From: a virus
Reading direction: 5' to 3' (one strand)
Length of the DNA stretch: 57,906 nucleotides
Virus record (IMG/VR): IMGVR_UViG_3300032401_000578
Span: 1 to 57,906 of that record
The position numbers and the translations under genes are program-made. The notes under the pieces were generated by a model. The model saw nothing but the letters and a program-made list of their open reading frames with translations. It searched no databases and was not told where the DNA came from. This document shows positions 1 to 57,906 of the stretch, in pieces (the first letter of the stretch is position 1; each line of letters opens with the position of its first letter).

Positions 1-142
1 AAGCCTTGACGCGACTCTGAGACGGCTGGAAGATCGGATCGAAGAATACCTTACTCGTGCGGGAGCGGTGGACGATGGCGAAAAACAAGGCGGCGGTGGT
101 GGCTCCGGTCGCGGTCCGGCAGCGGATCGTTCGGACTGTTCT
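1..142. repeat. Terminal direct repeat, left copy
   Basis: These 142 bases recur at the right end (57765-57906) with one difference: T at position 16 and G at 57780. The repeat holds the end of an intergenic stretch and the first codons of the ParB-like gene. Identical ends of this length usually mean that the assembly closed a circle, or that the molecule is circularly permuted. A fixed terminal repeat cannot be excluded from sequence alone. Confidence 0.9.
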
Positions 143-710
143 GATCCCGGCTCGGGAACTCAAAGCGAACGCGAAGAACTTCCGGCGGCACGGCGACGAA
201 CAGCGGCGGGATGTCGCGGCGTTGCTGGACGGGATCGGCCAAGTGGCTCCGGTGATCGGCCGGGACATGCCAGACGGATCGGTGCAGCTGCTCGACGGCC
301 ACTTGCGAACCGATCTTGCGGACGACCGGGAGATTCTGGTTGCGGTCACGGACCTGAACGACGCGGAAGCAGCGACAGTGCTGGCGATGCTCGACTACAC
401 GGCGTCACTGGCAACAATCGACCCGGCCCTTGCGGCGGCTCTGGCGGTCGATGCCAAGGCGTCCGGTGTGGTGTCGGAGGAATCTTGGGCGGCGTGGGAA
501 ACCGTGATAGGTGTTCCGCTCGGCGGCGGTGAATACATCTTCACTCCGAACACGCAGCCGGAGGCAGACAAGGCGGCGGTGACGGCGGAACAGATTGACG
601 CGGCCGGGGACGGGCTGGCGGCGAGGTTCGATGGGGAGAAGGGGCCGGAGTTGGTCGAGGTCACTTGTCCGCACTGCGGGCAGGTCTTCGGTCTGGATGC
701 TCGGACGTGA
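75..710 (+). CDS. ParB/sulfiredoxin-fold nuclease-like protein
   Basis: This 211-residue protein has a ParB-type N-terminal domain with the signature LLDGHLRTDL at residues 72-81. Such domains occur in partition proteins and in many phage proteins of unknown role that bind or nick DNA. The C-terminus carries CPHCGQVFGL, a possible zinc knuckle with only two cysteines. I chose ATG 75 because GGGAG lies 9 bases upstream; a GTG at 57 in the same frame has no such site. Its GTGA overlaps the next gene by 4 bases. On the circle it follows the DNA methyltransferase at the right end. Partition is unlikely because there is no ParA. A role in DNA modification or host takeover is inference. Confidence 0.7.
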   Translation: MAKNKAAVVAPVAVRQRIVRTVLIPARELKANAKNFRRHGDEQRRDVAALLDGIGQVAPVIGRDMPDGSVQLLDGHLRTDLADDREILVAVTDLNDAEAATVLAMLDYTASLATIDPALAAALAVDAKASGVVSEESWAAWETVIGVPLGGGEYIFTPNTQPEADKAAVTAEQIDAAGDGLAARFDGEKGPELVEVTCPHCGQVFGLDART

Positions 711-1528
711 CGTTCGATGACGCGGCTTCGCGTCTGGAAACGGTGGCGTGGACGTTCGCCAAAACGATGCCGAACAATCCGCACTACTGGACGCTGCGGA
801 AGGCGTGGCCCGGTGGCTCGGAGGATTTCGAGGCCGTCGTGCAGTTCATCCGGGACGCGGGGCACACAATCCGGTTCGGGCGGACCGACTACCGCTGCCT
901 GAACGTCAACGGGTGGCGGTACTGGACGATGGGTTCTCCGCTCGACCAGACGACCCTGATCAATCGGTGTCGCCTGAACACGCCTTGCCTTTACGATGAG
1001 ATCGCGCCGGTCTACGAAGAGATGCACGCGACGCCGGAAGCGGCTGCAGAAAACGTCCGGCTATTCGAGATGATCGGCTGCCGTGGCGGATCGGTGCTGG
1101 ACATCGGTTGCGGGACGGGTCTGTTTCTCGACTGTGCGGCCCCTGACGAGTACTGTGGCATCGACCCAAGCGGGAGGATGTTGGAACGGTTGGGGAAGAA
1201 GTACCCGACGGCTCGAACGATCCAGACGCCTTTGGAGTCGTTTTGGAGCGGACGCAAGTACGATCTTGTCGTGTCGCTGTTCGGGGCGGCGTCTTACGTG
1301 ACGCCGGACGCGGTCGAGCGGGCGAGGCGGTGGGTTCATCCCTACGGGCGGCTGGTGATGATGTTCTACAAGCCGGGGTACGTGCCGGTGACGCACCTTC
1401 AGTCGGGGGTCGCGGTTCCGTTCTTCGAGTACACTGGCCCCGGCGTTCCGTTTGGGAATTACGTGATTGCGGGGGGCGGGGTCAATGAAACTGTATCTGC
1501 AGAAGACGGTCTACGAAGCGGCACTTGA
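707..1528 (+). CDS. Class I SAM-dependent methyltransferase with phage-type N-terminal domain
   Basis: The 273-residue product has two parts. Residues 21-90 contain MPNNPHYWTLRK and YWTMG, which I recall as typical of phage proteins of unknown function. From about residue 95 there is a Rossmann methyltransferase with motif I LDIGCGTG at 131-138 and an acidic IDPS after strand 2. The substrate is not evident. GTG 707 is chosen as the start because it forms a GTGA overlap with the preceding stop; the frame extends upstream without a better site. The 3' end overlaps ibrA by 44 bases, so the block looks translationally coupled. Confidence 0.7.
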   Translation: MTFDDAASRLETVAWTFAKTMPNNPHYWTLRKAWPGGSEDFEAVVQFIRDAGHTIRFGRTDYRCLNVNGWRYWTMGSPLDQTTLINRCRLNTPCLYDEIAPVYEEMHATPEAAAENVRLFEMIGCRGGSVLDIGCGTGLFLDCAAPDEYCGIDPSGRMLERLGKKYPTARTIQTPLESFWSGRKYDLVVSLFGAASYVTPDAVERARRWVHPYGRLVMMFYKPGYVPVTHLQSGVAVPFFEYTGPGVPFGNYVIAGGGVNETVSAEDGLRSGT

Positions 1529-2660
1529 ACGCATCCGGTGGCTGTACGACGAGTTCGACCAAGTCTTCGTGTCGTTCTCCGGCGGGAAAGACTCGACGGT
1601 CTGCCTTCATCTGGCGTTGCAAGTGGCGGCGGAACGGGGGCGGCTCCCTTTGCCCGTGCTGTTCATCGACCAAGAGGCCGAGTGGCAGATGGCTATCGAC
1701 TACATCCGGACGGTGATGTCGGACCCGCGAGTCAAGCCGTTGTGGCTCCAAGTTCCCTTCAAGATATTCAACGCGACATCCGGGACGGACCCTTGGCTGC
1801 AATGTTGGGAGCCGCGCAAGACGTGGATCCGGGAGCGTGAGCCGGAAAGCTATCACGAGAACGTCTTCGGGACGGACCGCTTCGGCGAGATGTTCAACGC
1901 GGCGATCAATTACTTCGCAGGCGGGAAACGGGCGGCAAACATCGGCGGGATGCGGTGCGAGGAAAGCCCGTCCCGGCTCCGGGGGCTGACGCACGGGAAC
2001 ACGTACAAGGGACAAGCGTGGGGGAAGGTGCTGGATCGGAAACGGGAGCAGTTCACGTTCTACCCGATTTACGACTGGTCGCTTTCGGATGTCTGGAAGG
2101 CGATTCATGACGAGGCATGGAAGTACTGCCCGCTCTACGACTTCCAGTATCGCTACGGAATTGCGCCGCGAGACATGCGAGTCTCAAACGTGCATCACGA
2201 GACGGCTGTCAAGAATCTGTTCTATCTCCAAGAGGTGGAGCCGGAGACGTGGGAACGGATCGTCGGGCGATTGTCGGGGGTCAACACGGTTGGCAAGCTG
2301 CGGGACGATATGCTTTGCCCGAAGGAACTGCCGTTCATGTTCACTTCGTGGGCGGAGTATCGGGACTATCTGGTTGAAAATCTGGTCACGGAGGAGGCGG
2401 ACAGGGAAGACTTTCGGAAACTCTGGAAGCGGGGCGAGGGCAAGTACGATGCGGAGACGACCGAAAAGCTGCACCGGATGCAGGTCAAGGCTGTCCTCGC
2501 GAACGACCATTGGGGGGTGAAGATCGGTTCTTTCGAGAACAGTCATCAGAAGAACGTCGTGGGCGGGGTGGCGAACGACCGCTATCACGAACGCCAAGCG
2601 GCCAAACGGAAAGACCGGGAAACGACAAAGCTCTTGATCGGAAAGCGGGTGGAAGGATGA
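1485..2660 (+). CDS. ibrA: PAPS-reductase-family protein, IbrA-like
   Basis: This 391-residue protein belongs to the PP-loop (adenylyl-sulfate reductase) superfamily. Residues 32-38 read SGGKDST, the pyrophosphate-binding loop, and MRCEESPSR further on matches the IbrA/DUF3440 group. Family members are often phage-borne and paired with a ParB-like IbrB; they were first named as regulators of immunoglobulin-binding proteins in E. coli, and their chemistry is unsettled. The start at 1485 follows a G-rich site (GGGGGGCGGGG). The stop overlaps the ibrB start as ATGA. The pair next to two methyltransferases suggests nucleic-acid modification, which is inference. Confidence 0.8.
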   Translation: MKLYLQKTVYEAALERIRWLYDEFDQVFVSFSGGKDSTVCLHLALQVAAERGRLPLPVLFIDQEAEWQMAIDYIRTVMSDPRVKPLWLQVPFKIFNATSGTDPWLQCWEPRKTWIREREPESYHENVFGTDRFGEMFNAAINYFAGGKRAANIGGMRCEESPSRLRGLTHGNTYKGQAWGKVLDRKREQFTFYPIYDWSLSDVWKAIHDEAWKYCPLYDFQYRYGIAPRDMRVSNVHHETAVKNLFYLQEVEPETWERIVGRLSGVNTVGKLRDDMLCPKELPFMFTSWAEYRDYLVENLVTEEADREDFRKLWKRGEGKYDAETTEKLHRMQVKAVLANDHWGVKIGSFENSHQKNVVGGVANDRYHERQAAKRKDRETTKLLIGKRVEG

Positions 2661-3322
2661 CGTGGCAAACGGAACTAGCGGCGGCGTGCGACGCGGCCCC
2701 GGACAAGACGGCGTTCATCGCTGAGGCGAGGGAGATTCTTCACGGGTCGAGTCCGCTCAAGGCGCAACCGGTGGACATCGTGCGGTGGGTACCGATAGGG
2801 ATGGTGGACCCGAACGACTACAACCCGAACTCGGTGGCGAAGTCGGAGATGAAGCTGCTCTACACGTCGATTCTGCACGACGGCTACACGCAGCCGATTG
2901 TCACGATCCAAAACCCGGACACGGGACGATTCTGCATCGTAGACGGATTTCACCGGTACTTCACAGCGTTCTCGAATCCGGACATTCTGGCCCGAAACCT
3001 CGGACGGGTTCCGGTCGTGGTGATTGCGAAGGAAATCAACGACCGGATGGCTTCGACGGTTCGGCACAATCGGGCGAGGGGGAAACACTCGATTACAGGG
3101 ATGGCGTCGATGGTGTTCACGATGCTGGAGAACGGCTGGGAAGACGCGGCAATCTGCAATGAACTCGGGATGGAGCCGGAGGAACTACTCAAGCTGAAAC
3201 ACGTTACCGGATTTTCAAAGCTGTTCGCGAACGTGGAGTACCGGAGAGCGTGGGTCACGGATCAACAGGTAGCAATCCGCAAGAAGCACGAAAGGGAGGT
3301 CGCGGCTGGAACTCTGGGGTGA
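2657..3322 (+). CDS. ibrB: ParB-like IbrB protein
   Basis: This 221-residue ParB-domain protein is the partner of IbrA. DPNDYNPN (51-58) and IVDGFHRY (94-101) are the ParB-like boxes. The second half is helical and rich in basic residues, with a likely helix-turn-helix around NELGMEPEELLKLK. The ATG overlaps the ibrA stop by 4 bases (ATGA), which fixes the start; GGAAGG lies just upstream. It is the last gene of the modification-like block before the terminase genes, with a 63-base gap after it. Its molecular function is not established. Confidence 0.75.
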   Translation: MTWQTELAAACDAAPDKTAFIAEAREILHGSSPLKAQPVDIVRWVPIGMVDPNDYNPNSVAKSEMKLLYTSILHDGYTQPIVTIQNPDTGRFCIVDGFHRYFTAFSNPDILARNLGRVPVVVIAKEINDRMASTVRHNRARGKHSITGMASMVFTMLENGWEDAAICNELGMEPEELLKLKHVTGFSKLFANVEYRRAWVTDQQVAIRKKHEREVAAGTLG

Positions 3323-3385
3323 TTCTTCGGTATTATCGAACCAAGGGTGATGAAACTGTGGCGTCGATAATTCACGGAGAACGCA

Positions 3386-4153
3386 ATGGCGGAAGCCGAG
3401 GCTGAGAAACCCAAGGGGAAACGTGGGCGGAAACCGGGGAGGCAACCCGGAAAAGTCTACTGTCATGCAAACGGCAACACGTGCGGGCGGTTCCCGGCGA
3501 AGGGGCGAACGACGTGCAAGGCTCACGGTGGTGGAGCCAAGGTCGGTTCGGACTCGCCTTCGTACAAGGGGAAGAACTTCTCCCGTCACATGCCGAAACG
3601 GTTGGGGCAACTCTTCGATGAAGCGATGCTCGACCCGGACTTCCTGAACCAGCGGCGGCGGATCGCGCAGATGTCGGCCCGGTGCGAAGAGCTGTGGGTT
3701 CGTATCTCGGCGGAGGAGCGGGCGGCCAATTGGGCGGAGGCCAAGAAGGTCTGGTCAGCCATGTGGGCGGCGAACGCGGCTTACTCGGTGGCCAGCAAGG
3801 CTGGGGACGCGGCGGAGGTGTCGCGGCAAGCCGGGGTCATGGCGGACACGAAGGCGGAGCTGGAGACGATGCTCGGCGTCGGAGCCGGGGAGCAGTTCGC
3901 GTGGGAAGAGTTCCGGAAGGCGTTGGACACGACGCGGCGACTGATTGAGTCGGAGCGGCGTCGCGAGGTAGAGTCGCAACAGGTGATCTCGATGAGTCTT
4001 GTCACGATGCTGGTGGACCGGCTGGCCGATATTGTGAGGCGAAATGTCACGAACAAGGCTGAACTTCGGACAATCTCGGTCGAGTTCACTCGGGAACTTG
4101 GTCAGCAGGTTGGGACTCAGATTGATGCCGGAGTTGGAGCCGGAGCCGGGTGA
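3386..4153 (+). CDS. terS: Putative small terminase subunit
   Basis: The 255-residue product sits directly upstream of and overlaps the large terminase, the usual place for the small subunit. The N-terminus is very basic. Residues around 40-65 contain CKAHGGGAKVG followed by SPSYKGKNFS, a Cys/His-rich pattern I know from phage proteins at this position. The rest is predicted helical. GGAG before ATG 3386 supports the start. The small subunit recognises DNA for packaging, but sequence conservation is poor, so the call rests mainly on context. The C-terminus is a Gly/Ala tail that overlaps terL by 29 bases. Confidence 0.55.
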   Translation: MAEAEAEKPKGKRGRKPGRQPGKVYCHANGNTCGRFPAKGRTTCKAHGGGAKVGSDSPSYKGKNFSRHMPKRLGQLFDEAMLDPDFLNQRRRIAQMSARCEELWVRISAEERAANWAEAKKVWSAMWAANAAYSVASKAGDAAEVSRQAGVMADTKAELETMLGVGAGEQFAWEEFRKALDTTRRLIESERRREVESQQVISMSLVTMLVDRLADIVRRNVTNKAELRTISVEFTRELGQQVGTQIDAGVGAGAG

Positions 4154-6455
4154 CGAGGCGGAGCCGACGGACGACGCGGTAGACTTCGAGGATCTCTACC
4201 CGGCTCAACCCGGCCCGCAGCGGATTTTCCGGAAGTCGCGGGCGGACATCGCCATCTACGGCGGGGCGGCTGGCGGCGGGAAGTCGTGGTCGCTGCTGAC
4301 GGAACCGCTGCAACACGTGACGAACGGAAACTTCGGGGCCGTGATCTTCCGGCGGACAAACCCGGAGATCACGAACGAAGGCGGGTTGTGGGATGAGTCC
4401 GTCAAGCTGTACCCGCTTCTACAGGCTGAACAGGCGGGGCATTCGTGGCGGTTCGACTCCGGGGCGTCAATCACGTTCGGAGCGATCCAGCTCGAAAAGG
4501 ACGTCTTTAAATGGAAGTCGTCGCAAATCTGTCTCATGTGCGTCGCAAGCGGAACGCCGATTGTGATGGCAGATGGGAGTCGGGTGGCGGTCGATGACGT
4601 GCAGGAGGGCGACTACGTGATGACTCTGGCGGGGCCGAGAAGAATCACAAGAAAGCACGACCCACGAATAGCGAAATGCGTCACGGCGACGATTGTGTCA
4701 GAAACGGGTGACGTCGTCGGATCGCAAACGCATCCCGAAGACCATCCTATTTTGACGGACAGGGGATGGGAGTCGTTCGCTTCGATTGCCAGACAATCCC
4801 GATCCGCTCGCAAACCGACTTCGCGACCTGCGAAGAGATGCCGGTCGCGGCGGCAAAGTCGCGATACCCGATTGACGGGTCAGAAGCGGCGACCCGGACG
4901 GCGGACTCCACTTCTGGAGAGTGCGGGTTGCAAGGGCGTCTGCGTGTCGTCAGCAGATGCGGGAAGCGGTTCCGTAAGGTCTGGTGGTGGACTCCGAGCA
5001 GCGTGGCGGCCTCAAGCGTGGAGCGTCCAAGTAGTGCTGCACGAACGGACTCTTCTGGAAGATTCACGGCATGGTCATCTTCAAATCCGTGAAGATTCTT
5101 GTGGTCAACATCCGTCATCAACTGGAGGTTGCTCGGGTCATTGTTTTGGCGATTCCGGTCAATGTGATGAACAACCTCAAGCCCGCTTAGGTAACGGCCG
5201 AGAACTTTTTCCATCACAAGCCGATGTTGGCGGACGAAACCCCGTTTTGTCACGGCCGGGTGGTGTGGGGCGTATTCGAGAACATACCCAAAAGCGTCGA
5301 TTTGAGTTCGACCACCCATACACGAAGGAACGACGCTTGGCTTCGGAGGACGTCCAGCTTTGTTCATGCGAATTGACTCCAGTTGGGGAACGGACGGTAT
5401 TTGACCTGACAATCGAGGGCGAAAACCATTATGTGAGTTCGTTCGGTTTCGTCAATCAAAATTGTTTCGACGAATTGACATCGTTCACGGAGAAGCAATT
5501 CTGGTACATGCTGAGCCGGAACCGGTCAACGTGCGGCATCAAGCCCTACGTCCGGGCAACGACGAACCCGGACGCGGACTCTTGGGTCGCGACGCTCGTG
5601 GCGTGGTGGGTCGACGAAGAGACTGGCAATCCGATCCCGGAGCGGGCTGGCGTGCTCAGATGGTTTGTCCGGGTGGACGACGTCTTGGTGTGGGGCGACT
5701 CGGCCGACGAACTGCGGCGGCGGCATCCGGGATCGTTCCCGAAATCGTTCACGTTCATCCCGGCGAAGCTGGAGGACAATCCGGCCCTTGAGCGGCTCGA
5801 CCCCGGCTACCGGGCGAATCTGATGGCGTTGCCAACGGTCGAACGGATGCGGCTCCTCGGGGGAAACTGGAAGGTCCGGCTGACGGGCGGCATGTTCTTC
5901 CGGGCGGGAAGTATCGGCGTGCTGGATTGGGAGCCGACGGCGACGCATATCGTGAGGGGCTGGGACTTGGCGGCGTTGGAAGGGAGCGGCGACTGGACGG
6001 CCGGTCTCAAGATGGGAGTTCAAGGGAACGGCCGGTACGTGATTCTCGACCTGATCGCGGGGCAGTGGGAAACGGGCGGCCGTGATGCGAGGATCAAACA
6101 GGCGGCGGACATGGACGGGATTAGCGTGCATCAACGGCTGCCGCAAGATCCGGGGCAGGCCGGGAAGTCGCAGGTTGCCCACTTCGCCCGGATGCTGAAT
6201 GGCTGCAATTGGTCGAGCGGCCCGGTGATCGGAAACAAGGCGACGCGGGCGACGCGGTTCGCGGCGGCTGTCAATTCGGGGCAAGTGGACATGGTGAGAG
6301 CCGACTGGAACAAGCGGCTGCTCGACCGGCTCGACCGGTTCCCGGACTCGTCCGTACCCGACGACGAGGTGGACGCTTGCGCCGACGCCTTCAACACGAT
6401 TCTCGACGGGTGCTGGATCTCGGACGAAACGGAAGTGTCGTCAGTGTCGGTGTAA
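4125..6455 (+). CDS. terL: Large terminase subunit (ATPase-nuclease) interrupted by an intein
   Basis: This is the 776-residue precursor of the packaging motor. Walker A GGAAGGGKS is at residues 46-54. Walker B is split: CLM lies before the intein and CFDELTSF after it, so spliced protein reads ICLMCFDEL. Further on are MLSRNRS and the RNase H-like nuclease, with an acidic residue in RGWDLA (Asp 614 of the precursor) and another in DDEVDACADAF (near 750). The intein occupies 4539-5462. ATG 4125 is preferred over an in-frame ATG at 4044 because only a short overlap with the small subunit is then needed and the family does not carry the extra residues. Activity requires splicing, since the intein breaks the ATPase core. 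Confidence 0.92.
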   Translation: MPELEPEPGDEAEPTDDAVDFEDLYPAQPGPQRIFRKSRADIAIYGGAAGGGKSWSLLTEPLQHVTNGNFGAVIFRRTNPEITNEGGLWDESVKLYPLLQAEQAGHSWRFDSGASITFGAIQLEKDVFKWKSSQICLMCVASGTPIVMADGSRVAVDDVQEGDYVMTLAGPRRITRKHDPRIAKCVTATIVSETGDVVGSQTHPEDHPILTDRGWESFASIARQSRSARKPTSRPAKRCRSRRQSRDTRLTGQKRRPGRRTPLLESAGCKGVCVSSADAGSGSVRSGGGLRAAWRPQAWSVQVVLHERTLLEDSRHGHLQIREDSCGQHPSSTGGCSGHCFGDSGQCDEQPQARLGNGRELFPSQADVGGRNPVLSRPGGVGRIREHTQKRRFEFDHPYTKERRLASEDVQLCSCELTPVGERTVFDLTIEGENHYVSSFGFVNQNCFDELTSFTEKQFWYMLSRNRSTCGIKPYVRATTNPDADSWVATLVAWWVDEETGNPIPERAGVLRWFVRVDDVLVWGDSADELRRRHPGSFPKSFTFIPAKLEDNPALERLDPGYRANLMALPTVERMRLLGGNWKVRLTGGMFFRAGSIGVLDWEPTATHIVRGWDLAALEGSGDWTAGLKMGVQGNGRYVILDLIAGQWETGGRDARIKQAADMDGISVHQRLPQDPGQAGKSQVAHFARMLNGCNWSSGPVIGNKATRATRFAAAVNSGQVDMVRADWNKRLLDRLDRFPDSSVPDDEVDACADAFNTILDGCWISDETEVSSVSV
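4539..5462 (+). other. Intein in terminase Walker B motif
   Basis: A 308-residue in-frame insertion begins with Cys and block A (CVASGTPIVMADG, then QEGDYVM). Block B follows (THPEDHPILTDRGW). It ends with blocks F/G (VFDLTIEGENHYV, then FGFVNQN) before a Cys at the +1 extein position. The usual penultimate His is Gln here, a known but uncommon variant. No LAGLIDADG or HNH motif is present in this frame. The roughly 200 residues between the splicing blocks are Arg-rich and low in recognisable structure, because that DNA codes for an HNH endonuclease on the other strand. Both boundaries are set by alignment of terminase motifs on each side. Confidence 0.9.
4747..5367 (-). CDS. HNH homing endonuclease, antisense within the terminase intein
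   Basis: This 206-residue protein is encoded opposite to terL. It has a classical HNH_3 domain: GYVLEYAPHHP (27-37), QHRLVME (47-53), VVHHIDRN (65-72), NLQLMT (80-85) and HKNLHG (89-94). Two helix-turn-helix-like segments follow (STLEAATLLGVHHQTLRNRF at 116-135 and FAAATGISSQVAK at 171-183), probably giving site recognition. On the minus strand GGAG lies 9 bases before the ATG at 5367; an ATG 45 bases further upstream would run into the C-terminal splicing block. The last codons overlap the DNA for intein block B. It is the only gene I support on this strand, and is presumed to cut intein-less terL alleles and spread the element. Confidence 0.88.
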   Translation of the reverse strand: MNKAGRPPKPSVVPSCMGGRTQIDAFGYVLEYAPHHPAVTKRGFVRQHRLVMEKVLGRYLSGLEVVHHIDRNRQNNDPSNLQLMTDVDHKNLHGFEDDHAVNLPEESVRAALLGRSTLEAATLLGVHHQTLRNRFPHLLTTRRRPCNPHSPEVESAVRVAASDPSIGYRDFAAATGISSQVAKSVCERIGIVWQSKRTTPIPCPSK

Positions 6456-6523
6456 TCCCTTTGGTCGCGTGTGTCGTTGTGCGGTCGGTGTCGGATCTGC
6501 AAACGAACAACGAAGGGTTGGAA

Positions 6524-6811
6524 ATGCCAAGGCGAGGCGAGCATACATTCGAGAACACGGAAACCGGGCGGCCGGTCAGTCGGTCTTCGGAAGAGTTGTT
6601 GGAGTTGGTGAGGATCGGAGCCGGGTTGAGGATCTGCGAGATTCACACGCTCGCAGTGGCGTCCGGCGAGGACGTGATGACGCGGCAACAGATGAACAAG
6701 ATTGAGGCGTCGGCACTCCGGAAGTTCCGTGAGGCGTTCGAGGGGCTGGACTTCACTCCGGAGCCAAGGCGGCACGGCAAGCGGGGGCGGACTGCCTGTC
6801 AGATCTCGTGA
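6524..6811 (+). CDS. Small protein with sigma-70 region 4-like helix
   Basis: The 95-residue product is of unknown function. Residues 52-75 (VMTRQQMNKIEASALRKFRE) resemble the recognition helix end of sigma-70 region 4, where VTRERVRQIEAKALRKLR is typical. Only this half is recognisable, so it may be an HTH transcription regulator or a chance match. AGGG before ATG 6524 supports the start; the same frame is open far upstream inside terL but that part looks like shadow coding. It lies between terminase and portal, a common site for small DNA-binding phage proteins. Confidence 0.5.
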   Translation: MPRRGEHTFENTETGRPVSRSSEELLELVRIGAGLRICEIHTLAVASGEDVMTRQQMNKIEASALRKFREAFEGLDFTPEPRRHGKRGRTACQIS

Positions 6812-6831
6812 GCCGGGCGAGTCCGTCCGTC

Positions 6832-6860
6832 TTGACGTGAACGGGCGGCCGGAATAGCGT
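6832..6860 (+). promoter_or_regulatory. Possible sigma-70-like promoter before portal
   Basis: TTGACG at 6832-6837 is followed after 17 bases by TAGCGT at 6855-6860. The -35 is good and the -10 is weak. It lies between the sigma-like gene and the portal gene. Confidence 0.3.
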
Positions 6861-6862
6861 TC

Positions 6863-6883
6863 TTCCGTGCAATCCGCACGGAA
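6863..6883 (+). promoter_or_regulatory. Leader hairpin at portal ribosome binding site
   Basis: TTCCGTGC and GCACGGAA form a perfect 8-bp stem around the pentaloop AATCC. The 3' arm includes the GGAA that may form part of the portal ribosome binding site, so folding could limit translation. It starts near the expected +1 of the weak promoter just upstream. Confidence 0.5.
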
Positions 6884-6895
6884 GGCCCGCTGAAC

Positions 6896-8941
6896 ATGGC
6901 AACCGAAGAACTGGTCGAGTCAGTATGGGGCGACATGGTCCCGTGGGAAGACTTCCCGCAAAACGATTGGGACTCCGCAACCGGGTCTGCGCCGGGCGGT
7001 GTGTACGCGATCATTGAAGACCGGAGCGACGGAAGATTCCGCCCGGTCTATCAATTCGAGTCGGACCTTCACCGGCAACTGGCGTCCGTTCGTCGGGTGA
7101 TCGGACTGAACGAATTGACGGAAGCGGTCACGACGGCCTTGCGGGTCTACATCTTCGGCAAGGGCATTGAGGTCGGAGTCCGGGCAACGGCCCGAAAAAA
7201 TGTTCCGCCGGATCTGGTGGACGACGTGAAGCGTGTGGTAGACCGGTTCATCGAAAACAACGGGTTCATCAACGGGCTGGACACGGAAATCCACCAGCGG
7301 AGCCGGGACGACGGCGAAGCGTGCTTGCCGATTGAGCGGGACGGCAACGACATCATCTGCGAACCGATTGAGACGGTGCAGCTTACGGAGCCAGCGGCCG
7401 GGCGGAGCCTTGAGCCGTGGATCAGTCACGCCTTCGGAATCGACTTCGATTGTTTCGTCCCGTCGTGGTCGTTCGGCGTGCTGTCGGATTTCAAGCGGCC
7501 GTCTCGGGCGAAGGGCTACCATGTCGTTTACGACGGAGCCGGTCGCGACTACGAGTTCTTTCCGCCGGAGCGGTTCGTCCATATCAAGCGGAACGTGCCG
7601 AGATCGGCCAAGCGTGGGATCTCGGACTGGCTGGCGGTTCTCGACCGGATCAATCGGGTGGGGAAGCTGGTGCGGAACTTGTCGCATGGCGCAGCTCTCC
7701 AGTCGGCGATAGCGTGGATTGAGGAGTACGCGGCCGGGACTCCGGCGTCTCAGATCATGGGTTCGGGATCTCCGGGGATCGGCGGGAACGTCCAGAACGG
7801 CCGGAACGGATCGCGGCAGGAACGGACCGTCACCTACAAAGAGGGGTCGATCCTCCGGGTGGGGATCGGCAAGCAATACAAACCCGGCCCGTTGGGTGCG
7901 GAGCGGAACGCAGGCTTCCAAGTGGTTGAGGAGATGCTTGAGCGGCTGATCGGAACGCGGTGGCTGATGCCTTACGCGATGATTTCAGGCGATGCGTCCA
8001 ACAACAACTTTGCCTCCGGACTCGTGGCGGAGGCCCCGTTCGTAAAGGCACGTGAGGCCGATCAACAGTTCTACGGCGGGGCGTACAAGTCGCTGCTGTG
8101 GAAGGTCGTTCGGTACGCGGTGCAACTCGGGTGGCTCGACACGCGGGGCGTCCCGTGCGACCGGCTGGAAGAGCTGATCGACATCACGGTTGATTTCACG
8201 AGTCCGGCGAGCCGTGATCGGTCGCAGCTTGTCGATCAATTGGTGAAGGAGGTCGGGCTTGGGGCGACTTCGCTGCGTACGGCGGCGGTCGAACTCGGCC
8301 GGGACTACGAAGAGGAGGTCGCGGCCGGGGCGAGTGCGTCGGCGGCAATAGGCGGAGAGATCGCGTCTGCGGCACCCGGAGGCGTGGTCGATGCTGGTTC
8401 CGAGAATGTCGCGGCGTCGGCTCTTAATGGGGCGCAAATCGGCAGCCTGATGAACATTCTCGACGCGGTGACTAGCAAACGGATTCCGCCGGAAACGGCA
8501 CTGGTTACGATGCAAGCGGCCTTCCCGTCGCTTAGTGCTGATGTGTTGAACGGAATCCTAAATCCGCTGATCGGCTACGTCTCGCCAATTCTTGCCGATG
8601 GGACTCCGAATCCCGCCGCGTCCAGTGCTGACGTGAGCGGCGCGACTGGTGAGATGGCTAACATCTCGACGCAACAGTGGAATCGCAACACGAAGGCAAT
8701 CCGAAAAATTCTCGACGAGTTCAAGGCGGGCGGGTCTCGTGTCATCGCGAAGGGGATGCTTACGGCGTTGTCGATCCCAGATGTGAAGGCTGAGGAGTAT
8801 CTGGACGACGCTTCTGACGGATCAATCGACTCTCCAGAATTGAGTGACACGGAACAAGCTGCGGTTGGGGCGGCCCTCGAATCGGTAGAAACGACCGAAG
8901 AGGCGTTGCAGGTCTTGCGGTCGATTCGGGATTATCCGTGA
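6896..8941 (+). CDS. Portal protein
   Basis: At 681 residues this fits a long portal protein, which forms the dodecameric ring at the capsid vertex. Supporting features are its place between terminase and minor head protein, the segment DRINRVGKLVRNLSHGAALQ with the long helical middle, and PYAMISGDASNNN, a motif I associate with portals of this type. The C-terminal 200 residues are Ala/Gly-rich and may be an extra domain exposed in the capsid. Start ATG 6896 follows GGAAGG. A 25-base gap separates it from the next gene. Confidence 0.8.
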   Translation: MATEELVESVWGDMVPWEDFPQNDWDSATGSAPGGVYAIIEDRSDGRFRPVYQFESDLHRQLASVRRVIGLNELTEAVTTALRVYIFGKGIEVGVRATARKNVPPDLVDDVKRVVDRFIENNGFINGLDTEIHQRSRDDGEACLPIERDGNDIICEPIETVQLTEPAAGRSLEPWISHAFGIDFDCFVPSWSFGVLSDFKRPSRAKGYHVVYDGAGRDYEFFPPERFVHIKRNVPRSAKRGISDWLAVLDRINRVGKLVRNLSHGAALQSAIAWIEEYAAGTPASQIMGSGSPGIGGNVQNGRNGSRQERTVTYKEGSILRVGIGKQYKPGPLGAERNAGFQVVEEMLERLIGTRWLMPYAMISGDASNNNFASGLVAEAPFVKAREADQQFYGGAYKSLLWKVVRYAVQLGWLDTRGVPCDRLEELIDITVDFTSPASRDRSQLVDQLVKEVGLGATSLRTAAVELGRDYEEEVAAGASASAAIGGEIASAAPGGVVDAGSENVAASALNGAQIGSLMNILDAVTSKRIPPETALVTMQAAFPSLSADVLNGILNPLIGYVSPILADGTPNPAASSADVSGATGEMANISTQQWNRNTKAIRKILDEFKAGGSRVIAKGMLTALSIPDVKAEEYLDDASDGSIDSPELSDTEQAAVGAALESVETTEEALQVLRSIRDYP

Positions 8942-8966
8942 TGCGTTGAACGCGAAAGGGGCGGGG

Positions 8967-9212
8967 ATGAAGACGGACGCAGAGTGCGGCGAGATCGAAA
9001 CCGCTGGCGAGGTGGCGGCCAAGCGGCGGCCTTCCGGTGTGATCAAACATGAGGGCGTCGCGGCCTTTCGTCGGCATGAGTCGGCGGAGTCCTGTTCGTA
9101 CCCGTCGGGCGGGGAAACCTCGCAGGGGAGGCAGTGGTGGATGCACGGGTTCGTAGCGGCGCAGGTTGTGGCGAGCTGTCGGGCGATGACTCTGGCTGAG
9201 ATGCTCCGGTGA
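8967..9212 (+). CDS. Hypothetical protein
   Basis: An 81-residue protein between portal and minor head genes, not recognised. It has no signal peptide or membrane segment. ATG 8967 follows AAAGGGGCGGGG; a TTG upstream in frame is less likely. The tight spacing on both sides supports it being a real gene in the head operon. Confidence 0.5.
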   Translation: MKTDAECGEIETAGEVAAKRRPSGVIKHEGVAAFRRHESAESCSYPSGGETSQGRQWWMHGFVAAQVVASCRAMTLAEMLR

Positions 9213-9221
9213 AGGAACGAT

Positions 9222-9896
9222 GTGGCTGAACTCGAAGACCGAATGCAGCGTGAGGCGAAGCTGGCGGCGTTGCTGTCCCGCGTGGGGGCGAACCAACGGC
9301 GTGAGCTGGAGAAGCTGCTGGGGAATCCGCCGGACATCCGGAACGTCCCGGAAACGTGGTGGGACGATTCCCAAAAGGAAATCGAGGAAGTCCTGATCGC
9401 GTTGCTGCTGCTGACGTTCGCGGCGTCGGCGTTCGCTCACGGGCTGGACGAAGTGAGGGCGGCGGCACGGGCGGAAGCGTGGGCGAACCGCACGGGGGCG
9501 AGGATCGCGAGGGACATGATCAAGAACACGCGGACTGGCCTCCGGGTGTCGCTGCGTGGAATCGTCGTGGACGGCAAGCCGGTGAGGCTGGCGGATCTCC
9601 GACAAGTGACGGTGCGATGGCTCGGCCCGGCTCGGTGGTCGAACGTCGCGACGACGGAGACGACGCGGGCGCAACACTTCGGGTCTGAATACGGGATCGA
9701 AGAAACCGTCGGGCTGAGCAAGGACGACTACTGGGTCACGTCCGGGGATGCCAAGGTCTGCCCGGTCTGTGCTCCACTGAACGGCACGACGCGGCCGGTG
9801 TGGTCGCGGAAGTTTCCGGGAGGGCCTCCGGAGCCTCACGTGAATTGCCGCTGTTACATCTCCTATGTCGGGGCGGCCGTGAAGGCGTCCCCGTGA
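9222..9896 (+). CDS. Minor head protein, SPP1 gp7 / Mu F-like
   Basis: This 224-residue protein ends with the hallmark of the family: CPVC at 180-183, then PGGPPEPHVNCRCY at 199-212. Such proteins sit inside the head near the portal and may accompany DNA ejection. Unusually, residues 57-71 form a hydrophobic stretch (VLIALLLLTFAASAF) that could insert in a membrane. GTG 9222 is the start, with GAAGGAACG upstream. Confidence 0.78.
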   Translation: MAELEDRMQREAKLAALLSRVGANQRRELEKLLGNPPDIRNVPETWWDDSQKEIEEVLIALLLLTFAASAFAHGLDEVRAAARAEAWANRTGARIARDMIKNTRTGLRVSLRGIVVDGKPVRLADLRQVTVRWLGPARWSNVATTETTRAQHFGSEYGIEETVGLSKDDYWVTSGDAKVCPVCAPLNGTTRPVWSRKFPGGPPEPHVNCRCYISYVGAAVKASP

Positions 9897-10026
9897 GATG
9901 GTGGCGACGGACCGGCTGAATCTTTTTTGGAATCGTCGCTTGCGTTCGTTTCGGTTCTCTAGTCGAATCCCTTTGATGTTGGTCAGCAGTCACTCGGATG
10001 ACGCGACACAAACAAACGGAGTCGAT

Positions 10027-11211
10027 ATGAAAACGAAGGCGATGAAGTCGATCAGGACGCAGATGCTCGAAACCGTCGTCAGCGAGAATCTGGCGACGGA
10101 CGCGGTGGACCGGGATGCCGGTATCATTCGCGGGGTGAAGATTCTCGGCCGCGTCTCGAAGAACGGCCGGGTCTACTCAGACAAAGCAATGGACGACGGC
10201 GTCCGTATCTACGAGGGTCTCAAGGTCAACGTGGATCATCCCGACAAGTCGCGGCCGAAGGCGGAGCGTGGATTCTTGGAGGGGTTCGGCGAACTGCGTG
10301 GGGTGACTCGTCGGGATGACGGCGTCTACGGGGATCTCCACTTCCTCAAGAGTCATTCGGCGGCGAGTACCGTCTGCGAGTCGGCGGAGCGGTTCCCGAA
10401 ACAGTTCGGGTTGTCTCACAACGCCGAAGGGGAGACGGTCCGCAGGGATGGCCAGACGGTGGTGGAGTCGCTGACAAGTGCCGTATCGGTGGACATCGTA
10501 GGACGCCCGGCAACGAACGAGGGGATCTTTGAGTCGGTCGATGCCGACAAGGGGGCGACAGTGGTCAAAACGTCGATTCGGAAGCTGGTTGAGTCCGGCA
10601 AATGTGCGATCTATAAGGCGAAACATCTCGTGGAGATGGAAGGCGGCGACTCTGCTTTGATGGATGCTCCCTACAACATGCCGATGCCGATGTCGAACGA
10701 TGGCATGGAAGTGGAGGCGAACCCGGACGAGGCAATCGCGGACGCCTTCGAGCAGGCGGTGGCGGCGGTGGTCAAGGACGAGTCGCTGGACATCGCGGCC
10801 AAGATGGCGCGAATCGAAGAGATACTGACGGCTCACGAAACCCTCAAGAGCGGTGCAGCGGTTCCAGCGGAACCGGTGGCGGCCGATGTGCCGGTCGCGG
10901 AGTCGGTCGTTCTGGAGTCGATCAAGGGCCTCCGGTCGCTGATCGAATCGCAGTCTGTCAAGAACGCCGAACTCTCGGCCCGGTTGACGCTGATGGAATC
11001 GCGACGGGAGGTGAAGCCGGAGCGTGTGAGGGCGTTGGTCGAGGCGAAGGACGACGCGCACCGGTCGCTGTTGTTGGAGTCGTGGCCGCTTGTAGCGGGT
11101 CCGGCGAAACCGGCGACGTCCCGGCCGTTGATGGAATCAGCCGGGGCCAGCAAGCCAGCGGGCGACGCCAAGGGGTTCATGCAACGCATCAAGTCCAGCG
11201 GAAACATCTGA
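10027..11211 (+). CDS. Prohead protease fused to scaffold-like tail
   Basis: The 394-residue product has the serine protease core of phage maturation enzymes. VNVDHP places His 71 and GLSHNAEG places Ser 130, 59 residues apart as in the family, and VDIVGRPATNEGIF at 156-169 is the typical end of the domain. The remainder is acidic and helical, as in protease-scaffold fusions, and ends with repeated short helices. GGAG precedes ATG 10027. The preceding 130 bases hold no gene I can support. Confidence 0.72.
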   Translation: MKTKAMKSIRTQMLETVVSENLATDAVDRDAGIIRGVKILGRVSKNGRVYSDKAMDDGVRIYEGLKVNVDHPDKSRPKAERGFLEGFGELRGVTRRDDGVYGDLHFLKSHSAASTVCESAERFPKQFGLSHNAEGETVRRDGQTVVESLTSAVSVDIVGRPATNEGIFESVDADKGATVVKTSIRKLVESGKCAIYKAKHLVEMEGGDSALMDAPYNMPMPMSNDGMEVEANPDEAIADAFEQAVAAVVKDESLDIAAKMARIEEILTAHETLKSGAAVPAEPVAADVPVAESVVLESIKGLRSLIESQSVKNAELSARLTLMESRREVKPERVRALVEAKDDAHRSLLLESWPLVAGPAKPATSRPLMESAGASKPAGDAKGFMQRIKSSGNI

Positions 11212-11269
11212 CCGGCAGCAGCCGGACGCAGTCGATTGTTCAATTCAAACCGTTAGAGGAGTGATAAAG

Positions 11270-11980
11270 ATGAACGTGGTCCCAAGGGCACAGGCGACGA
11301 GAGAGCGACAGTTCTACGGATTCTTCGATGACTTCCTTTGGTACGTGATTACGCACCTTTGGACGTCGTTGAAGGCTGACACGAACACGACAATGGACAT
11401 TGACGCCAGCTATGCGGGCGGTCGGGTTCTGTTGTACGGGTTGACAGCGGATAACGACGAAGTGGCAATCGGGACGACTCAGAAGAACTTCAAGGACTTG
11501 GCTGACAAGCCGATGGTGTATGAGGCCCGCATCCAGTTCGCGGAAGGATCGACGAACAAGCTGAACGTGCTGGCGGGGTTCTGCTCAGTGCTGACATCCG
11601 CGAACACGCTTGTGGACAACGGGGGCGGCGTGGTCACGACCAACGACGGCCACTACATCTACAAGGTGGACGGCGAAACCGTGTGGCGTTGCGGGTCGAG
11701 CCGTGGCACGACCCAGTATTCAACGACCAGCGGAACGACCGCAGGCGGATCGGCTGCGCAGACTCTGCGGATCGAAACGCAACCGGAAGACGCGACGACT
11801 TGCACGACCCGGTACTACGTGGATGACGTCCAACTGGCGGACGCGAACGGCGTCCCGATTGTTCACACGTTGCTTCTGGCATCGGCGGCCGCGATGCAGG
11901 CTGGCGTCGCGATGAAGATCGGCTCGGCCGCTGCCGAGTCGGTTTACGTGGATTACGTTTCGGCCTATCAACTCCGCTGA
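11270..11980 (+). CDS. Probable capsid decoration protein, beta-sandwich type
   Basis: A 236-residue protein directly before the major capsid gene. The sequence is rich in beta strands and alternates short polar loops, with YEARIQF, YIYKVDG and YVDYVSAYQLR resembling a jelly-roll or lectin-like sandwich. This position suits a head decoration protein. GAGGAG lies 8 bases before ATG 11270; a GTG at 11261 overlaps that site and is less likely. No enzymatic motif is visible. Confidence 0.6.
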   Translation: MNVVPRAQATRERQFYGFFDDFLWYVITHLWTSLKADTNTTMDIDASYAGGRVLLYGLTADNDEVAIGTTQKNFKDLADKPMVYEARIQFAEGSTNKLNVLAGFCSVLTSANTLVDNGGGVVTTNDGHYIYKVDGETVWRCGSSRGTTQYSTTSGTTAGGSAAQTLRIETQPEDATTCTTRYYVDDVQLADANGVPIVHTLLLASAAAMQAGVAMKIGSAAAESVYVDYVSAYQLR

Positions 11981-12033
11981 CCCGCTCCGGCGGTGATCGA
12001 ATCTATTCAACCAAGCAACACGAAAGGTCGATA

Positions 12034-13215
12034 ATGCTGAACATCAAGAATCTGAAGAGAGAGCATTTGGCTCACGTCCGAGACGGCAACGAAGACAAGT
12101 TCTTCGAGCTGTTTCAGGAGGGACTCGACTCGAAGCAAATCACGTTGAAGGACGTTTCGCTGCGAGAAATCGCGGAGTCGTTCATTGACGGCGGTCACGA
12201 AGCCGTGATGAGCTGGAACCCGCGATATGGCGGTCATGGCGGCGTGACGATGAAGCTGTTGGAAGAATCCGGTGCGGTCACGTCCGGGGGCTTCTCTCGG
12301 ATCACTGGCCAGTTGCTGGTGACGTCGATCATGCAGGCGTACGACATGGAAGAGAACGTCTTTTCCAACGTTATCCCTACGGAATCGACCCAACTGAACG
12401 GGCAGAAAATTCCGGGCATCAGCCGGATCGGCGACGAGGGCACGACCGTCGGCGAAGGCATGGCGTACCCGGTCGCTGGTGTGTCTGAGGACTACATCGA
12501 AACTCCGCTCACGACCAAAAGCGGGTTGATGGTTCACGTCACGAAAGAGGCAATCTTTTTCGATTTGACCGGCCAATTGCAAAACCGATGTTCCGAAGTC
12601 GGCGAGATGCTCGCGATCAACAAGGAGAAGCGGTTGATCGACTGCGTTATCGACGAGAACCGGACCGCACACCGGTACAAGTGGAAAGGCACGTCTTACG
12701 CGACCTACCAGACTTCGACTCCCTACATCAACAGCAAGACGAGCAATGCGTTGGTGGACTGGACCAACGTCGATGCGGCGGAGCTGATGTTCAATCAATT
12801 GACGGACCCTTACACGGGCGAGCCGATCATGGTGAACCCAAAGCATCTGGTGGTGACTCGCCAGAATTTGCGGACTGCCCAACGAATCCTGACCGCAACT
12901 CAGGTGACGACTACGACTCCGGGCTTCGCTACTTCTGGCAACCCGAACGCGGTCAATTGGGCGAATCCGATCTCCGGATACCAGATCCTCAGTTCGGCAC
13001 AATTGGCGGCTCGGCTCGGGACCGACACGAGCTGGTTCCTCGGTGACTTGACCAAGGCGTTCCGGTACATGGAAAACTGGCCGATCACTGTCGTGCAGGC
13101 TCCGGCCAACTCGGAAGCTGAGTTCACTCTGGACGTGGTCTACCGCGTCAAGGCGAGCGAACGCGGTGCGGCTTCGACGTGGGAGCCGAGGCAAATAGTC
13201 AAGAACGCTGCATGA
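12034..13215 (+). CDS. Major capsid protein
   Basis: This 393-residue protein lies after the protease and decoration genes and has the look of an HK97-fold capsid protein. There is a helical N-terminal arm, a central mixed domain with MVNPKHLVVTRQNLRTAQRI (the spine helix region), and a C-terminal segment ending FTLDVVYRVKASERGAA. The N-terminal 60 residues may be removed by the protease. AAAGG lies before ATG 12034. It is followed by one small gene and a strong terminator. Confidence 0.82.
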   Translation: MLNIKNLKREHLAHVRDGNEDKFFELFQEGLDSKQITLKDVSLREIAESFIDGGHEAVMSWNPRYGGHGGVTMKLLEESGAVTSGGFSRITGQLLVTSIMQAYDMEENVFSNVIPTESTQLNGQKIPGISRIGDEGTTVGEGMAYPVAGVSEDYIETPLTTKSGLMVHVTKEAIFFDLTGQLQNRCSEVGEMLAINKEKRLIDCVIDENRTAHRYKWKGTSYATYQTSTPYINSKTSNALVDWTNVDAAELMFNQLTDPYTGEPIMVNPKHLVVTRQNLRTAQRILTATQVTTTTPGFATSGNPNAVNWANPISGYQILSSAQLAARLGTDTSWFLGDLTKAFRYMENWPITVVQAPANSEAEFTLDVVYRVKASERGAASTWEPRQIVKNAA

Positions 13216-13291
13216 ACGGTGTGAGGCGATGGGTTCCGGTCGCGTAAGCCGGAGCGGTGCAAATCTCGGTTCAACGCGGGGGGTGGTTGTG

Positions 13292-13534
13292 ATGGCGAAA
13301 CTCAAAAATCCGGACGCTGGTCTGGAGTCGGAGAAGGCGGACGCGGGTCCGGTGGAGACGGAAGCCGTGGGTACGATCCGCAGCTACTCGGTTCGGCAAC
13401 GGACTGAGCCGGAGGGAGCGGCCGTTGTGGTCGAGTCTCCAGACGGGACGCCAGAGGACGCTGTGCGGATGTTCAACGCTCGGCGTGGCGGAGAGATTCG
13501 GACGATGAAGCAGTTGATTCTGGTTCAAATCTGA
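13292..13534 (+). CDS. Hypothetical protein in head operon
   Basis: An 80-residue protein of unknown function, the last gene before a terminator. The second half (SYSVRQRTEPEGAAVVVES) looks like a small beta domain. ATG 13292 follows GGGGGGTGG. Its position suits a head completion or accessory protein, but nothing in the sequence proves it. Confidence 0.5.
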   Translation: MAKLKNPDAGLESEKADAGPVETEAVGTIRSYSVRQRTEPEGAAVVVESPDGTPEDAVRMFNARRGGEIRTMKQLILVQI

Positions 13535-13558
13535 GGCGGTCGATGACGACGCGAACGA

Positions 13559-13590
13559 ACGGCCCCGGCGAAAGTCGGGGCCGTTTCGTT
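13559..13590 (+). terminator. Rho-independent terminator after capsid genes
   Basis: ACGGCCCCG (13559-13567) pairs with CGGGGCCGT (13576-13584) around an 8-base loop, followed by TTTCGTTT. It would end or reduce transcription after the head operon. Confidence 0.85.
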
Positions 13591-13678
13591 TGATGGTGGC
13601 ATCTTTACAGATCGGCGGGGCGGCGGTACGGTGTTGGAAGGTGACTGGGCACGGTGACGAAACACGAAAGGGAATCCG

Positions 13679-14059
13679 ATGAGCGACGAACTGGACAAGC
13701 AGGCTAGGGCATGTGCGGCCCGCGTACCGGCGAACGTCGGGCTGGACCCGATTACAATCGTCACGATTCTGACGCAGGTTCTGCCGCTGCTGATGTCGTG
13801 CTTCCAGCGGAACGATGAGCCGTCTCCGGCTGCGATGCGGGCGAACGTGAAGGCTCAACAGACGCGGGCGCCGGAACAGTTGCGACGACGGACGGCCCGT
13901 AGGGTCCGGGGCGACGCAGACGTTCCGATGACGAAGTTTGAGTCGTTCATGCTGGCGGACGCGGTGATAGCGGAGTGTTGCGAGACGGACGACTCAACCG
14001 TGGTGTCTCTGGCGATGGCGTGCGGGATCACGGAACAGGCGGCCAGTTCGGTCGAGTGA
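13679..14059 (+). CDS. Hypothetical protein with hydrophobic N-terminal segment
   Basis: A 126-residue protein opening the segment after the head terminator. Residues 22-42 (GLDPITIVTILTQVLPLLMS) are hydrophobic and could be a short membrane helix. The second half is helical. ATG 13679 follows AAAGGG within an ACGAAAGG leader shared with several genes here. The function is unknown. Confidence 0.55.
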   Translation: MSDELDKQARACAARVPANVGLDPITIVTILTQVLPLLMSCFQRNDEPSPAAMRANVKAQQTRAPEQLRRRTARRVRGDADVPMTKFESFMLADAVIAECCETDDSTVVSLAMACGITEQAASSVE

Positions 14060-14082
14060 AGCTTCAACTCAGGGGGTGCGAC

Positions 14083-15072
14083 GTGGAAGAGGTGAAACCG
14101 GCGAAGGACGTGGTGGTGGTGAGCAAGCTGGATCAATGGAAATGGTTCGTGACGCCCGCGACACTCCTCTTGCTGGCGATTGCGGTTCAGCTCGGGTGGC
14201 TCACGCAAGGCGAGGCGGACAAGATCAAGCCGTTGGTCGTGGTGGCTCAGGCGGACGTGGAGACGAAGCCGGTCGGTCCTGTCAAGCCGGTTGAGCCGAT
14301 CGTGGTGGCGCAGGTCACTAAGGACATCGACTGGAAGGCGATCATCGACCGGTGGGTTCCGATCATTATCGACCAGTTGAAGCCGAAACCGGAGCCGGAC
14401 CCGAAACCAAAACCGGACCCGAAACCTGAACCGACTCCGCCGCTTCCGTCCGACTCGACGATCAAGATCACGGACGAAACCGGAAAGACGGTCACGGCGG
14501 CGACGGTCGATTCCGGGTCGTTGTTCCTCGCGACGGCGACGGGGAATATCGGCTGGCAATCGTCGCGGCATGGCTCGGTGCGGCTGGTGACGCTTCCGAA
14601 CAATCTCGGCTACGCGTTCAGTCTCGACGCGGGGGCGTGGGTCGAGTTCTTCCTGACGGATTACACGGCGAAGACGCAAACGAGTCTGAGGGTCACGGCG
14701 AATCACGGGCCGATGCCTCCTCCTCAGCCGGAACCAAGGCCGGAGCCAAGACCGGAACCAAGGCCGGAACCGGCAACGAACAGGGTGCTGGGGTTGGTGG
14801 TGTTCGCGGACTTGTCGGAGCGGAGCCCGGAGTACGCGAGCCTGATGGCGTCCAAGTACTGGCAAACTCTGAGCGACAGGCACCGGGTCGCGATCTACAC
14901 GCGGACGACGAATGAGGCGGTGGGCAAGGCGTTCTTGGCGGAGACGGCCGGGGCGAAAGGTGCGACTCTGTTGATCCGGGACGATACCGTATCGGCCAAG
15001 CTCGCAGTGGTCCCGCTACCGAAAACGGAGGCGGAGTTCGAGGCGGCAATTAAGGCTTGGAGTTCGCGATAA
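14083..15072 (+). CDS. Membrane-anchored proline-rich protein with C-terminal alpha/beta domain
   Basis: The 329-residue product has one N-terminal membrane segment (FVTPATLLLLAIAVQLGWL). A Pro-rich linker rich in KPEPDPKP units follows, then a beta domain, a second linker of PRPEP units and an alpha/beta C-terminal domain beginning VLGLVVFADLSERSPEY, which recalls a thioredoxin-like fold. The linkers would extend the domains across the periplasm. GTG 14083 has AGGGGG upstream; an in-frame GTG at 14056 is possible. The neighbouring peptidase suggests an envelope or lysis role, which is inference. Confidence 0.55.
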   Translation: MEEVKPAKDVVVVSKLDQWKWFVTPATLLLLAIAVQLGWLTQGEADKIKPLVVVAQADVETKPVGPVKPVEPIVVAQVTKDIDWKAIIDRWVPIIIDQLKPKPEPDPKPKPDPKPEPTPPLPSDSTIKITDETGKTVTAATVDSGSLFLATATGNIGWQSSRHGSVRLVTLPNNLGYAFSLDAGAWVEFFLTDYTAKTQTSLRVTANHGPMPPPQPEPRPEPRPEPRPEPATNRVLGLVVFADLSERSPEYASLMASKYWQTLSDRHRVAIYTRTTNEAVGKAFLAETAGAKGATLLIRDDTVSAKLAVVPLPKTEAEFEAAIKAWSSR

Positions 15073-15872
15073 TGGTGGACGTGATCGTTGACGAAAGAGG
15101 CTTCGAGCGGCGGTGTGGTTCGCTGCCGATGCCGGTGAACCGGGTGTGCAGTCTACCGCCGTTCGGGAGCGATCCGAACATGCCGCTTTGGACGGAGGCC
15201 GAGATCAAGGCCGTCGTGACGAGGTCGGACCGGGAGAAGTCGCGGGACTTGTTCGGCCCGGAGTGGATTCTCGACCAGCTTTCCTACGGGAGCTGCAACG
15301 GGCACGCTTTGGCCGGATGCGGGGCAAGGACGCGGTTCGTCGGTGGACGGAGGGACGGGCTGCTGTTCAGCGGGGCGTATTCCTACTCCAAGATGAACGG
15401 AGGCCGCGACAACGGAAGCGTGATTCTCGACGACATCGACGTAGCCCAACGGGACGGGTTCGCGCCGTTGTCACTCGTTTCAGCGACAATGATCTACCCG
15501 AAGAATCAACCGGCGGACGCGGACGAGGAAGCGGCCAAGTACAAGGGGCTGGAGTGCTACGCCTTGATGGGGTTGATGGCGTTGCGAACGGCGTTGGCCT
15601 GTCGGATCCCGTGCATCGTCGCAGTGATGGCTGGGAACAATTTCGCCCGACTCAATGGCGGGGTCTGTGGAATCGACAACGGCTCCGGAAACCATGCGGT
15701 TCTCGTGGACGACGTGCTTTGGGACGGGACGCAGTGGCTCTACGACATGGCGAATAGCTGGGGCACGAAGTACGGCGACGGCGGACGCGGCTACTTGACG
15801 GACGGGCACTTCAAGCAGACGTTCGGGCCTCATTCCTTTGTGGCGGTCCCGGCGTTTGACGAACTGAGGTAA
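15072..15872 (+). CDS. Papain-like (C1 family) cysteine peptidase
   Basis: This 266-residue protein has the papain catalytic set. Gln 69 and Cys 75 are in LDQLSYGSCNGHALA, His 208 is in GSGNHAVLVDD, and Asn 228 with Trp 230 are in MANSWGTKYGDGG. It lacks an evident signal peptide. Papain folds in phages are known in virion maturation and in cell-wall-cleaving CHAP relatives, but this one is closest to true C1 enzymes. The ATG overlaps the preceding TAA (TAATG), and GGAG lies 9 bases upstream. It may be a virion protease or part of lysis; no other endolysin is evident. Confidence 0.75.
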   Translation: MVDVIVDERGFERRCGSLPMPVNRVCSLPPFGSDPNMPLWTEAEIKAVVTRSDREKSRDLFGPEWILDQLSYGSCNGHALAGCGARTRFVGGRRDGLLFSGAYSYSKMNGGRDNGSVILDDIDVAQRDGFAPLSLVSATMIYPKNQPADADEEAAKYKGLECYALMGLMALRTALACRIPCIVAVMAGNNFARLNGGVCGIDNGSGNHAVLVDDVLWDGTQWLYDMANSWGTKYGDGGRGYLTDGHFKQTFGPHSFVAVPAFDELR

Positions 15873-15875
15873 ACC

Positions 15876-16625
15876 ATGCGATTGACGTGGGTCTGTGTCG
15901 CTGTGGCGGCGTTGGTGTGGGGATCGTGTGGAATGGCCGGGGAACGGCCGACTCCTCCGGCTGGTGTCTGCTACAGCGACGCGACCAGTGGGACTCCGGC
16001 GGCGGCCCCGACTCCTTTGGCGGAGGTCGTGCGAGTGCTGGCGTTGCTGCCGGAACCGAAGGTTGCCTACGCGGATCTCGGTTGTGGCGATGGTCGCTGG
16101 TTGTTCGCGGCGGCGGAGCGGTGGCCGGGCGTGAGGATCATCGGGGTCGAGTTGGACCCGGTCACGGCGGCGGCGACGCGGGACCAAGTGCGGCGAGCTG
16201 GGTTGGCGGATCGCGTCACGGTCATCACGGGTGACGCGACTCAGGTTGACGTCCAAGTTGACGTGGCGACGGCGTATCTCTACGCGGACGTTCTGGAGCA
16301 ACTGAGGCCACGGTTGGAGAAGCTGCGGGCGTTCGCGTCCTACTTGCACAGACCGCCGGGGCTGCCGGTCGTGCGGAATGGTGACTCGTGGTTCTACACT
16401 CAACCGACTCCGCAGGCGGCGGTGTGGAACGGGAGGACGTTCACGTCTGCGGTGTGCAGCGATCCGAACTGTGCGATGTGCCGGTCAATCCGGGCACAGC
16501 TCTCGGTGGCGGTGTCGGTCGCGGCTCCGGAGCCTACCAAGGCGGCGTCCGGGAAGTGGGTGCGAACGAAGGTCTGCAACGGCCGGGCGTGCTGGTTCGA
16601 GGATCGCTGGGTTCCGGCGCAATGA
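15876..16625 (+). CDS. Exported methyltransferase-like protein
   Basis: The 249-residue product begins with a signal peptide-like segment (MRLTWVCVAVAALVWGSCG). A class I methyltransferase core follows: ADLGCGDGRW as motif I, GVELDP as the acidic end of strand 2, and ITGDATQ. The usual catalytic motif region is short. The C-terminus carries CSDPNCAMC and CNGRACWF, a possible metal or disulfide cluster. A SAM-dependent enzyme outside the cytoplasm would lack its cofactor, so either the leader is not cleaved or the domain has lost catalysis. It follows the peptidase by 3 bases. Confidence 0.6.
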   Translation: MRLTWVCVAVAALVWGSCGMAGERPTPPAGVCYSDATSGTPAAAPTPLAEVVRVLALLPEPKVAYADLGCGDGRWLFAAAERWPGVRIIGVELDPVTAAATRDQVRRAGLADRVTVITGDATQVDVQVDVATAYLYADVLEQLRPRLEKLRAFASYLHRPPGLPVVRNGDSWFYTQPTPQAAVWNGRTFTSAVCSDPNCAMCRSIRAQLSVAVSVAAPEPTKAASGKWVRTKVCNGRACWFEDRWVPAQ

Positions 16626-16656
16626 CTCGGCTTTCGCGAATCGGCCGAACGGATAT

Positions 16657-16683
16657 GATCCGCCAGCGGACGTTCGGCGGATC
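16657..16683 (+). promoter_or_regulatory. Leader hairpin
   Basis: GATCCGCC (16657-16664) pairs perfectly with GGCGGATC (16676-16683) around an 11-base loop. It lacks a T-tract and lies 22 bases before the next start, so it is more likely a leader structure than a terminator. Confidence 0.4.
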
Positions 16684-16705
16684 GAATTAAACGGGGGGGG
16701 CGACG

Positions 16706-17011
16706 ATGCGAATCAACACTGTCGGGACGATCTATCACGGGTCGCTGGGCTCCATCGGGGCGACGGCTCTCCAGTTGACGGCGACGAGTCGGAGGCTGCT
16801 TCGAGGGGTGCGAGTTAAAGCGAGCGTCGAGAATGCGGCGACTCATGTCTACGTCGGGCTGGTCGGTGTGACGGCGGGGATCAGTGCTGCCGCGACGGAC
16901 GGATTTCAGCTAGGAAAAAACGAGGAAATTCTGATTGAGATCGACGATCCTTCAAAGCTGTACGTGATCTCAGATTCGACGGGTCAAGCCGTCACATGGT
17001 TGGGGTGCTAA
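16706..17011 (+). CDS. Small structural-type protein
   Basis: A 101-residue protein with alternating beta strands (GVRVKASVENAATHVYVGL), typical of small phage virion proteins that bind fibre or capsid. No domain is recognised. A run of eight G residues lies before ATG 16706. It abuts the next gene directly. Confidence 0.5.
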   Translation: MRINTVGTIYHGSLGSIGATALQLTATSRRLLRGVRVKASVENAATHVYVGLVGVTAGISAAATDGFQLGKNEEILIEIDDPSKLYVISDSTGQAVTWLGC

Positions 17012-17236
17012 ATGCCAACGATTGCAGAAAACCTCGCGACGGCGAAGGCGAACTACGCGGCGACGCTGGCGAGTATCTCAGCTTCGCCGAAGCCGACTTA
17101 CTCGATTGATGGACGATCCTACTCGTGGGTCGAGTACCAGAAGTTCCTTTTGGAGCAGATGGCTGCCATCGACAAGCAAACGGCGTCCGAGTCCGGTTCG
17201 GATACGTTCGAGGGTGTTGTCTTCGGGGGGACGTGA
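17012..17236 (+). CDS. Hypothetical protein
   Basis: A 74-residue mostly helical protein whose ATG follows the preceding TAA without a gap. It resembles small phage proteins found between head and tail genes (SWVEYQKFLLEQM), but I cannot name it. The stop overlaps the next ATG. Confidence 0.5.
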   Translation: MPTIAENLATAKANYAATLASISASPKPTYSIDGRSYSWVEYQKFLLEQMAAIDKQTASESGSDTFEGVVFGGT

Positions 17237-17574
17237 TGGCAGTCGATCATGCGACAGAGTACCTTGTCTGGGACGACGTCGAAGCCGGGTCGGTCGTTCT
17301 CAAAAGGAACGCTGGCAACACGACAGTCTCAATTGCGGTCATGCTCCGGGAAGAACTGACGTCAGCGGACGGAACCGTGGATGGCGTCGGGGTGGACGCG
17401 AAGGCGATTCGGTTCGTGGTTCCGAACGCTCTGCTGAATCCGACGGCACTCGGCCGGGTCATCAAGCGGAACGACGTGATCGTGGGTGCGGACGCAATCC
17501 GCTACCAAGTGCTGTCCGTGGACACGGTGTTCGCGGGTGCAGAATGGTCTTGCGTGACTACTCCGGAGCGATGA
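17236..17574 (+). CDS. Hypothetical structural protein
   Basis: A 112-residue beta-rich protein starting in a TGATG overlap. The pattern (AIRFVVPNALLNPTALGRVI, then IRYQVLSVDTVF) recalls head-tail joining proteins with a small beta-barrel. This is inference from composition and position. Confidence 0.5.
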   Translation: MAVDHATEYLVWDDVEAGSVVLKRNAGNTTVSIAVMLREELTSADGTVDGVGVDAKAIRFVVPNALLNPTALGRVIKRNDVIVGADAIRYQVLSVDTVFAGAEWSCVTTPER

Positions 17575-17575
17575 G

Positions 17576-17896
17576 ATGAGCCAAGACGAGCTTGAGGCGG
17601 GCGGGACGGTAGTTCACACGACGGCGGAGCTGGACGCCGCAGTCGAGGCGTGGGTGGCTCCAGCGGTGGATCCGGTGGTAGCTGCGGTCGAGGTCAAGCC
17701 GGTGCGAACGTGGTGGCAAGTCACGTCGCGGGGCCGTGCGATCTGGTGCGGCCCGGCGTGGGACGGGACGGAGGCGGCGGCGATGGCGTCCAAAGCGTAC
17801 TGCCTGAACGAGCCGAGTCGGTTCAAGCTGACATCGGAACCGATTGAAAAGCCTAAAAAGGGTGTGAACTATGCATTGGGCAGACGCGGTACGTGA
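17576..17896 (+). CDS. Hypothetical protein
   Basis: A 106-residue protein without recognised domains. It ends inside the start of the next gene (26-base overlap). It has a conserved-looking core, WWQVTSRGRAIWCGPAWDG, with no clear family. Confidence 0.45.
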   Translation: MSQDELEAGGTVVHTTAELDAAVEAWVAPAVDPVVAAVEVKPVRTWWQVTSRGRAIWCGPAWDGTEAAAMASKAYCLNEPSRFKLTSEPIEKPKKGVNYALGRRGT

Positions 17897-19685
17897 AACG
17901 ACTGCTTCGACCGGGACCGGAAACCTCGCACTCGACGGGGCATACCGTGGACACCAGACGTTCCTCACAGCGATAGGCAACTCAAAGGCGTTCTACTACT
18001 GCGTGCGGCATCGGTCGGCTAACTTGTGGGAAGTGGGGATCGGCACGCTGTCGGGCGGCACGACGCTGACTCGCAACAAGGTGCTGGCCGGTTCAAGCGG
18101 TGCTGGCGTGGCGGTCACGTTCACGGCTGGAACGTCCGATGTGTTTCTGACGGAACCGGCGACAGCGGCCGACGGGGCGACGCACCTGAAGAAGCCGTGC
18201 GTCGTCGCGTCGTTGGCGAACTTGACGATAGCGACCGGCCTGAACGCCGGGGACACGGTCAACGGTGTTGTGCTTGTCGCTGGCGACCGCGTGCTGCTCA
18301 CGGCGCAGACGACGGTGTCGGAAAACGGTGTTTACCTCGCGGGCGTCACTCCGGCTCGGGCGGAGGATCTCTTCACCGGGTCGAAGGCGGCCGGTGCGTT
18401 GGTTCCAGTGCAAGGCGGCACGACGTTCGGCAACACGCTTTGGCAATGCACGGCGGCAATTGGCTCGGAAATCGTCGGGACCAATTCGCTGGCGTGGGTG
18501 AAGGTCGGAGCCGGAACAGGCGGGGCAGTCGGGCCGAACCCTTCGACGCTGAACTCGATTCCGCGATGGGACTCGACAGACGGGACGACGCTCGAAGACT
18601 CGGAATTGCTGATCTACCCGTCGTCAAACGACAAACTACAGACGAACGCGACGTTCCAAGCGTGGACGACGGCAACGGACGGGGCGACGGTTGCCTTCGA
18701 CTTCGATCAATCGGACAAGCAGATTCTGACGGAGGCGGGGAACCGGACGCTGTCGGCCACGAACGTCTCAGTCGGGCAACGGATCACGCTGCACAGGTAT
18801 CAGGACGGCACGGGTGGCCGGGTGGATACTTGGTTTGTGAACATTAGTTGGGACAACGGGCTGGCCCCGGTGCAAGACCCGACGGCGGCCGGGTGGGACT
18901 TGGTCGTTCTCGACTGCATCGGACTGGACGGATACTCGGTTCCGCAATGGGTAGAGGTCTGCCGGACATCGTCGGCCCCAAGGAAGGGGATTACGACGGC
19001 AACCGACGGGGCGACGGTCACATTCGACTTGCGGAAGTCCCCAAAGCAAACGGTGACACTCGGAGGAAACCGGACGCTGGAGGTGAATACGTCGTCGTTC
19101 TACGTGGGGATGACGTTCGCTGTCGGGCTGATTCAAGACGGGACCGGGTCGCGGACGGTGACGTGGGGAACGTCTTTCGGGACGATCAACTGGCGTGCGA
19201 ACAACGGGACGGAGCCGACGCAGCCGACGGCGGGCGGGGCGGTGTGCTGGTTGTGCTTCATTTGCCGAACGGCTGGCGGGTCTCCGGTGTTCGACTGCGT
19301 CGGCATCTCCGGGCAAGCGGCGGAGGTCGTCACGGTCTCTCACTTGATCGGCGGCACGGCCGCTCCGGCAATCGCAGCCGGTGTCGGGGCGGGGACCGGA
19401 CCGACGGTGGCGGTGAGTCGGGGCTCAGACTTGTCTGGTGTGATTGAGGTCACGACTGGCACGACTCCGACGGCGGCCGGTGTGGTCGCGACGCTGACCT
19501 TTGCGGCGGCATACACGGCGGCTCCGAACGTCCAACTCACTCCGGCCAACGCGATCACGTCGGAGCTTTATGGGACGGCAAGCCCTTGGCCTTCGACGAC
19601 GACGACGACTCTGGTGCTGACGGCCGGTTCGGCGGCGTTGACGGCGGCGACGGCGTACAAGTGGTTCTACCAACTGGCTCAGTAA
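17871..19685 (+). CDS. Fibre or minor virion protein with repeated beta modules
   Basis: At 604 residues this is a beta-rich, Gly/Thr-rich protein typical of phage fibres. Two related modules start TTATDGATVAFDFDQS (near residue 265) and TTATDGATVTFDLRKS (near 380), each followed by GNRTL and a turn. An upstream part contains a segment (GDRVLLTAQTTVSENGVYLA) found in many phage fibre proteins. The C-terminal 80 residues (AAPNVQLTPANAITSELYG) look like a knob. AAAAAGGGTG before ATG 17871 supports the start. It probably contacts the host. Confidence 0.65.
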   Translation: MHWADAVRETTASTGTGNLALDGAYRGHQTFLTAIGNSKAFYYCVRHRSANLWEVGIGTLSGGTTLTRNKVLAGSSGAGVAVTFTAGTSDVFLTEPATAADGATHLKKPCVVASLANLTIATGLNAGDTVNGVVLVAGDRVLLTAQTTVSENGVYLAGVTPARAEDLFTGSKAAGALVPVQGGTTFGNTLWQCTAAIGSEIVGTNSLAWVKVGAGTGGAVGPNPSTLNSIPRWDSTDGTTLEDSELLIYPSSNDKLQTNATFQAWTTATDGATVAFDFDQSDKQILTEAGNRTLSATNVSVGQRITLHRYQDGTGGRVDTWFVNISWDNGLAPVQDPTAAGWDLVVLDCIGLDGYSVPQWVEVCRTSSAPRKGITTATDGATVTFDLRKSPKQTVTLGGNRTLEVNTSSFYVGMTFAVGLIQDGTGSRTVTWGTSFGTINWRANNGTEPTQPTAGGAVCWLCFICRTAGGSPVFDCVGISGQAAEVVTVSHLIGGTAAPAIAAGVGAGTGPTVAVSRGSDLSGVIEVTTGTTPTAAGVVATLTFAAAYTAAPNVQLTPANAITSELYGTASPWPSTTTTTLVLTAGSAALTAATAYKWFYQLAQ

Positions 19686-19744
19686 ACTGGCGACGAAACG
19701 GTCGGTAGCTTACAAAGGCCGCTTTCAAACAAAGGGGGTGAGGC

Positions 19745-20170
19745 GTGGCGGCGTTCAACAAATTCAATTCGTTCGTAGAACAGCTCGCGGAGAAGAATTT
19801 TAACCTCGGAACGGACACGCTGAAAATCGTGCTGACGTTGACGGCTCCGACGAGTGCGAACACGGTGCTTTCGGATCTGACGCAGATCGCGAACGGCAAC
19901 GGATACACGACAGGCGGGACGGCAGTCACGATTTCCAGTTCGTCGCAGACGGCCGGAGTCTACAAGCTGGTGTGTGCTGACGTGACGTTCACGGCGGCCG
20001 GTGGATCTATTGCGCCGTTCCGGTACGTGACGCTGTACGACGACACGGCGGCTTCTCCGGCCGATGGTCTGATTGGCTGGTGGGACTACGGGTCGTCGTT
20101 GACGCTGGCGAGTGGTGAGACGTTCACGGTAGATTTCTCGGCTTCGACCGGGGTTTTGACTATTACGTAA
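19745..20170 (+). CDS. Conserved phage structural protein
   Basis: A 141-residue protein whose opening (FNKFNSFVEQLAEKNFNLGTD) is characteristic of a widespread phage family found near fibre genes. I know the family but not its function. The rest is beta-rich. It starts at GTG 19745 after GGGGGTGAGG. Confidence 0.65.
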   Translation: MAAFNKFNSFVEQLAEKNFNLGTDTLKIVLTLTAPTSANTVLSDLTQIANGNGYTTGGTAVTISSSSQTAGVYKLVCADVTFTAAGGSIAPFRYVTLYDDTAASPADGLIGWWDYGSSLTLASGETFTVDFSASTGVLTIT

Positions 20171-20225
20171 TTCGAGGCGTTCGATGTGCGGTCATGCGGT
20201 TCAGCGTTTTTGGGGAGGTCGAAAG

Positions 20226-20495
20226 ATGAGTGAAGCGGCGACAAAACATCCGGAAATGGTAGCCTTGCGTGAGGAACTCCAGCGAGAGAAGGCCGGGTTG
20301 ATGGAATCGACAGCGGTCATGCGAGAGCGTCGGGCGGAACTCCAGCGACTGATGGTCCCGTACGAGAAGGAACTGCGGGAATTGACGCTCGCGATCAACA
20401 CGATTGAGCGGCCACGGCTGGCAGAGATCGACAATCAAATCGGGGCGTTGTCTCGTGGCGTCGGCGGTGCGGCGATGTCGGCGTCCGGTGGTTGA
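20226..20495 (+). CDS. Coiled-coil protein
   Basis: An 89-residue protein, nearly all helical with heptad-like spacing (LREELQREKAGLMESTAVMR and onward). GGGGAGG before ATG 20226 supports this start over one 42 bases earlier. It could be a fibre chaperone or trimerisation partner of the neighbouring fibre proteins, which is inference. Confidence 0.5.
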   Translation: MSEAATKHPEMVALREELQREKAGLMESTAVMRERRAELQRLMVPYEKELRELTLAINTIERPRLAEIDNQIGALSRGVGGAAMSASGG

Positions 20496-20518
20496 TCGTC
20501 AGCGGATGAGGGGCGATC

Positions 20519-21730
20519 ATGGCTACTCGTTTTTACCTGCCGTACGCTCAGTCAGCGACGCCGTTCTCCAGAGATACAAGCACGGAGTGGCGGACGTTCA
20601 TCGGTACACGCTCGATGAGCTCAGACGTCCCGCAAGCCGACACGTTGACGACGAAGATACATAGCGGGGATGACGGCGGCAGTGGTGTGGCTATGGAAGG
20701 CCCGGACGGTCTCTGGCATACGTACGTCCTTTACAAGCAATACGTCAGTCCGCCGCTGGCGGCGCAAACGATCCCGGCGGCTACGCCGTGGCGTTTGCAG
20801 TGTCAAATCGACAAGATGACAACTGCTTCCGCTTACGCGACGGATCTTCATTACGTGAGGTTCAGGGGGTATCTAGTCGGGGAGAACAATAGCGGTGTTT
20901 ACTCGGCGTACAGCGGCGAAAGCACGGCTGAGGCTAACAATAATGAAGTGATGGAAAACCGCACAGTCACTGGCAACACAAGTACAGCTAGGACAATAAC
21001 GTCCGGTGCAAGGTTGGTGCTGGAAGTCGGTGTTCATTCGGTCTACGCAGCTCAACCGTACAGCGTAGCGCAACATGCGATGAGGTTCGGCTACAACGTA
21101 GCGGGATGGCTACCGAGTGCCGACAACGTAAGCATCAGCACGACGCTGTCGCCGTGGTGGGAGCTGGACCACAACCTACTGTTTCAACGTGAGTTGTCGG
21201 CGGCAACGGGATCGTTCTCGTTGGAAGGGCAAGCCCCGCGTCTGTGGGCTAACAAGGTGAATGCTGACGTCGTGGCATTCGGGGTGAGCGGAAAAGACGC
21301 CGCTTTAACGCGGACACGACTATTGGCAGCCGATGCCGGATCGTTCTCGCTAACCGGACAAGACGCTGCCTTCATCGTCGGCAAAACAGTCGGTGCGGAC
21401 GTGGGGTCGTTTACGCTAGCGGGGCAGGCGTCCGGCTTGCTGGCGACGCGAGTGATCGTTCCGGATGCAGCGGCGTACGTTCTGGCGGGCCAAGACGTCG
21501 GCCTGAATCACGGCTTCGCTGCCGAGATGGGCGTCGGGGAGTTCGTGCTGGCGGGGCAGGACGCGGGGTTCGTCGTCGGTAAAGGGGTCGCGGCCGATAC
21601 GGGCATCTTCGTCGTGAACGGCAAGGACGCGACGCTGGCGTACAGCGGGACTCCTCCGGTGACTGGCAACGGGACGCAGTGCGACACTCTGGCGTGGCTG
21701 ATGATCGACGAGCCGGGGGGAAGCTGGTGA
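20519..21730 (+). CDS. Virion protein with seven 22-residue repeats
   Basis: The 403-residue product has a beta-rich N-terminal domain (to about 220) and then seven copies of a 22-residue unit with consensus D.GSF.L.GQDA, keyed on aromatic residues at 233, 254, 276, 298, 320, 342 and 364. Such repeats are known in phage tail-associated proteins and probably form a small beta-stack. Its function is likely in the tail or fibre. The last codons overlap the glycosyltransferase start (GTGA). Confidence 0.6.
   Translation: MATRFYLPYAQSATPFSRDTSTEWRTFIGTRSMSSDVPQADTLTTKIHSGDDGGSGVAMEGPDGLWHTYVLYKQYVSPPLAAQTIPAATPWRLQCQIDKMTTASAYATDLHYVRFRGYLVGENNSGVYSAYSGESTAEANNNEVMENRTVTGNTSTARTITSGARLVLEVGVHSVYAAQPYSVAQHAMRFGYNVAGWLPSADNVSISTTLSPWWELDHNLLFQRELSAATGSFSLEGQAPRLWANKVNADVVAFGVSGKDAALTRTRLLAADAGSFSLTGQDAAFIVGKTVGADVGSFTLAGQASGLLATRVIVPDAAAYVLAGQDVGLNHGFAAEMGVGEFVLAGQDAGFVVGKGVAADTGIFVVNGKDATLAYSGTPPVTGNGTQCDTLAWLMIDEPGGSW
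21191..21646 (+). repeat. Seven tandem 66-bp coding repeats
   Basis: The DNA for the seven 22-residue units. The first step is 63 bases and the others are 66. The copies have diverged, so this is an old protein repeat rather than a recent DNA expansion. Confidence 0.7.
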
Positions 21731-23283
21731 GTATCTCGCAGGCTCAACCGACGGCACAGCGGGAACGCAAGAAGCTGACTCATGCACAATCCGGCGACCC
21801 GCTGCCGGTGACAATCTCGGACGCTGTGGCTGATCAAACGCGGGTCGCGCTACGGCGGCTTCCGGTTCCGGTGTCGATCATCATCGCGGGGCGGAACTCG
21901 GCGGCGTGGCTGGTCGAAGCGATTGTGTCGGCACTCACTCAGTCGGTGATGTGCGAGGTGATCTACTCCGACGATTGTTCAACGGACGGTAGCGTGGAGC
22001 TGGCGGACAGGTTCGCGTCGTCCGGCCTGATCGTGGTGACGGCGGCGATGCACGGCGGAGTCTGTGCGGCACGCAACCGGGGGGCGGCGGCGGCTCACGG
22101 CGAGTTCTTAGTGTTCTTGGACTCGGACGATCAACTGACGGAATTCTACGTCGCGGACATGCTGGCGGCGTGGTCTCCCGGCGTCCCGTTGGTCTACGGC
22201 TCGGCAAAGGCGGTCGGTGGGCGTTATGACGGGCGGCACTGGCTCCCGGCTGAGTTCGCGGCGTGGGACCGCTGGGGCTACAACACGGTCAACACGACGT
22301 CGCTCTACCATCGGGCGGCGTTCGTCGCGGCGGGCGGCTGGATCGACGCTCCGACGCTGTGGGATTGGGATCTGGCGTTGCGGGTGATTCGGTTCGGAGA
22401 GCCGGTCACGTCGAAGGCCGTGCTGCTGTACCGACAACACGACGCAAGCTGGTCGGCATTGCTTGAGGAAAAGGAGTCTGGGTGCGATGAACTCCGGGAG
22501 GTGATCCGCAGGCGGAACGCGAGGCTGACGGTCGGGACGCTCTTGTCCGGACGGATACCGGAACTGCTTCCGGTTTGGATGCAGTCGGTCGCGATGTCGG
22601 TGCGGTTCGCGGAGCTGACGCAGCCGGTGGAATTGGTGATCTTGTGCGACAAGGCGGCTGCCGGGATGCGGCTGGACATCCGGCGGGAGGCGGCTCGGTG
22701 GGGGAACGTCTTCGACTCGGTCGTCGTGACGCCGATAGCGGCCCCTCTGGCGACGGACGGCGAGCGGTCGCACAATGTGTCACGGTTCCTTGCGTCGGCG
22801 ATGCAGCAGCTTCGTGACGCTTCACACGGGGACGTGCTTTGGATGGTCGAGGACGATGTGCTGGTTCCGCTGGCGGGATGCCGGACCTTGTGGGAGACGG
22901 TGACGGCCGGTGTGGTTCCGGTTGAAGCGGCTTCCGGAATCTACCGAAACCGACACGCTCCGCAGTGGCTGATCGGCGGCTGGTGCGAGCCGACGGCGGA
23001 GGGTCCGTTCAGATACCGGGAGCCGACGCGACTGCACGAGGTCGCGGCTACCGGTTCGGTCCCGATAGACTTCACAGGGTGCGGCTGCTTGATGACGTGG
23101 CTTGATCGTCCGACGATTCCGAAGGCGTGGCGTTCTCATGTGGCGGGGTCAATCGCGGCTCACGATTGGGCATATTGTCTTGACGTGAAGCGGTTGGGTG
23201 GGCGGGTTGTGTGGCGTCCTGACGTGCGGTGTGGGCACGCTCGGACAGTGAACGAAATCATCTGGCCGGAATGGGTGGGATAA
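21727..23283 (+). CDS. Two-domain glycosyltransferase, GT2-type
   Basis: This 518-residue protein begins its catalytic part with PVSIIIAGRNSAAWL and the metal-binding DSDD at 132-135, typical of family 2 transferases. A second glycosyltransferase-like half begins near residue 260, with MVEDD as the equivalent motif and TGCGCLM later. The GTG start overlaps the preceding stop as GTGA and follows GGGGGGAAG. It is followed 1 base later by a second glycosyltransferase. The target could be a virion protein, host surface or phage DNA; nothing in the sequence decides. Confidence 0.78.
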   Translation: MSISQAQPTAQRERKKLTHAQSGDPLPVTISDAVADQTRVALRRLPVPVSIIIAGRNSAAWLVEAIVSALTQSVMCEVIYSDDCSTDGSVELADRFASSGLIVVTAAMHGGVCAARNRGAAAAHGEFLVFLDSDDQLTEFYVADMLAAWSPGVPLVYGSAKAVGGRYDGRHWLPAEFAAWDRWGYNTVNTTSLYHRAAFVAAGGWIDAPTLWDWDLALRVIRFGEPVTSKAVLLYRQHDASWSALLEEKESGCDELREVIRRRNARLTVGTLLSGRIPELLPVWMQSVAMSVRFAELTQPVELVILCDKAAAGMRLDIRREAARWGNVFDSVVVTPIAAPLATDGERSHNVSRFLASAMQQLRDASHGDVLWMVEDDVLVPLAGCRTLWETVTAGVVPVEAASGIYRNRHAPQWLIGGWCEPTAEGPFRYREPTRLHEVAATGSVPIDFTGCGCLMTWLDRPTIPKAWRSHVAGSIAAHDWAYCLDVKRLGGRVVWRPDVRCGHARTVNEIIWPEWVG

Positions 23284-23284
23284 C

Positions 23285-24523
23285 ATGCACGTTTCAATCG
23301 TCATCACTTGCAAGGGGTATCGGCGGCATTTGGAACAGTCGGTACCGGCGTGGCTCCGGCAACAGGCCCCGGACGGCGTGACGTTCGACTTGATCGTGGT
23401 GGATTACGGCTGCCCGGACGGGACGTTCGACTGGCTCAAGACGCTGACGGTCGGAGACGGGCTGGAGAAACGGCTGCGAGGCATGTTTGTGCCGGACGTG
23501 GGAGATACGTTTAATCTGAACATCGCAAGAAATGTGGGGGCCAGAGCGACGTCGGCGGAGTGGATACTATTCTCTGACGCGGACGACGTTCCGCCTGAGT
23601 CAGCCTTGCGTGATGCGTTGGCGGCGGCGACGGTCGAGATCGAACTCGTGAACTGGACGCGGGACTTCGGAGAGCGGAGGCCAAGCTGCTTCGGGTCGTG
23701 TCTTGTGCGTCGGGACGTGTGGGGCGTTGTGCGGGGCTATGACGAGACTCTCGGCGAGCGGTACGGATACGACGACTCGGACTTCTACCGGCGGGTGCGG
23801 AACGATCACGACTACGCGGAGCTGCCGTTTGACGGCTGGCGGATAGTTAATCGGGTTCACGGGGAAGCGACGCGGTTCTACGAAACGGCTGATATGGAAG
23901 CGATGAAGGCGGAGAACAGGCGGAGAATCTGGCATCGCGGAGGCGTGGTCAATCCGAACGGGTTCGGCGTGGCTCCGGTGCGTCTGTGGTCTCCGCTACC
24001 GGAGTTCGACGGGTGGATGTCGTGGGCGGAGCTGGCTTGGCTGGAGGACAGGGCGAGCAAGATTCCGCCGGGCGGGACGTGGGTCGAAGTGGGCGTCTAC
24101 CTCGGCCGGTCGTTCAATCGGGTAGGGCGGTCGCTTCCGCACGGGGCGACTTTGATCGGAATCGACTTGTTCAATTCGATGACTGACAAGGCGAAACCGC
24201 CGGTCTACGTTTGGGAGCGACTCGGGGCGGCGGTCGATGACTTGCAGCGTGCGAGGCCTGATCTCAGGATCGTGCTGGGGATGCCGGGGGCCGTGGTGAT
24301 TCCAGACAGTAGCGTGGACGGGCTGTTCATCGACGGGGATCATTCCTCGGAGGGCGTGCAGGGCGATCTGGACCGCTACGTCAGAGCCGTGAAGCCGTGC
24401 GGGGTGATCGGCGGACATGACTACGCTCGCGATCATTACCCGGACTTGTGCGACGTCGTGGACGCCAGCTTTCCGGACCGAAGGATTCATCATACGATCT
24501 GGGAGGCCCGCAAGCCGTCTTGA
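23285..24523 (+). CDS. Glycosyltransferase-methyltransferase fusion
   Basis: The 412-residue product joins two enzymes. Residues 1-240 are GT2-like (VSIVITCKGYRRHLE, then LFSDADDVPPE). From about residue 255 a class I methyltransferase of the Methyltransf_24 kind follows: WVEVGVYLGRSFNRV, IGIDLF, FIDGDHSSEGVQGDL and GGHDY. Such fusions can add and methylate a sugar. The ATG at 23285 comes 1 base after the previous stop. With its neighbour it forms a sugar-modification pair among the virion genes. Confidence 0.78.
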   Translation: MHVSIVITCKGYRRHLEQSVPAWLRQQAPDGVTFDLIVVDYGCPDGTFDWLKTLTVGDGLEKRLRGMFVPDVGDTFNLNIARNVGARATSAEWILFSDADDVPPESALRDALAAATVEIELVNWTRDFGERRPSCFGSCLVRRDVWGVVRGYDETLGERYGYDDSDFYRRVRNDHDYAELPFDGWRIVNRVHGEATRFYETADMEAMKAENRRRIWHRGGVVNPNGFGVAPVRLWSPLPEFDGWMSWAELAWLEDRASKIPPGGTWVEVGVYLGRSFNRVGRSLPHGATLIGIDLFNSMTDKAKPPVYVWERLGAAVDDLQRARPDLRIVLGMPGAVVIPDSSVDGLFIDGDHSSEGVQGDLDRYVRAVKPCGVIGGHDYARDHYPDLCDVVDASFPDRRIHHTIWEARKPS

Positions 24524-24601
24524 CGCCTACGACGCTCGCAGACAGACTGGCTCGCAGAGGGCGGGCCGGGCGAGAGTGCGACGGAGGTTGCAGGGGGATC
24601 T

Positions 24602-24838
24602 ATGGCGTTCATACGCGGCGATAGAGTCCGGATCACTTCCGGGGACGACGGCGGGAGGTTCGCTGTGGTCGAGGACGACGCTGAGATCGCTGGCGGTGTC
24701 GGTCGGATGGTGAGCGTGATTCTGGACGGGTGGGGCACGCGAATCATGCTTCGTCCGGGGTGGCTGGTATTGAAGGGGGTGTACGGTGCGGCACAAAATA
24801 AAGCTCTCGAAGGCGGCGGCGCAAATGGTCGTGGCTGA
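24602..24838 (+). CDS. Small SH3/KOW-like protein
   Basis: A 78-residue protein. The first half (FIRGDRVRITSGDDGGRFAV) resembles KOW/SH3-like domains that bind RNA or protein. GGGGGG before ATG 24602 supports the start. Its last 53 bases overlap the HNH gene. The role is unknown. Confidence 0.45.
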   Translation: MAFIRGDRVRITSGDDGGRFAVVEDDAEIAGGVGRMVSVILDGWGTRIMLRPGWLVLKGVYGAAQNKALEGGGANGRG

Positions 24839-25511
24839 GTGGATAACGCGGGACATCCTGTTGAGGGTGGAGCCGAACGAATACAACGACCCGGAGCCGG
24901 AAGTCACAATGACTCTCGGCGAATTGCGGCCAGAATCGAGGCGACTACGAACAGCAGTCCTGTGTGTCGCGTTCCTAGCGTTCGTGTTGGTTCCGTTCGC
25001 GATGCTGTGCTTAGGCGGAGATTGGGCGGCAGTCCCGTCGTTGCAGGCCCCGGCCGATAGCGGGCACGCGGACATCCGGGGCGAAATCGAAGCGGCGTTC
25101 GGGGAGGCGGCTCCCGTCAAGGCGGGGGCGACGGGCGGGGCTGCTACGAACCTACGGGCGCAGTGGGAGACGGAATACCGACGGGCGACGGCCAAGATAA
25201 ACAAAGATCGGAAGCTGGCTGGAACGTGGGAGTGCGACGGATGCAGGTTCCGCCCGGTGCTGGATGGTCCCGGTCAGCTCGATCATCATCATCTCGTCAG
25301 TGTGAGTCGAATCGCGACAGAACAGCTTCCGGTCGAACTGATATGGGATCCCCGAAACCTCGTGCTGGCGTGCAGGCGGGACGGACCCGACGGGCACGAG
25401 TGCGGTTGTCATTGGGCAATCTGTCATCGTGTGGCGGGGAAATCGAACTGGTCAACGGCGAACAAGAACTCTAAAAACGATCTCGCGGCACGCCAGAAAC
25501 TTCATCCGTAA
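24786..25511 (+). CDS. HNH nuclease-like protein with a membrane segment
   Basis: The 241-residue product has a likely membrane helix near residues 57-77 (AVLCVAFLAFVLVPFAMLCL). A C-terminal HNH-type domain follows: CDGC, then QLDHHHLVSV, WDPRNLVLAC and CGCHWAICH. The paired cysteines suggest a bound zinc. A membrane-tethered HNH protein is unusual; it could act on DNA at the envelope, for example at entry. GTG 24786 follows AGGGGGTG. It could also be inactive. Confidence 0.6.
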   Translation: MRHKIKLSKAAAQMVVAEWITRDILLRVEPNEYNDPEPEVTMTLGELRPESRRLRTAVLCVAFLAFVLVPFAMLCLGGDWAAVPSLQAPADSGHADIRGEIEAAFGEAAPVKAGATGGAATNLRAQWETEYRRATAKINKDRKLAGTWECDGCRFRPVLDGPGQLDHHHLVSVSRIATEQLPVELIWDPRNLVLACRRDGPDGHECGCHWAICHRVAGKSNWSTANKNSKNDLAARQKLHP

Positions 25512-25521
25512 AGGGCATGGG

Positions 25522-25728
25522 ATGCGACTTCCGAAAACGAGCAGGCAATGGGAGCTTCTGTGGCAGGTTGCGATGGCGATCATCTTTTTCGGGTTCGTCG
25601 CTTTCGGCTACAATAACGGCATGAGCAGGACTGACATCGTATTCTGGCTGACACTGGCAGGATCGTCATTCGGGTTCATGCAGGCGAAAGAGGCGTCCAC
25701 AAAACACGAAAAAGGCGAGTCAATATGA
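25522..25728 (+). CDS. Small two-helix membrane protein, holin candidate
   Basis: A 68-residue protein with two hydrophobic segments (VAMAIIFFGFVAFGY and IVFWLTLAGSSFGFM) and a charged C-terminal tail. The size and topology fit a class II holin, but sequence alone cannot prove lysis. It overlaps the next membrane gene by ATGA. Confidence 0.5.
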   Translation: MRLPKTSRQWELLWQVAMAIIFFGFVAFGYNNGMSRTDIVFWLTLAGSSFGFMQAKEASTKHEKGESI

Positions 25729-25970
25729 ACGCGAGACAAGTCTATGCGCAACAGTGCCGTGCGGAATGCGTGCATCTGACGCGACCGATCTGGCGTATTT
25801 TCTGGCTGGCGGTAATCTTGATCGTCGGCGTCGGTGCAATCACAAAAAGGATACACGAGTCGGCTCACGAATCGGCTCACGAAAGGATACGCAGCAATGC
25901 TCAGATTCTGCTTCGTGGCGGCGGACCCAATGACGCTGGACGCTATCATGCCAGCGATTTCGTCCATTAG
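25725..25970 (+). CDS. Small membrane protein
   Basis: An 81-residue protein with one central membrane helix (IFWLAVILIVGVGAI) and a short ESAHESAHE repeat after it. It starts in an ATGA overlap with the holin candidate and ends inside the next gene, so the three appear co-translated. Possible antiholin or spanin-like component. Confidence 0.45.
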   Translation: MNARQVYAQQCRAECVHLTRPIWRIFWLAVILIVGVGAITKRIHESAHESAHERIRSNAQILLRGGGPNDAGRYHASDFVH

Positions 25971-26181
25971 CTCAATCGGGTTCGCGTTGTGGTTCGCACA
26001 CTACGCGACGACGGTGGCGATGCCGAAGCAACAGGCGGAGCATAGGGAAGCGATCAAGGAGCAGTGCAACACTCATGCGGCGACGATCAAGGAACTGGTC
26101 GGAGAACTCAGGGAACACAGGGAGTCCTGCAGTCGCTGGAAGGATTGCCTGCTGTCGCGGCAGACGAACGGGGGTGAGTGA
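25897..26181 (+). CDS. Small membrane protein with coiled coil
   Basis: A 94-residue protein with a membrane segment (MPAISSISSIGFALWFAHY) and a helical C-terminus likely to form a coiled coil (ATIKELVGELREHRE). AAAGGA before ATG 25897 gives the start. The layout resembles an i-spanin or holin-associated protein. It overlaps its neighbours on both sides. Confidence 0.45.
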   Translation: MLRFCFVAADPMTLDAIMPAISSISSIGFALWFAHYATTVAMPKQQAEHREAIKEQCNTHAATIKELVGELREHRESCSRWKDCLLSRQTNGGE

Positions 26182-26360
26182 TGGGTGGCATGTTCCCGGT
26201 AGGCTCCAACTCGATAGATGGCCTGATCGACGAGCTGTCCGGCAACGCGGGGATTCCGTCAATCGAGGTCTCGTCGGAGCGGAAGATCGCGTTCTCGGCG
26301 CAGATCGTCCCGAAAGTGAAGTTCAACCCGGTCACGCCAGCGGAAGACACGGAGCGATAG
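26181..26360 (+). CDS. Short hypothetical protein
   Basis: A 59-residue protein starting in a TGATG overlap (a GTG sits one codon earlier). It has no recognised domain. A 1-base gap separates it from the first tail gene. Confidence 0.45.
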   Translation: MGGMFPVGSNSIDGLIDELSGNAGIPSIEVSSERKIAFSAQIVPKVKFNPVTPAEDTER

Positions 26361-26361
26361 C

Positions 26362-26679
26362 ATGGCATTGACGCTGCTGCGAAACAACGCGAACTACCTC
26401 GTGCTGGAGCGGGTGACGGACTACCTGTCAGGCGAGATTACGGACATGGCGGGGACGATCACGATCTTCGACCAGCGGGACGATACGATTCTTCTCGGGT
26501 GCGATGCGATGCCGATCACGTACGCGACGAACTCGGAGGGGCGGCACGTCTATTACGTGGCGATTCCGCAAACGGTGCAGATCACTGACGGCACGAAGTA
26601 CCGGGCTCTGTTCATCTCGTCCAATTACGGGGTTGAGGCGGAGATGATACTGACAGGCCGAAGGAGGGTGCTGACGTGA
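26362..26679 (+). CDS. Hypothetical tail-region protein
   Basis: A 105-residue beta-rich protein with HVYYVAIPQTVQITDGTKY. I recognise the general style of small phage head-tail or tail proteins of this place, not a named family. The stop overlaps the next GTG (GTGA). Confidence 0.5.
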   Translation: MALTLLRNNANYLVLERVTDYLSGEITDMAGTITIFDQRDDTILLGCDAMPITYATNSEGRHVYYVAIPQTVQITDGTKYRALFISSNYGVEAEMILTGRRRVLT

Positions 26680-27140
26680 CCGCTACCATCGACCAAGTGC
26701 TTGCCGGTGTGGTGTCAACGATCCGGGGCTTGTCGCTCACGGGGATCACGTCAGCGAACGTGGTGTCACAGATCGTCGGCGACGACGAAGAGGGGGCGGG
26801 GCCGACGGTGGCGGGCTACCCAGCGATCATCTGCACATGCAACGCAGGAGAGACGACGGGCGAGGGGACCAACTTAAGGGACGACTGGCTCTACCCGGTG
26901 ACGGTGGTCATCATCTCGACGGAGAACCGGAGCCAGACTACGAATCGGGCTAGGAATTTACAGTGGCGGCAGAGCGTGAAGAGGGCGTTCCACAACAAAC
27001 GGTTGGCCGGAGTAGACGGCGGCGACTCGCTTCCGTGTCGTGTGGTCGGTGGCACTGTGGCGGATCGTCCGCGATGGTTGCAGAATCAACAGGCTCAGTC
27101 GCTGCGAGTCGATGTCACAATTCGGGAGGTGAGGACGTGA
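26676..27140 (+). CDS. Putative tail terminator/completion protein
   Basis: The 154-residue product matches by position and fold pattern the tail-terminator group (gpU-like): helix first, then strands YPVTVVIIST and a late strand RVDVTIREVR. It starts at GTG 26676 in a GTGA overlap. Direct motifs are lacking, so the call is from context. Confidence 0.45.
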   Translation: MTATIDQVLAGVVSTIRGLSLTGITSANVVSQIVGDDEEGAGPTVAGYPAIICTCNAGETTGEGTNLRDDWLYPVTVVIISTENRSQTTNRARNLQWRQSVKRAFHNKRLAGVDGGDSLPCRVVGGTVADRPRWLQNQQAQSLRVDVTIREVRT

Positions 27141-27409
27141 GCAAAGCAAAACCCATTAAGGTGGACGAGTCCGTAGACGTGCAAGGCGAGTGGGAGATCA
27201 CTGGCCCGTCCGGTGAACTCCGATTCAAGCTGGGCGGCGTTCAAAGGGCGTTGGGGCTGTACGCGGAACACTTCGGGCTGGGACTGGATGCAGTGGTCGA
27301 TGGCGTGCGTTCGGGTCGCGTAAGCGTGAGGGCATGGAATGAGCGAGCTGAAGCTGGAGGAGCTGCCGGTGTTCATGGACACGGTGGGGCAACTGACGTC
27401 CCGGCCTAA
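27137..27409 (+). CDS. Hypothetical protein
   Basis: A 90-residue protein starting at GTG 27137 after GAGG. The end is Gly/Ala-rich, where it overlaps the next gene by 71 bases. The first 60 residues (GEWEITGPSGELRFKLGG) look like a small beta domain. Confidence 0.45.
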   Translation: MSKAKPIKVDESVDVQGEWEITGPSGELRFKLGGVQRALGLYAEHFGLGLDAVVDGVRSGRVSVRAWNERAEAGGAAGVHGHGGATDVPA

Positions 27410-27788
27410 GCTGTCGGGCGTGCTTACCGATTGGCTCCAGAGGGTGGCGGGTTCGCTCGGCGTCGGGTTCCAGCAGTCCAAGGATCCGTCCGGGGCGGTG
27501 TGGAGGCCGCTGAAACGGAAGCGGCCGAAAGGGCACAATCAGGGGACTCGTCCGCTGATCGACACGGGGGCAATGCAGGCGTCTATCATTTCGACCGGAG
27601 CCGGTCATCTTCAAGAGGTGACGGACGATTCAGCCATGATGGGGACGGCGGACGAGAAGGCGGCCTTCCATCAATTCGGGACGTCCCGTATACCGGCCAG
27701 ACCGTTCGTCGGGATCTCGGACGAAATGGCGGACTTGGCGGCCGAGATGGTCGCTGCGGAAATCATCAAAACCTTGCAAGGGATCTGA
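27339..27788 (+). CDS. Phage virion morphogenesis / tail completion protein
   Basis: The 149-residue product contains RPLIDTGAMQASI and AFHQFGTSRIPARPFVG, a clear signature of the virion morphogenesis family (Mu gpG / P2 gpS-like). These proteins act at the head-tail joint. Their place before the tail tube agrees. The start at 27339 gives a long overlap with the upstream gene; an ATG 36 bases later is possible. Confidence 0.78.
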   Translation: MSELKLEELPVFMDTVGQLTSRPKLSGVLTDWLQRVAGSLGVGFQQSKDPSGAVWRPLKRKRPKGHNQGTRPLIDTGAMQASIISTGAGHLQEVTDDSAMMGTADEKAAFHQFGTSRIPARPFVGISDEMADLAAEMVAAEIIKTLQGI

Positions 27789-27791
27789 AAC

Positions 27792-28685
27792 ATGGGAACT
27801 CCAGCGGTCGGTGTGGCGGCGAAGATGGCATTCGACACGGCACTGCCTTTCGATACTTCGTCGATCCCGATGGAGTTCGAGTCGTGTTCGGTCAAGAAGA
27901 CGGGCCGGATCATCGCTACCGACGGGATGCGAGGAACACGTCAGCTTATCAAGGAGCGATCCCGCGATGACGGCTACGACGTAGCGGGAACGATTGTCAT
28001 GGCGGCGACGCCGCTGGCGTTGGACCAGTGGTTGCCTTTGATTCTCGGAGCCGTAGAGGCCAGCGACGTTTTCGATCTGGCGGAAACGCTACAGTCGGGC
28101 CTCCTCATGGTGGATTTTGGTTCCAAGGTGTTCACGTGGGCAGGAGTCCATGTCAACAAAGCGACGTTCAAGGCGCAACAGGGGAAGGTGTTGATGATGT
28201 CGCTGGACATCGTGGCTAAGACGGAGAGCGTAGGGAACTCCGGAACCTTCCCGGCCCTGACGATGCCGGTGGACCTGCCGTATGTGCTGTCCGACGCGGT
28301 AGTGACGGAGGTCGGGGCGACTCGCGAAGTGTCAGAAATCGAGATCGTCATCGACAATCAACTGGACACGGCTCGGGCTCAGAACAGTCTTACGCGAACG
28401 GCGTTTCCTTCTGCGGGTGTCATGATTACGCTGAACACGAGTCACCCCTACTCGACGTCGGAGACGGACCTTTACGGACAGTCGGTGCTGGGTTCGGCCG
28501 GGTCGGTCGTGTTCACGAACGCGGCGACGAACACGAAGGTCTTGACGTTCGCGTTCGCGAACCTGCAAGCCCCGGACATCGGGCCGGATCTCGGGTCCAA
28601 GGCGGAGGTCAGGCTTCCGGTCCAGTACGTGGCGAGACGAACGACGGCGACGTCAGCCCTGATCGTGACGAACGCGAACACTTGA
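27792..28685 (+). CDS. Major tail tube protein
   Basis: The 297-residue product sits between the tail completion gene and the tail chaperones, as expected for the tube protein. It shows the typical mixture: an N-terminal domain with LALDQWLPLILG, long beta hairpins, and a C-terminal domain ending KAEVRLPVQYVARR. It is followed by a strong terminator, suiting a highly expressed virion protein. Confidence 0.68.
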   Translation: MGTPAVGVAAKMAFDTALPFDTSSIPMEFESCSVKKTGRIIATDGMRGTRQLIKERSRDDGYDVAGTIVMAATPLALDQWLPLILGAVEASDVFDLAETLQSGLLMVDFGSKVFTWAGVHVNKATFKAQQGKVLMMSLDIVAKTESVGNSGTFPALTMPVDLPYVLSDAVVTEVGATREVSEIEIVIDNQLDTARAQNSLTRTAFPSAGVMITLNTSHPYSTSETDLYGQSVLGSAGSVVFTNAATNTKVLTFAFANLQAPDIGPDLGSKAEVRLPVQYVARRTTATSALIVTNANT

Positions 28686-28719
28686 TGAAAGCACGCTCCC
28701 GCACCGGGCGACGCGCGGC

Positions 28720-28756
28720 AACGGCCTCGGGACTTGTTCCGGGGCCGTTGTTGTTT
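28720..28756 (+). terminator. Rho-independent terminator after tail tube gene
   Basis: AACGGCCTCGG (28720-28730) pairs with CCGGGGCCGTT (28739-28749) with one wobble pair. The T-rich sequence GTTGTTT follows. Confidence 0.82.
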
Positions 28757-28819
28757 CTAGTATGGGTGGCGGGATGGTCGCGAAAACTGTTTCGCGACCA
28801 CAGTGGAAAACACTAGAAA
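28754..28819. repeat. Nested palindrome before tail chaperone gene
   Basis: Two concentric inverted repeats. The outer arms TTTCTAGT (28754-28761) and ACTAGAAA (28812-28819) are a perfect 8 bp. The inner arms TGGTCGCGAAA (28775-28785) and TTTCGCGACCA (28790-28800) are a perfect 11 bp around ACTG. As RNA it would be a long hairpin 14 bases ahead of the next start; as DNA it could be a protein-binding site. Confidence 0.7.
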
Positions 28820-28833
28820 ACAGGGGCGGCGGC

Positions 28834-29214
28834 ATGGGTGCTTACATTCCAGACGGGCAAACGGCAAAGGGCTACATTCCAGAAGAACGCAACGGTGCGA
28901 GCGTGCTGTGGGAGCCGTGCAGGTTTTCCTATCGTCCGGCGACAGCGGCGGAGGTCGAGGCGTTGGCGTTGTCGGCGTCGGCGGTGCAGCTCGAACAGAG
29001 GCGGGTCAAGTTTCTTGCGGATCATCTCGTTTCGTGGGATCTGCGATACAACGGCGACGTGCTGCCGGTGTCGGCGGACGTGCTGTCCAGACTCCAACAC
29101 GGATTCCGCCTGACCATGCTGAACGTCATCACGGGGCAATGGCACTCGGACCCGGACCCGCTGGACGTCGCCGCTGTGAAGCCGGTTGATCTGGTGGCGA
29201 CGGCGGGAAACTGA
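28834..29214 (+). CDS. Tail assembly chaperone, short form (gpG-like)
   Basis: This 126-residue protein lies between the tail tube and tape measure genes, the standard place for the lambda G-type chaperone that wraps the tape measure. ATG 28834 has AGGGGCGG upstream. Its last codons before TGA contain the slippery heptamer GGGAAAC, in phase for -1 slippage into the following frame. The longer N-terminal extension in this frame covers the palindrome and is unlikely to be coding. Confidence 0.72.
   Translation: MGAYIPDGQTAKGYIPEERNGASVLWEPCRFSYRPATAAEVEALALSASAVQLEQRRVKFLADHLVSWDLRYNGDVLPVSADVLSRLQHGFRLTMLNVITGQWHSDPDPLDVAAVKPVDLVATAGN
29205..29211 (+). other. Programmed -1 ribosomal frameshift site
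   Basis: The heptamer G GGA AAC is followed directly by TGA. A -1 slip reads on as CTG ACG AGC and enters the 29223-29609 frame without a stop. Lambda uses GGGAAAG for the same purpose. A short GGCCG/CGGCC stem about 30 bases downstream might help, but this is weak. Confidence 0.85.
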
Positions 29215-29222
29215 CGAGCGGG

Positions 29223-29609
29223 GTGATACTGCTGGAGCGGTGGCCGGAGGTCGCGGCCGTCGATTGCCTCGTCTGTCAGAAGATCCAGCATGACGACAAC
29301 TGGCGTCCGATCATGCAAGCGGGGCAGCCGGTCCCAAGGCCGTCTGGCATAAAACCGCCTTGCGGCTATCCTCACATCGGCTGCCCGAAGGGGACGCCGG
29401 AACAATCACGGGCACTGACGACGGAGAACATGCAGGCTTACCGTTTTCACAAGGAGTGCGAGGCTGTCCAGCAATGGCCGGAAGACGCGATTGTGAGGAG
29501 GAACGCGGCTGTGATTCGGAGTGCGGAGTCCGTCGTGCGGAGGTGGCGAGAGCAGGAAACGGCGGCGTTGTTGAAGGCGTTCTTGGGAGTCACAGCTAAT
29601 GTCCGCTGA
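29223..29609 (+). CDS. Tail assembly chaperone frameshift extension (T part of gpGT-like)
   Basis: This frame (128 residues from GTG 29223, open from 29211) is probably made mainly as a fusion with the upstream chaperone through the -1 slip, giving a long form of about 259 residues. The T part usually binds the tail tube protein. It is Cys-containing (CLVCQKIQ, CGYPHIGCPKG), which is uncommon for this part, and ends with a long helix. It overlaps the tape measure start by 11 bases. Confidence 0.7.
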   Translation: MILLERWPEVAAVDCLVCQKIQHDDNWRPIMQAGQPVPRPSGIKPPCGYPHIGCPKGTPEQSRALTTENMQAYRFHKECEAVQQWPEDAIVRRNAAVIRSAESVVRRWREQETAALLKAFLGVTANVR

Positions 29610-31557
29610 CGTCACAAAATCAGTGATTCTGACGCTCAAGGTGGTGGCCGATCCGTCGAACGCTAAGGTCACGGCAGCAACGACGAAGTCCGTCAAGGAC
29701 GGCGTCGCGGCGCAGGTGTCGGAGTTCGCCAAGGCGACGGCGGTGGTGGAAAAGGAATCGGCCAAACAGGCGGCGGCGGTGAAACGTGCGGCGGAGCAGA
29801 ACGCCAAGCAATTCGACATGTTCTCCGAAAAGGCGTCGGCGATGAGTCGGGGGGCGTCCCGGAAGATCATCGAAGTCGGCGGGGCTTTTCTGCAGGTTGC
29901 CCAAGGCGTGGCGACGCTCGGCGTGCTGTCGGAGGAGACGACGGAGGGGATGCTTCGTGGGTTGGTCAAAGTCCAAGGCGGGTTCCAGATCATCCAAGGA
30001 CTAGGGAAGAGTTATCTGGATCTGACGGAGGCGGCTCAAGGGTTTGCGAAGGCGGCGGAGGCGGCCGCATCCGCTCAGAAGTTACTGGCGACCTACTCCG
30101 GTGTGCAAACGGCAGCGGCTGGTGTCAGTGCGGCTACGGCGGCCGGTGGAGCAGCGGCAGCGGGCGGTGGGACGGCGGCGGCAGCAGCCAGTGGAACAGC
30201 GGTGGCCGCCGGGGCGACGGCGGCGAAGACGGCGATGCTCGGCGTGGTGTCTGCGTTTGGGGCTGTCGTCGCTGTCGGCGGTGCGATTGCGTTGGCTGGC
30301 CAAGAAATCGGGGCACAGCTCGGACTGTGGGAGTCATTCACCGGGGCGATAACCAAGTGGCATACGGAGGCCAAGACCGGGGCTCAGGTCGCTCGGGATC
30401 TCGCGGCGACAGAGGCGGCGGTGGCGAAATCGAGGACGGAGGCGGACCGGAGGAATCAACGTCAGGGAGCGGAGGCGGATCGCAACGACCGCAACGCGGG
30501 GTTCCGTGGGACACTGTCGTCTCTGGCACTCGGCGCAAGTGGCGGGACCGACAAACAGAAAGTCGAGGCGGAGAAGGCGAATCTTTTGAAAGAGCAGGCG
30601 ACGATTCAACGACAACTTGCCGACGCGAAAGGCAAGATGGGGCAAGAGGAGGCGCAGGCGAAGGCTGGCAGCGGGTTCAAACAGAAGGAGGCCCGGACGT
30701 GGGCGGGCTACATGGGCGGACAGAGTGCGGACGGCGAGGTCGCGAAACGCGGACCGAAGGTCACGGTGTCACGGGAGGGTGTGGATCGCGGAAATCAGGC
30801 GGCGGCGGCGAATCTCCAGAAGATGGCCGAGACTGATTCCCGGCGGTTGGAGACGGCGAGGGCGTTGCAGAACGCGCAGAAGGAATCCCTGTCAACGGCA
30901 CGCGGGCAATACGAGACGGCGATTCAGACGCTGGCGGCCGAGAAGTCGCGGCATCAATCGGCACTCGCTCAGGTCGGGGCGATGACTGCCGGAGAACAGG
31001 CCCAACTCGCTCGGATACTGGACAAGAACGACAAGCAGGAGAAGTTCTCGAAAGCCGAAATCAAGTTCCTGAAAGATCGGAATCTGCTGAACGACCAAGT
31101 CACGGAGCAAGAGGCGGAGAAGGGTGACACGGCGGTAGGGAGACGGCTCGCGGAGGTGCAGGGGACGCAAGGCGGCGGGACCGGGGTCGAAGGGGCACAG
31201 ACGGCGGCGGACGAGGCCTACGCGGCGATGAACTCGGCCTCAGCGGAAGTCGCGAAAACGACGGCGGAGATCGCGAAGCAGGAGAAGGAGTTCGTAGATA
31301 CTCTCCAGAGACTCCAAGAGGCGATGCAGACGGTGAGCGACGCGGCGGCCGACAAGGCGGGCGTACAACGACAGGACATCAACGCAGACTCAACAGCGGC
31401 CGTTGGGCAGGCTGGGGACGGGGTGGCATCGGCGACGGTGGAGCTGAAGGACGCGATGGTCGCGGCTCTCGACAAGGTCGAGTCGTCAATTCGTGACGCT
31501 ACGGAGGCGGTGGCGGCGAGAGCAAGTCGCGGCTCGGCAAACAGTGCTGTGAGCTAG
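29599..31557 (+). CDS. Tail tape measure protein
   Basis: A 652-residue protein after the frameshifted chaperones. It is nearly all helical, with long coiled-coil stretches, an Ala/Gly-rich central part with a hydrophobic segment (MLGVVSAFGAVVAVGGAIAL), and charged helices after. The position, length and composition make the call safe. By the usual rule of about 1.5 angstrom per residue the tail would be about 100 nm, which is an estimate. Confidence 0.85.
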   Translation: MSADVTKSVILTLKVVADPSNAKVTAATTKSVKDGVAAQVSEFAKATAVVEKESAKQAAAVKRAAEQNAKQFDMFSEKASAMSRGASRKIIEVGGAFLQVAQGVATLGVLSEETTEGMLRGLVKVQGGFQIIQGLGKSYLDLTEAAQGFAKAAEAAASAQKLLATYSGVQTAAAGVSAATAAGGAAAAGGGTAAAAASGTAVAAGATAAKTAMLGVVSAFGAVVAVGGAIALAGQEIGAQLGLWESFTGAITKWHTEAKTGAQVARDLAATEAAVAKSRTEADRRNQRQGAEADRNDRNAGFRGTLSSLALGASGGTDKQKVEAEKANLLKEQATIQRQLADAKGKMGQEEAQAKAGSGFKQKEARTWAGYMGGQSADGEVAKRGPKVTVSREGVDRGNQAAAANLQKMAETDSRRLETARALQNAQKESLSTARGQYETAIQTLAAEKSRHQSALAQVGAMTAGEQAQLARILDKNDKQEKFSKAEIKFLKDRNLLNDQVTEQEAEKGDTAVGRRLAEVQGTQGGGTGVEGAQTAADEAYAAMNSASAEVAKTTAEIAKQEKEFVDTLQRLQEAMQTVSDAAADKAGVQRQDINADSTAAVGQAGDGVASATVELKDAMVAALDKVESSIRDATEAVAARASRGSANSAVS

Positions 31558-31570
31558 AGGAGGAGCGGCG

Positions 31571-32320
31571 ATGCAGTTGGTCAAAGGATCGTATCGACAT
31601 GCGTTGTACGAGGCGGCGGTGGTGATTACTCGCCAGCCAAGCTATTCGGACACCGGTCTCAAGCTCGGCTATCTCGAAAAGTGGGCAATCTCTGGCATTT
31701 TACAGGCGGACACACAGGCGGCGTTGACAACGGCGATGCTCGAGTTGGAGGTGGCTTACAGTAGGGACGGCGAAGATGTGTCGATCAGTACGGCTGCCGG
31801 TGGCAGTACGGCTCACTACATTCGGGCGGCGGGTTGCCAATACGTGCGGTCAACGCCGGTGTCGTACCCGATGGGGACCGGGGCGCAGTACACGACCTAC
31901 CGAAACTACGAGGTCGGGATTGAGGCTTACGTGGCAATCGGGGCGAATGGACTTATCACGGCTCCGGGGTCTCCAATGGATCTGATGGCCTACACGGAGA
32001 CGATCAGCTACTCGGGCAACGGAGGGCCGATCAAGATGTACGTGCCGGTGATCACGGGGGACTGGCCTGAGCAGCAAATCAACAGCGTGAGTCCGATTGT
32101 GATCGTGCAGTCGGGGTCTGCAATCGGTGCGACCGGACGGCCGGTGATCCCGTACCCGCTCTACCCGGACCGGATACAGAATCCGCCAAGCGACTACCGG
32201 CTCTCACTGGATTGGCCTCGGTCGTTCTTCCCGGTGAAGGGTCAGTTTCCGATTTCTTGGAGTTACACTTTCACGTTCATGGGTTCCGGCCCGACGGTCT
32301 TCCCGACTGGGCCTCTGTAG
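31571..32320 (+). CDS. Tail protein, distal tail-like
   Basis: The 249-residue product directly after the tape measure gene is beta-rich (SPIVIVQSGSAIGATGRPV, then FPISWSYTFTFMG). This is where the distal tail protein is usually coded. No specific motif identifies it. AGAGGAGGAG before ATG 31571 is a strong ribosome site, which suits abundant expression. Confidence 0.5.
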   Translation: MQLVKGSYRHALYEAAVVITRQPSYSDTGLKLGYLEKWAISGILQADTQAALTTAMLELEVAYSRDGEDVSISTAAGGSTAHYIRAAGCQYVRSTPVSYPMGTGAQYTTYRNYEVGIEAYVAIGANGLITAPGSPMDLMAYTETISYSGNGGPIKMYVPVITGDWPEQQINSVSPIVIVQSGSAIGATGRPVIPYPLYPDRIQNPPSDYRLSLDWPRSFFPVKGQFPISWSYTFTFMGSGPTVFPTGPL

Positions 32321-32335
32321 AAAAGGTGGTGATCT

Positions 32336-33598
32336 ATGACGGTTGTGAGGTGGATTGGAGCGGCTCCTTCGATCAAACAAGTGGACGTCGCGACTGTCGG
32401 CGGCACGATAGAGGTGGGGGATCTGTTCTGGTTGAGGATCGGGACGAAGACGATCTACGTTCCGGCGACGACGACGGTGGTGGCGACGACGGCGCAAAAC
32501 ATCGCGGACTACTGGGCGGCTCTCGACCGGGGATCCTACGCAGAGTTCGCGGGGATCACGGCGCAGGCGAACGGCGTCTACGTCACGTTTGAGGCGTCGG
32601 AGGCTGGCAAACCATTCACGGTTACGGTCGGCACGACCGAAGCGAACGGCGACGCCTCAGACGGCCAGACGTTCACGATATCGGCGTCGGTCGTCAGCAG
32701 TTCTCCGAACGCCGTGGGGGTGGCCGCAAATTACACTGGAGCGACTCTGCCAGTGAACGGTGACACGTTGGTGGTCGATGTCGATTCCCCGAACATGCTG
32801 TGGGATCTGGAGGCGTTGGCGGCAGTGCAATTGGCGAAGCTAGTGTTCACGGCTCCGGCGACGGAGAGCGGGCTTCCGGATCAAGACCGCGACGGATACT
32901 CGCAGTACCGGCCACGGTATTTCAAGATTCGGGCGACGGAGGTCACTGTCGCCACGGGGTCGCAGTTGATGCGGTTCGACTTTCAGACGTACGCTACCGC
33001 AATAATCGTCAACGCGACTGGGTCGAGTCGTGAGCAGCAGCGGCGGACGCTGTGCATTCAAGGTAGCAACGCGGCCAACGTGCTGAGGGTGAACAAGGGA
33101 TCCGTCGGCGTGGCGATGATGGCTGACGAGACGGCACGCTTCGACGATCTTCGACTCGGCTACGTGACGAACGTGGCGGGTGACGCGAACGTAGAGTGCG
33201 GCCAGTCTTGCACGTTGTCTTCGATCACGAAGAATGGCGGCACGCTGCGGACGCAGTCGGCGGTGGCAAACGCTGTGCATCGTGGCGGGACGTGGACACA
33301 CGACAAGGGTGAGCTTGTGGTCGTGGCAATCGAAGCGGGGGACGTGATCTACAACTCGGCCGATACACTCGGGACGACGACGCTGTCGGGAACCGGGATT
33401 CTGGATTTCTCTCGCGATCCCGGAACGAAGACGGTCACGAATCCGCTGGAGCTGTACGGCACGGCCGTCAAGTTCAAGGATCCGGCGAACACGGGCAACG
33501 CGGGCGGGTCGCTGGTGTTCGACTTCAACCAAGGGGCAAGTCTGGCGAATCTGGAGCTGGCTAACAACGTCCGCATCACTCGCTCGACACCAGCGTGA
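32336..33598 (+). CDS. Tail-associated protein, beta-rich
   Basis: A 420-residue protein with repeated strand-turn patterns (LVVVAIEAGDVIYNSADTLG) like a parallel beta-helix in the C-terminal half. AAAGGTGGTG precedes ATG 32336. It lies between the distal tail-like and hub-like proteins. It may be a tip or adhesin component. Confidence 0.5.
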   Translation: MTVVRWIGAAPSIKQVDVATVGGTIEVGDLFWLRIGTKTIYVPATTTVVATTAQNIADYWAALDRGSYAEFAGITAQANGVYVTFEASEAGKPFTVTVGTTEANGDASDGQTFTISASVVSSSPNAVGVAANYTGATLPVNGDTLVVDVDSPNMLWDLEALAAVQLAKLVFTAPATESGLPDQDRDGYSQYRPRYFKIRATEVTVATGSQLMRFDFQTYATAIIVNATGSSREQQRRTLCIQGSNAANVLRVNKGSVGVAMMADETARFDDLRLGYVTNVAGDANVECGQSCTLSSITKNGGTLRTQSAVANAVHRGGTWTHDKGELVVVAIEAGDVIYNSADTLGTTTLSGTGILDFSRDPGTKTVTNPLELYGTAVKFKDPANTGNAGGSLVFDFNQGASLANLELANNVRITRSTPA

Positions 33599-33610
33599 AA
33601 GGGTTGACGG

Positions 33611-35308
33611 ATGGCACTGGCAGCACGCTTTGAGTTCCCCGGAATCCCAGCGACGTCGGTGATCGCGGCGAACTACTCGCTCGGTCACGGGATCACTCCG
33701 GGGGTGGTGACAGTCGAGGTTCCGGCCGGAATGGCGAAGCCGAGACAAGAGGGGACGTGCGTCTTCAGCTTCGGTTCGACGACGCTGAACATTGAGGGGT
33801 GCAAGGTCGATACGGGGCAGAGCCGAATCGGCCAAGGACAAATCTGGACGTACGCGATCTTGGACGGACGCTGGCCGTGGCAGTACGGCTACATCATCGG
33901 GCACTACAACGTGCGACGGCCGGACGGGCGGCTGAGGGAGATGACGGAGAAGACGCCGCAGGAGCTGGCAACGATGCTGCTTGAGGAAATGAACGTCGCG
34001 TCGTTCGACGTCTCAAAGATGGAAAACACTCGGCGGCCGGAGATCCACTGGAGTTACGAGAACCCGGCGCAGGCGTTGGCGACGCTGGCGGATGAAGTCG
34101 GCTGCCGGGTGGTGTATCGGATCGACAAGAGCGTGGCGATTCTACCGGCGGGCGAAGGGGCTGCTTTGCCGAACTACGCAGCAATGTCAATCGACTTCAC
34201 GCTGGACACGGCGCAGCTTCCGTCAGGAATTATCGTCGTCGGTGCGGAGTCCACTTACCAGACACGGTGGGAGCTAGAGGCGGTCGGGCTGGATGACGAC
34301 GGCCTCTGGAAGCTGATCGACGATCTGTCCTACACGCCGACGAACGGCTGGGAGGAGGAGGATCCGGAGACGATGGGCAACGTGGTGGAGCAGACGAACC
34401 CGTTGAAGCCGAACCCGCGTGCGTTGGCACTCCAGACGGTGTGGAGGTGCTACCGGATCAAGCTCTCGGAAAGCGGCGGTCCGTTGGGTGACGGCGATTT
34501 CGAGGGGATCGACACTCTGCCCGATACGTATCGGGGATACCTACCGCTGTCGTCCGGACTGATCGACATCCAGTCAACGGAAACGTCCGACGAGGACGGG
34601 GTGTCACTGGAGCGGAAGCCGAAACCGGCGATGGTTCGGGGCAAGTTTTTCGATTCCCAGTGGCTGCACGACATGGTCGAGGACGTGGCCTACAAGGGGC
34701 AGGTCTCAGTCGATGGGGAGAATGGGATCGTGCAGTTCGGCAAGCCTATGTACGAGGACGACGACGGCCGGTACAAAGAGGCAACAATCGTCGTCGAAGT
34801 GGCGCATCCGATACGGCGTGCTGACCGAGAACTAGAGCGGCCTACGTGGGTGTTCGACTTGACTGGCTCACGTTCGGTCGGGAAAAAGGTGCTGATGGCT
34901 CCGGACCTGAAGTACACGGTCAAGGTGGAGTACGACATCGACAACAACGAGACGGGGAGGATAGACAATCGCGTCAGCGACAAGCTCGACGATCAAGCGG
35001 AGTATCTGGCGAACACGTTTCTGACGTCGCTATCAACGGTGGAGTCCGGGGACAGATCCTATCCGGGGCTAATCGACACGAAGACGGACGGGGCAATCTC
35101 TCAGATTTCGTGGTCGATTGGTCGCGGCCCGGCGACTACGAGGGTCTCGCGAAACTCGGAGCATGACGCCGACATCATTCCGCCGTTCAAGGAGCGGCGC
35201 CGAAAAGAGTTGTCTGCGAAATTCGAGCGGGATCTAGCCGACACGCGGGAAACGACCGCTGCCTACCGGATGACTTCCGGGAAACTGGAGCCGAAATTCA
35301 GTGATTAG
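33611..35308 (+). CDS. Tail hub / baseplate protein
   Basis: The 565-residue product resembles tail hub proteins of siphoviruses. It has a first domain with VVTVEVPAGMAKPRQEGTC, then QIWTYAILDGRWPWQYGYI and KTPQELATMLLEEMNV, a pattern I associate with gp27-like hub domains, then a beta-rich second half and a charged C-terminal helix. Its place after the tape measure and tail proteins agrees. The stop overlaps the next GTG. Confidence 0.6.
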   Translation: MALAARFEFPGIPATSVIAANYSLGHGITPGVVTVEVPAGMAKPRQEGTCVFSFGSTTLNIEGCKVDTGQSRIGQGQIWTYAILDGRWPWQYGYIIGHYNVRRPDGRLREMTEKTPQELATMLLEEMNVASFDVSKMENTRRPEIHWSYENPAQALATLADEVGCRVVYRIDKSVAILPAGEGAALPNYAAMSIDFTLDTAQLPSGIIVVGAESTYQTRWELEAVGLDDDGLWKLIDDLSYTPTNGWEEEDPETMGNVVEQTNPLKPNPRALALQTVWRCYRIKLSESGGPLGDGDFEGIDTLPDTYRGYLPLSSGLIDIQSTETSDEDGVSLERKPKPAMVRGKFFDSQWLHDMVEDVAYKGQVSVDGENGIVQFGKPMYEDDDGRYKEATIVVEVAHPIRRADRELERPTWVFDLTGSRSVGKKVLMAPDLKYTVKVEYDIDNNETGRIDNRVSDKLDDQAEYLANTFLTSLSTVESGDRSYPGLIDTKTDGAISQISWSIGRGPATTRVSRNSEHDADIIPPFKERRRKELSAKFERDLADTRETTAAYRMTSGKLEPKFSD

Positions 35309-35942
35309 TCGCGACAATACACCGAAGGGGCTGTTCGGACGGCTCCAGTATTTGGAATGCAAAAACGTCGGGACGGCCGATCTCGTGGCGTACTCGGCCG
35401 CAGAAATCACTGGGGCGGTCGAGGTGTCGGAGCGGATCATCCTGACGGTGCAGCGGCCGACGGACTTTGGTTGGCGTCCGAATATGGTCACAATCGGCCC
35501 GGCGAAGATCTCTGCCGGGGAACGCGGGGCATGTCTCGATGAACAACACTGCTTCGGGGCCTACGACAAGGGTGGAGCGGTTCCGGCCAAAGGGGAGACG
35601 TGGGGGCCGATCGAGGACGAAGGAGAGTTGCATCAGCATGTTCCGGGCGGTCTGGTGTTGCGCGACGGGGCGGACGGCCGGGTCTTGATTCGGCGGTACG
35701 AGCCGGGGATCATTTGGGCTAAAACGACAGCCTCGCTTTCGGCCGGGGCGACGGGCACGGTGGACTTCTGGCGATACGATCCGGACGCTGGAGGAAACGG
35801 GTCGCTTCAGATAGTGGAGGACGTGACGTTCGAGGTCACGGAAGCCAGCGGTGAAACCGACACAATCGACGAAGATACGTTCGTCTTCGCCTCATGGAAT
35901 CAACAGGCGGAGTGCTACATTCTCCAAGGTTGGGTGTGCTGA
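35301..35942 (+). CDS. Tail protein
   Basis: A 213-residue beta-rich protein starting at GTG 35301 inside the hub gene's end. It contains two short His/Cys-bearing turns (GACLDEQHCFGAYD, ELHQHVPGG). Its context suggests a tip component. The stop overlaps the next gene as TGATG. Confidence 0.5.
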   Translation: MISRDNTPKGLFGRLQYLECKNVGTADLVAYSAAEITGAVEVSERIILTVQRPTDFGWRPNMVTIGPAKISAGERGACLDEQHCFGAYDKGGAVPAKGETWGPIEDEGELHQHVPGGLVLRDGADGRVLIRRYEPGIIWAKTTASLSAGATGTVDFWRYDPDAGGNGSLQIVEDVTFEVTEASGETDTIDEDTFVFASWNQQAECYILQGWVC

Positions 35943-37387
35943 TGGGAGCCTACGGATACGGGCCGGGATGCTGCGAGGCGTTGGTCTGCGGTTGGACGCC
36001 GAAGCTGACGAATACGATCTTGCGTCCGCTATCCGGGTCGCTCACTCTGACGTTGAACGATCTCGGGGCTAACGGGCGATCCGGCGACATAATCGCGACA
36101 GGAACGGGCGTGACGGTCGCGGAGGGGGACGTTGGGACGAAGGGGCTCGGGTCGAGCGTTAGACTTTACGGCGAGCTATACCCGCGGGTTGCGGCTTGTT
36201 GTGCGACGACGTTCACAGTGGCCTTCCCGGTCATCACGATCAACGGGGCGACGGCCCCGGTTCCCTTTGGGATTTACGAGGCGAACAGGGGCGACAGGTC
36301 GATGACATACTACGGGACGCAAGGGCCGTTCCCGTGGGGGTTCCCGTATTACGATTGCGTTTGGGTGGAGACTGGCAATCCGCACGACTCAATGTTCGTG
36401 TATCTAAAGCGGGAAACTGGCGAGATGCGGGTTTTCGTGACGATCCCTTACGCATCTGGCGGGATGGTTGGGGTGTCGTCCTACACGTCCTACACGGGCG
36501 TCCTTGGTTGCAACGGCGGAACGCTAACGAGAGACGTCGCGAACACTAGCTACACGGGATTCTATGGGACTCAAAACTATCCCGACACGATTGAGGTCGT
36601 GTCGACAGCGAATGATCCGCAACAAGTCTGGGTCGGCATCAAAAACTCGGTTGGGATCGCCTATACGCCGTCGTCGCTGACATGGTCGGCCGTGACGCTC
36701 GGGGCCGATGGTAACATCGACACGACGATTGCCGAAGTCGAGACGACAATCGCAACCCACACGCCGGGCGGGGCGTTCTGGTGGTCGGACGAAGAGACTG
36801 TCCAATTCGGCTGGCATGATGAAATCCGTGACTGGGGTTGGGCCTACTCGGGCGGCGTTCGAGAGATCAAGGACATGATCAAGGTCGACTACGCGAAGGC
36901 GGCCCCGTTGCCTCGGGTGCGGACAGGGTTCGTTGGGGCGTCGGGGGCGTTCGCGACGTTCCAAGCGGGTATGCGTTGCTATGGCGACTCATGCAACCCA
37001 AATAACGGGATGTCGCCAAGCTGGCTGCAACGACCTCCGAGTCGGTTCTACATGCTGACGATCACAAGTTCGGGCGGGACGGCGGGCTGTTCGACGGCAC
37101 TTCCTTATCAATTCTACATCTTCGCGCAACCATACTCTTCTGAGGCTTGCCATTGGCTCAATGTTCTCTACTCGCCCGTTTATCAGGTCTGGCAAGCGGA
37201 CATCGGCGAAACTGATTCCGACAAGTTCACTCTGGAGTTGAAGGGCGGGTCATCGCGGGGGAAATGGCAGATCGACTTGACGACTTCGTTCGACTTTTGG
37301 AGGCCGTTCACGGTGACGAAGGTGGCGGGGAGTGACACGGGGTCACAATGCTTGTACCCGGAAACGATCGAACTGAGCCCGCTCTGA
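35942..37387 (+). CDS. Tail tip or receptor-binding protein candidate
   Basis: A 481-residue protein, last large member of the tail set, rich in aromatic residues, Gly and Cys (GYGPGCCEALVCGW, FWWSDEETVQFGWHDE). The final tail genes often carry receptor-binding proteins. No known domain is visible. ATG 35942 is set by a TGATG overlap. Confidence 0.5.
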   Translation: MGAYGYGPGCCEALVCGWTPKLTNTILRPLSGSLTLTLNDLGANGRSGDIIATGTGVTVAEGDVGTKGLGSSVRLYGELYPRVAACCATTFTVAFPVITINGATAPVPFGIYEANRGDRSMTYYGTQGPFPWGFPYYDCVWVETGNPHDSMFVYLKRETGEMRVFVTIPYASGGMVGVSSYTSYTGVLGCNGGTLTRDVANTSYTGFYGTQNYPDTIEVVSTANDPQQVWVGIKNSVGIAYTPSSLTWSAVTLGADGNIDTTIAEVETTIATHTPGGAFWWSDEETVQFGWHDEIRDWGWAYSGGVREIKDMIKVDYAKAAPLPRVRTGFVGASGAFATFQAGMRCYGDSCNPNNGMSPSWLQRPPSRFYMLTITSSGGTAGCSTALPYQFYIFAQPYSSEACHWLNVLYSPVYQVWQADIGETDSDKFTLELKGGSSRGKWQIDLTTSFDFWRPFTVTKVAGSDTGSQCLYPETIELSPL

Positions 37388-37782
37388 TGCTCCCACAATG
37401 CCGACATCGCGGAGCCGAACACGGCGGCCGATACTTTTGCCGGTCGGACAAGGCGGCACGGGATCGGCGGTGGCTGGCGGTGTGCGATGGCTGCCCGGTC
37501 GCAGACGTGCCGAACAGGGTCTACGAGACGGTCCCGGACGTGGCGGCGGCGGCTCTGGCGGGCGACGCGGCCCCGCGTTGGGACGCTTACGCGACGTTCC
37601 CGAAATGCCGACATCGCGGCCCGAAGATTGAGGACAAGGAAGCCGACTTGTGCGGCCTCAAAGGTCACGTCTTCGAGGTGATGGCGTGCGACGCGGTGGA
37701 GTCCGGGCGGTGTGTCGCGACACGAATCTGCGGGAAACAGACGGAGGTGGCGTGTTCGACGTGCGACAAAAGAGAACCTTGA
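37387..37782 (+). CDS. Cys-rich protein with duplicated zinc-binding motif
   Basis: This 131-residue protein contains two copies of a unit starting PQCRHRG (residues 3-9) and PKCRHRG (near 74), each followed by further cysteines (CDGC in the first, CSTCDK at the end of the second). It looks like a duplicated zinc ribbon. It starts in a TGATG overlap with the tail gene, so it is co-translated with it. The function is unknown. Confidence 0.6.
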   Translation: MLPQCRHRGAEHGGRYFCRSDKAARDRRWLAVCDGCPVADVPNRVYETVPDVAAAALAGDAAPRWDAYATFPKCRHRGPKIEDKEADLCGLKGHVFEVMACDAVESGRCVATRICGKQTEVACSTCDKREP

Positions 37783-37997
37783 CCTACGCTGACGCGATTG
37801 GAATCGCGGAATCAATCTCGATGCTCAACCGGGCGAACGGGGCGGAAGTGGCTGTTCAGCGGGCAATCCGGTCGATTGAGGACAGGTGCGGCGGCCAAGC
37901 GATCCCGGAAGAGTGGCTGCCGGAGATCGTGCGGGCGGTGGAGATCGGATTCCCGGAGGTGCAGAAACCGTTGCGTGCGGGGCAGTGGTTCCGATAA
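37752..37997 (+). CDS. Hypothetical helical protein
   Basis: An 81-residue protein beginning at GTG 37752, 5 bases after GGAGG, within the end of the previous gene. It is helical (AESISMLNRANGAEVAVQRA) with no recognised family. Confidence 0.5.
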   Translation: MFDVRQKRTLTYADAIGIAESISMLNRANGAEVAVQRAIRSIEDRCGGQAIPEEWLPEIVRAVEIGFPEVQKPLRAGQWFR

Positions 37998-38049
37998 CCT
38001 TTCGGCGGCGTGGATGGCGGTTCGGTGGCTCAGTGTGGAGGCGAAGAAT

Positions 38050-38247
38050 ATGCGAGGCTGGATTCTGTTGGTCGTGGTGGCATCGCTGGCGTTCGCTGAC
38101 GGCGTCTGTGAGGCCCGTTCAGTGGTGCGTGAACGAACGGTCGTCCGCAGGCCGGTCGTCGCTCTGGAGCGGCCTACGGTGACGACACAGGTGATTGTGC
38201 GAGGAAGGCGAGTGACGGCCGTCCAGTACGGTCGGTTACGTGACTGA
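38050..38247 (+). CDS. Small exported basic protein
   Basis: A 65-residue protein with a clear N-terminal signal segment (MRGWILLVVVASLAFADGV) followed by a basic region rich in Arg and Val (VVRERTVVRRPVVALERP). The last gene before the gene-free region. Possibly exported to the envelope; role unknown. Confidence 0.5.
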   Translation: MRGWILLVVVASLAFADGVCEARSVVRERTVVRRPVVALERPTVTTQVIVRGRRVTAVQYGRLRD

Positions 38248-38278
38248 CGGCGGTGGCCTGAATGGACACGCCGACGCG

Positions 38279-38316
38279 GCCCCGGACGACTGACCCACAG
38301 CGTTTCGGGGCTTTTT
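38279..38316 (+). terminator. Probable terminator at end of late genes
   Basis: GCCCCG (38279-38284) pairs with CGGGGC (38306-38311), followed by TTTTTC. The loop is long (21 bases), so efficiency is uncertain. Confidence 0.55.
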
Positions 38317-38346
38317 CGTGCCCGGTGGAAGAATCTCGGGATTCTC

Positions 38347-38372
38347 GTGATCCGGCCTGACCGGCTGTCGTT
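38347..38372 (+). promoter_or_regulatory. Repeated bipartite promoter-like element, copy 1
   Basis: GTGATCCG (38347-38354), 12 bases, then GTCGTT (38367-38372). One of five such elements. It would start transcription about 40 bases before the structured RNA region. Confidence 0.55.
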
Positions 38373-38379
38373 GTGGGTT

Positions 38380-38640
38380 GTGGTTGACGAGTCGTCCGGC
38401 GTGGCGTATCGTTTGCCATGTCCGTGGCAGGACACAAGACGAGGATTAACGCGGGCTTGCCCGCTTTACCAACTGAACCCGCGACTACTTCCTGCCACGG
38501 ATGTCGCGGGTTCAGTCATTTCTGGACTCCGCGTTGAGCCGTCCCGGTTCCGCAGGTTCGAGTCCTGCCCGGCTCATCCTGTAGGGGTGTTGCGGATTGT
38601 GCGACTCAGCGGGCAGGTTCAAAACCGCTGGCAGACAATC
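38380..38640 (+). ncRNA. Candidate structured RNA with tRNA-like elements
   Basis: The only gene-free stretch above 300 bases (38248-38789) contains this set. TCCGTGGCAGGA (38421-38432) pairs with TCCTGCCACGGA (38490-38501). ACTGAACCCGCGAC (38472-38485) can pair over 14 bp with GTCGCGGGTTCAGT (38503-38516). The latter can instead pair with 38522-38533. TGAGCCG/CGGCTCA (38535-38541, 38570-38576) encloses GCAGG-TTCGAGT-CCTGC, a perfect acceptor/T-arm minihelix. A further stem is CAGCGG/CCGCTG (38607-38630). No complete cloverleaf can be drawn on either strand. The ends are guesses from the upstream promoter-like element and last stem. The rest, 38641-38789, shows nothing I can name. Confidence 0.55.
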
Positions 38641-38789
38641 ACGGCTCAGGTCGGGGCGTCGTGCGTCAGACTGACCGTCGGATTCAACCTTGTCGTACTC
38701 ATCAGAAGCTGGTGGGGGGTAAGGGGGGTCTGTACGGTCTTGGTCAAACATCGTCGTCAAACTGTTCGAATCACAATCGGATTGAGAAA

Positions 38790-39128
38790 ATGAACAAAAC
38801 GTGGTGTTGGACGTTCGGCAGAAATCGCGGAGTCCGGTTGGATGCGACTCCGGCCAGCTATCTGGAATGGATGGTCGCGAACTTCAGCGGGGCGGAGATC
38901 CGGGACTCGTGTCGGAGGGAGCTGACGCGGCGTGCGAAAAAAGAGATGGAAGCGGCCAAGCCGGAGCGGAAGACTCGGAGGCGGCGGCGTGACACTCTTC
39001 GGGACGATTTCCGGGCAATCGTCGGACCGGTCCCGAAGGTGTGGCAGACGGCGGAGTCGCGGGAGGGCGAGCCTTGCCCGTTCGACGTGGTGGAGTCAGG
39101 GCCGCAACTATTCGAGGGGGTGTCATGA
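38790..39128 (+). CDS. DUF3820-like protein
   Basis: This 112-residue protein opens with WTFGRNRGVRLDATPASYLE, which matches the pattern of the DUF3820 family (TFGKYKG..L..IP..YLEWL), found in phages and called putative quorum-sensing-regulated or exonuclease-linked factors. The rest is very basic (RKTRRRRRDTLRDD), suggesting nucleic acid binding. First gene of the early half. Confidence 0.6.
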   Translation: MNKTWCWTFGRNRGVRLDATPASYLEWMVANFSGAEIRDSCRRELTRRAKKEMEAAKPERKTRRRRRDTLRDDFRAIVGPVPKVWQTAESREGEPCPFDVVESGPQLFEGVS

Positions 39129-39445
39129 TTACGCGGAAAGAGCGGCTGACGGTGATCGGTCACACGAGCCATAGGAACCCTGTGATGCACGCTGTGGCTA
39201 TCACGAGGACGACAGACCGGGACGGCACGCGGTACACGGAGCCGGGGTTCGTCCGGTCGCTGTGCGAGCAGGTCATGAACGTGATTCATCCGGAGCAGTC
39301 GGCGGAGGCGATGCTGGTCTTCGCTCACAGCAAGGACAGGTGTCGAAACTGCCGTCGGGCGATGGCGGCGTCAGTCCGGGCACGGAGGGAACGCGAAGCG
39401 ATTTTTGGCGATTCCGAACAATTCCAAAAAAATGCGGCGGAATAG
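39125..39445 (+). CDS. Hypothetical protein with Cys pair
   Basis: A 106-residue protein starting in an ATGA overlap. It contains RCRNCRRAM near residue 76 and HSKD, a possible metal site. Its 3' end carries the A-tract upstream of an early promoter, so gene end and promoter share DNA. Confidence 0.5.
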   Translation: MITRKERLTVIGHTSHRNPVMHAVAITRTTDRDGTRYTEPGFVRSLCEQVMNVIHPEQSAEAMLVFAHSKDRCRNCRRAMAASVRARREREAIFGDSEQFQKNAAE

Positions 39446-39447
39446 TG

Positions 39448-39477
39448 TTGACGTTGCGGCGGTCGGTCGATTATAAA
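39448..39477 (+). promoter_or_regulatory. Early sigma-70-like promoter P1
   Basis: TTGACG (39448-39453) and TTATAA (39471-39476) are separated by 17 bases. A seven-A tract ends 15 bases upstream of the -35. An imperfect hairpin with loop GACGT (39486-39506) begins at the expected +1. Confidence 0.8.
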
Positions 39478-39540
39478 CCCGCCATGCGAACGCGACGTGC
39501 GGACGCGGGCCGAAACGGACGACGAAACGGAGCCGGAATC

Positions 39541-39873
39541 ATGACGAACGCAACGACGACGATGGACGAAATCAAGAACTCGCTGATCGAAACAATCGAC
39601 ACGCTGGAGCAGATGCAGGTGAGCTTGCGGTCAATGTTGTGCGACTGCACCTACGTCGTGCAGCTTGAGGGTGGATTCCTCCGCTACTCAAACGGGGTGG
39701 CCTCACTGGCTCGCGTCGGGATGGCGAACAGGTACACGAAGGAATCGGCGAAAGCTGTCGCGGCAACGGTCTCGAACGGCGACAACGTCCAAGGGAGGCC
39801 GGTCAAACTGGTGGACGCTGTGTCGCTGGAAAAAGTGAACGCTCGGCGAATGCTGGCCTCGCTGGACGAGTGA
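39541..39873 (+). CDS. Hypothetical early protein
   Basis: A 110-residue protein, first gene after P1, with leader ACGGACGACGAA (39515-39526) and CGGAG before ATG 39541. It is helical at the start (MDEIKNSLIETIDTLEQMQ). No family recognised. It lies upstream of the sigma factor gene and probably shares its transcript. Confidence 0.6.
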   Translation: MTNATTTMDEIKNSLIETIDTLEQMQVSLRSMLCDCTYVVQLEGGFLRYSNGVASLARVGMANRYTKESAKAVAATVSNGDNVQGRPVKLVDAVSLEKVNARRMLASLDE

Positions 39874-39887
39874 ACTGGACGGACGCT

Positions 39888-39914
39888 GGCCGGGTCGCGA
39901 CGTGCGGCCCGGCC
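39888..39914 (+). promoter_or_regulatory. RAYGT-loop leader hairpin before sigma gene
   Basis: GGCCGGGTCGC pairs with GCGGCCCGGCC (one wobble) around loop GACGT. It lies 30 bases before the sigma factor start. Confidence 0.8.
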
Positions 39915-39943
39915 CTTCGGTAACAACGAACAAGGGGCGGACG

Positions 39944-40507
39944 ATGACAAACGACGAACTGATGGAAGCGGCGGCGACCGGAGATCAAGCGGCCTTCGGG
40001 ACGCTGGTGGAACGGCACGGCGGGCGGCTGGTCGGGTGGATCTCGGCCCGCGTCGGAAGCGACCCGTCGCTGGACGCTGAGGACGTGGCTCAGGAGGTGT
40101 GGCTGCGTGTGATTCGGGGGGCTGGCGGTTATCAACCGCAGGGGCAATTCGTCGCGTGGCTGTACCGAATGGCTCGAAACATCCTGATGGATTCGGCCAA
40201 GATTCGGCGGCGGTCTGCGTTGGGTCACGTCGAGGCTAACGGCGACGACTGGAGCCAGCTCGACGTGGTGGCTACCGACGACGAGGCGGTAGTGGACGTG
40301 GTGGACCGTCGGGACGTGCTGCGACAGATTGAGGGCGTTCTGGAGTACTTGGACGCGGAGCAGGTCGAGGTCTTGCGTGGAGTCGCGGAAGGGGAGTCGC
40401 TGTCGGAGATCGCGGCCCGGATGGGTGCGTTGCTGCCGACGACGAAGGGGCGGTGGCGGATCGCGAAGGAAAAGATTCGGAGGCGTCTGGTCAAGTGCGA
40501 TGCGTGA
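39944..40507 (+). CDS. ECF-type RNA polymerase sigma factor
   Basis: The 187-residue protein has both sigma domains of the extracytoplasmic-function group. Region 2 has DAEDVAQEVWLRV at 44-56 and a -10-recognising helix FVAWLYRMARNILMD (69-83). Region 4 spans 127-182, with the HTH SLSEIAARMGALLPTTKGR (152-170) that reads the -35. No region 1 or 3 is present. ATG 39944 follows AAGGGGCGG. A phage sigma factor would redirect host RNA polymerase to phage promoters; a repeated bipartite element next to this gene and four others is a candidate target. No anti-sigma gene is evident. Confidence 0.85.
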   Translation: MTNDELMEAAATGDQAAFGTLVERHGGRLVGWISARVGSDPSLDAEDVAQEVWLRVIRGAGGYQPQGQFVAWLYRMARNILMDSAKIRRRSALGHVEANGDDWSQLDVVATDDEAVVDVVDRRDVLRQIEGVLEYLDAEQVEVLRGVAEGESLSEIAARMGALLPTTKGRWRIAKEKIRRRLVKCDA

Positions 40508-40520
40508 CGCTGGCGGCGGT

Positions 40521-40547
40521 GTGATCCGGGGCGGTGTCGGTGTCGTT
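40521..40547 (+). promoter_or_regulatory. Repeated bipartite promoter-like element, copy 2
   Basis: GTGATCCG (40521-40528), 13 bases, GTCGTT (40542-40547), just after the sigma gene and 21 bases before the next start. Confidence 0.55.
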
Positions 40548-40568
40548 TGGACTGCATAAGGAGGCATT

Positions 40569-40727
40569 ATGGACAGCTTGGAGACGAGGCAGGGGCAGTC
40601 TGTTGTGACGCTGCTGCGGACGTGGTTGAGGCGGCACGGGTTGGCGTGGGTTGAGGCCCGGCTGACGGAGGCGAGGGAAAAGGAAATCGACGCTGACGAA
40701 AGGCGGATTCAAAATGGGTGCGAGTGA
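40569..40727 (+). CDS. Small helical protein
   Basis: A 52-residue protein preceded by AAGGAGG, an ideal ribosome site 5 bases before ATG 40569. It is helical and basic in the middle (TLLRTWLRRHGLAWVEARLT). It overlaps the next gene by 14 bases. Function unknown. Confidence 0.6.
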   Translation: MDSLETRQGQSVVTLLRTWLRRHGLAWVEARLTEAREKEIDADERRIQNGCE

Positions 40728-41088
40728 TGCAGTTGGAGGGAAGTCGATTCCGGGTCTGGAGAATCCGGGGAAGCGGCTTGAATGGGCGTTCGACTCGCTG
40801 TGTGAGGTGGATGCTTTGCTCGGGGCGATTGTTGCGACGTGGGCGAGGTACACGGCCGCGAACATGAAGCCGGGGGCGGAACGCTGGATCTGCGACAAGA
40901 CGGAGTGGGGGCCGATCTTGCAAGCGGACATCCGGCGGGAATGGAAGGCCCGCGTCAATGCCGATGCGGGGGCGTGGGTGAACTGGCGGAAACAGAAAGA
41001 GGAATACCGGGTCGCGGTGTGCGAGTTCTTCGGGGTCAAGTACGCTTCGCGACGGTCCGAAGGGGGGCTGGATGGCTCGCAAGAATGA
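40714..41088 (+). CDS. Hypothetical protein
   Basis: A 124-residue helical protein with many Trp residues (WAFDSLCEVDALLGAIVATW). AAAGGCGG precedes ATG 40714. It overlaps the HNH gene by 17 bases. Not recognised. Confidence 0.55.
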   Translation: MGASDAVGGKSIPGLENPGKRLEWAFDSLCEVDALLGAIVATWARYTAANMKPGAERWICDKTEWGPILQADIRREWKARVNADAGAWVNWRKQKEEYRVAVCEFFGVKYASRRSEGGLDGSQE

Positions 41089-41476
41089 TCGGCCGGAGAT
41101 CCGGGCGGAGTACAAGCGGGCGAACCCGGAGTGCGAGCTGTCGGGGCTGCTGTGGATGCTCGGGATCGTGCGGGAGTCGCGGACATCCGACACGCTGGAG
41201 ATTCATCACTTGGTCGGCGGGTCGGGCCGACGTGATGCTGTGGCAAATCTGGTGACGGTCAACCGGGTGGTACACAGATGGCTCGAAGCGTACGTCGCCG
41301 ACGGCCGGATTGCGTGCTTGGCGGTCAAGGCGGTCAAGGGCGAGGTGAACCCGGATGAGTTCCGGGAACTGACGGGGCAGTATTTGAGCGGGTGGCTGGC
41401 CTGTCATCCTCCGAAAGACGGACGACTGGAAGCAATTTGGAGGACGCTGTGCAAGGCGTACCCATGCGACGGATGA
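41072..41476 (+). CDS. HNH-type nuclease-like protein
   Basis: The 134-residue product has the HNH core LEIHHLVGGSGRRDAVANLV followed by VNRVVHRWLE. The first part (CELSGLLWMLGI) lacks a clear zinc knuckle. Such small HNH proteins in phages may be free-standing homing or packaging-linked nucleases. GGGGGG precedes ATG 41072. Far from terminase, so a packaging role is less likely. Confidence 0.6.
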   Translation: MARKNDRPEIRAEYKRANPECELSGLLWMLGIVRESRTSDTLEIHHLVGGSGRRDAVANLVTVNRVVHRWLEAYVADGRIACLAVKAVKGEVNPDEFRELTGQYLSGWLACHPPKDGRLEAIWRTLCKAYPCDG

Positions 41477-41514
41477 CTATTTTCGAGAATCGTAAAAATC
41501 GCGGGCGAATTGTG

Positions 41515-41543
41515 TTGACTTGCGGGGCCGGGTGGACGATACT
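41515..41543 (+). promoter_or_regulatory. Early sigma-70-like promoter P2
   Basis: TTGACT (41515-41520), 17 bases, GATACT (41538-41543). A five-A tract ends 16 bases upstream. An imperfect stem with loop GACGT (41550-41572) starts at the expected +1. Confidence 0.8.
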
Positions 41544-41606
41544 CCTCTTGTCGGACGCGACGTGCGAACGACTGGCCCGAACGGACGACGAACAGGAGCG
41601 ACGAAA

Positions 41607-41933
41607 ATGGCTGTCAATTACACTGTCGAGCTGGATAACAATGGCCGGGTGAAGTCGGTCGAGATCGGCGAACAGAGCGGAAACGGGATCGGCGAACTGA
41701 GTGCGTGGCGGACGGCCAGTGATGGGACGTGCTTCGTCGTGTCGCCGTCTTGCACGTGGGCGATCCGGTCGCTCGGGTGGCTAATCCGGGAGTGCGGAGA
41801 ACACGACAGCGTGGCGGACTTGGTCGAGCTGCTCGGCGAGTCGATGGAGGACGCGGCGGCAACGGCGGCGGAGACAGACGGCTTCGAGCGTGCCGCTGAG
41901 GAACGCGAAGCGATGGCGGTGATCGTGCGGTGA
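41607..41933 (+). CDS. Hypothetical early protein
   Basis: A 108-residue protein under P2 with leader ACGGACGACGAA (41581-41592) and AGGAG. It has a beta-rich opening (MAVNYTVELDNNGRVKSVEI) and an acidic helical end (VADLVELLGESMEDAAATAA). Not recognised. csrA follows on the same presumed transcript. Confidence 0.6.
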   Translation: MAVNYTVELDNNGRVKSVEIGEQSGNGIGELSAWRTASDGTCFVVSPSCTWAIRSLGWLIRECGEHDSVADLVELLGESMEDAAATAAETDGFERAAEEREAMAVIVR

Positions 41934-41946
41934 GATGGCGGACGAC

Positions 41947-41971
41947 GCCGGGCTGCAATGTGCGGCCCGGC
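41947..41971 (+). promoter_or_regulatory. RAYGT-loop leader hairpin before csrA
   Basis: GCCGGGCTGC pairs with GCGGCCCGGC (one wobble) around loop AATGT, 32 bases before csrA. Confidence 0.8.
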
Positions 41972-42003
41972 GGTGTGGTGGATCCAACAAGGAGGGTGGG
42001 ACG

Positions 42004-42195
42004 ATGCTGGTACTTTCAAGAAACATCGAGCAGACAGTGGTGCTGACGGTCGGCGGCGAGACAATCGTGGTCAAGGTCGTGCGGGTGACGCAGGAGGGCC
42101 GAGTCAAGCTAGGATTCGAGGCTGGCCCGGCGGTGACGATCAATCGCGGGGAGATCCAAGACCGGATCGACGCGAAGGAAGGGGGTGAAGCGTGA
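42004..42195 (+). CDS. csrA: CsrA/RsmA translational regulator
   Basis: This 63-residue protein is a full-length CsrA homologue. MLVLSR at the start carries Leu 4 and Arg 6, and NRGEI near residue 46 keeps the second RNA-contacting Arg. CsrA dimers bind ANGGA sites, usually near the Shine-Dalgarno, and block or promote translation. GGAGGGTGGGACG lies before the ATG. The many ACGGA-containing leaders in this genome are candidate targets, besides host mRNAs. The stop overlaps a small membrane gene. Confidence 0.9.
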   Translation: MLVLSRNIEQTVVLTVGGETIVVKVVRVTQEGRVKLGFEAGPAVTINRGEIQDRIDAKEGGEA

Positions 42196-42347
42196 CAGAT
42201 TCTGCAATCGACGTCGCTCTGTTGGTAGTGCTGGTGAGTGGGTGGCTCGTAGCCGTGGTGGCGGTTGGGTGGACGCTGTGGAGCGTGGTGACGATGGGCG
42301 ACGATGACTTCGAGTCCGAAGAAACAAAAGGGGGCGGTGATGGATGA
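42192..42347 (+). CDS. Small membrane protein
   Basis: A 51-residue protein from GTG 42192 (overlapping the csrA stop) with one membrane helix (ALLVVLVSGWLVAVVAVGW) and an acidic tail (DDDFESEE). It would lie in the inner membrane with the tail in the cytoplasm. Function unknown. Confidence 0.55.
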   Translation: MTDSAIDVALLVVLVSGWLVAVVAVGWTLWSVVTMGDDDFESEETKGGGDG

Positions 42348-42672
42348 CTTTGATTCGGTCGAGGAAGAGGCTGTTGGGCTGGCGAACTCTTTCGGGATGA
42401 AGCTGGTGCTGAATCCAGACGGGTTCTGGCAGTTGGAACACAACGCGAAAGGGTGGCTGATAAACCTTTCACCTGCGACGTACAGACGCGGCGGGAGGAT
42501 CTGGCACGAGCCGGGGCGAATGGGGCCGAAGCTGGCTGTCCCGCGACGGTGGCTACTGGTCGAGGCGGTGATCGCTGCGGTCAACGCGGAACAGCCGGGG
42601 GCGGTGGAGCCGCTGAGCATCGAGGACGGCGGCGGAGCGATCCGGCGGCCGAATGGGAGACGCGGCGGGTGA
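42340..42672 (+). CDS. Hypothetical protein
   Basis: A 110-residue protein starting in the end of the previous gene after AAAAGGGGGCGG. LVLNPDGFWQLEHNAKGWL looks like a small alpha/beta domain. Not recognised. Confidence 0.5.
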   Translation: MDDFDSVEEEAVGLANSFGMKLVLNPDGFWQLEHNAKGWLINLSPATYRRGGRIWHEPGRMGPKLAVPRRWLLVEAVIAAVNAEQPGAVEPLSIEDGGGAIRRPNGRRGG

Positions 42673-42674
42673 TC

Positions 42675-42701
42675 GTGATCCGGCGGCGGGTGGACGGCGT
42701 T
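42675..42701 (+). promoter_or_regulatory. Repeated bipartite promoter-like element, copy 3
   Basis: GTGATCCG (42675-42682), 13 bases, GGCGTT (42696-42701; one base unlike the other copies). A hairpin starts 9 bases later. Confidence 0.5.
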
Positions 42702-42710
42702 ATGGTGGCG

Positions 42711-42735
42711 GCCGGGTCGCAATGTGCGGCCCGGC
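42711..42735 (+). promoter_or_regulatory. RAYGT-loop leader hairpin before DUF932 gene
   Basis: GCCGGGTCGC and GCGGCCCGGC (one wobble) enclose AATGT. It begins near the expected +1 of the bipartite element. Confidence 0.8.
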
Positions 42736-42773
42736 GGAACGGACGGACGGACGGCGAACGAAAGGTGAATATC

Positions 42774-43721
42774 GTGGCGCATGGACTTGATATTGATGCG
42801 GCGGGACGGGGTTCGATGGTCTACGTTGGCAAAACCCCTTGGCACGGGCTTGGGACGCGGTTCGACACTCCGCCAAACTGGGAGGCTGCGTCGGAGGCGT
42901 GCGGGGCCGGATACAAGGTTTTGACGGCGGGCTGCTACACGCAGGACGGCCGGGAGCTTCCGGCGCAGTACACGTACCGGGAGGACACGCAGGACATTTT
43001 CGGCGTCGTCGGTCCGGCCTACACGGTGTTGCAGAACTCGGAGATGTTCCAGTGGTTCTCTCCGCTGATCGACTCCGGGCTGGTGGAGCTTCACACGGCC
43101 GGGGTGTTGTGGGGCGGCAAGAAGGCGTGGTGCTTGGCACGGATCGCGGGCAAGAATCTGGAGGTCCAAGACGGCGACGACGTCGAAAGGTTCGTGTTGC
43201 TGTCGAACGCTCACGATGGGAGCCGGGCGGCACGGGCGGGCTTCACTCCGATTCGGGTGGTGTGTGCGAACACGGAGGCGTTGGCCGTCAATTCAGAAGA
43301 GTCGAATCTGGTGAGGCTGCTTCACACGTCAGGGATCAAGTCGAGCCTGAACGCTTTGCGGGACGTGATGAACACGGCCAACAGCCAATTCGAGGCGACG
43401 GTGGAGCAATACCGACGGCTGGCGAAGACGCCGATCAATCGGCAGGACATCAAGGCCTACGTGCGGCAAGTCCTGAAAATCAAGCCGGACGAGAAGGTTC
43501 ACACGCGGACTGAAAACAAGATGCGGGACATCGTCGCGGCGGCGGTGGACGGCCGGGGGAATCACGGAAAGACGCTGTGGGACGCCTACAACGGGGTCAC
43601 GGAGTGGCTTTCGTACACGTCGTCCAAGACGGACGATAGAAGGGTGGACTCACTCTGGTTCGGCGAAGCGGCGACGCTGTCGAGTCGAGCCTTGGCTATC
43701 GCGGTTGAGATGGCCGGGTGA
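42774..43721 (+). CDS. DUF932 protein
   Basis: The 315-residue product belongs to DUF932, phage and plasmid proteins of unknown function. AHGLDIDAAGRGSMVYVG then TPWHGLGTRFD is the typical start, and FGVVGPAYTVLQN and VRVVCANTEALA follow the family. I chose GTG 42774, 8 bases after AAAGG, since family members begin MAH. The gene ends at a strong terminator, so it is a single-gene unit under its own promoter-like element. Confidence 0.85.
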   Translation: MAHGLDIDAAGRGSMVYVGKTPWHGLGTRFDTPPNWEAASEACGAGYKVLTAGCYTQDGRELPAQYTYREDTQDIFGVVGPAYTVLQNSEMFQWFSPLIDSGLVELHTAGVLWGGKKAWCLARIAGKNLEVQDGDDVERFVLLSNAHDGSRAARAGFTPIRVVCANTEALAVNSEESNLVRLLHTSGIKSSLNALRDVMNTANSQFEATVEQYRRLAKTPINRQDIKAYVRQVLKIKPDEKVHTRTENKMRDIVAAAVDGRGNHGKTLWDAYNGVTEWLSYTSSKTDDRRVDSLWFGEAATLSSRALAIAVEMAG

Positions 43722-43757
43722 GTCTGGCTGACGGATCGGCGGGAGGGATCCCGACTG

Positions 43758-43786
43758 AGCCCGGCAAGGGATTGCCGGGCTTTTTC
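43758..43786 (+). terminator. Rho-independent terminator after DUF932 gene
   Basis: AGCCCGGCAA (43758-43767) and TTGCCGGGCT (43772-43781) form a perfect 10-bp stem with a GGGA loop, followed by a T-run. Confidence 0.93.
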
Positions 43787-43792
43787 GTTGTC

Positions 43793-43819
43793 GTGATCCG
43801 GGTGCGGCGGCCCGTCGTT
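43793..43819 (+). promoter_or_regulatory. Repeated bipartite promoter-like element, copy 4
   Basis: GTGATCCG (43793-43800), 13 bases, GTCGTT (43814-43819), directly after a terminator and 20 bases before the recombination operon. Its location is the best support that this element starts transcription. Confidence 0.65.
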
Positions 43820-43839
43820 TCGGTGGGGGAGGGCAAACT

Positions 43840-44649
43840 ATGTTGAAGCCGCACTTGTCGGTGAGTCAGTTGAACACGCTCGCGAATTGCGGGGAAGCCT
43901 ATCGGCGGTCCTATGTGGAGCGAGAGAAGATTCCGCCAAACTACGCGATGCTCCGGGGCCGTGCGGTACACGGCGGGGCGGAGCTGAACTTTGGCCAGAA
44001 GATCGGTTCGCACTGCGACCTTCCATCCGGGCAAATCGTGGACGCTTCCGTGGCGCAGCTTGAACTGGAGGCGGCGAAAGGTGTCGAGCTGGCGGCGGAG
44101 GATCGCGGCCGGTCCCGGCAGCTGGTACACGGCGAGGCGGTGGACGAGGTGGCGAAGCTGGCTCGGTTGCACGCGACGACGCAGGCCCCGGTCTATCAGC
44201 CGGTCGCGGTGGAGACGGCGATTCGGGTCGTGCTGCCGGATAAGACACACGATCTCGTGTCGGTGCTGGACATGGTGGACGATGCCGGGCGGGTCGTGGA
44301 CTTCAAAACGAAACGGAAGCCGATGACGACCGGCGAAGTCGCGGAGTCGCTCCAGTTCACGGCCTACGCTTTCGCGAGGAAAATCCAGACGGGTGAATAC
44401 CCGGTTGAGCTGGTGATGGAAAACCTGATCAACACGGGGACGACTCAGAAACGTCAACGGATCGCGACGACGCGAGGCGACGAGGACGTGGCTGTTCTGG
44501 CGGCCCGGTTCGATGCGGCCGTCCGGGCGAAGGAAGCCGGGATCTATCAACCGGCGGCGATTGGGGCATGGAATTGTTGCCAAGCCTACTGTGGATATTG
44601 GTCAACCTGTGCCTACGCGGCAGGGAAAAAGGGGGCACAAGGTGACTGA
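43840..44649 (+). CDS. RecB/Cas4-like PD-(D/E)XK nuclease with probable Fe-S cluster
   Basis: This 269-residue protein has the nuclease motifs GRAVHGGAEL (40-49, His 44), SVLDMVDD (141-148, Asp 144), VVDFKTK (152-158, Asp 154 and Lys 156) and QFTAYA (172-177). Cys 17 together with C-terminal cysteines in CCQAYCGYWSTC (246-257) fits the Fe-S pattern of Cas4/AddB nucleases. It probably resects double-stranded ends for the RecT-like annealing protein encoded three genes on. First gene after the terminator and the promoter-like element. Confidence 0.8.
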   Translation: MLKPHLSVSQLNTLANCGEAYRRSYVEREKIPPNYAMLRGRAVHGGAELNFGQKIGSHCDLPSGQIVDASVAQLELEAAKGVELAAEDRGRSRQLVHGEAVDEVAKLARLHATTQAPVYQPVAVETAIRVVLPDKTHDLVSVLDMVDDAGRVVDFKTKRKPMTTGEVAESLQFTAYAFARKIQTGEYPVELVMENLINTGTTQKRQRIATTRGDEDVAVLAARFDAAVRAKEAGIYQPAAIGAWNCCQAYCGYWSTCAYAAGKKGAQGD

Positions 44650-44983
44650 GACGAAAACGGAAAAGGCGGTCGATCAATCGGCGGAGGCGATCCGGGGCCG
44701 AGTGGCTTTCGCGATCCGTGACGGCGGGGACAAGGTCGCGCTGCAAATCGTCTACACGGGGGCGGACGGCGTGACGAAGCGGCGGTGCGTGTCTCCGACG
44801 GCGTCCTTCGGGTTCGGCCGTGACGAGGGCTTCAAGGCGTTGTGTCTCGGTGACGGGAAGCCGAAACGGTTCTATCTGTCCGGGGTGAGCGAGGCGGTTC
44901 AGGTGCTGGCGTCGGACATGCTGATTCCGATGCCGGTGGAGGTCGTGCGAAAGGGGGGCTTCAATGTCGCTGACGTGGGATGA
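44642..44983 (+). CDS. Hypothetical protein in recombination operon
   Basis: A 113-residue protein from GTG 44642, overlapping the nuclease end by 8 bases. It has alternating strands (KVALQIVYTGADGVTKRR) and may be an OB-like or beta-barrel nucleic acid binder. Not recognised. Confidence 0.5.
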   Translation: MTETKTEKAVDQSAEAIRGRVAFAIRDGGDKVALQIVYTGADGVTKRRCVSPTASFGFGRDEGFKALCLGDGKPKRFYLSGVSEAVQVLASDMLIPMPVEVVRKGGFNVADVG

Positions 44984-45578
44984 GATTCGGGCACGGAACA
45001 CGGGGCGGCGTACAGAGGAGGACGTGGCGGCGTTGCTGTCGGACGCTTTGGGGGCTGGCCCGGACTGGATGATAGTGTACCGGGATTGGCTCGGCCGGTG
45101 GGATCTACCGCTGAACCTCGCACCGGCAAACGTGATGGCGTTCTTGCGGGATTCGATTGAGCCGACGGTCGCAGACCCGGAGGCAGCGGCGATACTGGCG
45201 ACGATGCGGCGTCTGTGCAGCGTGCGGCCTCGTTCCGGAGTCGGGCTGACGGCGGTGGAGTCGCTCGGAGAAATCCGGCAGACGATTCGGGAGTACGGGC
45301 TGCGTCGTGCGGACGAGATGCGGCACAAGCCGGGGGGCGAGGTGACGCGGACGATTGAGACGGCGGCGGACATGGTGGAGCGGCTGTGCAGTATCGTCGC
45401 GAAGATGGCGGCGGCGATACCCGGCGCAGAGTGTGACTGTTTCTGTGGCCGCTGCCGGAAATCGCGATCCGCTACGCCGGTCGCGTCGTTTCGTCACAGA
45501 TACCGTGTGACTCCGGTGCTGTTGGAGCTGCTGGACGACTTCGTCAATTCATTGGGCGTGGAAACAAGAGGGGGCTGA
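44964..45578 (+). CDS. Hypothetical protein
   Basis: A 204-residue helical protein with a Cys cluster (CDCFCGRCRKS) near residue 160, possibly zinc-binding. It lies between nuclease and RecT and overlaps its upstream neighbour by 20 bases. Function unknown. Confidence 0.55.
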   Translation: MSLTWDEIRARNTGRRTEEDVAALLSDALGAGPDWMIVYRDWLGRWDLPLNLAPANVMAFLRDSIEPTVADPEAAAILATMRRLCSVRPRSGVGLTAVESLGEIRQTIREYGLRRADEMRHKPGGEVTRTIETAADMVERLCSIVAKMAAAIPGAECDCFCGRCRKSRSATPVASFRHRYRVTPVLLELLDDFVNSLGVETRGG

Positions 45579-45579
45579 C

Positions 45580-46716
45580 ATGAGCGGGAATGAGGTCGCG
45601 AAAGTGGAGAAGGCGGGGTTCACGGTGAACTACGTGCCGTTCGGGGAGCGTGAGGCGATTACGCTGACAATCGACCGGGTCCGGCAGTTCCTTTGCACGC
45701 CGACGAGGAGCGGGCAGTTGCCATCAGACGCCGACGTGGTGCGGTACTGCATGCTCTGCAAGGCCCAAGGACTGAACCCGTGGGTGAACGACGCATACTG
45801 CGTCGGCTACGACACGCAGGACGGGGCGAAGTTCAATCTGATCACGTCACACCAAGCGTTCCTGAAACGGGCGGAGGCGTCTCCGCAGTACGACGGGATG
45901 CGGTCTGGCGTGGTCGTGCAGGTCGGTGACGGCGAGCCGATCAAGCGGGAGGGGGATCTTGTCTACAAGGGCGAGATCCTGATCGGTGGCTGGGCGGAGG
46001 TCTTTCGCAAAGATCGACTGGTCCCGTCGTCGGATGCGTTGTCGCTGGCGGTGTTCTCAACCGGGCGGAGTCGCTGGAAGGACGACCCGGCCGGGCAAAT
46101 CTGCAAATGTGCGGAGGCGTCGGCGGTACGCAAAGCGTACCCGTCGTGCCTGTCCGGGCTGCGGTGTCGCGAGGAAATGGACGCGGTACACGAGGCCACA
46201 GTCGCGGCCAAGCGGGCAACCGTGGTCGCGGAGTCCGGGTTCGGGGCCGGGGCGTCAGTGGTCGAGGTTGAGCGGCCGGGGTCGCTGCCGGATCGGAGGT
46301 CGTGTCTGCCGACACACCTGCGACAAGACTCCAGTGATACCCGGCCGCTCGCGGACTATCTCGTGGCGAAGATTGCGACCGGGACGGCGACGGACCGGGT
46401 GGCTATTGCGGAGGCTTTGCCCGGTCTTGGGATCGGAGCGGACGGGATGATGGCCGTGATCGCGTCGCTATCTGGTCGGGACGCGGACATCCCGGAGCGT
46501 GAGGAGGAGCGGGCGGAGCCGGTCCCGACTGAACCGGTCCGTCCGGAGGCGGTGCGGCAAGTGCTAGATGCGATCCGGAGAGCGAGGTCAGTAATGTCGC
46601 TGGAGCTGGTAATGACTCGGTGGGACGTCAACGGTGCAGCGGAGTTCGAGGACTTTGCGGAGATCATTGAAGCGGCGGTTCTGGCGAGGACTGCACGCTT
46701 GAACGGGGGTGAGTGA
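45580..46716 (+). CDS. recT: RecT/Bet-family single-strand annealing protein
   Basis: The 378-residue product matches the phage Bet/RecT family: FLCTPTRSGQLPSDADVVRY, then CKAQGLNPWVNDAYCVGYD and NLITSHQAFLKRAEASPQYD, and GQICKCAEASAVRKAYP. RecT-type proteins anneal single strands exposed by the partner nuclease. The C-terminal third is extra, Glu-rich and less conserved. It starts 1 base after the previous stop and ends in a TGATG overlap. Confidence 0.88.
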   Translation: MSGNEVAKVEKAGFTVNYVPFGEREAITLTIDRVRQFLCTPTRSGQLPSDADVVRYCMLCKAQGLNPWVNDAYCVGYDTQDGAKFNLITSHQAFLKRAEASPQYDGMRSGVVVQVGDGEPIKREGDLVYKGEILIGGWAEVFRKDRLVPSSDALSLAVFSTGRSRWKDDPAGQICKCAEASAVRKAYPSCLSGLRCREEMDAVHEATVAAKRATVVAESGFGAGASVVEVERPGSLPDRRSCLPTHLRQDSSDTRPLADYLVAKIATGTATDRVAIAEALPGLGIGADGMMAVIASLSGRDADIPEREEERAEPVPTEPVRPEAVRQVLDAIRRARSVMSLELVMTRWDVNGAAEFEDFAEIIEAAVLARTARLNGGE

Positions 46717-47228
46717 TGGCCAGCTTGTTCGGTGTGGAGCAGCCTTGCCGGGACGGCACGGCGGAGCAGTGGGTGGAGTGGCTGGCGGAGAATGTGCCGC
46801 CGGACACGCTGAGGGAAGCGGCGGCAATCCTGTCGCGGCCGAGTTGCGGCGACGGTCTTCGGGACTTGTGTTTCTGGTGGAACGAGTTGCACGACGCGGG
46901 GCTTGTGTCTCACGGAGTGAAGCCGGACAATCCGGCGAAGGAACTCAAGACGGCGTGGGCGGCGTTCTTAAAAAACGACACGGCTCGCGAATGCCTATCC
47001 GATCGCGAAGCGGTGAGATCCGAGATCGAGCGGGCGTCGTTTGTGAGGGGCGGCTGGTTCCGTCTGGAGAAACTTCTCCGGGGAGCTTGCAACGGGGCGG
47101 GTGTGCCGATCTGCCGAGTGCTGATCGACGGGGGCTATCGTGATGACAACAATCGGAAACAAGCTGACGACCCAAGGGGGAGCCGGACGGCCGCCAGCGA
47201 ATACCTCGCCCGGTTCGGGCAGGGCTGA
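46716..47228 (+). CDS. Hypothetical protein
   Basis: A 170-residue protein in the recombination operon starting in TGATG. It has helices and LKTAWAAFLKNDTARECL but no known family. The last 86 bases overlap the next gene. Confidence 0.55.
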   Translation: MASLFGVEQPCRDGTAEQWVEWLAENVPPDTLREAAAILSRPSCGDGLRDLCFWWNELHDAGLVSHGVKPDNPAKELKTAWAAFLKNDTARECLSDREAVRSEIERASFVRGGWFRLEKLLRGACNGAGVPICRVLIDGGYRDDNNRKQADDPRGSRTAASEYLARFGQG

Positions 47229-47856
47229 CGACCGGCCGAGACGCATCGCGGAGGCGGTGCAGATTCTGGCGGAGTCGTTTCTGAAACCGGTGACGCCGCT
47301 GACGATCCGGGCCTACGACGTGGGGACTTCGGACTTGCCGATTGAGGCGGTCGAGTCGGCAGTGATGGAAGCGATCAAGAGCCGGAAGTTCTTCCCGACG
47401 GTGTCGGAGTTGCGGGAGATGGCCGGGGTCGTGACGCCGGACGCGAGGGCGGTCAAGGCGTGGTTGGTCGCGAAAACAGCGGTGCCGGTGTGGGGTTCCT
47501 ATCGGTCGGTAGACTTCGACGACCCGTTGGTGAACGCGACCGTCAGGGCGTTGGGCGGGTGGGTTGAGTTCTGCGGGACTCCGGCCGGGGAAAAAACGGA
47601 CACGTGGCTGAGGAAGAACTTCGAGGCGACATACAAGGCGTTGATGTCGTCGGGGGTGGCGGCTGACGACGTGAGGCCGCTGAGGGGTCTCTGTGCGGTC
47701 GAGAACGGGGCGAGCGGGCACGACGGCCCGGCGGTCGTGCGGATCGCGTGCGGACTGCCAGAACACGTCAAGAGGCTTGTGAGCGGTGCGGATTCCGGCG
47801 GGCGTTCTGCCGGATACTTGGGTGCGGACGCGAAAAGGATCGGACGGATAGAATGA
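47143..47856 (+). CDS. DUF6475-like protein, possible replication accessory
   Basis: A 237-residue protein. DDPLVNATVRALGGWVEFC and TWLRKNFEATYKAL are the pattern I associate with DUF6475, while the preceding helical half (FFPTVSELREMAG) resembles helicase-loader-like phage proteins. The start could be GTG 47140 or ATG 47143. Replication involvement is inference from its neighbours. Confidence 0.55.
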   Translation: MTTIGNKLTTQGGAGRPPANTSPGSGRADDRPRRIAEAVQILAESFLKPVTPLTIRAYDVGTSDLPIEAVESAVMEAIKSRKFFPTVSELREMAGVVTPDARAVKAWLVAKTAVPVWGSYRSVDFDDPLVNATVRALGGWVEFCGTPAGEKTDTWLRKNFEATYKALMSSGVAADDVRPLRGLCAVENGASGHDGPAVVRIACGLPEHVKRLVSGADSGGRSAGYLGADAKRIGRIE

Positions 47857-49010
47857 GTGACGAGGGTGCGGTCGTGGACGGAGTAGAAGAACTGATGGTC
47901 GCGAGGCGAGAAATCGCGACGCTCAAGGCCCGCTTGTCCGGGGTGTCGGTGGCGGACGATATGATCTGCCAAGCGGAGCAGGAGGCGGCCTACGCTCAGT
48001 CGGAGCTGGCGGACGCGGACGCGGTGAGGAAAGAGGCCAAGAAACGATTCGAGGCGGCGATTGAGCATCTTCGGAAGCTGGTTCGGGATCGTGCGTCGGG
48101 ACAGATGGCCCTGCCGTTCGACGATGCTCCGGCTCCGGTGACGGCTGTCAAGGCGAACCCGGAGGCGGCGAAAGCGAAACTTGTGGCGGTCGCTGGCGAT
48201 GTCGCGCAAGAGGACACGGGGCCGGACGACGAGCTGACGACCGGAAAGCCGGAGGAAATCCCGGCGGGCGTGAGGAGGATCGACGCGAGGCTGGGGTCGA
48301 TCTCGATACCGGGTGAGCAGGACGAGATGGTCGCGGTTCCGCCGGGTGTGGTCGCACTGCTGGCGGCTGAGGGGCTGCATACTTGCAAGGACATCTGGCC
48401 AGCGATGCGAGCCGGGAAACTCAAGATCAAGGGACTCGGCCCGGCGAAACTCAAGCAGCTTGCCGACGTAGTGACGGCGTGGGTTGGTGACGACGGTGCG
48501 GCGTTGGTGGTCGCGGAGACGCAAGTCGCGGAGACGCAAGTCGCGGGTGAGCCGACGCATCTGTTTTGTGAGGAATGCCGCGACTGGTTCGACCTTGAAA
48601 CTCCGGAGTGCGAGAAGTGCGGCGAGCTGGATCTGCATCGCGTCGGCTGTTACGGGGATCCGTGCATCGACGCGGAGGGAGACATCGTTGCTGGCTGCGA
48701 GACGATTGAGATTCAGCCGGGCAACTACCCGGAATCCAGCGTGATTGTCGTTGATAAGCGGGGCGGGTGGCGGTCCGGCTGGATGGTCGAGGATTTTACC
48801 GACGGAGACGCAGGCGGCGAGGTCGGAGCCTACCCGTCAGTCCTTCGGCCGTCTCACGACACGAGGCCAAAGGCAATCGCGGCTGCGGTGGCGGACATGC
48901 GGGCTTACCTTGCGGCGAACGGAAGTGCCGACGTGCTGGGCGAGTGGGACGCGGCGGTGATCGACAAGGTCGGTGCGGCGTGCGTCCCGAAGACCGTGCT
49001 GCCGTTCTAG
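47853..49010 (+). CDS. Coiled-coil / helix-hairpin-helix / zinc ribbon protein
   Basis: The 385-residue product has an N-terminal coiled coil (about 10-75), a helix-hairpin-helix-like segment (IKGLGPAKLKQLADV, near 190), a direct repeat (VAETQ twice), a zinc ribbon (FCEECRDWF then CEKCGELD) and a C-terminal alpha/beta domain. This assembly suggests DNA binding in repair or recombination. It starts in an ATGA overlap. I do not know a named homologue. Confidence 0.55.
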   Translation: MSDEGAVVDGVEELMVARREIATLKARLSGVSVADDMICQAEQEAAYAQSELADADAVRKEAKKRFEAAIEHLRKLVRDRASGQMALPFDDAPAPVTAVKANPEAAKAKLVAVAGDVAQEDTGPDDELTTGKPEEIPAGVRRIDARLGSISIPGEQDEMVAVPPGVVALLAAEGLHTCKDIWPAMRAGKLKIKGLGPAKLKQLADVVTAWVGDDGAALVVAETQVAETQVAGEPTHLFCEECRDWFDLETPECEKCGELDLHRVGCYGDPCIDAEGDIVAGCETIEIQPGNYPESSVIVVDKRGGWRSGWMVEDFTDGDAGGEVGAYPSVLRPSHDTRPKAIAAAVADMRAYLAANGSADVLGEWDAAVIDKVGAACVPKTVLPF

Positions 49011-49025
49011 GGTGAGGGGCGTCGG

Positions 49026-49505
49026 ATGCTGCGAGTAATGATAACGATGAACGTCTCCGGGAAGCCGGAGCCAGCGGGGTCGAAGAACGCTTTCGTCCCG
49101 CTGAATCGGAAGACTCGGGAGCCTTTCCGGAGGCCGAACGGCGGCGTCGTCGTGAGCGTGATCGACAACAACCCGAAAGCCAAGGGATGGAAGGCGGCGG
49201 TCGCGGACGCGGCGGCGGAGGCGATGTTCGGGAGGGAGCCGACACGTGAGGCGGTGTCGGTGTTCCTGACGTTCCGGGTGGCTCGGCCAAAGGGGCACTA
49301 CGGGACCGGGAAGAACGAGGATGTTCTCAAGGACTCGGCTCCGAAGTGGCCGACGTCAAAGCCGGACGTCCTGAAACTCGCGAGGGCGGTCGAGGACGCG
49401 ATGACGGGGATCGTCTACGTGGACGATTCGCAGATTGTCGTGGAGACGCTGCGGAAAGAATACGGCGAACCGGGCGTCTACGTGGCGGTTCATCGGCTTG
49501 CGTGA
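49026..49505 (+). CDS. rusA: RusA-like Holliday junction resolvase
   Basis: This 159-residue protein has the RusA pattern: GKPEPAGSKNAF near the start, KPDVLKLARAVEDAM (112-126) and YVDDSQIV (131-138), giving the acidic catalytic residues. It would cut recombination junctions left by the nuclease and RecT, and so debranch DNA before packaging. Length and motifs are standard. Confidence 0.88.
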   Translation: MLRVMITMNVSGKPEPAGSKNAFVPLNRKTREPFRRPNGGVVVSVIDNNPKAKGWKAAVADAAAEAMFGREPTREAVSVFLTFRVARPKGHYGTGKNEDVLKDSAPKWPTSKPDVLKLARAVEDAMTGIVYVDDSQIVVETLRKEYGEPGVYVAVHRLA

Positions 49506-49544
49506 GTGTGAGGCGGCGGGTTAAGGTGTGGCACGGAGGCCGAG

Positions 49545-49799
49545 ATGCTTGGACAACGCGAACGGATCTACGACGTCTACCTTGCGACCCCGACGGGTCC
49601 GGAGGTCCGCAGGGTAATCGCGGCCTCCGAAGGACTCGGGGTCCGGGCGGCTGAGGCGATGGTGCAGGGATCGCTGGCACTGCATTACACGGTCCAAGTG
49701 GATGTCGTCGGGACGTGCAAGCGGTGCGGCCAACTGGTCGAGGCGTCGGAGCTGTTCCGCGAAGTCGTCTCCGGCGTCCTTTGCCGAGAGTGCAAGTGA
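49545..49799 (+). CDS. Small zinc ribbon protein
   Basis: An 84-residue protein with GTCKRCGQLV and GVLCRECK, a four-Cys zinc ribbon in the C-terminal half. GGAGGCCGAG precedes ATG 49545. Possibly nucleic-acid binding; role unknown. Confidence 0.55.
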   Translation: MLGQRERIYDVYLATPTGPEVRRVIAASEGLGVRAAEAMVQGSLALHYTVQVDVVGTCKRCGQLVEASELFREVVSGVLCRECK

Positions 49800-50068
49800 T
49801 GTCTGATCCGATCACGGTTCGACGGCTGCACAAGGCTCTAAGGGTCGCAAAGCGAGTGCCGGGCGTGATCTTGTTCGACTTACGCGGCGGCCCGTTCGAC
49901 GGCTGCCCGATGCCTTGCCGGGTCGAGTACGCGGCCCGCTTGGTGTTGTCGGGCTACGATCTGTTCCTTCCGGTTGACGAAGCGGAACAGACGTTCGCGT
50001 GCTACCTAGCCACGAAGCCGGAGGGCGACTGGATCGGCGTTTTCGCTGGGTACGGCCGTCGCGAATAA
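49799..50068 (+). CDS. Hypothetical protein
   Basis: An 89-residue protein starting in TGATG. It has VILFDLRGGPFDGCPMPCR and a short beta core (YDLFLPVDEAEQTFACY). Not recognised. Confidence 0.5.
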   Translation: MSDPITVRRLHKALRVAKRVPGVILFDLRGGPFDGCPMPCRVEYAARLVLSGYDLFLPVDEAEQTFACYLATKPEGDWIGVFAGYGRRE

Positions 50069-50082
50069 TTCGGGCGGGTTCC

Positions 50083-50108
50083 GTGATCCGATTCGCGCCG
50101 CCGTCGTT
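50083..50108 (+). promoter_or_regulatory. Repeated bipartite promoter-like element, copy 5
   Basis: GTGATCCG (50083-50090), 12 bases, GTCGTT (50103-50108), 57 bases before the ATPase gene, in a 97-base intergenic stretch with no other function seen. Confidence 0.6.
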
Positions 50109-50165
50109 ATGTTTCTGGATCGGTCGTAGACCGTGAAAAAAACACGAAACGGAAGGGGTGCGGCG

Positions 50166-51701
50166 ATGGCGAAGATGAAAACGGCCAAGGCGGCGGAGCC
50201 GGTCGAGGCAACGGACGAGTTAAAGATTGAGATTGAAAACATCGGCCCGGTCGAGCGGGCTTCAATCCCTTTGCGGCCCGGTCACGTCACTGTGCTGACG
50301 GGGTCGAATGGGGCGGGAAAGTCGGAGACGTTGGCGGCTGTCACGGCGTTGGCCGTCGGCGGCACGTCGCTGGAGGCCCGTGACGGCACTGAGGGCGGGT
50401 CGGTCTCTGGGTTGGGGATTACGATCAAGGTCGGACGCAAGGGGCAGAACCGGCGGACTGGAGAGCTGGAGGTGCTGGCGGTGGAGGACGGGTTCGACTT
50501 GTCCAAGTTCGTCGATCCGGGATTGAAGGACCCGGTGGCGGCCGACAAGCAACGGATCAAGACGCTGGCGACGCTGCTCGGGGTCAAGGTGACGGTCGAG
50601 TCGGTGAAGGCCCTGATCGGCACTTCCGATCTCTACGACGCGAACGTGACGGACAAGACGGCGAAGCTGGCGGCGGTGTCGGCGGTGGACTTCGTGAACG
50701 GCGCCAAGCGTGACTTGGAGTTCGGGGCACGCGAGATAGAAGCGGAGGCGGCACGGGCGGAGCAAGACGCGGCGACGCTCGAAGGGACGCTGGCCGGGGT
50801 CGATCTGACGGCGGAGAGTGACGGCGACGTTCTGACGAAGCGGTGGACGGAGGCGTCTCAGAACTCCGCTCGGCTGCGGGAACAGGGGCGGCTGGCGGTC
50901 GAGGCGGCACGGATCGCGGAGGAGGCCAAGCTGCTGATCGATTCGGTCGAGGTCGTGTCTGTGGACGACTGGGCCGACGAACTCGACTTGCTCAAGAAAT
51001 CTTATGACGAAGCGGTGAAACGTCGCGGGAAGGCGGAAGAGGAGCTTCGGGCGGCATCGGCGGCGGAAGCGGTCGAGTTGCGGGATTGTGAGCAGTCCGC
51101 ACTTCGGCTGTCGTCGGCGAAAGCGGTGGCGGCCCGGCGTGATGCGGCGAAGGCCAAGCTGGTCCCGTCGGTCGTTCATCCGACAGAGGCGGAACTGGAC
51201 GCGGCCTCGGTGGCGGAGATCGCGGCGGAGACGGCTGTCATCGCTGGGGCAAAGATCCGCGATGGAAAAGCGACGATGGAGCGGGCGACGAGGGCGAGAA
51301 TCAAGGCGTCGTCGCTGGGTTGCGACGCGGTCGTGATCCGGGACGCGGCGGCAAAGGTGGCCGGGCTGCTGGCCGGTCCGATCAACGCCGTCGGGTGCGG
51401 CGTCCGGGTGTCGAAGGAAGGGCGTCTGGTCGTGGACGGTCACAAGCGGGGCGAGTGTTTCGCGTCCGATCTGAGCCCCGGAGAGATGTGGACAGTGGCG
51501 TTGCGATTGGCGGCAACAGTGTTCAAGGCGGCTGGCGTCCCGGCGTTGCTGGCCGTCCCGCAGGAGTGCTACGAGGCCCTTGACGGGCACAACCTGCGGG
51601 TCTTCACGGAGGCGGTCCGTGAGTCCGGTCTGATGGTTGTCACGGCAAAGGCGTCGGCTGAGGACGTGGACTACGTGCCGGTGACGGCGACGGTGCTTTG
51701 A
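50166..51701 (+). CDS. SMC/RecF-like ATPase with coiled coil
   Basis: The 511-residue product has Walker A GSNGAGKS (46-53) after a RecF/Rad50-type opening (LKIEIENIGPVERASIPL). A coiled-coil middle and the signature-like LSPGEMWTVALRLA near 440 follow. At the Walker B place the sequence reads LLAVPQECYEALDG, without the usual Asp-Glu pair. Such proteins act in recombination or defence. ATG 50166 follows GGAAGGGG; an in-frame GTG 33 bases upstream has no site. It sits alone after the recombination genes. Confidence 0.75.
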   Translation: MAKMKTAKAAEPVEATDELKIEIENIGPVERASIPLRPGHVTVLTGSNGAGKSETLAAVTALAVGGTSLEARDGTEGGSVSGLGITIKVGRKGQNRRTGELEVLAVEDGFDLSKFVDPGLKDPVAADKQRIKTLATLLGVKVTVESVKALIGTSDLYDANVTDKTAKLAAVSAVDFVNGAKRDLEFGAREIEAEAARAEQDAATLEGTLAGVDLTAESDGDVLTKRWTEASQNSARLREQGRLAVEAARIAEEAKLLIDSVEVVSVDDWADELDLLKKSYDEAVKRRGKAEEELRAASAAEAVELRDCEQSALRLSSAKAVAARRDAAKAKLVPSVVHPTEAELDAASVAEIAAETAVIAGAKIRDGKATMERATRARIKASSLGCDAVVIRDAAAKVAGLLAGPINAVGCGVRVSKEGRLVVDGHKRGECFASDLSPGEMWTVALRLAATVFKAAGVPALLAVPQECYEALDGHNLRVFTEAVRESGLMVVTAKASAEDVDYVPVTATVL

Positions 51702-51735
51702 GGTGTCGGTGCGACGAAACTGAAAGGGTGAGAAC

Positions 51736-52038
51736 ATGGCGGTCAAGAGGTCGATGGTTGAGCTGATGCGGGCGTTGGTGGACGCGGCGAGGGTGTCGGA
51801 GGTCACGGAGGCGTTGCTGGCGGAATGCGAGTCGCGGCTCCGGGCACAGAAGAAACAGGTCACGAAGGCCGCGAAGGCGTCGGCTCGGTCCGGGAACTCT
51901 GGACGGCCGGGGATGCCGGAGGAGACGCGGCAGGCGATCTTGGCGCATCCGGGGAGCAACTACGAGACGGCGGACGCCTTCGGGGTCCACTACGAAACGG
52001 TCCGGAGATTACGAAAGGCCGTTCGTGACAAAGCGTGA
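51736..52038 (+). CDS. Helix-turn-helix protein
   Basis: A 100-residue basic protein. The C-terminal 40 residues (ETADAFGVHYETVRRLRKAV) form a likely HTH, similar to short regulators that follow an Arg-rich linker. The first half is a coiled coil. GAAAGGGTG precedes ATG 51736. It may regulate phage or host genes. Confidence 0.6.
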   Translation: MAVKRSMVELMRALVDAARVSEVTEALLAECESRLRAQKKQVTKAAKASARSGNSGRPGMPEETRQAILAHPGSNYETADAFGVHYETVRRLRKAVRDKA

Positions 52039-52198
52039 ATACTTCGACCGGCTGATGGCGGAGCCGGTCTGGTGGCTCGAAAAGAACGCAGAGCGGCCGT
52101 CGGTCGGGATGACGAGGATTCACGTTCTGTTGTCCCGGCTGGCGGTGCGAAAGAAACTATTTCCACAATTCCGAAAAAACGCTGGCGAATTGCGTTGA
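52025..52198 (+). CDS. Small basic protein
   Basis: A 57-residue protein from GTG 52025, overlapping the HTH gene by 14 bases. It contains REYFDRLMAEPVWWLEKN. Its stop codon lies inside the -35 hexamer of P3, so coding and promoter DNA are shared. It is below the size where ORF statistics help, so I call it from spacing and codon pattern. Confidence 0.5.
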   Translation: MTKREYFDRLMAEPVWWLEKNAERPSVGMTRIHVLLSRLAVRKKLFPQFRKNAGELR

Positions 52199-52223
52199 CA
52201 ATCGGGACGGCGGAGACGATACT
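52195..52223 (+). promoter_or_regulatory. Early sigma-70-like promoter P3
   Basis: TTGACA (52195-52200, consensus), 17 bases, GATACT (52218-52223). A six-A tract ends 15 bases upstream. CGCGGTT-GACGT-GACTGCG (52232-52250) folds near the expected +1. Confidence 0.85.
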
Positions 52224-52286
52224 ACACGCAACGCGGTTGACGTGACTGCGAATCCCGGACGGACGACGAACTGAGGAGCTGAGACA

Positions 52287-52439
52287 ATGGTTAAAACACT
52301 TGCGGAAGCGGTTGTGGTTGCGATGAGAACCTTCGCAGCGGAACCTTCGGCTATCGAGGTCGAGATCGCGATGGTCTTCGGTTCGGTTTGGATCGGCCGG
52401 GACGGGGAAATCTACGACCGGCCACGGTTCGCCAACTGA
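52287..52439 (+). CDS. Small early protein
   Basis: A 50-residue protein, first gene of P3, with leader ACGGACGACGAA (52259-52270) and GAGGAG. It begins MVKTLAEAVVVAMRTFAAEP and ends RPRFAN; not recognised. Its last codons are the first unit of a 21-bp tandem repeat. Confidence 0.55.
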   Translation: MVKTLAEAVVVAMRTFAAEPSAIEVEIAMVFGSVWIGRDGEIYDRPRFAN

Positions 52440-52466
52440 GGCGGACGGTTCGCCAACTGAGGCGGA
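52425..52466 (+). repeat. Two tandem 21-bp repeats
   Basis: The unit CGGTTCGCCAACTGAGGCGG plus A occurs twice in tandem, with a third partial copy (CGGTTC) after. It duplicates the stop codon region of the preceding gene and looks like replication slippage. Confidence 0.8.
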
Positions 52467-52477
52467 CGGTTCAAACT

Positions 52478-52504
52478 GCCCGGTTCGCAACGTGCGGACC
52501 GGGC
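52478..52504 (+). promoter_or_regulatory. RAYGT-loop leader hairpin
   Basis: GCCCGGTTCGC and GCGGACCGGGC (one wobble) enclose AACGT, 28 bases before the next start. Confidence 0.8.
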
Positions 52505-52532
52505 GATTCCTGCGGACGACGAAAGGGACGAT

Positions 52533-52793
52533 ATGACGACCATGACGAAATCGCCGACAGCTTCTCAAGTGGGTGAACGCATCGGTGGGGAAGTGACAAA
52601 GCGGGCGGGCGTCTTCACTTACCGACGCGGGTTCTTTTACCGGAACGGGGTCACGTCGCAAGATGTTGTCGATATGGTCAAGGCCGCTTACCCGGAGGCT
52701 GTTGTGGTCGATTCTGGGGAGGTCTGGAGGTCGTTCAACGGCGGGGCGTCAACTGCCAAGAGTTCTCACTGGTGGGTCACGTTCACGCTGTGA
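52533..52793 (+). CDS. Small early protein
   Basis: An 86-residue protein with leader GCGGACGACGAA (52512-52523) and AAAGGGA. Beta-alpha-beta pattern (VFTYRRGFFYRNGVTSQDV, then SSHWWVTFTL). Not recognised. One of a run of small genes each with its own leader. Confidence 0.55.
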   Translation: MTTMTKSPTASQVGERIGGEVTKRAGVFTYRRGFFYRNGVTSQDVVDMVKAAYPEAVVVDSGEVWRSFNGGASTAKSSHWWVTFTL

Positions 52794-52830
52794 GCGGGCT
52801 CTGTTTCTAACGGACGACGAAAGGGACGAC

Positions 52831-53055
52831 ATGACGATTCAAACGGTGACGGCGAAGAACACGACGGAAGCAGGCGGCTACCGATTCTTGACGGAAGCTT
52901 CGACAATCGGCTGCCCGCCCGGTTGCGTTCCGGAGAAGCTGGCGACGACGCTCGGGAACGGGCAGCCTTTGACGCGGGTGGAAATCGACGAGGACGGGAC
53001 GGCACACTATCGCCAAGATCTCGGGTGCGTGCGGCTTATTCTGATCAACGACTGA
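52831..53055 (+). CDS. Small early protein
   Basis: A 74-residue protein with leader ACGGACGACGAA (52810-52821), 9 bases before ATG. Contains CPPGCVPEKL and a beta-rich end (YRQDLGCVRLILIND). Unknown. Confidence 0.55.
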   Translation: MTIQTVTAKNTTEAGGYRFLTEASTIGCPPGCVPEKLATTLGNGQPLTRVEIDEDGTAHYRQDLGCVRLILIND

Positions 53056-53078
53056 CGGACGACGAAAGGGGACTTGCG

Positions 53079-53372
53079 ATGATGACTTCAACGGGCTTTC
53101 AGATGGCGGTGGCGATGACGATGGACCGGATGACGGAGTCCGAACGCCAAGCGGTACGTGAGGCAATCCGGGGCGGGTCGCGGCCGACAGAGCTTTGCCG
53201 CTACCGGGAAGGCGGACCGTTGGTCTTGCGGTGCGAGGTGCCGGAAACGTGGCGGCATCTGGAGGTCTTCCAGGTCGCTCGGGATCTCAACTGCACGATT
53301 CCGGCGGACAAGGAAGCGGCGACGATTGCGTGGTTCAAAGCGAGATCTGTTGAGCCGGTTCCGTCGTTGTGA
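53079..53372 (+). CDS. Small early protein
   Basis: A 97-residue protein with leader ACGGACGACGAA (53055-53066), which overlaps the previous stop by one base. It is helical with FQMAVAMTMDRMTESERQAV and has VLRCEVPETWRHLEVFQV later. Unknown. Confidence 0.55.
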   Translation: MMTSTGFQMAVAMTMDRMTESERQAVREAIRGGSRPTELCRYREGGPLVLRCEVPETWRHLEVFQVARDLNCTIPADKEAATIAWFKARSVEPVPSL

Positions 53373-53418
53373 CGGCCGGTGGGGTGGACGTGCGAAGCTT
53401 CAAACGAAAGGGTGCGGA

Positions 53419-53535
53419 ATGTCGATTCAACTGCCGACGGTACACTTGAACGGGACGAGCAAGGCGGAGCTGCTGGACACGCTGGGCGAGGCGTCGGAAG
53501 CCTTGGACGCGGCCTACCGGGCGTTGTGCCGTTGA
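53419..53535 (+). CDS. Very small early protein
   Basis: A 38-residue product with ACGAAAGG upstream of ATG 53419 and GACGTGCGA (53385-53393) in its leader. It begins SIQLPTVHLNGTSKAELLDT and is helical after. Short, but the leader supports it. Confidence 0.5.
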   Translation: MSIQLPTVHLNGTSKAELLDTLGEASEALDAAYRALCR

Positions 53536-53559
53536 CATGGCGTCGGAGCGAATGATAAT
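53532..53559 (+). promoter_or_regulatory. Sigma-70-like promoter before HNH gene
   Basis: TTGACA (53532-53537), 16 bases, GATAAT (53554-53559). GACGTGCGG (53565-53573) stands at the expected +1, as in other leaders, but without a matching 5' stem arm. Confidence 0.7.
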
Positions 53560-53598
53560 AAACAGACGTGCGGACCACTTAGAAAAAGGGGGAATGCT

Positions 53599-54138
53599 AT
53601 GTCTGTGAAATGCCGATGGTGTGAAGCGGAGGCTACCCGTCAACGCGGACGGACGCCGGTATGCCGGATTCACTTCCGGTTCGTGACAATGCGGGAATCG
53701 TGCGTTCGGAGGGGGACGGAGGTCCCCACGATGGAGCGACTCGAAGCGATTGCAAAAAAGAGTGGGACGACATGCCCAATATGCAAACGCGAAATGAATT
53801 GGACACGGGCGGAGGGGGCCGACACTGTGTTGACGTTGCAGCACGACCGCGATGGGGAAATGACGTTTCTGTGCATGTCGTGCAACAGCCGACACTTCGC
53901 TTACAGCGGCGATGAGTTCTATGTGGTTGGGCCGGATCTGAAAAGATGCTCTGTTTGTAAGACCGTCAAGACGTTGGATGAGTTCGGAAACGACAAATCT
54001 GGAAGATGGGCCGGGAAAACGTGCAGATGCAAAGTGTGTGTTGGGGTTCTTCACAAAAAATGGCAGGAGGAAAATCGTGACAAGTACAACGCCTACATGC
54101 GGGAATACAAGCGGCGGCGACGGGCGGAGGCCCGGTGA
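53599..54138 (+). CDS. HNH endonuclease with extra zinc-binding domain
   Basis: The 179-residue protein contains CRWC at the start, TCPICKREMNW, the HNH-like LTLQHDRDGEMTFLCMSC with NSRH, and then KRCSVCKTVKTLDEFGND with TCRCKVC, a small Cys domain common next to phage HNH nucleases. The DNA has A-rich stretches unlike its neighbours, suggesting transfer. AAAAAGGGGG precedes ATG. Likely a free-standing mobile endonuclease. Confidence 0.75.
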   Translation: MSVKCRWCEAEATRQRGRTPVCRIHFRFVTMRESCVRRGTEVPTMERLEAIAKKSGTTCPICKREMNWTRAEGADTVLTLQHDRDGEMTFLCMSCNSRHFAYSGDEFYVVGPDLKRCSVCKTVKTLDEFGNDKSGRWAGKTCRCKVCVGVLHKKWQEENRDKYNAYMREYKRRRRAEAR

Positions 54139-54352
54139 CGACCCGACGAAGGTCTACTGGACGGCCCGCATCGGAGTGGATCGTCTGTGGGTGATCGACG
54201 GCTATTGTTTGGAGTCGCACGGGCTGACACGGGTGTTGTCGGAGGACGCCAGCTTCTCGCGTTCCGGTGAGATCGTGGCGGAGATCGAAGCGGGGCCGGA
54301 CCGTGCGGAATGCCTTGAGATCGCGGCCGAAGCGTGCGAGGGGGATCTATGA
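54077..54352 (+). CDS. Hypothetical protein
   Basis: A 91-residue protein. GTG 54077 lies 6 bases after GGAGG inside the HNH gene, a strong start. The core is YWTARIGVDRLWVIDGYC and an acidic helical end (IVAEIEAGPDRAECLEIAAE). The stop overlaps the next ATG. Confidence 0.5.
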   Translation: MTSTTPTCGNTSGGDGRRPGDDPTKVYWTARIGVDRLWVIDGYCLESHGLTRVLSEDASFSRSGEIVAEIEAGPDRAECLEIAAEACEGDL

Positions 54353-54579
54353 GCGACGAAGCGAGGGAACGGTTGAGACTTCTCGAAGACGATCACGAGC
54401 CGGATGGCTGGCCGGCTGTGAGGATGGGGGACGTCTCGGCAGTACTGGACATGTTGGCTGCGGTGGAGAGCGAAAATCAATGCCTTCGCACAGTGGTGAA
54501 AGACTGCTTGAGCCAGTTGATCCGAACGTCCGAAACCAAGAAAAAGAAACGGCGGAAGCCGGGAAAGTCGAGACGATGA
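54349..54579 (+). CDS. Hypothetical protein with basic tail
   Basis: A 76-residue protein starting in an ATGA overlap and ending with a Lys/Arg-rich tail (ETKKKKRRKPGKSRR). It is helical with a possible leucine-zipper-like stretch (VSAVLDMLAAVESENQCL). The ATGA overlap repeats at its end. Confidence 0.5.
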   Translation: MSDEARERLRLLEDDHEPDGWPAVRMGDVSAVLDMLAAVESENQCLRTVVKDCLSQLIRTSETKKKKRRKPGKSRR

Positions 54580-54908
54580 ACGAGAACGCAAAATTACCGC
54601 TGAACGTGCATCACTTCGTCCGCGATGGCATGGACAGGACTGACACCGGGCTGCTGGAGATCGAAGAACTGAACGAGATGGTCAACGACGCTCTGGCGAA
54701 CGGAGATCGCGGGACGGCCGAGAAGATCGCGACGGAGGCGGCGGCGATGATGTCGCTGGCACCGGAGGCGTGGGCGGTGCTGGAGCGAATAGAGCTTGTC
54801 CGGCGTGGGTTCGGCGAGTTCTCCGGCACGGAACTCTTCGAGGTCGTGAACGATCTGTTGAAGCGGCGGGACACGGCGGCTGGTGGGTCCGTAAAGCTAT
54901 TCCGCTGA
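54576..54908 (+). CDS. Hypothetical helical protein
   Basis: A 110-residue acidic helical protein (LEIEELNEMVNDALANGDRG). It ends just before the A-tract of P4. Not recognised. Confidence 0.55.
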   Translation: MNENAKLPLNVHHFVRDGMDRTDTGLLEIEELNEMVNDALANGDRGTAEKIATEAAAMMSLAPEAWAVLERIELVRRGFGEFSGTELFEVVNDLLKRRDTAAGGSVKLFR

Positions 54909-54934
54909 TTCCAAAAAAAACGGACGAGTTGAGA

Positions 54935-54963
54935 TTGACGAACGGACGCCGAGAGCCGATACT
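54935..54963 (+). promoter_or_regulatory. Early sigma-70-like promoter P4
   Basis: TTGACG (54935-54940), 17 bases, GATACT (54958-54963). An eight-A tract ends 14 bases upstream. Confidence 0.85.
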
Positions 54964-54972
54964 CCCTACATC

Positions 54973-54991
54973 GCAACCGGACGCCGGTTGC
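54973..54991 (+). promoter_or_regulatory. Leader hairpin at +1 of P4
   Basis: GCAACCGG and CCGGTTGC form a perfect 8-bp stem around ACG. Confidence 0.75.
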
Positions 54992-55026
54992 AACGAACCC
55001 CAAACGGACGACGAAAGGGCTGAACG

Positions 55027-55452
55027 ATGATTGCAATCGGAACTAAGATTCTGGCGAATGACGGCTACTCGAAACGACTCGGCGAAGTCGTCAATCACGA
55101 GACGAACAGGTGGGGCGACTGGCACGTCGTAGCGGTCGGTGACGGCCGGGAGATGGTCGGGACGATTGACGGCCCGGACGCCAAAGGGATCGGCTGGAAG
55201 GTCGCGACGGAGGCCGAGATCGCGAGGGCGGCCCGGTACGCTGCGGCGGAAGAGGCGGAGCAGAGCCCGAAAACATTCCGGAACGCCAACTTCGACGGAA
55301 AGCGGAACTACAACTGCACGAACATTGTCGCCTGCCAAGGCGGGGCGGCTCCGGATGGCGTGTGGGTGGAGTGCGGCCCGGAGATCATCGCGGAGATGAA
55401 GCTGAGCCCGCTGTGGATTCAAGGTGGGGTCCGGTTCTTCGGATGGTTGTGA
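55027..55452 (+). CDS. Hypothetical early protein
   Basis: A 141-residue protein with leader ACGGACGACGAA (55004-55015) and AAAGGG. Beta-rich first half (IAIGTKILANDGYSKRLGEV), then AARYAAAEEAEQS, and a C-terminal beta region. Not recognised. Confidence 0.55.
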   Translation: MIAIGTKILANDGYSKRLGEVVNHETNRWGDWHVVAVGDGREMVGTIDGPDAKGIGWKVATEAEIARAARYAAAEEAEQSPKTFRNANFDGKRNYNCTNIVACQGGAAPDGVWVECGPEIIAEMKLSPLWIQGGVRFFGWL

Positions 55453-55465
55453 GTGACTGACTCTA

Positions 55466-55490
55466 GCCCGGCTCCAATGTGGGGCCGAGC
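55466..55490 (+). promoter_or_regulatory. RAYGT-loop leader hairpin
   Basis: GCCCGGCTCC and GGGGCCGAGC (one mismatch, one wobble) enclose AATGT. Confidence 0.65.
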
Positions 55491-55523
55491 ATCTTGGACG
55501 GACGACGAACAGGAGACGATGCG

Positions 55524-55874
55524 ATGACGACAACAAGCGAGATCAAACCGGCTGACATCATCCTACGACAGCTCGGCGGGAGCCGTCGGCTGACGGTGAT
55601 GATCGGAGCCTACGACTTCTACTCCGACAACGGAGGCCGGACGCTGCGGTTCCGGTTCAAGGGCTGCCCGGTGGCGAATCTGTGCAAGGTGACGCTTGAG
55701 GCGTCGGACACGTACACGGTGAAGCTGGAGAAACTCGGCCGGATGTCGCGGAAGACCTACACGATTCCGGTGACGGTCGCTGCGGAGTTCGGCGACGTCT
55801 ACGCGGAGAATCTCCGGGACGTGATCGAACGGGCGACAGGGCTCTACCTGTCGATGGGCACGATGGGTCGGTGA
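55524..55874 (+). CDS. Hypothetical early protein
   Basis: A 116-residue protein with leader ACGGACGACGAA (55498-55509) and AGGAG. It has alternating strands (RRLTVMIGAYDFYSDNGG, then RTLRFRFKGC) and a helical end (NLRDVIERATGLYLSMG). Not recognised. Confidence 0.6.
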   Translation: MTTTSEIKPADIILRQLGGSRRLTVMIGAYDFYSDNGGRTLRFRFKGCPVANLCKVTLEASDTYTVKLEKLGRMSRKTYTIPVTVAAEFGDVYAENLRDVIERATGLYLSMGTMGR

Positions 55875-55888
55875 ACGGGTGGCGGCTG

Positions 55889-55911
55889 GCTGGGGCCGAT
55901 GTGGTCCCGGC
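55889..55911 (+). promoter_or_regulatory. RAYGT-loop leader hairpin, weaker
   Basis: GCTGGGGCC and GGTCCCGGC (two wobbles) enclose GATGT, 37 bases before the next start. Confidence 0.55.
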
Positions 55912-55948
55912 CCGGTGTGGCGGTTCCGAAACGAAAAAGGGGCGAGCG

Positions 55949-56155
55949 ATGACTGACCGAGATGCAATCGAAGCGAACGTGCGAAACAAAATCAAAGACC
56001 TGAAAACGGCGAAAGTGACGGCGATGTCGGTGGACAATCTTCGCCAGATCACGAGGACGGTTGGGGTGTTCTGTGCGGTCGCGGCCTACCCGGCGATGTT
56101 CCGGGAGGTGGCAATTGACGCCGGGAAAGCCCTTGGGTTCAGCGTGACGGATTGA
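55949..56155 (+). CDS. Small early protein
   Basis: A 68-residue helical protein (NVRNKIKDLKTAKVTAMSVD) after AAAAAGGGGCGAGCG. The middle has a mild hydrophobic stretch. Ends upstream of P5's A-tract. Confidence 0.5.
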   Translation: MTDRDAIEANVRNKIKDLKTAKVTAMSVDNLRQITRTVGVFCAVAAYPAMFREVAIDAGKALGFSVTD

Positions 56156-56203
56156 GTCGAAAGAACTATTCCCAACAATCCGAAAAAAACGTGCGGGTTG
56201 ATG

Positions 56204-56232
56204 TGGACAAACGAACGCGGGGAGACGATACT
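56204..56232 (+). promoter_or_regulatory. Early sigma-70-like promoter P5
   Basis: TGGACA (56204-56209), 17 bases, GATACT (56227-56232), with a seven-A tract ending 14 bases upstream. A weak stem GCAACC/GGCTGC (56241-56257) lies at +1. Confidence 0.78.
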
Positions 56233-56292
56233 CCCTACACGCAACCAACGCGGCTGCGACAAACCGAACGGACGACGAACGGAGGCTTGATC

Positions 56293-56547
56293 ATGATGAC
56301 ACGGCGCAACGAATACAAACTGTCGGCCGCCCTTCCTCTTGTGGCTAAGCACGGCTTCACGGTGGTCTCGGTCGGGATGGACTACGCGACCTGCTCCGGC
56401 AAGGTGGTTGACGACCGGTTGGTGTCGCTTCATCAGGACTGGACCCCCAAGGGGGCGGAGTTCGTCCGGGTCCAACTGACGCGGGGCAAGTGGGCCGGGC
56501 AAAACATCGGGTCGATTCACAAGACCGGGTTCGACTGGCGGAAATGA
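56293..56547 (+). CDS. Hypothetical early protein
   Basis: An 84-residue protein, first of P5, with leader ACGGACGACGAA (56268-56279) and CGGAGG. Contains ALPLVAKHGFTVVSVGMDYA. Not recognised. Confidence 0.55.
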   Translation: MMTRRNEYKLSAALPLVAKHGFTVVSVGMDYATCSGKVVDDRLVSLHQDWTPKGAEFVRVQLTRGKWAGQNIGSIHKTGFDWRK

Positions 56548-56596
56548 GCCGGGCGGCGGTGGCGAACAATCTTCAACGGACGACGAAAGGGATCAC

Positions 56597-56773
56597 ATGA
56601 ACGAAAACTTCCGGGAACTCGGCCCCTTCAAAAAGTGGGCGGAGCGTGACGCGGCCGTGGCGGTGGAAACTGCCAAGCTGACTTGTGCGGCGTCGATCTT
56701 GACTCGGGTGGCGAACGGCGACAACGCGGGGGAGATCTCCGGGGACATCTACGTCTTGATCGTGGAACACTGA
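56597..56773 (+). CDS. Small early protein
   Basis: A 58-residue protein with leader ACGGACGACGAA (56576-56587), 9 bases before ATG. It starts MNENFRELGPFKKWAERDAA and has a helical middle. Unknown. Confidence 0.55.
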   Translation: MNENFRELGPFKKWAERDAAVAVETAKLTCAASILTRVANGDNAGEISGDIYVLIVEH

Positions 56774-56800
56774 AACTCTTCAACCGAAAGGACGACTGCG

Positions 56801-57040
56801 ATGAAAACGAAATGGGAAGCTAAATTCGGCGGATACGTGGCGAGGGAACTCCGGAGCGGCGAGGTCCGCTACAAGGAAGTGACGGTGTGGGCCGATGCGA
56901 TGATCGACGTCATGGACTGCGGAGCCGGGACGGACACAATCGTCCGGGCGTTGGCCGAGAAGGCCAAGGCGAGTCCGGGCGACGTCCGGGAGTGCTGGCG
57001 GTGTTCGGGGCCGGGGACGACGCGGAAGGCCAAGGCGTGA
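56801..57040 (+). CDS. Small early protein
   Basis: A 79-residue protein with AACCGAAAGGACGAC upstream, a variant leader. It begins MKTKWEAKFGGYVARELRSG and ends with a CWRCSG motif. Unknown. Confidence 0.5.
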   Translation: MKTKWEAKFGGYVARELRSGEVRYKEVTVWADAMIDVMDCGAGTDTIVRALAEKAKASPGDVRECWRCSGPGTTRKAKA

Positions 57041-57075
57041 GCGTGGCGGCGTCTGTGGTAACATCTGAAACGAAT

Positions 57076-57098
57076 GAACGCCGGGCGGTCCGGCGTTC
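57076..57098 (+). promoter_or_regulatory. Leader hairpin before DNA methyltransferase gene
   Basis: GAACGCCGG and CCGGCGTTC form a perfect 9-bp stem around GCGGT. There is no T-tract, so it is a leader structure rather than a terminator. Confidence 0.65.
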
Positions 57099-57128
57099 TC
57101 TGGTTCGTGGTCACGAAGGGCGGGCGGC

Positions 57129-57773
57129 ATGACGATCAAGACAATCGGGGCGCATCGGATTCAGCATGGGGACATCCAGAACGGGATCGACGAGCTGATG
57201 AGCGGCGTGAAGGCGGACATCCTGTACTCGGATCCGCCGTGGGGTGGAGGGAACCTAAAGTATTGGGCAACGTACAACAAGAAGACGACCGGGGCGGAAA
57301 CCGTCCCGATGGAGTTTGAGGCGTTCATCGGGAAGTTCTTCGGGATCGCGGAGAGCTACGCTTTGAAGTACCTGCTGGTCGAGTACGGGCAACGCTGGCG
57401 TGACACGATACAAGCGAGGGCGACGGGGGCCGGGTTCGTTCCGCACGGGATCCCGGAAACGATTTACGGGGCAACGTCGCAACGATTGAGGCTGGACTTG
57501 CACTTGTTCGCGAGGCCGGGGTTCTTTTACCCGGCGGGGTACGCGGAGGAGATTCAAGGAACGAAGGGCTACGATACGGTCCGGAAGTCCGTCGGCCCGC
57601 TTGTCGCGAGTTTGGCGGCTGTCGGTGTGGCGGAGCCGGTGATCTTGGATCCTTGTTGTGGGATGGGATACACGGCGAAAGCGGCTCTGGAGTTCGGTTG
57701 TCGATTTCGCGGGAACGAACTGAACGCGGCGCGTCTGGCAAAAACGGAGGCAAGGCTCCGGACAAAGCCTTGA
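57129..57773 (+). CDS. DNA N6-adenine methyltransferase-like protein, beta-class order
   Basis: This 214-residue protein has the catalytic DPPW at 35-38 (ILYSDPPWGGG) and the SAM motif late (VILDPCCGMGYTAKAAL, near 171), the permuted order of beta-class or MT-A70-like enzymes. The recognition part between is short. It probably methylates adenine in DNA, protecting phage DNA or signalling. There is no cognate nuclease nearby. On the circle it is followed 65 bases later by the ParB-like gene. Confidence 0.8.
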   Translation: MTIKTIGAHRIQHGDIQNGIDELMSGVKADILYSDPPWGGGNLKYWATYNKKTTGAETVPMEFEAFIGKFFGIAESYALKYLLVEYGQRWRDTIQARATGAGFVPHGIPETIYGATSQRLRLDLHLFARPGFFYPAGYAEEIQGTKGYDTVRKSVGPLVASLAAVGVAEPVILDPCCGMGYTAKAALEFGCRFRGNELNAARLAKTEARLRTKP

Positions 57774-57906
57774 CGCGACGCTGAGACGGCTGGAAGATCG
57801 GATCGAAGAATACCTTACTCGTGCGGGAGCGGTGGACGATGGCGAAAAACAAGGCGGCGGTGGTGGCTCCGGTCGCGGTCCGGCAGCGGATCGTTCGGAC
57901 TGTTCT
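57765..57906. repeat. Terminal direct repeat, right copy
   Basis: Repeats positions 1-142 with one mismatch (57780). The first 9 bases are the end of the methyltransferase gene, which shows the true contiguity across the join. Confidence 0.9.
57839..57906 (+). CDS. ParB-like gene, repeated 5' end (partial)
   Basis: The first 22 codons of the gene at 75-710, cut by the end of the window. It is part of the terminal repeat, not a second gene. Confidence 0.85.
   Translation, partial: MAKNKAAVVAPVAVRQRIVRTV

Follow-up and report, generated by a model that had tools for sequence, protein, structure and literature searches.

The window, by which we mean the whole stretch of viral DNA analyzed here (57,906 nucleotides), contains a terminase large-subunit gene that runs as a single uninterrupted open reading frame of 803 codons from 4044 to 6455 on the plus strand. 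Phage terminase profiles (Pfam Terminase_6N and Terminase_6C; PHROG 979, E = 1e-135) flank an intein on both sides. The intein begins with Cys1, ends with Asn308, and is followed by Cys+1; related inteins are alike in these residues, a few of them having a terminal Gln. The sense-strand features are as follows.

4044 to 4538, plus strand: terminase N-extein, containing Walker A (GGAAGGGKS) and ending in ...QICLM; assigned by PHROG 979, Pfam Terminase_6N, and tblastn to uninterrupted terminases (L031 to L072)
4539 to 5462, plus strand: intein of 308 aa, inserted directly before the Walker B motif FDE
4539 to 4562, plus strand: splicing block A (CVASGTPI), from alignment with related inteins
4728 to 4757, plus strand: splicing block B (THPEDHPILT), whose 3' end is shared with the stop of the antisense HNH gene (overlap, 4747 to 4757)
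4836 to 5288, plus strand: sense linker, mostly disordered by prediction, with no sense-strand domain
5313 to 5336, plus strand: conserved sense motif HPYT(KERR), with HPYT at 5313 to 5324, opposite the HNH N terminus
5397 to 5432, plus strand: splicing block F (VFDLTIEGENHY), whose HY codons are complementary to the -10 element of a minus-strand promoter-like site
5442 to 5462, plus strand: splicing block G (FGFVNQN), whose VN codons are complementary to the -35 element of that site
5463 to 6455, plus strand: terminase C-extein, with Walker B and the nuclease domain; assigned by Pfam Terminase_6N and Terminase_6C, TIGR01630, and tblastn

We modeled the intein with AlphaFold2 on an alignment with 18 related inteins. 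The pLDDT was about 90 at residues 1 to 90 and 255 to 308 and mostly below 50 at about residues 100 to 250. Matches of the model in Foldseek were themselves inteins (PI-SceI, Mtu RecA, Ssp DnaB, and gp41-1), with a TM score normalized by target of up to 0.78 for the Mtu RecA intein, and the sequence profile of the intein matched PI-SceI in the PDB at 1.5e-6. Judged from this model, the window intein is predicted to form a complete Hint splicing fold, comprising blocks A, B, F, and G around a disordered middle. Its Pfam Hint-type matches fell below the gathering cutoff; relatives inserted at the terminase P-loop passed Intein_splicing.

The plus frame of the linker had no endonuclease match in Pfam, NCBIfam, or PHROG. 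With no sense-frame endonuclease between blocks B and F and a disordered linker, the element does not qualify as a full-length intein with an in-frame endonuclease, and with one open frame from end to end, it is neither a split intein nor a fractured gene. An endonuclease gene is instead found on the opposite strand of the same segment, with the following features.

4747 to 5367, minus strand: predicted HNH_3 plus helix-turn-helix (HTH) homing endonuclease gene, 206 aa, with ATG at 5367 and stop at 4749 to 4747 (Pfam HNH_3, E = 2.9e-11)
5119 to 5175, minus strand: HNH active-site segment (VVHHIDRNRQNNDPSNLQL), from alignment of HNH relatives
4951 to 5028, minus strand: HTH segment 1 (GRSTLEAATLLGVHHQTLRNRFPHLL), from alignment, the AlphaFold2 model, and HTH families in relatives
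4789 to 4872, minus strand: HTH segment 2 (IGYRDFAAATGISSQVAKSVCERIGIVW), from alignment and the AlphaFold2 model
5377 to 5380, minus strand: GGAG (Shine-Dalgarno-like), 9 nt ahead of the HNH start codon
5428 to 5455, minus strand: sigma-70-like promoter TTGACG-16-CATAAT, within blocks F and G and some 60 nt ahead of the HNH start codon; its function is inferred

Pfam HNH_3 was found in 19 of 19 relatives of this protein, accompanied by assorted HTH families, and residues H67, H68, N76, N80, and H89 were invariant across them. The AlphaFold2 model of the HNH protein had a pLDDT of 88, with helices in the HTH segments, and its best PDB match was the HNH homing endonuclease I-HmuI (Foldseek E = 0.035, probability 0.89), which lends only modest, model-based support to a likeness with that enzyme. 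The original prediction, made without database searches, had described a terminase intein with splicing blocks and no sense endonuclease, and opposite it an HNH_3 frame with HTH segments and a GGAG site; all of these features were recovered, and profiles and the Hint fold model agree with them. It had also noted that the last HNH codons overlap block B, to which we add that the N-terminal codons run opposite the sense motif HPYT. Because HPYT is also kept in mini-inteins without any HNH (L208 and L210), the motif belongs to the sense intein.

The same layout was found at 126 loci, which form 79, 74, or 69 clusters at 98, 90, or 70% HNH identity, respectively; most of these loci are metagenomic. 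A first scan with the HNH protein alone returned eight loci with a full-length match. In all eight, N and C halves of an intein flanked the HNH gene on the opposite strand, and the sense frame was open through the whole intein, even where other frames held 10 to 30 stops. An alignment-based scan raised the number of distinct loci to about 30. Two further scans used only the sense intein and were blind to HNH. Loci fell into two classes, of which class 1, like the window, occupies the terminase Walker B site, and class 2 occupies the terminase P-loop (Walker A) and also that of a strawberry-notch-type helicase (L102 and L225), with a different domain order in the HNH protein (HTH first, HNH last). 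Of the 56 class 1 loci returned by the sense-intein-only scans, 51 had an antisense HNH, as did 24 of the 32 class 2 loci. The remainder were mostly mini-inteins of roughly 140 to 180 aa, plus two other inteins, one of which has a LAGLIDADG-like middle. In a tree of the HNH core (75 columns), the Walker B and P-loop types clustered, but the tree does not resolve the number of origins. We regard the antisense-HNH intein as confirmed, both in the phage of the window and in no fewer than 70 further distinct lineages, some of them cultured phages. Relative to the original prediction, the arrangement is widespread and occurs also in terminase P-loops and within a helicase, and Walker B-site inteins appear to include an embedded promoter for HNH.

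Eight isolated phages carry the element: Pectobacterium phages Ymer, Abuela, Sabo, Koroua, Amona, Pappous, and Taid, and Dickeya phage Setonix. A search of isolated phages with the whole 308-aa sense intein gave no match, because the linker is not conserved. Six other candidates among the search results (Rhodococcus phage Shagrat, Pseudanabaena Pan2, Streptococcus Javan74, ctXG6705, SirSheldon, and Vibrio 1.030.O) were rejected, since their HNH genes are free-standing in sense.

The relative phase of the two frames is identical in all 126 loci, such that the first position of each HNH codon lies opposite sense position 1 and the HNH wobble base opposite sense position 2; the two classes may share it through common descent or because that phase is less costly. 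The phase allowed selection to be read from the position of substitutions. Between Ymer and Taid, extein substitutions at sense positions 1, 2, and 3 numbered 11, 4, and 143. Within the overlap, the corresponding counts were 2, 14, and 3 for Koroua and Sabo and 5, 16, and 7 for Koroua and Taid, the excess having moved to the HNH wobble base. Across 20 independent pairs, HNH positions 1, 2, and 3 differed 1,058, 976, and 1,924 times, and the wobble position was highest in every pair (20/20).

Stop codons gave a second line of evidence. In 31 antisense HNH genes (7,262 codons), we found no sense-frame stops in the host phase, compared with about 200 expected whether the expectation came from synonymous shuffling or from the codon usage of the contig. 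The corresponding figures for 30 free-standing HNH controls were 258 observed and 282 expected. In this phase, the dipeptides Phe-[I/M/T/N/K] in HNH always force a sense stop. They were absent from 74 antisense HNH genes, where 67.4 were expected, and occurred at close to the expected frequency in controls (35 versus 38.6). The lack of stops and of these dipeptides therefore indicates that the sense frame constrains even the protein sequence of HNH. Sense linker residues are themselves free to change, and the constraint on them is mainly the avoidance of stops. Within the limits of comparative sequence data, selection is shown to keep both frames open. The original core reading, of a terminase intein with an antisense HNH endonuclease and one stretch under selection on both strands, is supported: related loci, codon statistics, and modeled structures all agree with it. 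It would have been refuted by a conserved sense-strand domain in the linker or by an HNH frame broken in all close relatives, and neither was seen: the linker is predicted to be disordered, with sense codon position 2 its most variable base, and the HNH frame is intact in the 126 loci, not all of which are terminases.

These results bear on the possibility that the antisense frame is a chance or relic open reading frame, in effect a dead HNH opposite a genuine intein linker. Antisense frames are often open in GC-rich DNA, and partly deleted HNH genes do exist at a few loci (L177 and L179), yet the same layout occurs in AT-rich DNA (L078, GC 0.39; L106, GC 0.35), where every other frame has many stops, and the active site is invariant. 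Shine-Dalgarno enrichment before HNH genes, given below, points the same way, and the wobble excess, in the Ymer group and in the 20 pairs, already refutes this reading as a general account. GC-driven openness was likewise ruled out, by the AT-rich loci and by the synonymous recoding and dipeptide tests against free-HNH controls. We give a chance or relic frame almost no credence; as far as sequence comparison can decide, chance is excluded as the source of the layout because it recurs in 74 lineages (90% HNH identity), AT-rich ones included.

A different objection is that ribosomes do not read through the sense frame, either because the insert is removed as RNA or because the terminase is made in two pieces, in which case openness would follow only from the antisense constraint. 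Nothing supports this directly, although fractured genes, with a freestanding endonuclease between split-intein halves, are known. An Rfam search of the window gave no match, hence no group I ribozyme or other RNA intron was seen. Moreover, sense stops were lacking across all 126 loci, both Hint halves are complete, and HNH codons and residues avoid sense stops in comparison with free HNH controls, which the antisense constraint alone cannot explain. We consider this objection hardly tenable and retain translation through the linker as the working interpretation.

How the HNH gene might be expressed is a matter of inference. When the 2 kb surrounding the intein were scanned for promoters, TTGACG-16-CATAAT was the only site, with 0.4 expected in shuffles. 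At the same register in 49 class 1 lineages, the mean promoter score was 9.18 of 12, compared with 6.0 to 6.4 in neighboring regions and 6.9 on the sense strand. Perfect TTGACA-16-TATAAT sequences occurred at three loci (L089, L198, and L204). It is possible that such matches are an inevitable by-product of the HY...VN residues of blocks F and G and that HNH is transcribed by read-through from elsewhere. Indeed, a synonymous null already gave a mean of 8.69 of 12, largely forced by these conserved residues, and the signal in class 2 (P-loop) inteins was marginal (P = 0.03), the test being strong only for Walker B-site inteins. Observed codon choice nevertheless scored above the synonymous expectation (z = 3.8 under ORF usage; z = 5.6 under extein-only usage), scores of at least 11 of 12 were reached in 8 loci versus 2.6 expected, and no signal was seen on the sense strand or in neighboring regions. 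We therefore view the by-product explanation as unlikely, though it remains a real possibility. In 43% of lineages, the first ATG of the HNH gene had a Shine-Dalgarno core before it, compared with 7% at background ATGs. Without transcript data, the promoter and Shine-Dalgarno signals count in favor of independent antisense expression but fall short of proof.

Taken together, we interpret the element as a mobile intein with an antisense homing endonuclease, a reading to which we assign a probability of roughly 0.87; splicing, cleavage, and antisense expression are all inferred, with no experimental data. Translation of the terminase would continue across the disordered linker, after which the intein would be spliced out by its Hint domain, an inference based on the Hint fold, on selection for openness, and on the terminase being essential for packaging. 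HNH may have a promoter of its own, embedded in the strand complementary to blocks F and G, for transcription and a Shine-Dalgarno site of its own for translation, so that its expression would be uncoupled from the host gene. During mixed infection, HNH would cut the Walker B site of terminase genes that lack the intein, and the intein, together with the backward HNH gene, would be copied in during repair. Decay of HNH could then leave mini-inteins behind. Homing is inferred from the HNH family, the conserved active site, and the patchy distribution of the element; cleavage itself is likewise an inference, with no mapped cut site. As to origin, entry of an HNH gene into a mini-intein in reverse is plausible, given that mini-inteins lacking HNH occupy these same insertion sites; no direction of change has been established.

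Free HNH proteins encoded beside terminases in some phages aid the terminase. The antisense HNH could likewise be a packaging accessory rather than a homing endonuclease, and most cases do sit in terminase genes. However, the protein is of the HNH_3 plus HTH type and structurally closest to I-HmuI, and it also occurs inside the intein of the strawberry-notch helicase. HNH further tracks the intein. Forty-two related terminases (L031 to L072) are uninterrupted at exactly the insertion point, L031 representing an empty site; no HNH match lay near them in the DNA examined, and mini-inteins without HNH exist. A packaging role is, in our judgment, very unlikely. We thus return to the homing interpretation and, with less assurance, lean toward a more specific form of it, in which these elements constitute a bidirectional class of inteins whose HY...VN motif has been recruited, through codon choice, as a sigma-70 promoter of the antisense homing endonuclease. 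One segment would then serve as splicing active site, promoter, ribosome-binding site, and coding sequence for two proteins, and the timing of the endonuclease would be decoupled from the late terminase gene.

Inteins are understood as sense-strand fusions of splicing and endonuclease domains, and canonical full-length inteins of the PI-SceI type carry a LAGLIDADG endonuclease in frame. An in-frame HNH intein is also known (Dalgaard 1997, as cited in PMC5050341). The element described here resembles both in its Hint domain, in having endonuclease coding between blocks B and F, in its insertion at an ATPase active site, and in its sporadic distribution. It differs from canonical inteins in that the endonuclease is separate and on the opposite strand, the linker is disordered filler, and independent expression signals are present. 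In mycobacteriophages, TerL inteins occupy seven insertion sites, with splicing and endonuclease activity demonstrated (PMC5050341); they share with our element a host gene region, the ATPase domain of a phage terminase, and no HNH or antisense arrangement is reported for them in that paper.

Other systems share the overlapping or antisense arrangement. Hidden HNH insertions of the ShiLan type in phage methylases lie on the same strand in the third frame, with no splicing domain found (PMC11855218). As in the window, HNH there uses a second frame of the insert and the host frame stays open; ShiLan was matched in our HNH searches, and the HNH cores are related. In contrast, the HNH gene described here is on the opposite strand and inside a true intein with a Hint fold, and it does not meet the definition of the ShiLan type. 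In Didymium, the homing endonuclease genes I-DsqI and I-DirI are antisense in nuclear group I introns and have their own promoter (PMC9548176). Here, too, the homing endonuclease lies opposite the host gene and the splicing element, with a promoter of its own that is inferred. The Didymium elements, however, are RNA introns without a coding constraint on the host strand, whereas the host strand here must also code for protein, and therefore both strands are constrained. In fractured genes, reportedly described by Dassa et al. in 2009, a freestanding endonuclease lies between split-intein halves. The endonuclease is separate from the splicing protein in both cases, but the host gene there is broken in two, whereas here it is continuous and the endonuclease is antisense.

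We class the element with mobile inteins rather than as a separate kind of element. The combination of a protein-splicing element with an antisense endonuclease is present in none of these known neighbors. A published antisense endonuclease in an intein, of which the original prediction was also unaware, was not found in a search of mainly open-access literature, with subscription journals and bioRxiv mostly outside its scope; novelty is accordingly provisional. The related arrangements returned by that search were only the out-of-frame sense HNH of ShiLan and the antisense endonuclease genes of group I introns. The loci provide a large natural set of antisense overlapping genes in which selection is measurable on both strands, and they offer a new solution to the problem of expressing a selfish nuclease independently of its host gene.

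Records of the isolated carriers indicate that standard annotation misses such antisense genes. Ymer (OP748252.2) has the class 2 form: its terminase is a 754-aa "hypothetical protein" (XBW68187.1) with a 288-residue intein, and the antisense HNH open reading frame opposite this intein is unannotated. Neither intein nor HNH is mentioned in the paper describing the Ymer genus. In the annotated carrier records examined, the host gene was labeled "hypothetical protein" and no HNH gene was called. The intein is missing from the terminase in relatives of Ymer, namely, Escherichia phage KW1E_UTAR and many Klebsiella phages. The Pectobacterium carriers, together with a relative without the intein for which E. 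coli BL21(DE3) is the recorded host, offer a model system.

A break in identity between the window and the empty-site locus L031 fits recent exchange at the insertion site, with other causes also possible. From 5469 onward, the two are about 87% identical in DNA; upstream, only 71 bp aligns above the blastn threshold, and the N-exteins are about 49% identical in protein.

The motif HPYT (window 5313-5324) directly precedes the C-terminal Hint half in class 1 sense inteins, the terminase-frame proteins inserted at Walker B. It is nearly invariant among them and is also kept in mini-inteins that lack the HNH gene. The HNH residue opposite HPYT is Cys or Tyr in class 1, whereas P-loop-class relatives, which belong to Walker A inteins, have Trp (W-x-GG). 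Because of this difference, the sequences suggest that the change in the HNH protein was imposed by the sense motif.

When the window was compared with L031, a related locus without the intein, DNA identity was approximately 87% downstream of the intein site (window 5469-6848), while upstream of it only a 71-bp piece aligned. The alignments point to a mosaic that switches abruptly where the intein is inserted, a pattern that would be expected from homing or recombination, although an assembly chimera is not excluded.

Some related loci have terminase large-subunit genes with more than one intein. A single gene in L088 appears to contain four, and two were found in each of L206 (the same contig as L001) and L208.

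Inteins in multiply interrupted terminases
L088, within 1968-6344, minus strand: Walker A, mini-intein
L088, within 1968-6344, minus strand: Walker B, antisense-HNH type
L088, within 1968-6344, minus strand: two further Hint inserts downstream, one after GGSGH, the other after AEDH
L206, within 1384-4965, and L208, within 1459-4599, plus strand: Walker A, LAGLIDADG-like, sense
L206/L001, within 1384-4965, plus strand: Walker B, carrying antisense HNH
L208, within 1459-4599, plus strand: Walker B, mini-intein

The L120 terminase (1269-4862, minus strand) likewise combines a P-loop antisense-HNH intein with a second Hint intein near its C-terminus, which matches Pfam Intein_splicing (841-1061).

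In the bacterium Pseudorhizobium pelagicum (L144, JOKI01000020.1), a relic at 4001-4390 matches the window HNH protein over its HTH half (residues 96-197, 53% identity), with a block-B-like fragment, HPVGRRLLTGQGW, on the opposite strand; neither the nuclease half nor the ends of an intein could be located for this relic. It is a possible sign that the host range includes alphaproteobacteria. In Rhodococcus phage Shagrat (L145, OQ938576.1), a related HNH gene in sense orientation (2501-2746) abuts the upstream side of the annotated terminase start, among gene models that look fragmented, and is possibly an intron or free-standing relative.

Adjacent to the window terminase, on its upstream side, are a PAPS-reductase/DUF3440 gene and a ParB_N-like gene (1467-3322, plus strand), which together resemble an IbrA/IbrB-type pair.
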